Shown piece by piece: positions 1-64,000 of a stretch of 64,000 nucleotides of DNA; position 1 is the first letter of the stretch, and the number at the start of each line of letters is the position of its first letter. The stretch covers positions 5,518,001 to 5,582,000 of the forward strand of contig NC_088711.1 of the NCBI RefSeq assembly GCF_963576615.1, in the 5' to 3' direction. Under the pieces are notes generated by a model. That model ran no database searches, had not been told where the DNA came from, and saw nothing but the letters and a program-made list of their open reading frames with translations. The stretch comes from Watersipora subatra (taxonomy: Eukaryota; Bryozoa; Gymnolaemata; Cheilostomatida; Watersiporidae). A program made the position numbers and the translations under genes.

Positions 1-1380
1 CAACTGCTGCACCGCAAAGGTTTGAAACACTGCAATGCAGATGGACTCAGCCGGCAGGTCTGCCATGATTGCCAGCAGTGCCAAAGAATGTTCCCCGATC
101 AGAAACCGATGATGCAACAACTACAGGTTGACAGCCAACCTTTGGATTGTTCCACAGCTGCTTGTGCTACTCAGGGGAAGATTGATGTCGTTGATATTGC
201 TCAGGCGCAGAAGATAGATGAGCAAATCAAAGAGGTTTATCAGGCTGTGAGAGAAGAGGCTACCATTTCTGGTAGAGAGCTTGGTTGGCATGCACAAAAG
301 CTGCTCAGACTTTGGGAGCATTTGAGATTGACTGAGGAGGGTGTGCTACAGGTAAATCTGCCTCAGAGGAGCTCGCGGACGTGGAGGACAGTCTGCCCTA
401 TGAGCATGAGGGCTGAAGTTATACAGGCCACTCATGCAGAAGCTCATCTAGGTTTCAACAAAACATTGGCGGTAGTGCGTCAAAGGTGGTATTGGCCAGG
501 CATGACAAGTCAAGTGAGGCAGTGGATCCAAGCCTGCCTACCATGTCAGAAGTCCAAGCCTGCCTCTCATAAGAGCCACAATACCAGGAACAAACTCTGG
601 GCAGGAAGACCCTGGCAGATTATCGCTGTAGACCTGTGTGGTCCGCTACCGGAGACTACACGAGGGAATACAGAAATTTTGGTGCTGGCTGATCACTTTA
701 CGAGATGGTATGATGCTATCCCCATTCCCGATGGACAGGCCAGCACAGTGGCTCGTGTGTTGGATGAGCAGATCTTTAGCTATTTTGGCATACCAGAAAT
801 CATCCACACAGACCAGGGGTCACAGTTCCAATCGGAGTTACTTGCTGAATGTTGTAAGCTGTGGAATTGTGACAAGACACAGTCCGCTCCATACCACCCT
901 CAAGGAAACTCGGTGGTCGAGAGGTTGAACCAAACAATGGGAAACTCTCTGAGAGCTATGCTCGCCGAATCAGAACACTTGGAATGGGATCAACTGGTTC
1001 CCCAGATTATGCGTGCAGTGCGCGCCACCCCCCATTCGAGTACTGGTGAGACTCCAAACTACCTCATGCTTGGTAGAGAAACACGCCTGCCCCATGATCT
1101 ACTCCTCAACTATCCGACTGGTGTAGACTGCTCTGAAAATGAGTACGCAGTTCGTCTGCAGAATGATCTACAGACAGTGCATGAGAGACTACGACAGCAA
1201 CAATTCCGTGCCCCTAGAACTGATGACAGTGAAGAAGAGTCTAAGTTTGTGATTGGCGACAGAGTCTGGCTCAAGTCATACTTTAAAGGAAAAGGTCGGG
1301 GAGCCAAGTTACAGCCTAAATATGTTGGGCCCTATTCCATAACTAAGGTATTCCCATTCCAGACCTACCAGATGGAGTGA
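1..1380 (+). CDS. Ty3/Gypsy-type LTR retrotransposon pol, 3' part: RNase H end and integrase (partial at window start)
   Basis: The frame is open from base 1, so the pol gene starts outside the window. The first residues (HRKGLKHCNADGLSR) match the end of a Gypsy RNase H/linker region. An HHCC integrase zinc finger follows (two His near nt 430-450, CLPC near nt 535-546). The integrase core has Asp at nt 631 (VDLCGPL), Asp at nt 811 (HTDQGSQF) and Glu at nt 919 (VVERLN). Thirty-five residues separate the last two, the classic DD35E spacing. A GPY/F motif (YVGPYSI) lies near nt 1321-1341. The frame ends at TGA 1378-1380, but the same frame continues in integrase-tail style to 1959, so this stop looks like a lesion or a leaky stop. 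The role is cDNA integration. It is a mobile element, not a host gene. Confidence 0.93.
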   Translation, partial: QLLHRKGLKHCNADGLSRQVCHDCQQCQRMFPDQKPMMQQLQVDSQPLDCSTAACATQGKIDVVDIAQAQKIDEQIKEVYQAVREEATISGRELGWHAQKLLRLWEHLRLTEEGVLQVNLPQRSSRTWRTVCPMSMRAEVIQATHAEAHLGFNKTLAVVRQRWYWPGMTSQVRQWIQACLPCQKSKPASHKSHNTRNKLWAGRPWQIIAVDLCGPLPETTRGNTEILVLADHFTRWYDAIPIPDGQASTVARVLDEQIFSYFGIPEIIHTDQGSQFQSELLAECCKLWNCDKTQSAPYHPQGNSVVERLNQTMGNSLRAMLAESEHLEWDQLVPQIMRAVRATPHSSTGETPNYLMLGRETRLPHDLLLNYPTGVDCSENEYAVRLQNDLQTVHERLRQQQFRAPRTDDSEEESKFVIGDRVWLKSYFKGKGRGAKLQPKYVGPYSITKVFPFQTYQME

Positions 1381-1959
1381 AGAGGCAAACTGACAGTTCA
1401 GCACGAGGGCAGGATTAAGCTTTATCGAGGAGACTTGAATGAGCCAGTGTCTGGATCAGTGCAAGACAAACAGGATCCTCTCCCAGAGGAGAATAACCCT
1501 CCAGTAACGGTAGAAGAGAGGGCAACTTTGGCCGCACGGCGTTCTGGCCGGAATGTCAAACAGCCTGCACATCTCTCTGATTATTGGCTAAATAGGATGA
1601 AGCGTGTTTCGCCACCAGATAGACCAATTCTGGGACAGAATTCTGTCTTAGGAGGGGACAGTGTAATAAAAAAAATGGATGATAAGTATGACACTGAGTT
1701 TCCGCCATTGTCGACGCAGAACAAAACCCTTAAAATGGAAATGGTGGCCCTGAGAAGGGCCGAGGTGGTTGGTGGGACTACTGGCACTCAGAAGTCAATT
1801 TTGGCTGGTGAGTCCAGTAGCCCGAGAGGGCCACTATCATCCCCGATGGAGTCTACCGATGGGCAGACGATCTTGGACTCCACTTCATGCCGTGGAGTAG
1901 GGCAAGCATCACGGGCTGGCCTCCAGTACGGCCTTCGGTCTTGCCGTGGCCTTTGGTAG
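1381..1959 (+). pseudogene. Continuation of the Gypsy integrase C-terminal tail after an in-frame TGA
   Basis: This stretch is in the same frame as the integrase. Immediately after the TGA it reads GKLTVQHEGRIKLYRGDL, the usual continuation of the GPY/F module (a beta strand, then a basic 'RIKxY' segment). It then becomes a low-complexity tail rich in R, S and P with no recognised domain, ending at 1957-1959. The first ATG is at 1438, but an independent start is unlikely. The distal part overlaps the probable start of the 3' LTR and an antisense zinc-finger ORF (1788-2252). Confidence 0.6.
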
Positions 1960-2192
1960 CGTTGCCCTCGGTGATGGTGTTGGCGATGGGGTGAACACGC
2001 CCTCGGTCTCTGGAATTCAGTCTGGGTAGACTGTGTTCTCCGGTGCTCAGCAGAGACGTGCGCATGCAAGAGAGGCTGAGTGGTGAACACCTCATCACAG
2101 GAGGAGCAGCGGTGTCTGTGTACACGAGCGTGCCTCTGTAGGTCACGCTCCTTGTGGCAAGAAAAATCGCAAAAGGTGCACAAGTGCTTCAT
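1788..2192 (-). CDS. Small two-finger C2H2 zinc-finger protein antisense to the Gypsy element
   Basis: The minus-strand frame is open from 2252. The likely start is the ATG at 2192, giving MKHLCTFC and 134 aa. Two intact C2H2 fingers are visible: C-x2-C-x12-H-x3-H (CTFC...HARVH) and C-x2-C-x12-H-x4-H (CSSC...HVSAEH). A long basic Arg/Gln/His-rich tail follows. On the same strand a TATAAATA box lies at 2231-2240, and a cAMP-response-like TGACGTC lies about 30 bp further upstream (2268-2274), so the ORF appears to have its own promoter. The zinc ligands and promoter elements are read directly; nucleic-acid binding is inferred from the fold. It could be an accessory gene of the retroelement or captured host sequence. 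Confidence 0.55.
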   Translation of the reverse strand: MKHLCTFCDFSCHKERDLQRHARVHRHRCSSCDEVFTTQPLLHAHVSAEHRRTQSTQTEFQRPRACSPHRQHHHRGQRYQRPRQDRRPYWRPARDACPTPRHEVESKIVCPSVDSIGDDSGPLGLLDSPAKIDF

Positions 2193-2230
2193 GCTTGTAA
2201 AAGCGAATGAACTGTAAATCAGTGTGTACC

Positions 2231-2274
2231 CATATTTATAGACAGTCAGCATGCGTAAGAGAGTTGATGACGTC
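2231..2274 (-). promoter_or_regulatory. Putative antisense core promoter (TATA box plus CRE-like site)
   Basis: Read on the minus strand, TGACGTC (2274-2268) is followed about 28 bp later by TATAAATATG (2240-2231). The zinc-finger ATG begins about 38 bp beyond that, at 2192. This spacing suits an animal TATA promoter with transcription starting near 2210. Inference from motifs only. Confidence 0.4.
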
Positions 2275-2887
2275 TTTTCTAAGCCTATAATCCGGCAGCT
2301 TCAAATTGCTGACTCAATGGATCTATATTACGTTCGTCGCAATTCAGACAAATTTGAATAGTCATTTATAAGGCGCACGCTTAACACTTGTCCAATGTAG
2401 TGTATATGTATGGGTTATACTAGCAATTTTTTTATGTTAATCATTTATTACCATATTGTTCTAAGATTTGTATGTTACTATACAAACACTAAAAATTATT
2501 AATACTCGTATTGCGTGATTAGTTAGGGACAAATGTTATCGTTTTTGTATTCGAAATATGTTATTGTGGAATTGGTTGACCTAATTACTGTGCAGCCAAT
2601 CAACTGTAGATTTTTTCTTGGGATTGCTATATAACCTGTCAGTTTTATCATTGCTGGTGTGTTACTGCTTGGTACTGAGAGATATAACACCAATAAAGAT
2701 ACTGCGTTCTTTATAATAAGCTCTGTTTGATTTTCAAAAGCAAATAGGGTATAAAATTCTTGTCACTGTTTCTGCCTTTAGCATTGTGATATTAGCCAGC
2801 GTATCATAGCTGCTTTCACTATAAATGCAATTGACCGAACATCAAGAATTATTGCGCTTGGCTTGCTAGGGTGTAACAGTTGAGAGA

Positions 2888-3320
2888 AGCCACCATCGAG
2901 TCTGTTTATCGGCTCACCATCGAGTCTGTTTATCGGCTCACTCCCGAGTCTGTTTATCGGCTCACCCACGAGTCTGTTTATCGGCTCGCCATCGAGTCTG
3001 TTTATCGGCTCACCATCGAGTCTGTTTATCAGCTCACCATCAAGTCTGTTTATCGGCTCACTCCCGAGTCTGTTTATCGGCTCCCCCATCGAGTCTGCTT
3101 ATCGGCTCACCATCGAGTCTGTTTATCGGCTCGCCATCGAGTCTGTTTATCGGCTCACTTCCGAGTCTGTTTATCGGCTCACCCACGAGTCTGTTTATCG
3201 ACTCGCCATCGAGTGTTTATCGGCTCACCATCGAGTCTGTTTATCGGCTCGCCATCGAGTCTGTTTATCGGCTCACCCACGAGTCTGTTTATTGGCTCGC
3301 CCACGAATCTGTTCATCAAC
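2888..3320 (+). repeat. 24-bp minisatellite, about 18 copies
   Basis: Tandem units share the core GAGTCTGTTTATCGGCTC, with a variable 6-base linker (CACCAT, GCCAT, CACTCC, CACCCA). Because 24 is a multiple of 3, one frame reads as repeats of ESVYRLT(I/P/H). There is no start context or flanking coding signal, so it is not treated as a gene. Confidence 0.95.
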
Positions 3321-3631
3321 TCATTGAGTTTGCGTGAACTCGCTCTTGAGTTGGGAGTTGGCTATCCTCAACGACCAGAATTTACTTCAATGTCCATATT
3401 ACTGACTAATTACTAATTACAATCTTGCAGAGTATATTTATACATGCTGCCTTAATCTAGCTGTTCTTTATCAGCCATCTACGTGTGCAGTTTGATCTTA
3501 TGATCAAAAGTTAGCTGACAACATTTTAGAACTATACTGATTTGTAAAAATAAATTAATTATATTTCATTTTGTGAGCGTGGGGAGACAACTTTACTTTA
3601 ATCGAGGATGGAACTATCGACAATCATTAGA

Positions 3632-3786
3632 CATGATCAGTAGTACTGGAGGTCAATGACAAGCACGAGGTCATGATCACTTCTGAAGGTCAATGACAAG
3701 CACGAGGTCATGATCAGTACTAGAGGTCAATGACAAACACTACGGCATGATCAGTACTGGAGGTCAATGACAAGCACGAGGTCATG
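3632..3786 (+). repeat. 37-bp tandem repeat, 4 copies
   Basis: Four units begin CATGATCA and contain GGTCAATGACAAGCACGAGG. The first copy carries a 3-base expansion (AGTAGTACT). Confidence 0.9.
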
Positions 3787-4145
3787 CTGTGGCAGTTATG
3801 TAGCTGACTATCTACTTAACTTATTAAAAATTTAATTCTTTGGACAACGCAGCATCACGACAATGTTTTCTGCTGAAGAAGGCTTTTGAATGAACTTTGT
3901 TTAAGATAGTCTAATACTCAGCATGAAATCATATCTTATTACCCACACAATTATGGGTTGGTTGCCATTCCATCTAACTCTTCTTTAATGTATTGCTCAG
4001 GACTTCAAGCCTATTGCCTGCTGTCTATCAATACAAGTAATATTGTATTACTGTTGCTATAGTAATATTATATTCCTGTTGCTATAGTAATATTATATTA
4101 TTAATAGTGATACAATAGTAATATTGCATTATTTTTGCTATAGCT
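3787..4145. other. AT-rich spacer with TAATATTATA repeats
   Basis: No coding signal. Around 4035-4140 the motif TGTTGCTATAGTAATATTATA recurs in degenerate form two or three times. Confidence 0.7.
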
Positions 4146-4186
4146 CAGATGCTAGCAAAAGTTAATATTACTTTTGCTAGCATCTG
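4146..4186. repeat. Perfect 17-bp inverted repeat (hairpin)
   Basis: Arms CAGATGCTAGCAAAAGT (4146-4162) and its exact reverse complement (4170-4186) flank a 7-base TAATATT spacer. It lies just upstream of the truncated LINE 5' end. Confidence 0.9.
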
Positions 4187-4202
4187 CTAGTTATATTATG
4201 GT

Positions 4203-5546
4203 ATGAAAATTGCAAGAATTAACCCTCTGTATAAAAAAGGAAACATAAATAAATGTGAAAATTATAGGCCTATCTCAGTTCTTCCAATATTTAGCAAAAT
4301 CACAGAAAAACTTATAAATTTCCAAATCATGGACTATCTTGAACGCAATAACATTCTAGACTCTAATCAATTTGGTTTTAGAAAAGGTATTGGAACAAGA
4401 GATGCAATTATTTCCTTTACAAACAAAACATTCCAAGCTTTTAACAAGGGAAATTGTGTTCTTGGTATATTTATAGATTTCAGCAAAGCATTTGATACCA
4501 TTGACCATGATATATTGTTATTAAAATTGAAGTCTATTAGTTTCAAATCAACAGCTATTAAATGGATAGAAAACTACTTAAAAGATCGGAGTCAAAGAAC
4601 AAAAATAAATACTACCCTTTCAGCACCACAAACTATAAAATGTGGTGTTCCTCAAGGATCTGTATTGGGTTCAACTTTGTTCCTAATATATATTAATGAC
4701 TTAGCATGTCAATTAAAAGTACTTTCACCAATATTGTATGCAGATGATACTAATCTTTTTTTTTAATCCAAAGACCTTCACAAGCAAATGCATTCAATAA
4801 ATGAAGACCTAAAAATCCTTCAGAGTTGGTGCAACCAAAATAAACTAACAATTAATTTCAACAAAACTTGCTACATTTTATTAAAAAACCCACAGAACTC
4901 GTACCACTTTGATGAACAATCTCTACTAATTAATGGTCATGCAATAAATAAATCTGACAATATAAAATTTTTGGGAGTACTTATTGACCCTCAGCTGAAT
5001 TGGAGCCATCATATATCCAAACTGTTAAAAGACTTTAGACCTTATGCTGGGTTGTTTTTTCGATTGTCTCAGTACCTCTCTAAGGATGTTTTGCTAATTC
5101 TGTACAATTCCTTCATCAATTCCAAACTCTCGTATTGTGTTGAGGCATGGGGAAATGCTCCAGACTGCTACTTAAACAAAATTAAAGTTTTTCAAAACCG
5201 TTTACTCAGAATAATTAACAAGAAAGCTTATGACTTTTCAGCTAATCCGCTATTCAACTTAAATAGAATTTTAACTATTAAAAAGTTATACAAATACAAA
5301 GTACTAATAAAAGCACACAACACATTTTACGAAACAAACAATAACAGGACGATAACACATTTAACTACTCGTCAAACACACATAAACCTAAAAATACCAT
5401 TGTTTAAATCAAAAGCTGGTCAATGTTGTTTGGATTATCAGGAGTCATTGCTATGGAATCTACTACCGGTTACTCTGCGTAAAATTGTAAATGCTAATTC
5501 TTTCAAAAATGAACTGAAGCGCTACCTCAGACAACCAGACGACTAA
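4203..5546 (+). pseudogene. 5'-truncated Jockey/CR1-like non-LTR retrotransposon reverse transcriptase
   Basis: The frame encodes a LINE reverse transcriptase without its endonuclease. Motifs in order are NYRPISVLP, FGFRKG, the catalytic DFSKAFDTIDH, GVPQGSVLG and YADDTNLFF. Thumb and C-terminal sequence follow, including FLGVLID and FKNELKRYLRQ. A TAA at 4764-4766, just after the YADD box inside a T-run, breaks the frame; translation resumes in the same frame at 4767. The 5' end of the element is missing from about 4200, as expected from incomplete target-primed reverse transcription. The copy is therefore dead. Assignment to the Jockey/CR1 grouping is by motif style and was not tested by phylogeny. 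Confidence 0.9.
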
Positions 5547-5746
5547 ACCAACTAGACATACTTCTGCTGACTCTACTTTCAGGTTCCGCGCCTTGATTAG
5601 CCTTGCTATTGCGCACAGGGACCTCATCATCACCTTCCCTGGAGTGACATTTTTTTCTATTTCTCTTGTCTTTGTATACTGTTAGAAACACTCTTCATGT
5701 TATTTTTTGTGGTTATATTATAGATGAAAATAAACAAACAAACTTG
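5547..5746 (+). mobile_element. 3' untranslated tail of the LINE
   Basis: Non-coding sequence follows the LINE stop codon and ends in an A-rich tail (GATGAAAATAAACAAACAAA) near 5725-5745, as expected for a LINE 3' terminus. Confidence 0.65.
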
Positions 5747-6040
5747 AATTTTTGCTTTGCTTTTATCAAACTTACATAAATATTCCAAAAACAGCTTATT
5801 TTTAGCTGCTCTGAAAAAATAAAACTAGTAAAAAAATTTTATCTTCCACTATGTACTCTTATATGAAGTATTGGGTAGTCAGCAATTAATATATGTAGTC
5901 AACAGCTTTCCAACAGTTTATTGTGCAAAGGCAAATCCAAAATAGACAAAAATCTATAATTGGTTTTAGCATAATCTTGAGCATGAAGAAGTTATTACTG
6001 CACAAAGTCTTTATTATTTTCATATCCCATGATCTTTAAA

Positions 6041-6197
6041 TATGACCTTCAAACATGACCTTCAAACATGACTTTCAAACATGACTTTCAAGCATGACCT
6101 TCAAACATGACCTTCAAACATGACCTTCAAACATGACCTTCAAACATGACCTTCAAACATGACCATCAAACATGACCATCAAACATGACCTTCAAAC
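6041..6197 (+). repeat. 13-bp minisatellite, about 12 copies
   Basis: Head-to-tail CATGACCTTCAAA units with occasional CTTTC or CATC variants. Confidence 0.95.
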
Positions 6198-7930
6198 TCG
6201 TTGCACAAGTCTGAGTAATAATATTTATGAAATTGCAAAAAAATTTTGCTAGTTATCCTCTCCTGCTAGCAAATAGTAGGAGTTATTTTAGGATGAATAA
6301 ATCCTTGCATCATTTTAGAAACAGTCACTGTGCGCCGTTCCAGTTACGAGGATAGATTATGAGTTCAGAGGCTTTACTTCCAGTTTCTGGGTGTACGGAC
6401 TGCAGAGGAAAGTTTATGCTCCTGATTACCCACAGCAAAAGTGTTGTGGGTGTAACATCCTTTAGCACCTGCATAGTAAGTCCACATAAATTATTCCTTT
6501 GACGTAAAAAGGTTGTCTTTTGTGAGAAATGCAAAGTGTTTTTTGCTCAATATAAAATGCTTTAGCATATGCTTTTAAATAGAAACCATAATAAAAGACA
6601 ACAGTACCTTTAAATATTGGCAATGATAAATTGATAATCTTTTTTTAAATCATTTCCAAAGTTTTTAAATAGTTTAGTATAAGCTGCTATTAATTTGATA
6701 AATTTTTATGTTGAATTCAGCTAGTCTGGTAATAGGTAGCCACAAACTGATTGTGACTAAATATAAAAAGTAAACGATAAAAAACAATAATTTCTGTTTT
6801 TTAATCAGCTCAGAAGTTTTAAATACAAATACATGTATTTAGTCACAAACTGATTGTTTCTGTACAACTGATTGAAGGTAACATAAAAATCTAGTAAATT
6901 TACTGCTGATTCTATCGGGTCATCACAACGGGCCGTATTCAGCAGCAGCCTGTTAGTTAGTTGAAGCAGCCAAACTGTCTGTACAGTATGTGGTACGCAT
7001 AAGTTATAATCACTACAACAGAGCAGTACATCTGTTAATTCTGTAACATCCTGTTAGTTCTGCCTTTTTTGTTTTAGACAATGCAGAGGAAAGCTTTAGA
7101 TCTAAGGCAAAGCTTCTATTCTTTTATATAGATTTTTAGATTGTTACTTTTCTATATTTTTATTTATTAATTATGTTTTTGTAAAAATAACATTTTCAAA
7201 TTTTCTTTTGCTGAAGATTCTTTCAGTCATTGTCCAGTCCAATAAACTTTCGCTCATTACCCTTTCTTAATATGATTGCACCAAAGATATATACCTTCCA
7301 TCATGTACACATTGCTAAAGTTTAACACCACCTTTTGTTGCTCCTCCTGTCCCATTTATACTTACACTTGTTATAGCGCAATGTCCTGCAATAACAGATT
7401 GTGTTCTCTATGAATACCTAGACTGTACTATAGGAAGTGTTGCAGCTCTCATTGGCAAGTTCGGAGGTCTATGGCAAAAAATATTTGCGTGCACAACAAA
7501 AGATCTGTTAGTCGAAAGGAAAAGCTTTTATCGCTTTTAAAACAGCAAACTCATTTCATGACAGATTTTTTGTGCCGACATAGCTAAATACTGTCTAATT
7601 ATAAGCTGTAGCAGACATGACTTCAGCCTTTTACTGATACATGTATTAGGTTAGTTCTAGGCATGGCTCAGACAAAGCCATATGCTACATGAAGCTGTTA
7701 CAATTATATCATGTTTTGAAGCAAATTTTTAAAATTTAAATGAAGTATAAAGAAAAGACCATATGACGTCATTGCTAAAGCTCTGTAAAATATAGCTTTA
7801 GTTCTAACCATTAAACTAGCACTGACTGGGGGATCGCTCTTGTCTCCTTATTTTTCCTGTAACTGAATAGAGGTCTGGTCTCATTGCGGTCAGCTCAGGC
7901 AATGAGTCAACTCAGGAGTTTAAGATGCAC
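6198..7930. other. Intergenic, no gene recognised
   Basis: AT-rich sequence with only short, unsupported ORFs on either strand. The longest (6325-6534, minus) has no recognisable motif. Confidence 0.6.
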
Positions 7931-7944
7931 AATGAAGTGTCAAG

Positions 7945-8165
7945 GTGATCTTTACTGTAATAAGAGCCGTGTCTGTCTGTCCAAAGCTACACTTTGAGAT
8001 CAGAAAAAACGCGACATACAAGAATTGAACTCTGGTATCCGGCTTTGCGGCCAGGCTCACTACCGACTGCCCGACTGGACCACTTTGCAGCATCATGGAA
8101 TAACTGTGCACATAGTTATTACACATGATGATCTCTCACAACACATGATACTGCCAGCGTACTAG
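7945..8165 (-). mobile_element. tRNA-related SINE, copy 1
   Basis: Read on the minus strand, a leader with ATCATGTGTAATAACTATG precedes a tRNA-like body. The body has an A-box-like GGTCCAGTCGGGCAGTCGG and a B-box-like GAGTTCAATTC. A tail ends GGCTCTTATTACAG. The leader and tail recur at 19935-20165, and the leader in degenerate form near 8300-8350. This supports a SINE family rather than a functional tRNA. Confidence 0.6.
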
Positions 8166-8184
8166 TCTTTGGTTTGAAGGTTTG

Positions 8185-8370
8185 ACAGCCGCAGTTAAAG
8201 GTTGAGAAAAAAAAGTGCATCGTTCACAATTCGAACTCGTGACACTCAGCTTAGTTGTCCAGCACACTACTACCTGCACTAATCTGTCTCACTGCATATT
8301 GGAATAATTTTAATTATTACATCTGACGATCTCTTACAGCATACTAGGCTGCCAGAGTACTAGTTTATAT
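8185..8370 (-). mobile_element. tRNA-related SINE, copy 2 (diverged)
   Basis: The same arrangement as copy 1: a leader related to ATCGTCAGATGTAATAATT, then a tRNA-like body with a B-box-like GAGTTCGAATTG on the minus strand. It lacks a clear GGCTCTTATTA tail. Confidence 0.5.
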
Positions 8371-9351
8371 AAAAGTGGACTAGTGAAAGTTTTGCTATAA
8401 AAATATTTACATATGTAATAAGGCTTGCAATTGTCATATTCACATGATGAGATAACAACCAAACCAGTTGAATAAAATATCAGCAGACGTCGCCATAAAC
8501 CTCACAAAGCCCGTTCAATAAATCTCCAGTCCAGACGCTATTTTTCAGACATTGTAATAGTTAGGTCTGTAGACCAATAAGCTGATCCGCTTTCTGAATA
8601 CAATAGCAATACTTAGTCATGTACAAGAATGCAATGATTTTTTCGAGTGATGAAAGCATATTGGAGACTCTGTAATAGAGAGGAGACTCTGGCGAGATTG
8701 AATTACTGCTGTCATACATACAGGACCTAGTATTATTGTTGTGTCACCAAATGTCTATTGAACCTTGTTACCCTCTTAGAATGACTAGCGACTTTAATCC
8801 ATCTAGAGCACTAGCAGTATAGCGTAGAGAAACTTGATGTGAATTTATTATGAGCTTCTCGTTGTATACTTCCATGGTAAATGAAGATTCTGCTGACCCC
8901 GCCCCCTTCCTAATTAATTAATGTATTTTGAAACACAGTCTACCTATTTTATTATCTGTACCTTAGCCTGTGTTTTTGTTTGTTATGCTCACATCTTCTT
9001 CTCTTTGTGTCAGTTTGTTTTAACTTATATCTTACGGTACAACAAGTTCTTTTGAAATTATTTATCAATATTCTCCATTGTTTCCTTGAGGGCTGATGGC
9101 TACAAGTGATCACAAGAAACTCTCATAGACTACTGCACATATGTCCTCACTGTATTAAAATGAAGAATTAAGGCATTTCTAGATTCATTATAATACAAAC
9201 AAAAGCCTTACAGCTTCGATATCACCTATATCAAGGTCATTTGTTTGTACAAAAGATGAGTAAGACACTGATAATGTGGGAAAAACAGCAGATGCAAGCT
9301 TATGAGAAAGCGTGAGAACCATCTGAACCATTCACACAGCAGACAGACTTC
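8371..9351. other. Upstream region of the lysozyme gene
   Basis: No coding potential. It presumably holds the lysozyme promoter and 5' UTR. No convincing TATA box could be assigned. Confidence 0.5.
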
Positions 9352-12300
9352 ATGATGGTTCGGTATTTACAGGCTTTTTTTGGACTTTGTCTCCTTTTTG
9401 GTTTATCTGCATCTATTAGTGACAGCTGTATCTCGTGCATCGGCAAGGTAGATATATATTCATTTCAGAGAATCTAAGATATTCGCTAAGGGATCCTGTT
9501 TCATAGCTGAAGTAAAAGTACAGCTTTTATGTTTGATAGTCAGCAAAAATAGTACTTTACTTGTTGTGTTTTTCTCTTTTCTTCAAAATTTTATTTTTGT
9601 AGATTGTTGCAAACGAAAGGTTCAGTGACTAGTAAGATTCAAAACAAGAGGCGTATGTTAGTTAAAAATAAACTTGACATCATCGAATAAACAACTATGT
9701 GTACTTTACAGCAAACTAGTCGTTTGTAAACGGCTAGTAAATGTAAATGTGTTGGAATGGAGTTTATATTGGAGAGAAGTTTATATTGGAGAGAAGTTTA
9801 TATTGGAGAGAAGTTTATATTGGAGAGAAGTTTATATTGGAGAGAAGTTTATATTGGAGAGAAGTTTATATTGGAGAGAAGTTTATATTGGAGAGAAGTT
9901 TATATTGGAGAGAAGTTTATATTGGAGAGAAGTTTATATTGGAGAGAAGTTTATATTGGAGAGAAGTTTATATTGGAGAGAAGTTTATATTGGAGAGAAG
10001 TTTATATTGGAGAGAAGTTTATATTGGAGAGAAGTTTATATTGGAGAGAAGTTTATATTGGAGAGAAGTTTATATTGGAGAGAAGTTTATATTGGAGAGA
10101 AGTTTATATTGGAGAGAAGTTTATATTGGAGAGAAGTTTATATTGGAGAGAAGTTTATATTGGAGAGAAGTTTATATTGGAGAGAAGTTTATATTGGAGA
10201 GAAGTTTATATTGGAGAGAAGTTTATATTGGAGAGAAGTTTATATTGGAGAGAAGTTTATATTGGAGAGAAGTTTATATTGGAGAGAAGTTTATATTGAA
10301 GAGAAGTTTATATTGGAGAGAAGTTTATATTGGAGAGAAGTTTATATTGGAGAGAAGTTTATATTGGAGAGAAGTCTATATTGGAGAGAAGTTTATATTG
10401 GAGAGAAGTTTATATTGGAGAGAAGTTTATATTGGAGAGAAGTTTATATTGGAGAGAAGTTTATATTGGAGAGAAGTTTATATTGGAGAGAAGTTTATAT
10501 TGGAGAGAAGTTTATATTGGAGAGAAGTTTATATTGGAGAGAAGTTTATATTGGAGAGAAGTTTATATTGGAGAGAAGTTTATATTGGAGAGAAGTTTAT
10601 ATTGGAGAGAAGTTTATATTGGAGAGAAGTTTATATTGGAGAGAAGTTTATATTGGAGAGAAGTTTATATTGGAGAGAAGTTTATATTGAAGAGAAGTTT
10701 ATATTGGAGAGAAGTTTATATTGGAGAGAAGTTTATATTGGAGAGAAGTTTATATTGGAGAGAAGTTTATATTGGAGAGAAGTTTATATTGGAGAGGAGT
10801 TTATGTTGGAGAGAAGTTTATATTGGAGAGAAGTTTATATTGGAGAGAAGTTTATATTGGAGAGAAGTTTATATTGGAGAGAAGTTTATATTGGAGAGAA
10901 GTTTATATTGGAGAGAAGTTTATATTGGAGAGAAGTTTATATTGGAGAGAAGTTTATACTGGAGAGAAGTTTATATTGAAGAGAAGTTTATATTGAAGAG
11001 AAGTTTATATTGGAGAGAAGTTTATATTGGAGAGAAGTTTATATTGGAGAGAAGTTTATATTGGAGAAAAGTTTATATTGGAGAGAAGTTTATATTGGAG
11101 AGAAGTTTATATTGGAGAGAAGTTTATATTGGAGAGAAGTTTATATTGGAGAGAAGTTTATATTGAAGAGAAGTTTATATTGGAGAGAAGTTTATATTGG
11201 AGAGAAGTTTATATTGAAGAGAAGTTTATATTGAAGAGAAGTTTATATTGAAGAGAAGTTTATATTGGAGAGAAGTTTATATTGGAGAGAAGTTTATATT
11301 GGAGAGAAGTTTATATTGAAGAGAAGTTTATATTGAAGAGAAGTTTATATTGGAGAGAAGTTTATATTGGAGAGAAGTTTATATTGGAGAGAAGTTTATA
11401 TTGGAGAGAAGTTTATATTGGAGAGAAGTTTATATTGGAGAGAAGTTTATATTGGAGAGAAGTTTATATTGGAGAGAAGTTTATATTGGAGAGAAGTTTA
11501 TACTGGAGAGAAGTTTATATTGAAGAGAAGTTTATATTGGAGAGAAGTTTATATCGGAGAGAAGTTTATACTGGAGAGAAGTTTATATTGAAGAGAAGTT
11601 TATATTGAAGAGAAGTTTATATTGGAGAGAAGTTTATATTGAAGAGAAGTTTATATTGAAGAGAAGTTTATATTGGAGAGAAGTTTATATTGGAGAGAAG
11701 TTTATATTGGAGAGAAGTTTATATTGGAGAGAAGTTTATATTGGAGAGAAGTTTATATTGGAGAGAAGTTTATATTGGAGAGAAGTTTATACTGGAGAGA
11801 AGTTTATATTGAAGAGAAGTTTATATTGAAGAGAAGTTTATATTGGAGAGAAGTTTATATTGGAGAGAAGTTTATATTGGAGAGAAGTTTATATTGGAGA
11901 GAAGTTTATATTGGAGAGAAGTTTATATTGGAGAGAAGTTTATATTGGAGAGAGGTTTATATTGGAGAGAAGTTTATATTGGAGAGAAGTTTATATTGAA
12001 GAGAAGTTTATATTGGAGAGAAGTTTATATTGGAGAGAAGTTTATATTGAAGAGAAGTTTATATTGAAGAGAAGTTTATATTGGAGAGAAGTTTATATTG
12101 GAGAGAAGTTTATATTGGAGAGAAGTTTATATTGGAGAGAAGTTTATATTGGAGAGAAGTTTATATTGGAGAGAAGTTTATATTGGAGAGAAGTTTATAT
12201 TGGAGAGAAGTTTATATTGGAGAGAAGTTTATATTGGAGAGAAGTTTATATTGGAGAGAAGTTTATATTGGGGAGAAGTTTATATTGGAGAGAAGTTTAT

Positions 12301-15300
12301 ATTGGAGAGAAGTTTATATTGAAGAGAAGTTTATATTGGAGAGAAGTTTATATTGGAGAGAAGTTTATATTGAAGAGAAGTTTATATTGGAGAGAAGTTT
12401 ATATTGGAGAAAAGTTTATATTGGAGAGAAGTCTATATTGGAGAGAAGTTTATATTGGAGAGAAGTTTATATTGAAGAGAAGTTTATATTGGAGAGAAGT
12501 TTATATTGGAGAAAAGTTTATATTGGAGAGAAGTTTATATTGGAGAGAAGTTTATATTGGAGAGAAGTTTATATTGGAGAGAAGTTTATATTGGAGAGAA
12601 GTTTATATTGAAGAGAAGTTTATATTGGAGAGAAGTTTATATTGGAGAGAAGTTTATATTGGAGAGAAGTTTATATTGAAGAGAAGTTTATATTGGAGAG
12701 AAGTTTATATTGGAGAGAAGTTTATATTGAAGAGAAGTTTATATTGGAGAGAAGTTTATATTGGAGAGAAGTTTATATTGAAGAGAAGTTTATATTGAAG
12801 AGAAGTTTATATTGGAGAGAAGTTTATATTGGAGAGAAGTTTATATTGGAGAGAAGTTTATATTGGAGAGAAGTTTATATTGGAGAGAAGTTTATATTGG
12901 AGAGAAGTTTATATTGGAGAGAAGTTTATATTGGAGAGAAGTTTATATTGGAGAGAAGTTTATATTGGAGAGAAGTTTATATTGGAGAGAAGTTTATATT
13001 GGAGAGAAGTTTATATTGGAGAGAAGTTTATATTGGAGAGAAGTTTATATTGGAGAGAAGTTTATATTGGAGAGAAGTTTATATTGGAGAGAAGTTTATA
13101 TTGGAGAGAAGTTTATATTGGAGAGAAGTTTATATTGGAGAGAAGTTTATATTGGAGAGAAGTTTATATTGAAGAGAAGTTTATATTGGAGAGAAGTTTA
13201 TATTGGAGAGAAGTTTATATTGAAAAGAAGTTTATATTGAAGAGAAGTTTATATTGGAGAGAAGTTTATATTGGAGAGAAGTTTATATTGGAGAGAAGTT
13301 TATATTGGAGAGAAGTTTATATTGGAGAGAAGTTTATATTGGAGAGAAGTTTATATTGGAGAGAAGTTTATATTGGAGAGAAGTTTATATTGGAGAGAAG
13401 TTTATATTGGAGAGAAGTTTATATTGGAGAGAAGTTTATATTGGAGAGAAGTTTATATTGGAGAGAAGTTTATATTGGAGAGAAGTTTATATTGGAGAGA
13501 AGTTTATATTGGAGAGAAGTTTATACTGGAGAGAAGTTTATATTGAAGAGAAGTTTATATTGGAGAGAAGTTTATATTGGAGAAAAGTTTATATTGGAGA
13601 GAAGTTTATATTGGAGAGAAGTTTATATTGGAGAGAAGTTTATATTGGAGAGAAGTTTATATTGGAGAGAAGTTTATATTGGAGAGAAGTTTATATTGAA
13701 GAGAAGTTTATATTGGAGAGAAGTTTATATTGGAGAGAAGTTTATATTGAAGAGAAGTTTATATTGAAGAGAAGTTTATATTGGAGAGAAGTTTATATTG
13801 GAGAGAAGTTTATATTGGAGAGAAGTTTATATTGGAGAGAAGTTTATATTGGAGAGAAGTTTATATTGGAGAGAAGTTTATATTGGAGAGAAGTTTATAT
13901 TGGAGAGAAGTTTATATTGGAGAGAAGTTTATATTGGAGAGAAGTTTATATTGGAGAGAAGTTTATATTGGAGAGAAGTTTATATTGGAGAGAAGTTTAT
14001 ATTGGAGAGAAGTTTATATTGGAGAGAAGTTTATATTGGAGAGAAGTTTATATTGGAGAGAAGTTTATATTGAAGAGAAGTTTATATTGGAGAGAAGTTT
14101 ATATTGGAGAGAAGTTTATATTGAAGAGAAGTTTATATTGGAGAGAAGTTTATATTGGAGAAAAGTTTATATTGGAGAGAAGTCTATATTGGAGAGAAGT
14201 TTATATTGGAGAGAAGTTTATATTGGAGAGAAGTTTATATTGGAGAGAAGTTTATATTGAGAGAAGTTTATATTGGAGAGAAGTTTATATTGGAGAGAAG
14301 TTTATATTGGAGAGAAGTTTATATTGGAGAGAAGTTTATATTGGAGAGAAGTTTATATTGAAGAGAAGTTTATATTGAAGAGAAGTTTATATTGGAGAGA
14401 AGTTTATATTGGAGAAAAGTTTATATTGGAGAGAAGTTTATATTGGAGAGAAGTTTATATTGGAGAGAAGTTTATATTGGAGAGAAGTTTATATTGGAGA
14501 GAAGTTTATATTGGAGAGAAGTTTATATTGGAGAGAAGTTTATATTGGAGAGAAGTTTATATTGAGAGAAGTTTATATTGGAGAGAAGTTTATATTGGAG
14601 AGAAGTTTATATTGGAGAGAAGTTTATATTGGAGAGAAGTTTATATTGGAGAGAAGTTTATATTGGAGAGAAGTTTATATTGGAGAGAAGTTTATATTGG
14701 AGAGAAGTTTATATTGGAGAGAAGTTTATATTGGAGAGAAGCAACTGTTTTAATATAATATGCTGACAGGTTGAAGGTGGAGGACGAGGATGCAATTGGG
14801 ATGTTAATTCAAACTCCTGTGGAAAATATCAAATCAAGCTGCCCTACTGGATTGACTGCTATAGACCAGGCTCCAGTAAGTCTACACTCTACAGCAACAC
14901 AACTTATATCTATTGCGCTGATTGCATTATACCAGACAAATGGGAAAATATTTACATAAAAGAATTCCATGTAATTTCTAATTTTCTTACAAATTGAAGC
15001 CATCAGCTTTTTTATGGGAATGAAAAGATTGTTACAATTTTTGTTGCATACTACAAAAGTTTTTCATTTATTTAAACATTACATTTGAAAGCTAAATGCT
15101 ATAGCCGATTTACCTAGATATGTGTTTAGTAAATAATATGAAATAATACATGCCGTGTTACTCTTGTATCGAGATTCTTTCAAAATGCTGCTTTTATTTT
15201 CACCAAGTTTAATAAGTTTCACCAAGAAAAGTTAATAAGTTTACCTCAAAACATTGAAGAGTTTTTATGAAACTCTTTGTTAGCTTGGAGCAGTTCAATT

Positions 15301-15555
15301 AGCAATTTATTGAACATCTATAAGAGATTGCTTATTTTTACAGCGTGGCAAGCTTGTGCAGGAGATGACAACTGTGCTAAGAAATGTATCAGAGCTTATA
15401 TGAGCCGTTATGCTAAACTGTGTGCCAACGATCTGCATAAGAGTATTGGTGATTTAACCTGCCAAGACTTTGGAAGACTGCACAATGGAGGACCCAGAGG
15501 CTGCAGCAATTCTAACACAGACATCTATGTCAGAATGATGAATCAAAAATGCTAG
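9352..15555 (+). CDS. Invertebrate-type (i-type, destabilase-like) lysozyme, secreted
   Basis: Three exons: 9352-9447, 14770-14875 and 15344-15555 (stop TAG). Phases match (0, then 1), giving 137 aa. Residues 1-20 (MMVRYLQAFFGLCLLFGLSA) form a signal peptide. The mature domain carries the i-type signatures KVE, WDVNSNSCGKYQIK, PYWIDC, WQACAGDDNC, CIRAYMSRYA and FGRLHNGGPRGC. The expected catalytic Glu (KVE) and Asp (NWD) are both present. The enzyme hydrolyses peptidoglycan and, in some relatives, isopeptide bonds; the likely role is extracellular antibacterial defence or digestion. Two cysteines usual in the family are absent together: CIC reads CIG, and the following ES-G-C reads EGGG. A short deletion follows. 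Intron 1 (5,322 bp) is almost entirely a 17-bp satellite. The start was chosen as the upstream of two tandem ATGs ahead of the signal peptide. Confidence 0.93.
9759..14741 (+). repeat. 17-bp satellite array, about 293 copies, inside lysozyme intron 1
   Basis: The consensus unit GGAGAGAAGTTTATATT repeats without interruption for about 4,983 bp. The + strand of the consensus contains no C. Common variants are GGA to GAA, ATATTGG to ATACTGG, GAGAG to GAAAAG, GTTTA to GTCTA, and two 16-bp units (14257-14260 and 14562-14565). The consensus has no stop in any + frame, so three long phantom ORFs arise (ERSLYWREVYIGEKFIL per 51 bp). The GAA variant introduces TGA in one frame. The array starts 311 bp after the exon-1 donor and ends 28 bp before the exon-2 acceptor AG. 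Confidence 0.98.
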
Positions 15556-15640
15556 TGAAGTTCAATGTAAAAAGTTGAAAACTTAAATATAAAGAGATGC
15601 CTTTGAAATGGAGCTGTCTCTGTCATGGGATTTGTGTTGT

Positions 15641-15678
15641 AATTATAGATATATAAAGGTTTATATATCTATGATTGT
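15641..15678. repeat. AT-rich hairpin downstream of the lysozyme
   Basis: The arms TAGATATATAAA and TTTATATATCTA are separated by a 2-base loop, about 90 bp after the stop codon. It may be part of the 3' flank. No function is assigned. Confidence 0.6.
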
Positions 15679-15679
15679 A

Positions 15680-17538
15680 ATACTCATCAGTTGATATGCA
15701 ACAACAAAGTATTAAGGATCACAACAGATACTAGAAGTTTATATTCTACCTACTTGAACTTGGCCTCATAGTGATAGGTTTAAATGACTTTAAATAGTTA
15801 CAAATCTTGTCAGTGCCATTTTGATTTGGTCTCAACCTTATTTCACTAGCCAATGCTGACAAAAGCAAATCAGATCACATAAAAAATAACATGAAAATTT
15901 GATAATATTTAAAAAAAAAGATTCTTTTCATTTAAGGATGTTCTAGAATAGGATGCGCAAAATGTTTGTCTGGTGTTCTCAGTGATTTATGTCCAGTGGG
16001 ATGCTATGAAGTAGGTGGTTGTGCGCTATCAACAATTCTTGTTTATAAAAGTAAAAAATATTTACTCATCATCCTACTAAGGGTGTAAGAGGCATGTCTG
16101 TTTGTCGATCATCATATAAATTTAACTGATAGCAATAAAATAGCAACAGGTAAGAATGAGACGTGTCTAGACATATTTATTTATGCTGCAAGTTGAGCAT
16201 TTAGGAGGTACAGGCCTACAGCTCTACTATTACTAGCAGACTCTACTACTACTACTACTACTACTACTAATACTGAGCCATTGACTGCCCACAGAGTGCA
16301 AACTGATGGACTATGAGTATATGTAGTAAGACTGTAACTCATAGAGAGTCAGGATAACTAATACTGAGGTACTGAAAGAAGTAGGAATACCATTACTCAG
16401 GGTTATACCTGTATTTTATAACATTGAGATTGCTCAGATGTGTCGAGAGAATTATGATCTCCTGTTCCAAGAAGTGTTGAAAGTAGAAAATTGCAATCAG
16501 TGGAGACCTAGATCAAAGTTTAAAGACACCGTCAAAAGAAATATGAAGGTAATATCAACTGGGAAGGGACTAGCGTAGTAACAAATGCACTTTTGGAGTT
16601 ATCTGTTCTTACAACCGTAATGACTGGCAAAAGATGGATAAATCTAGAATAGCCTGGAAATGTTGAATTAAACCAATACAAACCTATTGTCGCACCAACA
16701 GACTGGTAACAATTGTAATTTGGAGTTACCTGCTCTTACAAGATGACTACCAGCCTATAAAAACATTATGTGAACCCTTTGAATAGCTTTAAAATGCATT
16801 TTCAATAGTCACTGCTTTCTGCTCAGCAGCTATGTTCTGTTGTAAGTATTGCTAAATATTATATCTGCAGCGCTTGAGATTTCTCATGTGCATAACCTTG
16901 CAACTCTGTGCAACAAATTATTAGTGCAGAATGAATAGTGCCGTGGTCTAAATATGGACCACAGAAATTACATCAGTGATATGATTACTATAACATATCA
17001 AATATCTCTTTAGTCTTCTGCTAACTCGTGACTATACTGCTTTGCCAGAATGAAATAAAACCATTTTGTGCATTTACTTTAAAAATTGGAAATGTTTAAA
17101 AGTCAAAAAAGCTGTAAATAGATTGGTTTTTCTTTATTTGTAATGAAATATATGAGTTTTTGTAGGCAAATGAAGTTTTTGTTTAAAGGTGTCTGAAACC
17201 TTTAGAAATTGTTTTTATACTAAAAAGTGAGCTTTTAAGTCTTCGAGACATTTCCTACCTTTACAACAAACAAATATTTTCTACATTGGTATTTCTACAA
17301 AAGAACAAGATATTACTGCTCTTAACAAGCGTAGAAAAATTTTAAATTTCACTAGTTTGTGATAATTCAGTAATTAAAACATCATCTGACTCGTCAGCAT
17401 CATGTGAAAATACTAATGACCAATTTACATATTTCTCTGCTCTTGTTTTTAGCCTGCTTTTTCTATCAATATATACTTTAAAATTAAATGGACAGCTCAA
17501 CTGAAATCAAATTAAACTTCTACTACCATGAACTAAGG
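15680..17538. other. Intergenic, no gene recognised
   Basis: AT-rich, with no supported ORF. A short (CTA)n microsatellite lies at about 16240-16270. Confidence 0.6.
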
Positions 17539-17541
17539 TTA

Positions 17542-18421
17542 AGGTTGACTTGCAACAAAATTCACATTACAGTTATTTGGTATCAAAGGATTCACTATGT
17601 CTTACTCTGTTGTGTTGCAGGTGCCAAATGTGTGGAAAAGTGATTACAAGCTCTTAAAAGCTCAAAAACGAAAAGCCGCCGTAGATTGGAATCTCTTTAT
17701 TTCTCTGACGTAGCCATGAAATTTGGTTATTGTCTTGTCACATGATGTTCTCACGTGAATTGAAAGGCCAATACAAAGCTCTATATAAACTTATCATAGC
17801 ACTAGTTCATGACAAACACTTCGGGTTTTACCGAAGGCCCCGTAGCAAATATAGATGCTCGCTACTTTACAGTTTTGTTTTGACCTGGTCTAAGCGGCAA
17901 GTCGTAATCTGATCATGTGACCCAATACTTTGCAAATAATTTCTGCAGCACTTTTCGATTATCACAGGTGACCAACAGGCTCGTCAGGATTATCAGACAA
18001 TGATATGTACTCCTTCGAGGTAAGGCTAAAAAATTAAACAAATTTTTACGGTAAGTTATAAGATATCACTGCTAAAAGTGATAGCATTACATTGACGATA
18101 AAACAGACGCGTAAGAACAATAGACATGGTTTTATTGAATGCGTGAAGTATATTTGTGAAAATATTTCGACGAGAAGGTAAGATTACATGAAAGTGTAAA
18201 CAGAAACCATCTCTCACAACTACGTCACATTTGAGCCGTTTTGGAAAGAGATTCCAAACTATGGCGGTCTCGTGTGGCTGCGATTAACTGTTCGTTTTTT
18301 AGCTTTTAAGAGCTTGTAATCACATTCCCACATATTTGGCACCTACAACACAACAGAGTAAGACATGGTGAATCTTTTGATATCAAATAACTGTAATGTG
18401 AATTTTGTTGCAAGTCAACCT
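17542..18421 (+). mobile_element. Non-autonomous inverted-repeat transposon (TTAA-flanked), copy A
   Basis: About 130-bp terminal inverted repeats. The left end begins AGGTTGACTTGCAACAAAAT; the right end is its reverse complement and finishes GCAAGTCAACCT. TTAA lies at both edges (17539-17542 and 18422-18425, the left one overlapping the terminal A). The interior has no transposase. It shares its interior with 49535-50436 in inverse orientation. TTAA targeting is typical of piggyBac-type transposases; that assignment is inference. Confidence 0.85.
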
Positions 18422-18744
18422 TTAAGGTGGTTTTCACCAGGTGACTTTCACCAGCGATGAAGCAAAGTTATTTAGTTTGAAACATATCTGTTCATGAAGA
18501 GGTATTTGCTTATAAGGATATTAACTGACATATTTGTATAACCTTCACCCTGCAGTTTGGCTAACACTGCTTGAGGCAGTAAGTGTAAAGAAAATTTTTA
18601 TAGTCAGCCAGATTTTTCATATTTTAGCACATCACAGAATCTATCAAATTCACAATTTCATCATTGCAACTTTCAGGGAAAATGTATATTCTTCAAATCA
18701 GCTCAAAGGGCGTGTTTTGAGATTCATTTAATGACACTCTCTCA

Positions 18745-18782
18745 CAATTATCTCCACACAGTTACCTGTGTAGAGATAATTG
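18745..18782. repeat. 17-bp inverted repeat (hairpin)
   Basis: The arms CAATTATCTCCACACAG and CTGTGTAGAGATAATTG pair with one mismatch around a 4-base loop. Confidence 0.8.
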
Positions 18783-19715
18783 CACCCAGTTGCCTCTAGG
18801 TATCTGGTGCATTTCTGTTGGTAAATTTTTCTTTTTTTCGTTTGACGAACCTCTGTATCAATGGCTGGGCCTGGTGCATGTTCATTTCCTACCGCTTCTC
18901 TTTGTCTAGTATGCCGGGCTGTATTGCCAGTGAACACGCCTTGTGCATGTTTATGCCGAGTTTTTGCGCGTGTGTTTTTTTGTATCTCTTGTTTTAGTGT
19001 TTTGCCTAGTAGATGTTAGCTGCAGGAGTTCCTCTCTTTGTTCAGTGTGCCTGATGCCTAAGCTAGTAACAGTGGTGGCACATAATCATCAGGCTACTTG
19101 TTCCATAGCTCACCATGTTTGGCTCTCGTACTAGTGGTAGTATCTGAAGCATTTAAACTGTTAGTTCTTCTTTTAGCTTTGTATGCTGAGCTCCTGTACA
19201 TCTGATGCATATTTATAGTGTTATGTCTATGTTATGTCTAGTGTGCCGAGCCCTTGCACCAGTGGCGGTGTACAATGCAGGTCCATTGAGTTATTTCCTT
19301 TGTTTGTGAAATACGCCGTATCTCCTGTGCCTTCCTTAATAAATTCCTATTTAATTCTCTCTCATTTTGCACACAGTTGCCTTTAGCACCCAACAAGTAT
19401 TAGGTAACTAGAAAGCTACTTTAGATTATAGTAGGAATTGTCTACACAATTAAAGAGTTTGATAAAAGAAGACAACCCCTTTCTGATGATCAGAACATGA
19501 GGTCCTATCACACTAACTTGTACTTGTACTTGTAACAAGCTATTAGCAACCATCTTGCCCTTTTGCCTAGCCTAAAGAAAACTGCTCAAGCTAAACCTAC
19601 AAACCAACTTTTCTTAAGTTTCCTATATAAAAAACTCCCATTTACCTTCCAGCAGCCTGATAACCAAATTCAAGTTGGACTGTTACGGTCAACACCCTAG
19701 AATGGTCAGCTACTG
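18783..19715. other. Intergenic with a diverged repeat; no gene
   Basis: The phrase 'GTGTGCCGAGCC...TGCAC' recurs loosely about every 100-150 bp between 18900 and 19280, suggesting an old tandem repeat. The short ORF at 18943-19134 falls within it and has no domain. Confidence 0.4.
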
Positions 19716-19718
19716 GTT

Positions 19719-19900
19719 TTAAAAAGAGATTCTAATCTATGGTAGTTTCATGATGGCGGCAATGACCTGTTCGTTTTTGAGCTTTTAAGAGCTTGTAATC
19801 ACATTTCCACATATTTTGCACCTACAACACAGCAGAGTAAGACATGGTGAATCTTTTGTTACCAAATAACCGTGATGTGAATTTTGTTGCATGTCAACCT
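19719..19900 (+). mobile_element. Right-end fragment of the TTAA-flanked element, copy B
   Basis: It matches the last about 190 bp of copy A: GAGATTCTAATCTATGG, GTTCGTTTTTGAGCTTTTAAG, then CAACCT and TTAA at 19901-19904. The left end is missing. Confidence 0.8.
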
Positions 19901-19934
19901 TTAAGTAATTATTCTATTACCCGTACAACAACAG

Positions 19935-20165
19935 ACATTCAGTAGTCTTTATTATAATAAGAGCCGTCCGCCCGAAGTAAAGCTAGGAGCATTAGCAAAC
20001 AGATTCCACCACGCAGCGTAGGAATGAAGTCGGGATATGTGGATTCCAGCGCAAGCGCTACCATCTGTACCACTCGACCGCTTTTCCATATCTAAGAATA
20101 ATTGTGTTCATAGTTATTACACATGATGATCTCTCATGGCGCACGAGTCTGCCAGCATACTAACA
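19935..20165 (-). mobile_element. tRNA-related SINE, copy 3
   Basis: It shares with copy 1 the leader (ATCATCATGTGTAATAACTATG on the minus strand), the overall order and the tail GGCTCTTATTA. The middle third differs, so tRNA-derived heads may have been exchanged or diverged. Confidence 0.55.
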
Positions 20166-22904
20166 TAGTATAAATCTAACGTACAACAATATAGTTTATT
20201 ATAATATACTACAATATAGTATATTATAATAAAGCATAATATAATATTATATACTATAATATAAATTATATCATAATTAACATAATATATATGTTACATT
20301 ATGTTACATATTACAAGATATTAGATGTTACGCATGAAACTAAAATATCAACAAATTTTTAGACAAATACAGTTAGAAGTATTCATTTAGGGAGCTGTTG
20401 TCAGCCATTTTCAATAAAGTCAACTGTTACATCATTCTACAGTTGTATGTGTGAGCTAGAATTGCTATTTCATTGAAGTTTAATTAGAACTCAGATCTGT
20501 ACCTATACATCCTCAACATTTTTTGTCAACCCTAAATTGTTGCAAGTCAAACGGTGTTGACCTGTTAAGTCTAACATTTACAAGTATGTCCTTCATCAAA
20601 GGTCAACGGAATCAGTGTCTTGTGTCTGGCAAGATTTTAATTGGTAGTTTAGCAGAATTATTAACGAGTTAGAGTTAAAGAGTTAAAGAGTTAACCACAT
20701 ATTTGTACATTTGTATCTCTCCAGAAAGTACAGTAATAGTAACAGTACATAGTAATTACTGATTACATACAAAGTTTTCAAACTTATGAAATATTAAGCC
20801 CATGCTTGGCTCGATTGAATAACCCACAAGTATATATAAATCATATTACTACCTACACATATGACAGTGAAAATTTACGTATTTGTGATGGCCTTCCTGT
20901 AAAAATCAAAAAGCATTCAGGTTGAAAAATAAATGATGGCTCTCACGAATCTTGATAATACACCAACATTACATTATAACAATGCATTTTAGAAGCTACC
21001 AAGTTACCAACTAGCGAGCACTAAAATTTTAATTTTATGAGTTTTTTCTTCACATGGATACAAACTGGGTTTAGCATGTCAAAGAATTTCACATAACCTA
21101 GCAGACAGAAAATCGAAAACACGTTGCGCTTTTATTCACCAATAATATTTGATTAGGTACTGGATAAATTTTTCTCATTCATATAAAGCTCTTTTGTATT
21201 TTTGTCCCTTGTACTGTAATTCCAGTAGATGCTCCTACAGCGTAAATAATTTGTTGCAAAAATGTTTACTTTATATTGCAAGCGTAAAATATATGTAAAC
21301 ATTCTAATTCATTCCAATATCTCCCCAAACTCACTCTTTTGCTTCTCAAAATGATAAGAAACTAAATATAACTTCCTAATTTAATGGCTGTACAATATTT
21401 GCGGTATTAATGGTTTATTAATGGTTTGTATCAACAAGTTTTCAACTTTTCCTTGTCACTTTCACTTGGTTTAGGGCACTGATTATGATAGCTTTATGTT
21501 AAGTTAAGTGAAGCGCCCACCTTCAATGTTAATTTGACTCAATTTTTTCCACAAAAAAGTCTGTTGTTTATTTGCTTGCGTAGCAGAAACTTAGGTTAAA
21601 AATGCCAGATTGGCATCGAGAGGTCATCGAGAGGTCATGCCTCAAGTACCTATAGGAGCCAAATGTCTGCACAAATTTGGACACTCTGATCATATATACA
21701 TATGTAGAGCAGAGTGTTGAAGAGCCTTCTTCTTCTATATATTGGTAACTATTGTGATTGCTTCTATAATAATACTTATAGTTGACCCTATTGAACCGCC
21801 ATACTATGAAGACGAACACTATTGTCACTGAATGAATGAAAAATAAATATTTTCTTAAAAGTTGAGTTCTTCAAAGCGACCCCAAAGCCAAAGTGATTTT
21901 TTCAGCCAACATGACAAACTTTCTAAAATATATTCTAGGTACACTAGTAGATTCTTCTCTAGGACCAGAAAATGAGCAGGAACTTCCATTTTATTTTCAA
22001 GGTGTTTCCTCCATTAAGACAATAAGAAGCCATTAAGGTAAAATAAAATGAATGGCAATTTTAGTGCTTGCCACGATTACAAAGTTAAACTATTCCCATT
22101 CATCGTAATTCACATTTTTCCGCAGAATAATCTGCAATAGCTGTAAGTGCGAACGTGCGCATACAGATTAAAAAGATCATACCCTTTCACATTCACTGCT
22201 ATTTGGGCAAAGATGAAATACCTCGCTACTTATTCACAACCTTGCAGATGTTGATATCATTGATATCATTTTATAGCACAGGCCAGTACATGTATTTCAA
22301 TAGGTGCCTATATTTGGTACATGCAATAAATTTAAACGAAAGGCGCACCAACTTTAATAATGTAAATGAATCTGCCAGTGTGTACAATGTATCTTGTACT
22401 GGTAATAATTTGTAATGTTTGGTAGCATATACAACTGACTGTCTTCCTTTTGATTGTGTTAAGAGTTGAGCCACTGCTGGTTATAAGAGTGTGTCCATAA
22501 TAGCAATCCTTGATATGACTGTCTAGTTTTTTTAACCTATAGAAAAGGGTATTCATTTTTTCACAGCCTAATATCTACTGCTTGGTCAACAAAATTGAGC
22601 AGCCCGGTCTATTTTTTGACTTACAATGGCTATAAACCAGATGCACTGCGCCTCCCACCCTTCTACCCAGCTATCAGGCTAACAAGCAGGAAAAATGCCA
22701 AACTTGAATTAAAACACAAGCATTTTGTGGATGAAACTGGGGTGAGCAACTGTCGCTTCTTGCCTGCTGGCTATTTTCCAGTCAAACATTATATATTAAA
22801 AAAATAAAATAAAAATACAGTAATTAAGGAACTATTTTATAAATTTTGCAATGAAATGAGCGCTCAATGTGTGGTTACAAATGAATTCGATGGTGTGTTT
22901 ATTA
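20166..22904. other. Intergenic, no gene recognised
   Basis: An AT microsatellite-like tract (TATAATATA) lies at 20165-20330. The rest holds only short unsupported ORFs, including 22595-22807, which has no identifiable domain. Confidence 0.5.
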
Positions 22905-22912
22905 TCTAGTAA

Positions 22913-23092
22913 CAGACCTGCCAACCCAAGAGTGGGGCAATGCGTGAGATTTGGTTATGGGGCAATTGATGTATCAATGATAGTATATATAAAATTGTGG
23001 AAATTATGGAAATCATTTCTCACGCATCTTCATTTTTTCTTTGGGGCGATTGCGTGAGTCTCACGCCCAATGCGTGAGAGTTGGCAGGTATG
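22913..23092 (+). mobile_element. 180-bp hAT-type MITE, copy 1
   Basis: The ends are CAGACCTGCCAAC and GTTGGCAGGTATG, flanked by an exact 8-bp target-site duplication TCTAGTAA (22905-22912 and 23093-23100). The interior is rich in TGCGTGAG/CTCACGC motifs. An 8-bp duplication with CA..TG-like ends fits the hAT superfamily. It is non-coding. Confidence 0.92.
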
Positions 23093-23100
23093 TCTAGTAA

Positions 23101-23534
23101 GTGTTTAGCAACTGAGTAGAGATACCGGTAGCTGATTTTCTGTCTTTACACCGTAGGCATAAAATATTTCAAGTCTGTTATGTATTTTCTGTTAAGCAGT
23201 AAACCTCACAACATTCTACCAGAAATGTTGTTAGTGCATAATTATGTGAGTGTTTGCCGTTCGGTGGCGGTTACATCCAAGTCCACCTGTATAACAATAA
23301 TCATAATTACATGTACCCCACGCGTATGGCATTGCTAGGATTGGGAGTTGTCTTTCAAGTAAAAATATACTGCAAATTAAAAGCGGCCCAACCTAACTCG
23401 CTAGCAATTTTCGTTTACGTGACAGTGTTGACCGATAGCTACGCTAACACGAACCGATAAAAATAGGCAAAATCTGTTGGCTCGTGGGTTATACCTAAGG
23501 CTTACATGCTTCGTAGGAACAGTTAGAGTTAGGC
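23101..23534. other. Upstream flank of ASTE1
   Basis: No gene seen. It presumably carries the ASTE1 promoter and 5' UTR. Confidence 0.5.
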
Positions 23535-26500
23535 ATGGGGGTGCGAAGTTTTTCAAGCTTTATTAACGACAATGCTTCTACACTTCTTGTGTCACAAGAG
23601 CTGAAAGACACTTCCTTAATTATTGACGGTTATAACATTTTACACGAATTATACTATTTTAGTCCAGCTAATACTACGTACGGTGGCGACTATGATATAT
23701 TTTCTAAATCTATTGAAACATTCTGCAAGAGGCTGAGCATAAACAATATCAATCCGTTCTTTGTATTTGACGGTGCTAGTGAGCTTCACGATTTGAAGTT
23801 TCACACTGGTTTGGAGCGTGCTCAGGAAAGAATACATTTGGCTAATTTATCTAGTCATAGGAAAAGAACTAAGATTCTACCATGCCTCGCATTCAGGGTA
23901 TGTACCGACTCAGCAAGTCCGCTTTGATTGTTTTGATATAGCTTTACAGGTACGCAGTCTCACAGTTATTGTTGTGTTTGTTTAAATTGTTTTTTGTTGT
24001 AAACTAGCCATCTAAAACTTAGCCATTCCAGTTAGGCGCGAAATATTCTTTGTCCTATTAGACAGTGATAGGAAGCCTTACTTTTCATACGTAGGCCTAC
24101 GGCGTGTTGGTCTTATGCTCCTTACGTAACTATGTTATATCATGTTTATCAATTCTCTTTGTTTCGTCTGTTGAAATGTTACGTCATAGTTGTATGTTTT
24201 GGTACATTAACCCCCACACTGAGATACCACAAATAACAGATATTACATAAATAGACTAATGGAGAATGGCATTCGGTGGTTTCTGAGATAGCTTTTAATA
24301 TATAGGTGTAACGTATCAAACTTTAGTCTTTTATTAAGAATGTATAATCATAGTATTAGCTCATATTTGACTAATTGTTGTTGTATTTTAGAAACGATTA
24401 ACTAATCCAGTTTTAATTTAATAATTTTGCCAATGTTTTGTCTTTTAGGGAAGATTTTTTTCGTGGTTATGCCACAGATCATGATGTTGTTGCTGCCATT
24501 TATTAATATACCGGTGTCTGCAGGCATGCATTGACAAGCTAAGGGAGTTGAATGTCCCATTTTGTGTTTGTGACCATGAAGCAGACCAACAGTTGGCAAG
24601 TCTTGCCCGCGAATGGAATTGTCCACTGGTCAGCAATGATACAGATTTCCTGCTATTCGACTTGCCAGGAGGTGTGATATCTGTTCAGAATCTAAACCTG
24701 CCGGATATCTTGGATAAATCGGCGAGGTCTGGATGAACCAAACTTTTTTTCACTATTAAAACTTATATTGATATAAGAAAACAATTGTGTTGTGGATTTA
24801 AAAGGTTTTTATGATAGAACGGGAGAAAAAATACTAGTGATAATCACATGAGTTGATTAGAAGGTAAAAGTCTGTGGCTGCAGGTACTAAGTGGTGGATG
24901 TATATTGTTGTAGTGCTGATGACAAGCTCTATGCGAGAATTTACCATAATAGGACTCTTCTGGAACTCTATGATATCAAACCACGAAACCTTCCTCTGCT
25001 GGCTGTTATTTGTGGAAATGACTCATTTCCAAGCAACAAAATGATTCGCTTTAGGAGGCACATTAATCGTAGCAAATCAGACTCCATGGATATAGCCAAA
25101 TACCTCCGCTGGCTTGCAAATGTAAGTCAGTCTTGTTAAGAGCTGTATTAGTTTTATGTTACTTGTACTTGAGCAGTTTTTAGGATGGATGTATTTAAAA
25201 TTGTAAATCGTTTTACCTCCTATTCTATACACATGAGATAAGAAAACTCGGGTGAAGACTAGTGTGAACCCTCCTATTCTATACACATGAAATAAGAGAA
25301 CTCGGGTTAACCCCAGTTCTATGGGTTCATTACCCGAGGCTAATGTGTACCCTCCTATTCTATAAACATAAGATAAGAAAACTCAGGTGAAGGCTATTGT
25401 GTACATTATAAATATTACAAAACTTGCTAAATATATAAGATGGTAAAGTTTAAACATATCTTGTGCAGCTGACCTTTTGGCTATAAGAATTGTAAGGAAT
25501 TTTTACAAGACAACCTAGTATGGTTAAAAAATGAATAGATTCTACAGGAGAATTGTTAGCACTTTGGTTGTGATCGTATTCTTAACTATGGAACACAGGC
25601 TTCTCATCACCCATAGATGATAGAATGCCTATTATACTCGGTAGAAGCTGTCAAAGCTTTTCACACTATCACGCTTGAGGACACTCGTCGTAAGCACCTG
25701 ACTTCAGCTACAGGTGTTTCTTGTATTGCTTGCCGTCTGTTTCAGTACGCGACATTAGATTGCGCTGTGACTGCCTTGATGCTTCTTTGTGGTCCGATTG
25801 ACAAAGACAGACAGAGGTCACGTGTGATGAAAACTGTGGAAGCATACAATTCCTATACAAATCATGTAGGGCCTTACTTCCTCACTGGCAAGGTATACCT
25901 CATCGGGAACTTACTTTTATTATAACTTTTAATTTTTATCACAGTTACATTATACTTATATGCTGTACAATTATTATTTTGATAGTTTTAAGTCCCAGTA
26001 GAATTGCATCGCACACAATTTTATGTTGTCTTCATGTTAAAAATGGGCAATTGAAGATATAATAATAACATGACTTATTTATATATTTGATAATTTATCT
26101 TGAGCTATCATGCCCAGCTTGCACTAGTCCTTTTAGAATCCACAGTTTAAAACTAAAAGAGGACGCTATGAAGCACTGTTTGATACCATTTATAGCACTG
26201 TAACTATGTGAAAGAGAGCTGCGTAAATATGTATTCATTTTACTAAAGCGAAATTTTCGAGAGATTTTGGACATAAGATGTAGCAAATTACTTCGAATGT
26301 TGAATATTTGCTCAAATTGGAATGTTTCTAGGTTGAGCTAATCATTAGTCGAGGTTTGACTGCATTAGGTGTGCTCTAAATTTATGTGCTCATTTATAAT
26401 AATATTTGCTAGGTCGGTGTTGCCATTCTATGGTCTTAAGGCTAACTCTGCTGAACCAATATGTTGTTTACTAGCTATATATTTTTTATTGCAACAAAAT

Positions 26501-29500
26501 GAGGTAAAACTACAGCAGCCACTTGTGAAAGGTTTGTGAAGTGTACTGCTGCCAACCAAATGTTTAGTTTCCTTTCTAACGCTAGTTCATTGCATATCAA
26601 TTTTCGACATCGCCATTACTGGGGTATATTAAAATTGTTATTATTGTCTGACATATGACACATTTTTCTGTCAGTTTTTTTGAGCATCTACTTTCAATCT
26701 TCAGATAAAAAGTCCTATCTAGGATGGTTCCAGAAACGCAGCATACATGTAATTATCACTAGAGCAACAAACTGCAGATGCCATCACAAAATTGCTGTTA
26801 CAGCTGCTAACGGGGAGATGACTTGTTTGCTAGGCTAAAATCCCAGACAAGTGTTTTGGTCATTATACATTCATATGCTAGTAATTATTCCTCAGCATGT
26901 AAACTTCATGTAGACATGTTTCTATGCACACTGAGAGTGTTTAAAGGACCGTACACGTACACACTATCGTTCAAATCGACGATTAGCTGTGCGATTGACC
27001 GTCATTTTGCGACCAACGTAATCGTTGCTAGCGATGATGCGATGGACTTTCAACATGTTGAACTTTGACACCGATGATCGCAACTATTAGCATCTTGATT
27101 GGCTGTTTGTTGACCGCTTCGGATCCAATTTCAACAGTTATGATGATTTGTGTCAATTCATATTTGCAAGCATTGCTAAGAACTACGCTCGTGATGAATT
27201 GCATCTATAATTACATCTATTGAATAATCTATATATATATTTCTCAAAGTGTGCCCTTATGTGTGCATTCCGGCTATAGCTATTAAAATCTTGGAATAAA
27301 AAATACGTACCGAAGAAGATTTGATTTCAGACTCTACCGTTCACCAGTCTGTCCCCTACCCAATAGGCCACAGAGAATGAGTTGATAGCATGCCCATATA
27401 AGTTGCTATATGGGAGCATATACCCAGCGGCTTTGCATACCACGCAAGGTGATTGCATAAGTAAGTGATTGTCATTAGTTAGCTTACTAAAAATTTTCCA
27501 ATGGCATTCTGCCAAGCTAATAGACAGTGGTAGGCAACTCTCATTACTTCTCATTGTTTATAAGCTGATTTTTAATACTCTGAGTAACTGTAACACAACT
27601 AGTCAGATAATTAAAAGATAACAAAAAGACTCGAGATGTCACCAATACAATTTCGTAATGTGTAATTGGTTGTTAGCGATTAGCTGTACCAATTGCTCAT
27701 AGTGTGTACACCTTATCGTTGGTGATGACGCAAAAATAGCTAACCGTTGTAGTCCATCGCTCAGCTAAACGTTGATTTGAGCGATGTGTATAGGCCTTAA
27801 CACTTGTAGAGAGCCCGCTCTCTGTCTTTAGGTATAGTGAGACACATCATATGTGCAGTTAATGTAAAAGAAGTGATAAAATTTGGCCTTGACATATTCT
27901 TAGCATAGATACCAGTGTCAAGCCATGGGTGCTCGTGCATCCCTGATTATATTGTATGGACGCTGTGGAGCTGACAACAGAGCGATGTAGCTTTTGTGTG
28001 TTCATTGTCAATAGTGCACCTTATGTGATGCTTCGGCTAGTTTATGCCATTTGCTCGCGCGAGAAAATTCAGGTGCAGTCCTCGAGTATCAGCTGTCATA
28101 TTGTGAACATTTCTTAGTGTCTTTTTGCAGTACATTATCACAGTTATACACCGCTGTCGTTCAGTACATTACCACAGTTACACAGCTCTGTCGCTCAGTA
28201 CATTACTACAGTTACACAGCTCTGTTCTTAATTACATTACCGCAGTTACACAGCTCTGTTGTTCAGTACATTACCACAGTTACACAGCTCTGTTGTTTAG
28301 TACATTACTACAGTTACACAGCGCTGTCGCTCAGTACATTACCACAGTTACACAGCTCTGTTGTTCAGTACATTACCACAGTTACACAGCTCTGTCGGTC
28401 TGTACATTACCACAGTTACACAGCTCTGTCGGTCTGTACATTACCACAGTTACACAGCGCTGTCGGTCTGTACATTACCACAGTTACACAGCGCTGTCGG
28501 TCTGTACATTACCAGTTACACAGCTCTGTCGGTCTATACATTACCACAGTTACACAGCTCTGTTGTTCAGTACATTACCACAGTTACACAGCGATGTCGG
28601 TCTGTACATTACCACAGTTACACAGCTCTGTCACTCAGTACATTACCACAGTTACACAACGCTGTCGGTCTGTACATTACCACAGTTACACAGCACTGTC
28701 GTTTAGTACATTACCACAGTTACACAGCGCTGTCGGTCTGTACATTACCACAGTTACACAGCGCTGTCGGTCAGTACATTACCACAGTTACACAGCTCTG
28801 TCGGTCTATACATTACCACAGTTACACAGCTCTGTTGTTCAGTACATTACCACAGTTACACAGCGCTGTCGTTTAGTACATTACCACAGTTACACAGCGC
28901 TGTCACTCAGTACATTACCACAGTTACACAACGCTGTCGGTCTGTACATTACCACAGTTACACAGCGCTGTCGGTCAGTACATTACCACAGATACACAGC
29001 TCTGTCGGTCTGTACATTACCACGGTTACACAGCTCTGTTGTTCAGTACATTACCACAGTTACACAGCGCTGTCGTTTAGTACATTACCACAGTTACACA
29101 GCGCTGTCACTCAGTACATTACCAGTTACACAGCGCTGTCGGTCTGTACATTACCACAGTTACACAGCTCTGTTGGTCTGTACATTACCACAGTTACACA
29201 GCTCTGTCGGTCTGTATTTTGTAGATTATGCACACTTCCACTCATCGCCTTCATGAAACCTTGCCTGAGCTCTTCTGGTCCCGCTACAGGTCAGCCTTAA
29301 TATCGAAAAGGTTAATGGAAGTTCTTTTCTTTCACCGAAGAGTCTTCGCGGTGCAAGTAAGCAGTAATTTCTCTATTTTTGTATGTGATTCATCGATTTT
29401 ATTAGTAGTTTTTGTAAAAATATATGAATATCTTGAGAGTTTTGGGAATATGTCCATTTATTTACCTACCATGCTATTGTAAATAATGACTTTACAGGAC

Positions 29501-32500
29501 CTCTGCTAGCAGCACGCATTCGCATGCTATAACACTTCTGTTGCTACTGTTAACATACTAGCACAGTTTTTCATCAGGCTGTTGATTTTTGTAATAAGTG
29601 TCAGCTCAAAGTTGGAGTTGTGACGCCATTTGGCTTGGTTCAGCTCTAAAGTTTATATAACACTGCATAAGTTTTCACACCTCTTCGGTAAAGTAGAGTA
29701 TATTTTATTTTGTGTGCTTGTTAGGTGAGTTCAAGATGTCATCTTTGAAACATGAAATACTTTTGTGTCAATGTCGTCTTGTTTATGGTGGAACTTACAT
29801 GCGGTATTAGATATATAGTGAATTCAAATAATAGTCAATTTGTGCTGAAACGGTTTTTTAATTAAAATTTCAGTTACCAAAAGCTGTGAATAGTTTAGTT
29901 TAAATCTTATGAAAATCAAATGATATTCATTCTGAAATGTGAAGCATTTATATGGCTGCAATCAAGTTTTACCAATTTATTAAACTTTTTTCTCATTTCC
30001 TATGATTATCTACAAATTATCTTTCCATCATTATTATCTTCTCCTGGTTGCTTAACATCACATAGAATACTACAATCCTTTCATCCATGTTATAAGCAGC
30101 TGGTCCTCAATCTAATGTGTAATTATTTTATCATTTGAGTACTAGATATCCCATCTCTTCTTGCACACTTTCTGTAGATGGAAGATTTGAAGTGCCCCAG
30201 TGCATGGCTCAGCTCTGCTTGTATCCGTCAACAAACCTATCAAATCCTTTCCGCTTCCAGTATGAGGAGCATTACCACAGTTTCTGAGTACGACAGACAT
30301 AACAAGTTGCTACTAAAACGGGTAGTGCCAGTGAACTATAACGTACCGAGAGAATGTATCACACTGGAAACGCTGTATGACCAATCCGTAGAGCAGAGAC
30401 TAAACCTTTTTTATAAAACTCTTGAAATCACGGATGAGATGGTGGCAGCTGGAGTCGTAACGCCAGATTCGCCAGACAGAAAGGACAATGACATACTCAC
30501 AGCGCTGATCATATTCTGGGTGAACCACTGTGAGCCTCAAAGTTGTAAAATGTAAGACACGTCAGTCAGAGTTTTATTAAGATTTTTATGACGAAATATC
30601 GTCATTGAGGCGTGTTAGGGGCACAGTATCTCCTGATATTGTTATGCTGAATGATTTGAAACATTTCAGTGCTTTGCTGATAATCTTTCAGTATGCAGTG
30701 TAAACTATAATCATATGTAACTGAATATTATATTTATGACAGATACAACCTTTCACAACCTGTAACTTGTGCAGACTCTTAACTGTTCGTCACAACTTCT
30801 AACCTTTGCGGACTCTCCACATAAATCATCAGCACATCATCCTAACTGTCTGTAACAGAGAATTTTTTGAGGCTCAACTATTGTCCATTCCTTTTATCTC
30901 TTCCCAGGCGCACGAACAATAACACATTTCCATATTCCTTTCAGCCACTTGATGTCCATTCTGGTCTGCGTTGTCAATCTCTCACTCATAGACGAGCACC
31001 TTAGCAAGCAGGACAGAGTTTGCAAGCAAGTTGAACGTCATTCACATGTGCCAACCCGGGACCAAAGACACGAGCTAGGCTTGGAAATGCCTGTACTTCA
31101 GGCTATGGCGCAGTTCCAAAGTGTGCTAAGGTACTAAAATACTCAAGTGATAGAGTTCTCTAGCGGGCATATGATCCTCAACGGCTGATGCACAATATTA
31201 CAGTTTTACGGGTAGACACTAAGTCTGTGTTTTGTTGCAGTGATGGTCTGGACTTATTGGGACTACTTGGCATCGACTTTAACATACGCTTGCATGAAAT
31301 ATTTAGTGGACGCTATGTGTACAACCTCGCCATTGAACTGAGTGCTCGAATAGACCCAGGACCATACTGCGAGGAACTGCTAGTGAGGGGCAGCGATTAC
31401 AGCAACCTTTTTAAAAGGTGACACTAATACACTAGTTGCTTTGCCATAATTTAACAGCTGCTCTTGTGCTAGCTCAGCAGTTAAGTAATACATACTATTA
31501 TATTCATTGCTTGCTCTATGAAACAACTGGTTCGCTTTTGCTTGAATGTCAAATTAATTTAAATTATATTTGTCAAATTACGCAAGATGTACACCTTTAG
31601 CCTCAGAGCCATAAAACGCAACAGCTTGCAGAATGTTAAATTCCTCCACCTATAATTACATATTTGTGTCTTTGGCAGTTGGTACCAGCTGATAGAAGAG
31701 AATGTGAAGGAGGGCTATTTGACGGTGATGGGCAACAATAAGGTTACTGCTGAGACAATCAGTAAAGCTGCTAAAAAACGGGTATGTTCTTGTGGTGGCA
31801 AAGCTGGCAAACTCCGTAACAAGCTAAAATACCTTTTCAGAAAGTTTTTAGATATATTTGTACATGTATCTCTTTCCAGTGCTATTAGCCAAATGCATGG
31901 CGTTGCAGAGGAATAGAATTATTACCTAGTGAATTTGAGTAACTTACCTGGAAAACTAGATCTTTACTAAAACAATAGTGTTTACAATAGTGATACCCGC
32001 ATTTTGGGCCAGCTTAACAAACGTTGCGCGAAACGGTCAACAGTGCTGATGATTGTTAAACCCAAGCAAGTGCTTTAAGCGTGAGTATCTTAACCAATGT
32101 AATGACTATTTGACCTGTGAATCTATTGTATGAAAGTGTAGCTTAATGGTTAATTTTTCTGCCTCAAGATCTGAAGATCCAGCGATCAAATTCAGTGCCG
32201 TGCAGATTGTTCATTGCTAGATTTTAATATCTATAACTGGACACATGGTTTGACAGAATGACAAACACTGAGATTTATATACCGTAAAACCTCTAATTGA
32301 ATGCCATGACGTTATATTTTCTAACCCTTTTTCTATAGTGGCAGTCAAATAGAGGTGGCATTCGAATAGATGCTGGTGTTGTATTTTTCAAATAGCTTGT
32401 CGAATTTTTGGAAGATAAATTAAGCCCTTTTACGCGCTTATATTTTGCCCACTCCTTCTGGTGGATCGACATTAAGCCTTTTGGATGCAATAAATCTGCT

Positions 32501-35500
32501 AATTTACCTCCAACTTGTCATAGATCTCTTTATAGATATGCATTGAGAAGCCAAGAAATATTTCTACCAGTTGATATCTGTTGCTTACAATTAACCTGTT
32601 ATATAGCTTATAAATATGCTTAAAGATGTGGTTGCGTCAAATTTGAGTTGGTTTTAAAAGAAAGTATTTTTATTTGTCTATCAGTTGATATGTTGTTTGT
32701 TGTGTTAGGCGATCTCATTGTCAAAATATTTGAAGATTAAAATCAAAAACAATTGATCGCAGTAACAACGCGCAGGCCAAAAAAACATGCCCAGTCTTGC
32801 CCAAAATGATGTAACGCGTGATACAACCTGTCTCTATCTCTCGTATTCACATCGGCTATTGCGATAAAAGTCTTTTATCGCAACGATCTTATATTTATCG
32901 CCCATGGACTCTTTTCAGGTGTATCACTAGTTACGTCACGAATGAAGCACCCGCTCGAATCTGAGCTTTTTAAAAGATGGCCTCATTCATTTCAAACGCA
33001 TGTATCTCTGGACAGGATTAGTCTACAAAGACTAAAATGGCATCAAATTGTAGCTGATGTTTTAACCTTTTATCGGTCTTAATTTCATTAAATCGACCTT
33101 TTTGACGCAACCACATCTTTAACCTGATATTGTAGCCTGTGTCCTGCTTTGCAATTTGTTAGAGCTTCCAATTTTTTTTTATTTCAAATTTGAAGACATG
33201 TTTATTTTATATCTATACTAGGTGAATGCCTGGCATTGCCTAGGTAATAAAAAAGTTTAAAGTTTAAATGAATTAAGAGGGAAAAACAACTTGAGGTTTT
33301 CAAACTTTTTCAAACAGATGTAACTTTTAAATTTCATATCATGAAAGAAATGTTTTGTTGAAATAAATTAGGAGGAAAAATAAGACTGTAAAAGTGTTTA
33401 AATGTAAAAGTGAAATCAGTAATGGCTGAATATAGTCTGTTTTGCTACGATTACAATGAAAATTTATTTTGTGCAAGATTATATGATTTAGTTCGTTTCA
33501 GTGGCGGTGTCGTGAGGCGAAAATATCATATAGATAGACATATATAGTATAGACATATAGAGTGGTCTAGAAACCTATAGTAATTATTTAATGCAATCAC
33601 TTCGTGGTAAAAATCATCATCATTTAAAAATAGTAACTAAACAATATGTTAACGTTAGTAGCTATAGTTACCTGCAAACACTTTAGTGCATTTCGTGGTC
33701 ATGATCAGCAAGAAAATGCAACATTACAATGTACTACGTGCAGAGTTCTTACCTTCGAGACAGACGTGTAACATGAAAGCTGAATCTAACTTAAATGAAT
33801 TTAACTTACTAAAACATACTTGAAGGAAGTGCTAGTACGCATTTCAGTAAACTTTTAACTAAAATGTTATTACTTATTTGTTTGCGAACTCGTTTTTGCC
33901 CTAATGAATCACGCTGAGCTGAGATACAATCGCCAAATTTGAATTTTGAAAGAAATAGTTGTTGATATTGTCTGGCGAAAAACAAATTAGCCCTAGGTTG
34001 GCGAGTACAAAAAAGATTCGTGTTTCATATAGTTAATAGAGTTTCAATTAATACGTCTTTCGGCAGGAAAATGAAATCAGGAAAATGGAATAGAGTATAC
34101 ATGTATAGTAACAGCTATGTAATCGTAAGAGCCTTCGTAGACTTGTAGTTAGACAATGGGTTTACAAGCATGAGTTGAAATCCAGCACGATGCGAGCTTT
34201 TAATCCTAAGATTTTCATAGCTGTAGCTGGACAAACCGAAGTACAGAAGAACAGACACACAAACTTTAAGATTAATATACATGTATATAGAAGATTTAAC
34301 ATTGTTGCATAAAAGCTCATTGCACTCACTGATATGTTTTCTACAGTTTGCAGACAAAACTAGCTTTTCATGTGCAATAGAAGAGGAGTTACAAGCATCC
34401 ATTCATTGTAAGATCAGGTTACCACAGTGATGCTATCAAATAATATGCTATAAATCTTCAAATTTATAAGTTATATAACAATAATCTATCAAATACTACA
34501 AACATATATTCATGAATAAGTGAAATAAAGGAACCATACTTATAGTACATGCAGAAACAAAAATTAACATTAATTTTTGAAACAAATATTTGCATCGTTT
34601 GCTTAGCTAGTTGCATTCTGATTGTTGCTTTTGATGGAATGAACAATTGTGGTTGTTCAATACCTTTTACAATGTCTTCTGACCTCATCTCTTTTTTTGC
34701 ACTGCTGAACTAGTCAATATTAGCATTGAAATGTTTTTTTAGCGGAGCAAAACTTTTACAAGTTGCATTTTGCACAAATACATGTAATGCTAAACTTTTA
34801 GCTGCATGTGCGTTAAGCAAAATTTTTAGCCTAAAACCAGTCGTTCATTTACCATTGTAAATGTGAACCATTTTTTTTACATACGTCGAAGTATTAAGAT
34901 TGCGTTAAGATTGCGATACTATGAGCTTGATACTGTTATTAATTATTTCTATGGTGTTGCTTTCAGTTTCAACAAAAAAAGGAAAACCTTAAAGTTGGAC
35001 GACGAGAGAATTAATTGTTATTGATGTAAACGATTAACTATTAATATGATTTTGTGAACACTTTTCTAGTGATCACTTGATGTTATGGGTTTGTAAAGAT
35101 CAAATAATGTCAAAGTGGCGGTTAAATGGAGGTGTCGTTCAAAGGGTGGCACTCTATTTTTCAACCCTTATCCTATAGTGACGATCAAATAGAGCTCACT
35201 TTTAATTTGAGGGGCTTTCAATTAGAGGTGGCTTTCAATTAGAGGTCTTACGATAGATTAGCATAATCAGAAAGTTTTATATATATGTATGTATATACAT
35301 ATGTACTTATGCTCTAAATATATATGTATATACGTATACATGCACGCATATGTATTATACATATATGTGTATGTATAATATATATGCGTATACATGCACA
35401 CATATGTATTATACATATATGTGTATGTATAATATATATGTGTATACATGCACGTGTATGTATAGTATATATGTGTATACATGCACGCATATGTATTATA

Positions 35501-35700
35501 CATATATGTGTATGTATACATATATATCGTATACAGTATATATGTATACATTTACAGTTTACTGTTAACAGGCTAAAAGAGCAGCACAAAGGAATCGCAG
35601 TGCCAGTCCAGTAGATGTGGAGGCTGAAGAGAAGGAAGAAGTTACTGTAGAAGAGCTGCTTGACAACAGATTCGCTCTCTTGTCAATTGTTAAAGACTAA
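23535..35700 (+). CDS. ASTE1: Asteroid homologue 1 (XPG/FEN1-like nuclease family)
   Basis: Ten exons are proposed: 23535-23897, 24524-24671, 24892-25121, 25617-25892, 29225-29356, 30178-30551, 30945-31130, 31241-31417, 31679-31781 and 35572-35700. They give about 705 aa, close to the length of animal ASTE1. The XPG-N part has LIIDGYN (Asp31) and FVFDGA (Asp79). The XPG-I part has HEADQQLA (Glu140, Asp142) and SNDTDFLLFD (Asp160, Asp162), so the expected metal-binding acids are kept. LPLLAVICGND and the C-terminal NRFALL also match the family. Human ASTE1 is linked to structure-specific cleavage and shieldin-pathway double-strand-break repair. The exon 1/2 junction seems to lack 4-5 residues (a micro-exon may be missed). 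Exon 2 has two usable donors (24671, which keeps the frame; 24726, which would not). All other junction phases agree. The start is the first ATG of the conserved MGVRSF N-terminus. Confidence 0.9.
25214..25410 (+). repeat. Roughly 54-bp tandem repeat, 3 copies, in ASTE1 intron 3
   Basis: Units beginning CCTCCTATTCTATA and containing AAGAAAACTCGGGT start near 25217, 25269 and 25351. A 30-base insertion separates copies 2 and 3. Confidence 0.8.
26945..27796. mobile_element. Degenerate TTAA-flanked inverted-repeat element in ASTE1 intron 4
   Basis: The left end AGGACCGTACACG and right end GATGTGTATAGGCC are imperfect inverted repeats extending about 50 bp (ATCG-TCAAATC-ACG-TTAGCTG). TTAA is present at 26941-26944 and 27797-27800. 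The interior contains further CGATTAGCTGTGCGAT-type motifs. There is no transposase. Confidence 0.55.
28131..29216 (+). repeat. 34-bp minisatellite, about 32 copies, in ASTE1 intron 4
   Basis: Units contain TACATTACCACAGTTACACA followed by a variable GC(T/G)CTGTCGGTCTG segment. At least two units lack 2 bases (ACCAGTTACA). All three + frames stay open for hundreds of bases, creating repetitive phantom ORFs. The last unit runs directly into the splice acceptor TATTTTGTAG at 29224. Confidence 0.97.
32624..33118. mobile_element. 495-bp TTAA-flanked MITE nested in the composite element
   Basis: Perfect terminal inverted repeats of at least 18 bp (AGATGTGGTTGCGTCAAA). Exact TTAA target duplications at 32620-32623 and 33119-33122. 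The paralogous copy B (near 61925) lacks the insertion. Confidence 0.9.
33217..34045 (+). mobile_element. Repeat block beginning TATACTAGGTG..CCTAGGTAATAAAAAAG, copy A
   Basis: It matches 62345 onward: TAGGTAATAAAAAAGT, TTTGCTACGATTACAAT, ATTACAATGTACTACG, GAGACAGACGT, AATCGCCAAATTT and AAATTAGCCC in the same order. It sits at a different position relative to the host repeat in the two copies, so it moves independently. The class is unknown. A short hairpin at its start (ACCCGG..CCGGGT in copy B) recalls Helitron-like or SINE-like ends. Confidence 0.6.
35275..35545. repeat. Alternating purine/pyrimidine tract (TATG/CATA/TGCA), about 54-bp higher-order unit
   Basis: Near-continuous RY alternation with imperfect units containing TACATGCACGCATATGTATT recurs about four times. 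It lies 27 bp before the acceptor of the last ASTE1 exon. Phantom ORFs occur on both strands. Left-handed (Z) DNA potential is inferred from the alternation. Confidence 0.9.
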
Positions 35701-36791
35701 TTTATGTAGCACTTTTGTATTTTTTGCACTACATTGTCAATTTTCAGTATTTAATATTTTTGTTGATGAACATGTTGTATATTCATTCGATTATACCTGC
35801 TAATGTAGTATTTTACTTTATTTATATATACATTATTACTCTTTGCGATTATGAGCATATTGTAATATCTTCAGTTGTGCAACTGTTTGCAATGGAGTCA
35901 TGCAACAACCAGCTTTCACACTAGCCATATATATATATAATTGTTTCCTCACCCCTCCTCATATGGGTGGTAATTTCTGCTCTAACTCGAGTCTCCTACC
36001 AGGGACCTGGGAGTCTCTGGGCCTCAAGATCTGAGCTGTTCTCAATAGCGCACTTTTCTGCAACTCACCTGAGTCGATTGCTGTCAGTATCTGGCCAAGC
36101 CACATTTTATGCGCCTGTGTTATTGCGCCCAGTGCTCCAATGACTACATGAATTACAGTTGTTCTTACATCCTAGCATTTTTCAATCTCTTCTCCAAGAG
36201 GGAGATATTTTTCTACCTTTTCTTTTTCTTTGCTGGCTATATTGTAGTCATTGGGTACTGCTGTATCTTACATAGTAGCCATCTTGTTCTCCTTGTCCAC
36301 CACCACTATATCTGGTTGGTTTGCCAGAACATGCTTGTCAGTCCGGATGTAGAAGTCCCGGAGGATCTTAGCGCGGTCATTTTCATTGACCTTACCAGGA
36401 GCTTCCCACCGGTGTTGTGGTTTATTAAGGCCATACTCATCACATATACATCTATACACAACACCTGTGACATGATTATGCCGCTCAGTGTATGCTTTTC
36501 CTGCTAGCTGCTTGCATCCACTGATGATGTGTTGGATGGTCTGAAGTGCATTTTTTTGCAGGCTGCATCTAAGATCGTCTCTAGTGTGATAGATTTTTGT
36601 TTGGAGTTGCCTTGTTGGAAGCACTTGCTCCTGAGCTGCCATGATTAGCGACTCGGTATTGGCCTTTAGGTTTCCTTTGTTCAGCCACATATATGTCTGG
36701 TGAAGATCGCCAACCTTAGATATTTGTCAGTGGTAAGCACCATGAAGAGGTTTCATGTGCCAGTCAATTTCTTCATCATCAGGGCGAAGCT

Positions 36792-37917
36792 TAGAGGTGG
36801 AACGAGACACGAGACGTCTCGAGTATCGACCTGTCTCGTCTCGTATCGGTCTCGTCTCGAGTTAACTATTGCCAAACTCGAGACAGGAAGTAGAACTAAA
36901 GCGCCTGCGCACGGTTGTTAAAACATGGCTTCTTGCGATAGCAACAACTCCATATATTGTAATGGATTGCGGGCAACTGCCTTTAAAGTTATACCCGGTC
37001 CGTTACTACCTGTTGCTACTGATTATGTTGGCCACTGAGTCTAATCATGTAGTCCGGACAACGGCCCTGTTATTTTTTAGTTCGGTTCTGTGTCGTTAAA
37101 ACAGATACCGGGTCGTATCTAATTACTCTTCGGATAATCCAATTTAATAAATAAGACTTTTGCGGGTAAAATGTCTGTATTTTATCGTATCGTGTCTAAA
37201 CACCAACTGCCCTTCATAAAATTCGGGCCTCTTTTACGTATATACTACCAATCGCGGGTAAAACTTGCCCGGACACGGAGAAACGAACGAAAGGCTGTGT
37301 CGACCATAGTCCGTGCTCGGTTAACAATGACGTTTTGTTAGCTCAATGTAAGAATATACATGTATACAGTAATTAATATAATTTCATGAGTACAATTTAA
37401 ATATAATTCACATACTACAGCTAATACACAAAGCAAACTTTAATGAAACGATAAGAATGAAAGTGTTATCGTGTGTTCTTTTAGTTGCGGCATTTCTTTG
37501 TAGAGTGACGGCTATCGGTTTCATTACACATTACATTAAAAAGTAAGAACTATTCAATAGATGGTAAAAATATACATGTACAAAGCAATATGTTTATAAT
37601 AATTATGATCAATCAAGCTCAAAATTCTTAGAATATATAACTTCGGTATTTTAGAGCTGTTTGTGTCACTTTTGTTTACAAAAACTACATGCATATCACT
37701 ATTAAAATGTTGTATTTAAATCGTTTACACCAGGTGAAAATTCAATTTAAAAAGAGTTTTATTAATTTTATATATACCAAGTAGCTAGTACTTGTGTAGT
37801 AAAATCATCACCAAATGCTCATTATTTTACTGTCTCGTGTCTCGAGTCTCGAATTTTTACAAGACAGTGTCTCGAGTCTCGTCTCGAGCTTAAAAAACCT
37901 GTCTCGTTCCACCTCTA
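36792..37917. mobile_element. 1,126-bp hAT-type non-autonomous transposon inserted in the RLE LINE
   Basis: Perfect 17-bp termini TAGAGGTGGAACGAGAC and its reverse complement. Exact 8-bp target duplication GCGAAGCT (36784-36791 and 37918-37925). Subterminal regions are packed with GTCTCG/CTCGAG repeats. LINE coding sequence resumes in register on the other side. No transposase ORF is present. Confidence 0.92.
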
Positions 37918-40390
37918 GCGAAGCTCCATTGTCAGAGTAGCCGATTGAAATTCAGCTAGCAACTTGTCTGAAGTGGCCATAGAGGCTACATAGGCTTTGA
38001 TGCTTTGTTCTTCCTCTTTCACCGTCTGCATCACACTTTTGAGTCCCCTATCGCCATCTTTCCTATCGAGATACAATCTAGTAGTATCAGATTTTGGATG
38101 GAGTGCTTCATGCATGGTCAGCAGTTTACGAGTTGCTATATTTGTTTCCTTGATGGCTTCCTCAGTCCACTTTATTATACCTATTGGATATCTTATTACT
38201 GGCAGTGCGTAGGTATTTATGGCCATGACTTGATTCCTGACATTGAGCAGGCTCCGTAGGACCTGCTGAAGGCGTTTGTATTCGGTAATGGCTTTGTCCC
38301 CATGGCATGATCCCCAAATACTTGTACCCTTCTTCTATATCTTTGATTGTACCATTTGGCATTCTTAGGCCATTTGTGACCATAGAATGGTCTTTCGTAA
38401 GAATTAGCCTTTCACATTTCTCAATACCGAAGGTCATTCCGATGTCCTTGCTGTATACCTGAGTGAGGTGTATTAGCAAATCAATGTCCCTTTCTTTGTT
38501 AGCGTACAGCTTGATGTATCCATGTAGAAGAGGTGGTTTATCTTGGTGCCACTGTTAAACTGGTACCCATATTGAGTCTTCTCCAGCATATTGCTTAGGG
38601 GGTTTAGGCATATGCAGAAGAGCAGCGGTAATAAAGAGTCACCTTGATAGATGCCTTGCTTAATTTTTACACTCGCCAGCTTTTTGCCATTAGCCTCCAG
38701 TTCCGTCTTCCATTTGGTCATTGACATCCTGATGAATGCCACAAGAGCAAGGTGAACTTTGTACATACTGAGGCACTTAATTGTCCAACTATGGGGAATT
38801 GAGTCATAGGTCTTTTTGTAGTCAATCCAAGCCATGGCAAGATTGGTATGCTTTCTCCTGCTGTCTTGACAGACCGTCCGATCCACCAGTAACTGATGTT
38901 TGGCTCCTCGGGTGTTGCGCCCAGTTTCTTTCTGAGCACTGGTCATATAGGTAGTGACTCATGTGCTCTTCCAGTTTGTCTGCAACTATTCCTGAAAGCA
39001 GTTTCCAGGTAGTGGGCAAGCACGTTATTGGTCGACAGTTTTTGGGAATCGGTCCCTGCTTTGGATCTTTCATCAGAAGTACAGTTCGTCCTTTGGTCAG
39101 CCATTCCGGATGGTCGCCTTCTTCTATTAGGCATTCCATCTGCTTAGCCATTCTAGTATGAAGTGATGTCAATTTCTTCAACCAGAAGGCTTGAATCATG
39201 TCATGGCCAGGTGCTCCCCAGTTCTTCATACTCTGCACTTGATGTCCACTTTGCTGATGGTGAGCCTTTGCTGAGCCACAGTGTGTTGGTGACTCTCTTT
39301 AAGCCTCTTCAGCCCATTTGCAGTGGTGTTATGAGTAGTCTCTTTCTCCCAGATGTCCTCCCAGAACTTTGAGGTGCTGGATCGGGGAGGATCTGACATT
39401 GGCCTCCGCAGTTCACCTTTGAACTGGGAATACACTCTAGATGGATTATTGATGAACAGTTTGTTCATTCTCTTGTTATCCCGCTCTTTGGTGTACCGCT
39501 TCAGTGTGCCGAGAGTGCTACTAACTGCTGTTTGGCAGATTTTAGAGCTCCTACTGTGGCTTCCCTTTCTGGACAATCCAAACTGTGGTTAGATCTCTCA
39601 GATCTCTCACTGAGCCTACTAACGTTTTTGCGCAAGAACTTGATTTTATTTTGTAGCCTCAGCTGCCAAGATGGAATGGCTTGAAGCCTTGTTGACAGTG
39701 GCTTAATACCCATCTCCTCCAAGACGACGGTTGCCGTACTGTAGATTAGGGCATTAGTCTCACTGATCGATCTAGTTGAGATCGACTCCAGTGCCAAGTT
39801 AATATCTTCTAACAGCTTCTTAGGTATGGCCTTGCTAGCTCTCCGTAGTGGTACCCTGCTTCCATAATCATTAGCAGCCGGCAACTTGTTGATGATATTT
39901 TCCGCAAGCTCGTTCATCCTTGGGTCAAGGTCAAAGTGCATGTCCTTTTCAGCTTATGAGTCAACACAAGATTGTGTATGTGTGACTGTGTGTGTTGATA
40001 TGCACTCCTAGTTGGTCGAGGTTACTTGGGTAAACTGTTACCTAATTTCATCTACCTCTAGTTCCAATATGAGGTGCCGCTTGATTATGTTACTCCTCTG
40101 AGCTACAAGTTGCTTAGCGGTAATTCAGGGCGCATGTTTATCCCATGTAGCCTCACGTTTAAGGTTCACTCATAAAGTAGCACTGCATGAGGTTCATGTT
40201 ATCAGTTTGAGTCCATTTCATCAGTTTTGAACCAGTAGCCCATTTTTCACTGCCTTGTCCTGGTTCAGATACTGGCAGTGCGGACCTTGTTTGACCTGGC
40301 GACGTCTGAGCCGGCATGGCTTTGGTTATTGCACTCATCATAGAGGTTGTAGACATACAAGCAAGGGTCTTGTCTAAGGACCACCAGAAG

Positions 40391-40466
40391 GGTGCAGTTG
40401 TTGGGGTTTGAACCTAGGACCTAATGATCACTGTCACGATACTTTATCCAACTGCACCATCTGTCC
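40391..40466 (-). other. tRNA-like sequence at the LINE 5' end
   Basis: On the minus strand an A-box-like TGGTGCAGTTGG is followed about 40 bases later by a B-box-like GGTTCAAACCC. The 5' half has tRNA D-arm character, and the sequence abuts the (TA)n target. It is probably an internal Pol III promoter or tRNA-derived leader of the retroelement, not a cellular tRNA gene, because the anticodon and acceptor stems do not fold cleanly by eye. Confidence 0.5.
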
Positions 40467-40492
40467 TATATATATATATACATATATATATA
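40467..40492. repeat. (TA)n tract at the RLE LINE 5' junction
   Basis: Alternating TA with one CA, directly adjoining the tRNA-like head. It mirrors the TA run at the 3' junction (35927-35940). Confidence 0.85.
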
Positions 40493-40951
40493 ATCATCTA
40501 AATGATAATAAAGCTAATAAAGGACAGCGAGTATGGTATTGAATCTATAATTAGCTTGAAGAATAGTGTGTATCCAACTTCAAGCTGCTGTCGTTTGGAA
40601 GGATACAGACTATCCTCTCTGCATCCTCAAAACCTTTAGTAGCTTAAACTTGAAAGCGACATTCATCCTAATAAACGCTATTATTTAAACTACCGTAATT
40701 TTATAAATGTATTCATATAATATTAGGGGCGCGCACCACTATTCGTGGCTATGCTTATCGCTACATACTGTAGTTTGAATCACTGAATTATACTACCCCT
40801 GGAATGGCATGGGCCTATCTAAACCAACGAACTTCCGTGCAACAATTTGAGCGCCATCTTGATTACGGCTACATGGGCTTCCGGCTGTAATTAGTGAAAT
40901 GGCGGATGACAGTTATCCCAAGAAAAAACTCATTTATCTGCTGGAAATCAG

Positions 40952-42040
40952 TGTTTTGCCATTAATTGCTACCACTACGACAACCCTGAAACACTGAGGG
41001 TTAATGATATATCATTTCGCAGGTGAGTTGAGCGTTTTATTCCTGCATTAGTAGCACTAGTACAGCAGTGGCTGTTTAGAAGAAGCTTGCTAGTAGTAGC
41101 TGTTTAGTAGCTTGCCAGCAGCTGGTTAGTAGCTTGCTAGCAGTTGGTTAGAAGCTTGTTGTAGCTGGTTAGTAGTTGCTTGCTAGCAACTGGTTAGTAG
41201 TAGCTTGCTAACAGCTGGTTAGTAGTAGCTTGTTAGTAGTAGCGGGTTGGTATCTTGCTAGTAGCTTTTAGTAGTAGCCGGTTATAAGCTTGCTAGTAGC
41301 TGGTTAGTAGTAGCTTGTTAGCAACTGGTTAGTAGTAGCTTGCAAATAGCTGGTTAGTAGCTTGCTTCTGTTACTACTCACAGCCAGCCTTTAGTGAGCC
41401 TTTACCTAATTTTTATTATTTTACACATCTCTATCATTGACTGTTTTTACTAGAATTAATTTGTACTGCTGGTTGATTCATCTTGGCTGGTGTTGGAGAC
41501 AAAGTAGGTCAGTACTGGTGCTGCTAAATTCAAATAACAACAGTCACTGTTCTCATAGATCAGGAGTGCCAGTTACATGGAACAAACATTGTTAGTAACT
41601 GCAATCCTTATCATTATCACTAGAGCAAGTTTTTCTCAATAAAGTAAACCTCTGTTAGTTGATAAGAATGTTTTAAAACACAAAAAAACATCCTGAGCAT
41701 CAAAGGTACATTTTTCTAAAAGGTTGAAAGTTGATCCTTCAGTTTTTTTTGTCAATAAATGTTTTCCCTAGTTATAACTGACTATAAGACCACAAATCCT
41801 AATCTGTATCTTTTTTTAATAATTTGATTACCTAGTTTTCTTATCATCAGGTTTCCGAGTAAAGAGAAAGAGCCAGAAAGATGGCATACTTGGTGGACTG
41901 TTTCCAGGCGGCAGGAGGTCCCCAGCAAAAATGCCACTCTATGTAGTGCCCACTTCAATGAGTCTACGATCAATAACACTGGTCAAATACAGTCAAATCT
42001 GGAGTTTTTCTTTAATGCTGTGCAGAGGTGTGGTATGTAG
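40952..42040 (+). pseudogene. THAP-domain exons of the P-like transposase
   Basis: Exon 1 (about 40952-41030) reads QCFAINCYHY...NDISFR. Exon 2 (from 41851) reads FPSKEKEPERWHTWW and ATLCSAHFNES. The joined exons place C-x5-C and C-x2-H zinc ligands and the FP..W core as in a THAP DNA-binding finger, and the splice phase fits. An upstream ATG (40901) is out of frame with the finger, so the start is damaged or in another exon. Exon 2 runs to TAG at about 42038-42040. The typical C-terminal AVPTIF box is not evident. Confidence 0.7.
41070..41372 (+). repeat. Imperfect minisatellite of AGCTGGTTAGTAGTAGCTTGC
   Basis: About a dozen variable 20-28 bp units built from AGCTGGTTAGTAG and TAGCTTGCTAGC, within the intron of the THAP transposon. 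Confidence 0.85.
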
Positions 42041-42450
42041 TACAGTGCTTGTTAATTCATCTCATACAAGTATAGCTGAAAACACACATATTATGCTTTG
42101 CAGTATGTGATTTCACCTGCTGGATATAGCTTTTCAGACCCCACGCTGCTTTCAAGCAAAATAGATCAAGTGGGCTAAATCAAGGATGATACAAAAAATG
42201 ATATCACCAAGCTTCAAGATAATGGGCGCCAAAATCTAAATATAATCAATTCATATATTGCTAGACACCATGATAGTGCTAGACTATAAATCTATTTTCT
42301 TGGTATGTTTGATTGTAATGGGGACATTTTGGCTGATACCTTAACTGCCTAACAATTTTCTTTTAAAAATCGTTATTATTCAGTCCATATTTTAGCACCG
42401 TTCCCATTTTATTTCCAATTGCAACAAAAGATAACTGTTACTATTTTAGG

Positions 42451-43185
42451 AGGCTGGAACAACAACCCATCAGTAGAACAGTTGCAGCATATCTTTAGGC
42501 GCTTGGTTACAAGATTAAATTTGGTGTTACACCAGGAGCTACTGGTAATGTCAGATCTATGAATGACACTGCATTGTTACAAGCTTCTACTACCTATCTG
42601 CCACCAACTGTTGGTAGTGAGGATTATGTTGAAGATATTATTGACAGACAAACTATGCTTCCCGAAGGAATGCTAAACATTACACCACATCCTGTTCTTG
42701 GTAACATTGCTGTATATTTATCCGGTTGGCTTGTCAGAAAACTGCTTAAAAAGTTGCGTTGTGAGCCATGTAGACTCTCCCTAATTCAGTCTAAGGAAGT
42801 TAGCAAGTATGATGATATTCATGTTCTGTTAAGAGTTAAGAACAACGGCAGCTTGATTTCTCCTTCTGATGGTGTTGTAACAACTATCCTTTGCACCGAA
42901 AAGTATCTGAAAGCAGCTACATCAGCAAATCAATGTTTGAAATATCTCAAGATTCTGAAGTGTGTAAAAAAAGAGATTGCCCGCTATGATATATTTGAAT
43001 TAAACCAACATTGTACTGGCACTTCTGTAGTAATTGATAATCATCACTTTTCACTACTAGCTTTAGTGGTTGAAACATATTTTGATTTAAGACAGCACCA
43101 CTTTGCCAACTGTAGAAACCTAGATTTACATAAAGTGAGCATCAGACATAATGCTACAAAAAACATATTATTTAGAGGACAGTGA
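42451..43185 (+). pseudogene. C-terminal region of a P-element/THAP9-like transposase, frameshifted
   Basis: A first frame reads GGWNNNPSVEQLQHIFRRLV. After a frameshift near 42515-42525 the sequence continues as GVTPGATGNVRSMNDTALLQ, then to 43185. The segment with ITPHPVLGNIAVYLSGWLVRKL is typical of the C-terminal region of P-type transposases. The central catalytic RNase H-like part expected between the THAP exons and this block is missing (42041-42450 shows no coding), so the copy is inactive. Confidence 0.72.
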
Positions 43186-43928
43186 ACTGTTATGTCGCTG
43201 TGACATAAATTGTCTATAGCCGGTTTAAGCTATTATTTATTTGTAAAACTTCTTTATATATATATCCATACAAATTGTACAGTTTGCAGGCATATAGTAG
43301 ATTAATCTATTATATAATTTATATATACTATAATGCTATTAGACGTTATATTAGGATCATCAAAGCATCTGGCTCATTAATTTTTTATGCATAGATCATT
43401 TATTTTTTAAATCACAAATAAATTTTGTGGTCAAGAATACTGCAGTTAAAATTTATAGTTTGCTTTTTGGTCTATATCAACAAATAACACATATAAATAT
43501 AACACAAATCTAGATATTTTGAGTGTTGGAACCTACTGGCGCAATAGCTAAAGCTAATCTAGGCTCGAGGCCAATCCAACCACTTTTCGAACAAAGCAAT
43601 GTAGGTTGCAAGATTTTAGTCAATTTTAATCATGCCAATAGCCGTCTACAACAAAAACTTATAGCCTAGAATCTGTAAATCTTTAGCTAGCTTGACTTTG
43701 ATATATAGGTTGAATGATTATGTAGATCTTTATCTTGACTTTGATATATAGGTTGGTTAAGATTGGAGATGGATAAAGGCGCCCACAAGCTCATTGAGAT
43801 TAAATGTTGTACAATGTTGCTAGGTTACTATAAAAAAGAGCGTGATTATGTAGCATGGACCAAGATGGCGCTCAAATTGTTACGCAGATAAATTACCTTG
43901 GCCATTACAAGGGTAGTATAATTCAGTG

Positions 43929-44801
43929 GTTTAATAATCCAAAATTTCAAAATATATGTTGAGTAGGCCTCGGCAATTAGATATTATATTATGATATATA
44001 AATGATTACGTATATGATTATCTACTATATAAACGGCAATCGTTGTGTATCTGTCTCCCATCTGTCTGTCCGCTTTATAGAGTACCGTACTTTTCCGACT
44101 ATTAGCCGCTACTTTTATATAAGGGCGTGTCTATTCTGTGGTTTTTTCACCGCTAGGGCGCATTAACGGGAATCTCCGGTTAGTACACGCCTCTATTATA
44201 ATACGTAACCTGCTATTCATCGTGGGATGGACGATAAATACTGATATGCTAATAGTATGAGTTGTCTTCTCGATATATTGAATCACAGATAACTCCCAAA
44301 TATGAGCAGTATAATCGTACGAATTTCGGTCGTACGAAGCGAACTGAATTAATATGTGTAGTAGCGGTAAATAAATTATAGAGTTTATAAATTAATAAAC
44401 TCTCTTTTTCCATTCGGTCGAACGAAGCCAACCGAATTAATATGAGTACTAATTATCGTAATTTCGTAATATGGACTATTAGCCGCTACTTTTCTCTGAC
44501 GATTTGAGCCAAACAGCTTATATAAAAGTGTGGCGATTCTGTTGTTTTTCTTTCACCATCTACCGTAAATCAAGCTTGAAACCTTGACATTGCCTGGCCT
44601 AGTTATAATGAACGTAGATATAAAAACATACGTACAGTAGTAATCAATAATCTGCAATGTTATTTGATGTCAATGACATGAATGCAGTTGCGGGTGCTAA
44701 ACGATTTCGTCCCATAAATCGCTTAGACTCGTATAGAGAGTCTTGATTTTTTCACTATCCTGTGTATTTTCCTATTTATGGTTTAGAAATAACTGTGAAC
44801 A
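43929..44801. other. Upstream flank of GMP reductase, with dispersed repeats
   Basis: ACTATTAGCCGCTACTTTT occurs twice as a direct repeat (about 44098 and 44468). The segment CGAATTTCGGTCGTACGAAG (about 44313-44340) recurs inverted at about 57130-57165. There is no gene. Confidence 0.6.
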
Positions 44802-53667
<8,866 letters not shown>

Positions 53668-55140
53668 GTTTTTACCAATCAATGGACACGTGTTTGAATT
53701 AGTCTTTAGTGCTAATCAATATATAACTACTGATTTACTGCATGCTCAGAAATTACACCATCAAGTATGAATTTTAAGCATAGCAATGGGCCAGTACTGT
53801 TTGAACCTTGTTTGGTACTACCATGTTTTACCTTGTGTGCTCTCGTGATTGTCTTCTGTGTGGCAACGATGCTGCTTGGTTTTTTCATCCATCTTGTATC
53901 GACAATCCACCTCTTTAAATTCTATCTGGAGATCTATTGATTTTAGTTTGTAGAACTTTTTAAAGATATTTTTGTTTGGTGCTATCTTTGGTCCCTGACT
54001 TCTAAAATGTTGTTTCAGTTTCTAATGCACGATTGTTATCTTTTATTCTTGGGCTGTTCTGTTCAAACTGCACAATATAGTCAACAAAATGATAGTATTA
54101 ATTGCGTAATGGTTATTTTTTCAAAAATTTTGTCTTATCTTCAACAAGTGAATTGCCAGCAGATTTTTAGGAGTTGCTATTCTACTTGAGGAGCTATTCT
54201 AGTTATTCTAGAGTTGATGAATATGACAGGATGCCATATATATATAATTTATACATATAAATTATATATATACTAGCTGCATTACTCGTCCACAAAAACA
54301 GATTCACATACAGCAAGAGGTTTATTGAGAGTTGTCTTTCATACTGTAAAACAACTCCAAATATGCAGTCTGCTGAAATTGTTGCCCTGATCAGACTGCA
54401 TATACATATGCAGTCATACATGTCAATAATTTTGGGGATAACAATGCAAATCTGCAATGTATTTGACAGCTAGTCTACAATGCATCAGTCTCGAACCACT
54501 CAAATCGGAGTTGTCCTACTTTTGTACAGAGAACTGATAATGACATTGACATTGCTAGGCAAACTGAAGTTCTTCAAACTGGCAGTATTAAAAATTTTTG
54601 CATGTTTTGAGAAATTCTACAAAATATTTTGCTATTTCCATCATTTATTGAATGGAGACTCCTAAATGCTTAAAACACTGATCATGGCTCACCAGTTCTT
54701 CATGTATAGCCTGTGTTTTGACACGGTATATACAAACAGTGCAACAGTAATGTGGTTGTGCTAATAAAATTTACTATCAGCAAAATGTACATGTATAACA
54801 CCACAGAGAGTATGATGTCAAGGCAGATACAGCATTAGCACTTTACAATAATAAAACAACGCCAACATGATAGCCTTTTTATGAGCTACAATAAGGAAAA
54901 CGAATGCATGAAAATATATGCATGTATATACTGAAAGATATTTTAGAAAATGCTGCATTTGGATAATATGTAGGTATAGCAGAACATGAAGCACAGCATG
55001 ACAACAATAACATAACATTAATTTAATGCAAGCATAACAATAACACAATGTTAATTCAACGCAATACTTGCAGATAGACAACATTTTTTTGTTTTTCTGT
55101 TGGGTGTATGAACAAACAGTTTTCAGCTTGTGCCTACTCT
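53668..55140. other. Downstream flank of GMPR, no gene recognised
   Basis: AT-rich with a short TATATA inverted motif near 54235-54275. Only unsupported short ORFs. Confidence 0.5.
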
Positions 55141-55149
55141 TGAGTAGGC

Positions 55150-55585
55150 AATGTACAGCTGACTGAGTAGCTGCTGTAGCTAGTGTTCTTGTCGCCGCTG
55201 CATCTGCTCAGTGGTTTCTGCACGTCTGGCAGCTGCAGCAGCTGCTCTGAGCCGTTTGAGTCGGCTCAGCAGTCTTTGCACTTCTAGCGGTTGCAGCATC
55301 TATTCTGGCTTGTTCTCGACGTAGCTGTGTTTGTTCAGCAGTTTCTGCTTTTCTAGCAGCTGCAGTAGCAGTTCTGTTTTGTTGTAGGCGTAGCTGTGTT
55401 TGCTCTGCAGTTTCTGCACTTCTAGCAGCTGCAGTAGCTATTCCGGCCTGTTCTAGTCGTACCCGTGTTTGCTCAGCAGATTCTGCTCGTCTAGCTGCTG
55501 CTTTGTGAATTCAGTTTCTTTTTCTACGGGAATCAATCTGTTCTTGCGTTTTGGCAGTAGGCTTTTTGGGAGGCAATGTACTGCT
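55150..55585 (-). pseudogene. Helitron-like N-terminal repeat fragment (23-aa repeats)
   Basis: On the minus strand a frame reads PPKKPTAKTQEQIDSRRKRN, then a TGA, then four 23-residue repeats of the type (S/K)AETAEQTQLRLQQNRTATA. A 1-base shift leads to a fifth (RRAETTEQMQRRQE). Similar Ala/Glu/Thr/Gln/Arg repeats precede the helicase-like region in some Helitron and PIF1-like proteins. No Rep or helicase domain is seen nearby, so this is a broken fragment. The family link is inference. Confidence 0.45.
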
Positions 55586-55752
55586 TCAAGAGGTGAGCAT
55601 TTTAATTGGTAAAACTTCTGGTTTTGAGGTTATTTGAGGGATATTTTCAATTGGGAGAGTTTCTAAAAGTGAATGAGATGGTGCACTTTTTTGTCATATA
55701 CCCTGCTTTCTTTCTTCTCACTATTGCCCATCGCAACGTTCGGAGTACCCGA

Positions 55753-56880
55753 GCAAGTTCTGTAGTAGCTGTAGTACTCGTAGTTGAAAAAAAAAAGTAA
55801 TTCAGATGCGGAAGGAAATGAACATGTTTACTATAACGAACAGTGGCAAATACAACGTCTTTAAATAGTGCATGTGTGGCAATTCATAGACAATACAATA
55901 TTGAATGAGAAGCACTTACCGTTATGACGTAGAAATTTAGTAGGTAAAACGCAGTAGCAGTACACGTGCAAGTTCTGTAGTAGCTGTAGTTCTGTAGTCC
56001 TCGTAGCTAGAAAAAAGTAAAAGTAACTCAGCTGCGGAAGGAAATGAACATGTTTACCATCACAAACAGTGGCAAACCCAACGTTTTTAACACTTTCACT
56101 GCCGTTGACGCATTTATGCGTTTTCTATGGGCGACTGCTGTAGACGCATTTTCGCGACTCTCCCAGCAATTGTGTAGTAACTGAATTTTATTATTCATTG
56201 ATAACATAACCAATGATCTTTAGGACTTTTATGGTAGTGACAATGTTGTCTGAAGATTTCTCTATAAAGTTAGCTTAAAATTTAATTATAAATTTATGTT
56301 TGAAAATTTCCAACTTGAAAACTAACATTTTTTGTGTAAGTTTTGTAAGTGCCTCTCGAGTTAGACAACAAATAATAACTTATGTTGATGGCATTATAGT
56401 CAATTCAGATTTAGATTTTACACAAATAATTAAAATAGCAATAGTAGCACTGACTCTGATGGCGGTGAAAGTTATGGTTTTGTAAAAATAAGGAACATTG
56501 TAGAGGATGGTTTTAGCTTTGTAGCTTCCCATTCCTTTATCAATGCACAAAGTATAGATACAATGAATTTTTCACATAGCAGTGTTTGTTAACATGTTGG
56601 CAAAATAAAATATATAACCAAAACGTTCTAAATAGATTTTGAAATTGAAAAAATGTTGTATACTTATAATCAATATCGGCAAATACATAAGCAATACAAA
56701 GGCAGATACCTAAGCAATATCAACGAAATGGCTGGCAGTAGGCCGATAGCTAAATTTGTACATGAACGGAAGTGAGAGGGTTAAGTAGTGGAGCTGTGGC
56801 AAGTCATAGACAATACAACATTGAATGAGAAGTACTTACCTTTTTGAAGTAGAAACTTAGTAAGTAGTTTTTGATGTGAA
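55753..56880 (+). repeat. 215-bp tandem duplication; the second copy is split by an insertion
   Basis: GCAAGTTCTGTAGTAGCTGT starts at 55753 and again at 55968. The two units share GCGGAAGGAAATGAACATGT and CATAGACAATACAA. The second unit is interrupted at 56091-56780. Confidence 0.85.
56091..56780. mobile_element. 690-bp piggyBac-like non-autonomous element
   Basis: TTAA target duplications at 56087-56090 and 56781-56784. The ends CACTTTCACTGCCG and CGGAAGTGAGAGGG are imperfect inverted repeats. GACGCATTT...GCG motifs follow the left end. The intact tandem paralogue at 55862 (CTTTAAATAG) is the empty site. No transposase is present. Confidence 0.85.
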
Positions 56881-57229
56881 AAGAATTGTCTAGGTGGCCG
56901 GAAAAAAACAAGCGTTCACGTGACTTTCTGTTGGCTTCGTACGACCATGGTGAAATTTATAAACAATCCACTTCGCTATAGTTATTTCGGCAAAACATGA
57001 GTGTTTTGGTTTAACAATAGGCGGTCTAAGCGGCATCTATGCCGAAATAGAGTGTTTATAAATTTCACCAGATGACCGAATCGAAAAAAGGAAAGACCGC
57101 TCTATAATTTATTTACTACTCGTATTAATTCAGTTCGCTTCGTACGACCGAAATTCGTACAACGAAAAAAGGATAGACTGCTCTATAAGGTAGATAAACA
57201 CACACACAAATATATAGACAGATTTTTTG

Positions 57230-57480
<251 letters not shown>

Positions 57481-57524
57481 GCCTATGTTGAATTTGTTGA
57501 ATATATATATAACCCTCACTCACC

Positions 57525-58130
57525 TTCCATGTAAATTGCCTGCAGACACTTGAGTCTCCTACCAGAAACCTGAGAGCGTTAGTACTTGTCTCAAGATCTT
57601 TAGTGCTTCTTCCACAACTAACTATTATAGTGTGTTACTGGCCGTTGACTAAGCCACATCTTATGTTGTGTTACTACACCCAATACTCCTATGACAACTG
57701 ATGTAATTGATGCTCACATATTTCTGCATCTCACTTTCCTGTTTATCCTTTTTCAGGTTTTCCCTTTCCTTGATGGTTTTATTGTACTCTCTTGAACTCT
57801 AACATCATGCATTTGCGCTCATTGACCTTCTTCTGAATTATCATCAATTCAGGCTGGTTGGCTGGCACATGTTTATTCGTTAGGATATAGAAATTTTAAC
57901 CAAATACCGTCATTTTTATTGACTGATCCAGAATTTTCTACCAGTTCTGTAAATGGGTCAGGCTGTAGTGAATGCATATACACCTGTACACAACTGCCAC
58001 GCTGTTTTGGCACACAATATAGATAGAACATGCCAGTTACTTGTATCAGCTGGTGATATGCTGGAAGGTCTTAGGGGCAATTTTGCATTGAGGATAATGT
58101 TTAATGTGATCTTGGAGCTGTCTGGCAGGC
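57525..58130 (-). mobile_element. 3' end of a second RLE LINE copy
   Basis: It parallels 35950-36500 of the first copy: GAGTCTCCTACCAG, CTCAAGATCT, AAGCCACAT, ACCCAATACTCCTATGAC, GGTTGGCTGGCACATG and GTCATTTTTATTGACTGATCCAG. Its 3' end also adjoins a TA tract (about 57500-57512). Only the nuclease and tail region remains, with no open frame. Confidence 0.75.
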
Positions 58131-59325
58131 AGTAGCTGTTCTTGAACAGTCAATGGTATCGATCAAGTATTGGTCACAATTGTTCGGCCTCTATAATATC
58201 TACAGGTGTTCGACCGGTTATATCTACAGAAAGTATACCACAGCGTTAAAAAAACTTCAATTGACCTTGAACTTTAACTTGATTAATTTAAAATGTTCAG
58301 TAATTAGTAGCTGCCTCCCTTATCTTCTAGGAAAATTTACAGATTATATTAACAAATTTCTGACAATATCTTATATGCTAAATAAAGGTTATGTCATACA
58401 TTGTCAATATAACAATTTTGGTTGAACAATCAAAAGTCTTTGCCCTCAACAATGTCAAAACAAAATAGCAGATTTTTAAGAACATCATCTATGTACATGG
58501 ATGTTTGTGAAAAATCTGTAGGTTGGTTGTAGCAAAGAGGTCAATAGAACAATTAGCAAAAAAATAATATAGCTATCTCTCAGCTTTTCCAAAAAGTGTT
58601 TAAACAGATTTTTAACTCTGAATAACTTTACAGTAGACTAGAAACATACTCTCTTGGAAAGTGTAAACAATAGTATCAATTCAATGCTAATACTTTATTT
58701 TTTGCCAAATCAGAGACTCATTTGTAGAGTATGTCAATCATAGCTCTAGCAAATTTATTATGAAAAACATTTTATTGATTAGAATTATAGATTAAGTAGC
58801 AATTATATTCTCACATGTTCCTGAGAGAACTAAGCAATTACCATGCATTTTAATATCAAGTTTCAAAGGGTGAGATGCAGCCGTGATTTATCATGAGACT
58901 TGCACTACACTATGTTTTTTATTGACAAGTACCTACACTAAGTTCTTGCTTTAAGGTGGCAAAATACATTCAACACTATCGAAGTTTCACAAAGCAATAA
59001 TATACAGCCCCCATATACAGCCCCAGGGGGGCTGTATATCATTGCACAAAGCCATGATCAGTGAGACTTTTGGAGTAGTCTAAAATTCCAGCTTGTGATA
59101 GCTTAAAACTGAAAATTTTATAACCTACGTAAGCTTAGTGAAATGATTTCCTCAAACTTGCAAACAGATTGATAAATAGCTACCCTTAATATTACGTATT
59201 TTTCAGAGCTGAGCTATTTAGGTTTGTATTTGTCAGTAAAGCTAACGGATGTAAGCGTAGTTGTCCACTCTTGCATCGTACGGTCGTTGACAACGTTGAC
59301 GAAGGTATGACCGATTCCTGACGCC
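58131..59325. other. Upstream flank of the Argonaute gene
   Basis: No gene recognised. A G/C-rich hairpin (ATACAGCCCC/GGGGCTGTAT) lies at about 59014-59038. Confidence 0.5.
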
Positions 59326-61564
59326 ATGTTGGATAGCTGTGACCATTACGGTAAATGGTAGTGGCGTATAAACAACGACAATGAGTTAGCCTAATATTGT
59401 GCCCAATCGTTCAAAGTTTAGTGGAAACATCACTAACATTATGCATTTTACTCGATACACAATGGCTAAATAATGTTTCCTCTTACAGGCAAGTTGTTAA
59501 CCTGTTGCTGTTTTTTTATTATAGTCCGTTGGGGACTAACACACCGAGTTTTTTTAATTGTTCTCGAAACTCAGATTGAAATGTATTTCAATGTTACGCG
59601 GTGTTTTATTTCTGTGACTATAACATCTTTGAATATGAAGCGTGTTTCATTATAATCATTTTTCATGTATAATCCTAAGAATGTTTCGGCGGTGCAACTA
59701 GACCCGCTCATGTGTTTCTCAGCAGTATAGACAAAAAACGTTATAATACATGGACATACCTGCCAACTCTCGCGCATTGGGCGTGAGACTCACGCAATCA
59801 CCCCAAAGAAAAAATGAAAAAGCGTGAGATTTTTGCCCCAATTTCCACAATTTTATATATATACTATCATTGATACATCAATTGCCCCAAAACCAAATCT
59901 CACGCATTGCCCCACTCTTGGGTTGGCAGGTCTGTACATGGATATGATATAATACCGGAAGATTTGGATTTCTTAGCAGAATGTTTGTTTTATAAATGTA
60001 TTTTCATTGTTACAATGCATCTACTTTTGTGGCAACTTGCTTAGTTGTATAAACCTAATGTTGCTATTGATTTTATATAGGTAATCCTTTGGAATTTTGT
60101 TATTAGGTATTGTGTTTGATTCGAATCCGGCTGGTGCTATTGGTTCTGCATTGGGCATATCTCCTCATAGTCAATCATGTAAGTATTTTTGTAGTTTTTA
60201 TTAAATTATATCATAGGTAGATAGGCCCTATGGAGAAGTTAAGTTATGCATAACTAATCCGAATTCACAACGTCAGTGTTGAATTTGCTTGTCGTCTTAT
60301 TCTATTTTGACTATGTTTAGTTTGTGCACGTTTGCTGAGCTTGTGTGAACTAATTCGATTACTAATATTACTGGCTATGGTACTAGTGAAGATGTTGAAC
60401 TAGTTATTTAAGCAATACTCATATTTACCAGAAAAAGTTAAATCTATTCTACAAGTCCAAAAATTAAGATACACAACTAACAAAATTCTAAAGTAATAAT
60501 ATAAATGTCAAAAGGTTAAAATAGCCAACAAAAGTTCCACCCTTACTCGAACAGCTGTCCATGTTCGTTGCTCAGGCCTGTATGGTTTTGAGTCTCGCCG
60601 GTCAAATGAAAGTTATGACAGTCCATAAATATAAAGCTTCAGCAGTTGGTGGCGGGAAAGAGACTACAGGCAGAAGTGAGAAGCACCTCGGCAGGCAAAG
60701 GGGACAGCGCCTAAGTTGGCCCTTGGGAAAGCGGTGGAGTCATTGTAGCTATTCTCTTTTATAGATGTCTAGCATGTGGGAAGGCTAGCGTGTGGGGAGT
60801 AGGTTTAGTATAAAGGCTCTATGCTTTATGCTAGTTGTTCGAAAATATCGTGTTCGTGTTAGTTTTCAAGCTGATGTATGTGATGTGAACATGTAGAGTG
60901 GAGCTCGTGACTCACTCCTGGTACCTAGGTCGTGTCTGGCAAAAGATGGCAGATCTTTATACATGTAATCAACTGATTCGTTTCCACTCTCTCTTCGGGT
61001 TTTCTAGTAAGGTGATCGACTCATTTTCTGTGATGGATTCCTTTCACCCTGGATGGACTCCATTACAGAATTTAATTTGATTGCGGTTACCTTTCCAATT
61101 ATTGAATTTTTTAAAGTTGTGGACGTCATGTTGTTAGTGCGTATTAGGTTGTATCTTGTAGTCTGGCTTCAATCCCGGTTTGTATCTTGTTTTGAGGATA
61201 TTTCCATAGAACTATAAACCTAGTCTATGAAAATTTATTTTTCTCTACAAAAATCCATGCGGAGAAGCTTACTTACAGAAGAATATCCTGTAATGTTACA
61301 CTTTGTAGCGCTACCTCCTCTCATAACCAACTCGGTACCTAGCAGTATGGCCAACAACACTCCAACATCCACAACGCCTCCAACACCAAACACTAACTCA
61401 CCTCCACTGGTAGAATTCAAGTGTCCCGCTCGACCAAATCATGGTAGTGAAGGTCGACCTATACTGTTGCGTGCCAATCATTTTCAAGTACGGATGCCAA
61501 GAGGTTCTATTCATCACTATGATGTTTCCATTTCACCTGACAAGTGCCCTCGCAGGGTCAACAG
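59326..61564 (+). CDS. AGO1: Argonaute, AGO1 type, first exons (partial; continues beyond the window)
   Basis: Exon 60107-60178 reads IVFDSNPAGAIGSALGISP. Exon 61309-61564 ends in the Argonaute N-domain entry LVEFKCPARPNHGSEG, LRANHFQVRMPRG, HHYDVSISPDKCPRRVNR. The phases (1, then 2) join cleanly, and a donor GTAGG follows 61564. A candidate first exon is 59326-59350 (MLDSCDHY plus 1 nt, followed by GTAAAT), which gives phase 1 as needed. The linker before the N-domain is Thr/Pro/Asn-rich (TPTSTTPPTPNTNSPP). AGO1-class proteins bind miRNAs in RISC. The PAZ, MID and PIWI exons must lie beyond 64000. The N-domain is closer to the miRNA-type AGO class than to PIWI proteins. The first exon is the least certain part. 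Confidence 0.85.
59755..59934 (-). mobile_element. 180-bp hAT-type MITE, copy 2, in Argonaute intron 1
   Basis: The same element as 22913-23092 in reverse orientation and of identical length. Ends CATACCTGCCAAC and GTTGGCAGGTCTG. Exact 8-bp target duplication TACATGGA (59747-59754 and 59935-59942). Confidence 0.93.
60179..61308. other. Argonaute intron 2
   Basis: No repeat or second gene recognised. The ORFs at 60561-60764 and 60898-61080 have no supporting motif. Confidence 0.5.
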
Positions 61565-61600
61565 GTAGGATTCGGATTTTTTATAAATATTTTTCAAATA

Positions 61601-62285
61601 CCGTAAAACCTTTATTTGAAAGCCATGGCACTCTATTTTTCAACCCTTCTCTTAGAGTGGCACTTTTTTTCTAGGTGATGTTCAAATAAAGGGTGGTGTT
61701 GTATTTTCAAACATCTCAGATTATTGAGAAGATAAATTTAACCTTTTCACGGTGAATTGAATGTCATCTATATTTTGCACTCTCCTTCGGGTGGAGTGAC
61801 ATTAACTCTTTTGAACGCAAGAAATTTGCTAACTTACCTCCAACTTGTTGTAGATCTCTAAATAAATATGCACGGGAAGCTGATGCATGCCTCTACCGGT
61901 TAATACCTATTGCAATTTCCCTATGGTGATCTTATAGCCTGTGTTGCAATTCGTTGGAGCTTTCAATTTTTATTTCTTTTTAAATTTGAAGGCATATTTA
62001 CATTAAATAACTATTTTTAATAAGGTTGCATAAAAGCTAATTGCACTTATTGATGTTTGCTATAGTTTGCAGCCAAAACTGGCTTTTTATGTGCAATAGA
62101 AGAGGAGTTATGGGCGTCCATCCATTGTAAGGCGAGTTCCCATTATTGCAATACTGCTCTCAAAAAATATGCTATAAATCTGCAAATTTATAATTTGTAT
62201 AATAATAACCTATCAAATGCTACAAATATACGTATATACAAGAACAAGTGTCATAAACAAACCATACTTATAATTAAACAAAATA
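61601..62285 (+). mobile_element. Composite repeat, copy B (left part), in an Argonaute intron
   Basis: It begins CCGTAAAACC like 32282 and follows the same order (AACTTACCTCCAACTTGT, ATAGCCTGTGT, GTGCAATAGAAGAGGAGTTA, TATGCTATAAATCT). It lacks the TTAA MITE and the 33217-34045 block at the positions seen in copy A. Confidence 0.75.
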
Positions 62286-62312
62286 TTTGTTTAGTATTTT
62301 GTTTAATTATAA
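62268..62312. repeat. Perfect 18-bp inverted repeat
   Basis: The arms TTATAATTAAACAAAATA and its exact reverse complement surround a 9-base loop at the end of composite repeat copy B. Confidence 0.85.
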
Positions 62313-63146
62313 ATATGGTATATAAAATACAATTTTATTTAATATATAAAACTAGTTGTACTACCCGGCCTTGCCCGGGTAATAAAAAAGTCTTCGGACA
62401 GAAAATTTATTTGTATTTAACATATGACAATATTTGTCATTCTCACTTTCAAACTACAGATCATGAGAGAAGTGTTTTGTGTAGTTGAAATACATTAAGA
62501 GAGAAAATGAAAACAACTGTAAAGGTTTTCAAATTTTGTCAAACAACTGTAACTTTCAAACTTAATACCATGAGGAGAATTTTTCAGCAAGACAACTAAA
62601 TTAAAAATAAATAAAACAACTGTAAAGGTTTTTAAACAACTGTAAATTTAAAATTCCATAACTTAAAAGAAGTGTTTCGCTGAAATAAATTAGAAGGAAA
62701 AATAAAAATTTAAAGGGGTTTAAATGTAAATGTGAAATCATTAGCAAGTAATGGCAAAATATAGTCTATTTTGCTACGATTACAATAAAAAATTATTTGG
62801 TATATAATTATATGATTTCTGTTCGTTTCAGTGTTGGCATTGCAAAAATGTAGGCTAATATCGTAGGCTATAGATTCTAATCATCATCATTAAAAATAGT
62901 GCCAAAATAGTATGTTAACCTTAGCAACTATAGGTGCCTACCATGACTTTAATGAATTTGGTGGTTATGATCTGCGTGCCCGAGATAATATAACATTACA
63001 ATGTACTACGCGAAGAGTTCTTACCTTTGAGACAGACGTATAACATAAACGCTGAATCTAACTTACCTTAAATGAATTTAGTTTACTAAACACATACTTG
63101 AAAAAAGTTTTATTATGTATTTTAGTATTATATATATATATACATG

Positions 63147-63660
63147 TAGTACTTTATTGGCAATAATTTCATTTCACAAATAGAAATGTTTTTCAAATTA
63201 GGCCATGCAACAATAGTAAAACAGAAAAAAGCGAATAAAAAAAGCAACAGTTAGCCATTAAAATTGAATAAATAGTCTGACAAATAGTGTTTAAAATGCC
63301 TTTCTCTGCTAAAAGAACCAATATTAGGTGGAAAATTGTTAAAGCAACTGGCAGTGAAATTTTCAAAATAATTGTTAGTGATTGTATGCAATTTGTTCCT
63401 ATCACGTAAGTTGAAATGAGTTGAGAACCTGTAACTACCATGTAAAAACGAGGACACAAACCATGAAAAATCTTGAAACCTTGAATTGAAGTAAAATAAC
63501 CATTTCGCATAAGCAGAGTAAGAAGACGCAAAGATGTGGAAAAATCATTCGTTGGAATAATATATGGAGGAATATGATGTAGTTTTGCAATGAGTCGAAA
63601 TGCTCTTTTTGCAACAAAAATAAATCCTTAGTGACATGTCTTGGAGCGAGATTATAATGA
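63147..63660 (-). pseudogene. LINE reverse-transcriptase C-terminal fragment
   Basis: On the minus strand the sequence reads KRAFRLIAKLHHIPPYIIP, LRLLTLLMRNGYFTSIQG and FKIFHGLCPRF. After a frameshift near 63450 it continues as FNLRDRNKLHTITNNYFEN and HFKHYLSDYL. This resembles the C-terminal end of Jockey/CR1-type proteins. The 3' end (CCAATAAAGTACTACATG) meets a TA tract near 63130-63147. The 5' end is truncated. Confidence 0.55.
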
Positions 63661-63738
63661 ATGTGGATACCATAAATAAATCCTTAGTGACATATCTTGG
63701 AGCGAGATTATAATAAATGTGGATACCATAAATAAACC
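63618..63738. repeat. 56-bp tandem duplication
   Basis: TAAATCCTTAGTGACAT and GGAGCGAGATTATAAT recur 56 bp apart (63621 and 63677). Confidence 0.85.
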
Positions 63739-64000
63739 ATAGTAAGCTTTAAACTTTTGACATAAGTTTTATCATTGCGAAACATTTTTCTTTTAACGGA
63801 TACCGGATATACCGTATAACGGATACAGATAACTCGCCGTGGCAAGTTCAGCGACCTATATCTTTTAATAACGTATATAATCAGTACTAATCGCCAAATT
63901 TAAGTTTGAGATAAATTATTGTCGATATCGTGGGGCCGAATAAATTAGCCCCAACGAAAAAAGACAAATAAGCACTGTGTTGCATATACTTAGGTCCCAA

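Follow-up and report, generated by a model that had tools for sequence, protein, structure and literature searches.

Within the 64-kb window (the whole stretch of DNA analysed here), a three-exon gene codes for an i-type lysozyme of the destabilase family, 137 or 136 residues long, and its first intron is largely occupied by a tandem array of 17-bp units (Table 1). The identity of the product is supported by a match to the PF05497 profile (E 5.6e-21, 75.4 bits against a cut-off of 26.2) and by a PDB search in which four i-type lysozyme sequences were retrieved (E 3.7e-28 to 1.4e-26); the first-pass annotation, which had called the gene a lysozyme, is supported by these two results. The top PDB match was 2dqa (E 3.7e-28), with an alignment that starts at query residue 20. 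The catalytic pair of the clam enzyme, Glu18 and Asp30, has both of its members in this alignment, as the E of KVEGG and the D of NWDVNS. The gene is likely to serve in immunity or digestion.

Table 1. Features of the lysozyme gene and of the tandem array in its first intron (window coordinates).
Feature	Position	Strand	Basis
Lysozyme exon 1, coding part (signal peptide and ...CISCIGK)	9352..9447	+	ATGs at 9352 and 9355; translation, PF05497, 2dqa
Intron 1, phase 0, GTAGAT...GACAG, 5,322 bp	9448..14769	+	GT 9448 to AG 14769; junction common to four of the five paralogous loci
Possible 29-nt cryptic exon, frame-shifting	9603..9631	+	Acceptor-like AG 9601-9602 and donor-like GT 9632; splice-site matrix scores 6.9 and 5.38
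Edge copy TTGGAATGGAGTTTATA	9752..9768	+	Three mismatches against the unit in that register
Minisatellite, 293 units of AGTTTATATTGGAGAGA	9761..14741	+	TRF, unit splitting, genome-wide exact-dimer count
Intron tail of 28 nt: candidate branch point A14753, acceptor AG 14768-14769	14742..14769	+	Splice-site matrix scores
Lysozyme exon 2, begins VEGGGRGCNWDVNSNSCGKYQIK...	14770..14875	+	Translation, PDB alignment
Lysozyme exon 3, coding 15344-15552, then stop TAG 15553-15555	15344..15555	+	Translation, PF05497, PDB

The borders of intron 1 that had been proposed from the window are supported by the rest of the gene family. A domain search of the organism's own genome (783,720,542 bp in 239 contigs, the window being 5518001-5582000 of contig C4) located six places with a lysozyme domain, the present gene among them, and the five other loci were extracted with their surroundings. 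Exons 1 and 2 could be read at four of these five, and in each case the intron interrupts the coding sequence at the identical codon junction, between the lysine that closes CIGK or CLAK and a V-E or I-E pair; the fifth locus, on contig C1, yielded no exon 1. Because the junction is shared by the four readable paralogues, the predicted 9447/14770 border is the family's own. Intron 1 measures 138, 112, 884 and 1,663 bp in these paralogues, and a 17-bp array like the present one is absent from all four introns. The paralogue on C7 (31.991 Mb) holds an array of its own within intron 1, made of 33-bp units over 337 bp and unrelated to the 17-bp unit.

The array was delimited by TRF (period 17, 293.1 copies, 98% matches) and by splitting it unit by unit, which gave 293 units arranged head-to-tail. 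It takes up 93.6% of intron 1, in agreement with the extent of about 94% and the copy number first put forward, and leaves 341 bp of the intron as unique sequence. Of the two flank lengths given at the outset, the 28 bp between the array and the acceptor are exact, whereas the part that follows the donor measures 313 bp and not 311 bp. Most units (233 of 293) are exact copies of the consensus, the commonest variant (38 units) carries A in place of G at position 12, and two units are short by one base each. In all, 59 substitutions are found across the array, and these are of ten kinds, every one a transition. The first 31 units at the 5' end are identical, a run of a length reached in 611 of 20,000 shuffles.

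The array had been described as a satellite, a label that did not hold up. When the exact dimer of the unit was searched genome-wide, at least 191 forward and 0 reverse matches were obtained; 191 lie inside the array itself, all of the matches listed fall there, and repeat counts of this sort may be lower bounds. A search for exact dimers does not register diverged copies. The same search with the dimer written backward, used as a control, gave 0 matches genome-wide, and chance is therefore excluded as a source of the 191 forward matches. With three mismatches allowed, 288 dimers are present in the 64-kb window, all of them in the array. No exact match was found in viral and prokaryote collections, no repeat related to the unit in the unique flanks of the gene, and no second copy of these flanks in the window. 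Satellite DNA is abundant and occupies many loci or very long blocks, whereas here the exact dimers of the whole genome are accounted for by one array, so that the word is too strong for a single locus of 5 kb. Units of about 10-100 bp repeated in tandem at one locus, as the exact dimer is, make a minisatellite, and the array is a locus-specific minisatellite and not a dispersed satellite.

The order of the variant units carries information about how the array grew. With a score weighted by unit frequency, the best block of self-match was found at an offset of 103 units and was reached in none of 300 shuffles; a first, cruder test with arbitrary block scores was non-significant (score 9.4, while 200 shuffles reached up to 10.75). 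A 'c' unit is followed by an 'a' unit every time (five of five), an outcome absent from 20,000 shuffles, and 11 adjacent pairs of 'a' units are present, as many as were obtained in 64 of 20,000 shuffles. Variants have been copied in blocks, as expected from slippage or unequal exchange. The identical run of 31 units suggests recent growth at the 5' end, an effect of assembly being less likely, and the edge copy may be a remnant of the array's seed.

The splicing of intron 1 was modelled with splice-site matrices, on which all of the scores given here depend. The modelled donor scores 5.98 and the modelled acceptor 5.39, as compared with at most 0.72 for the 294 GT sites and at most -0.15 for the 872 AG sites of the array, and the sense strand of the array is without a good splice-like site. 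The acceptor itself is mediocre, since 364 of the window's 3,506 AG sites outside the array (a count that includes the acceptor) reach or exceed its score, and higher scores are obtained at four acceptor-like positions in the intron's unique 5' stretch (9468, 9543, 9602 and 9711). The acceptor-like site at 9602 is equalled by 161 of 3,506 AG sites in the window and the donor-like site at 9632 by 181 of 3,658 GT sites; sites scoring like these two are frequent by chance in the window. The last AG ahead of the acceptor lies at 14740-14741, in the array, and therefore the branch point is expected in the AG-free zone that makes up the 28-nt tail, where the best candidate is TTAAT (A14753, 16 nt from the acceptor). 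The initial remark that the branch point has to lie in this tail or in the repeat stands, with a candidate inside the tail. Purine-rich sequence like GGAGAGAAG, of which the array contains 243 copies, binds splicing activators. Sense-strand RNA of the array, taken as a 170-nt piece, folds less well than all of 200 shuffles (z +3.24), and known RNA families at gathering score are absent from the 64-kb window.

Two further readings of the unit were considered. Selection for a splice-inert unit finds no clear support, given that equal inertness at both sites is reached by 24.8% of random 17-mers from the window, though by only 4.5% of shuffled units. The consensus unit contains no stop in any frame, a property shared by 27% of random 17-mers from the window and 1.3% of unit shuffles, and long open frames result on the sense strand. 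However, the commonest variant creates TGA, and a coding array is ruled out by the 18, 11 and 12 stops that its three frames contain.

This genome is rich in tandem repeats, but they are unevenly spread. In the window, repeats with a period of at least 10 cover 13.1% (5.7% of the remainder without the lysozyme array), and twelve hand-merged arrays of at least 100 bp cover 12.8%, most of which is the lysozyme array. For comparison, twenty 10-kb stretches were sampled on contig C1 only (200 kb, positions 1-41 Mb of 79 Mb), and repeats of the same periods cover 12.1% of them. Cover per stretch has a median of 4.5%, and all six sampled arrays of at least 1 kb lie in three of the twenty stretches (C1 33-39 Mb), the mean cover of the other 17 being 6.6%. 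The sample held 26 arrays of at least 300 bp, 15 of at least 500, 6 of at least 1,000 and 1 of at least 3,000, with the reservation that 10-kb stretches cut long arrays and that the one of at least 3,000 bp runs into the end of its stretch. The lysozyme array is the largest both in the window and in the C1 sample. Another array, of 34-bp units unrelated to the 17-bp unit (1,089 bp, 28128-29216), lies between two exons of a neighbouring ASTE1-like gene. Minisatellites within introns recur in this genome, the lysozyme array being at the upper size end, and genes that contain an array of this length may well be uncommon here.

Tandem repeats in lysozyme introns are already known, and the present array belongs to a known kind. 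In mussel g-type genes, one intronic tandem repeat has been reported in the fourth intron of MGgLYZ1 and three in the first intron of MGgLYZ2, and tandem repeats in g-type lysozyme introns of flounder are cited in the same work (PMC3448621). These genes resemble the present one in their intronic repeats but belong to a different lysozyme class and do not include an array that fills an i-type intron. For introns of i-type lysozyme genes, a literature search at the level of titles and the beginnings of abstracts turned up no paper describing a tandem array. The claim that such an array is unusual is borne out in part. It is the largest observed here, and arrays of at least 1 kb were confined to 3 of the 20 stretches, but intronic arrays also exist in a paralogue and in the ASTE1-like gene, and lysozyme introns with repeats have been published.

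In kind and size, the nearest relatives are two human intronic VNTRs. The VNTR in intron 18 of ABCA7 has a 25-bp unit and a largest allele of 10,678 bp, or about 427 units, and its length is described as correlated with exon 19 skipping and with expression (PMC5954066). Like the lysozyme array, it is an intronic array of hundreds of copies right beside a splice site; however, it includes the donor (PMC5954066), whereas the lysozyme array ends 28 nt before the acceptor. The repeat in intron 3 of CACNA1C, with 30-bp units over several kilobases, is listed in a review as having reported enhancer activity, which belongs to CACNA1C, another gene with its repeat at another position (PMC12026680). 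Other parallels are found in invertebrates. Intronic minisatellites of C. elegans, including CeRep25B, are associated with alternative splicing, but CeRep25B is present at many loci and has known splicing motifs inside, in contrast to the single locus here (PMC4039745). The giant introns of the Drosophila Y-linked genes kl-3 and kl-5 resemble the lysozyme intron in being largely tandem repeat and are transcribed, yet they consist of megabases of simple satellite under a special expression programme, as compared with 5 kb at a single locus (PMC6508621). For Daphnia pulex, introns are reported to be much poorer than other sequence in repeats whose units exceed 8 bp (PMC3152781), which points to arrays such as the present one being unusual in some animals.

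Taken as a whole, the array is best explained as a tolerated, locus-specific minisatellite that has grown in intron 1 and is spliced out, a reading to which we assign a probability of roughly 0.83. A minisatellite would have arisen inside a 341-bp intron 1 of the i-type lysozyme gene and would have grown to about 293 units by slippage and/or unequal exchange. Transcribed as part of the intron, it would then leave the transcript by splicing from the donor at 9448 to the acceptor of the 28-nt tail, if splicing proceeds as modelled. The lack of a good competing splice site on its sense strand is presumably why the array is tolerated, and it may be close to selective neutrality, against which the 243 purine-rich GGAGAGAAG copies can be set. 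On the sequence, an array that is tolerated and spliced out is most likely the simplest reading. It is unlikely that array length instead influences lysozyme splicing or expression, by analogy with ABCA7, with purine-rich units binding splicing factors and tuning either the removal of the intron or the use of the 29-nt cryptic exon at 9603-9631. Such an effect would fit the mediocre acceptor only 28 nt from the array, the well-scoring cryptic acceptor and donor, the numerous GGAGAGAAG motifs and the ABCA7 precedent itself (PMC5954066), but the share of random 17-mers that are equally splice-inert, though larger than that of unit shuffles, leaves selection on the unit without a clear sign, no such 17-bp array occurs in the four paralogue introns that could be read, and the cryptic sites, as scored with these matrices, have many equals in the window. 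It is also unlikely that a length-variable, purine-rich minisatellite would act as a tuning element of lysozyme splicing efficiency or of the inclusion of a 29-nt frame-shifting exon.

An assembly artefact, in which the copy number would be wrong through collapse or over-extension, notably in the 31 identical 5' units, is very unlikely. That run and the restriction of all 59 substitutions to transitions, which could be consensus error, speak in its favour, but long reads can span an array of 5 kb, the assembly has chromosome-scale contigs elsewhere (66 and 79 Mb), the window contains no N, and the variants recur in ordered blocks, unlike random error. Some mobile elements carry tandem arrays, and the array might in principle be a local piece of a multi-copy Helitron-like element or of a dispersed satellite family. 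This origin is extremely improbable, considering that the exact dimers of the genome are accounted for by the lysozyme array, that the viral and prokaryote collections gave no exact match, and that the gene flanks are without a second copy in the window.

Because this minisatellite is confined to one locus, is flanked by unique sequence and lies in a gene that probably serves immunity or digestion, its length polymorphism and any effect of it on splicing could be measured directly. If length did have an effect, the ABCA7 VNTR would have a counterpart in an invertebrate. The growth of a minisatellite can also set the size of an intron, here from 341 bp without the array to 5,322 bp with it.

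All 59 substitutions among the units of the 17-bp minisatellite array in lysozyme intron 1 (9761-14741) are transitions. In the unique 5' part of the same intron, a possible 29-nt cryptic exon was found at 9603-9631, and its acceptor outscores the modelled intron 1 acceptor when both are scored with splice-site matrices.

The array lying between ASTE1-like exons is a second intronic minisatellite in the window, and its 34-bp unit contains splice-like sites with scores of 3.98 and 5.49 (splice-site matrices). Its coordinates are listed below together with those of the ASTE1-like exons and other open reading frames (ORFs).

Minisatellite array of the ASTE1-like gene and ORFs in the window
Feature	Position	Details
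Reverse-transcriptase ORF	4191-5546	RVT_1 match
ASTE1-like exon, XPG_N ORF	23517-23927	Domain match
ASTE1-like exon, XPG_I_2 ORF	24485-24736	Domain match
Minisatellite array	28128-29216	34-bp unit x 32, 1.1 kb; between ASTE1-like exons
ORF	30178-30555	Putative ASTE1-like exon; XPG_I_2 match, weak, below cut-off
Reverse-transcriptase ORF	38473-38958	RVT_1 match
ORF, GMP reductase exon	46720-47061	PDB 2bzn match, E 1.2e-10
ORF, ArgoN (argonaute N-terminal)	61224-61568	Domain match, E 7.8e-10

Intronic minisatellites are also present in a pair of adjacent lysozyme-family genes near 31.99 Mb on another contig, C7 (stretches L018 and L019), the first carrying a 33-bp x 10 array in intron 1 and the second a 33-bp x 7 array in the interval between exons 2 and 3. 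A diverged lysozyme-family locus was observed near 35.09 Mb on contig C1 (L016), where a 22-bp x 35 array (7248-8036, reverse-complement coordinates) lies upstream of a putative exon 2 whose match is weak. The middle of this chromosome (33-39 Mb) is rich in repeats and perhaps pericentromeric: tandem repeats with a period of at least 10 cover 21%, 63% and 46% of the 10-kb stretches L036-L038 sampled there, compared with a median of 4.5% across the twenty stretches sampled on C1.
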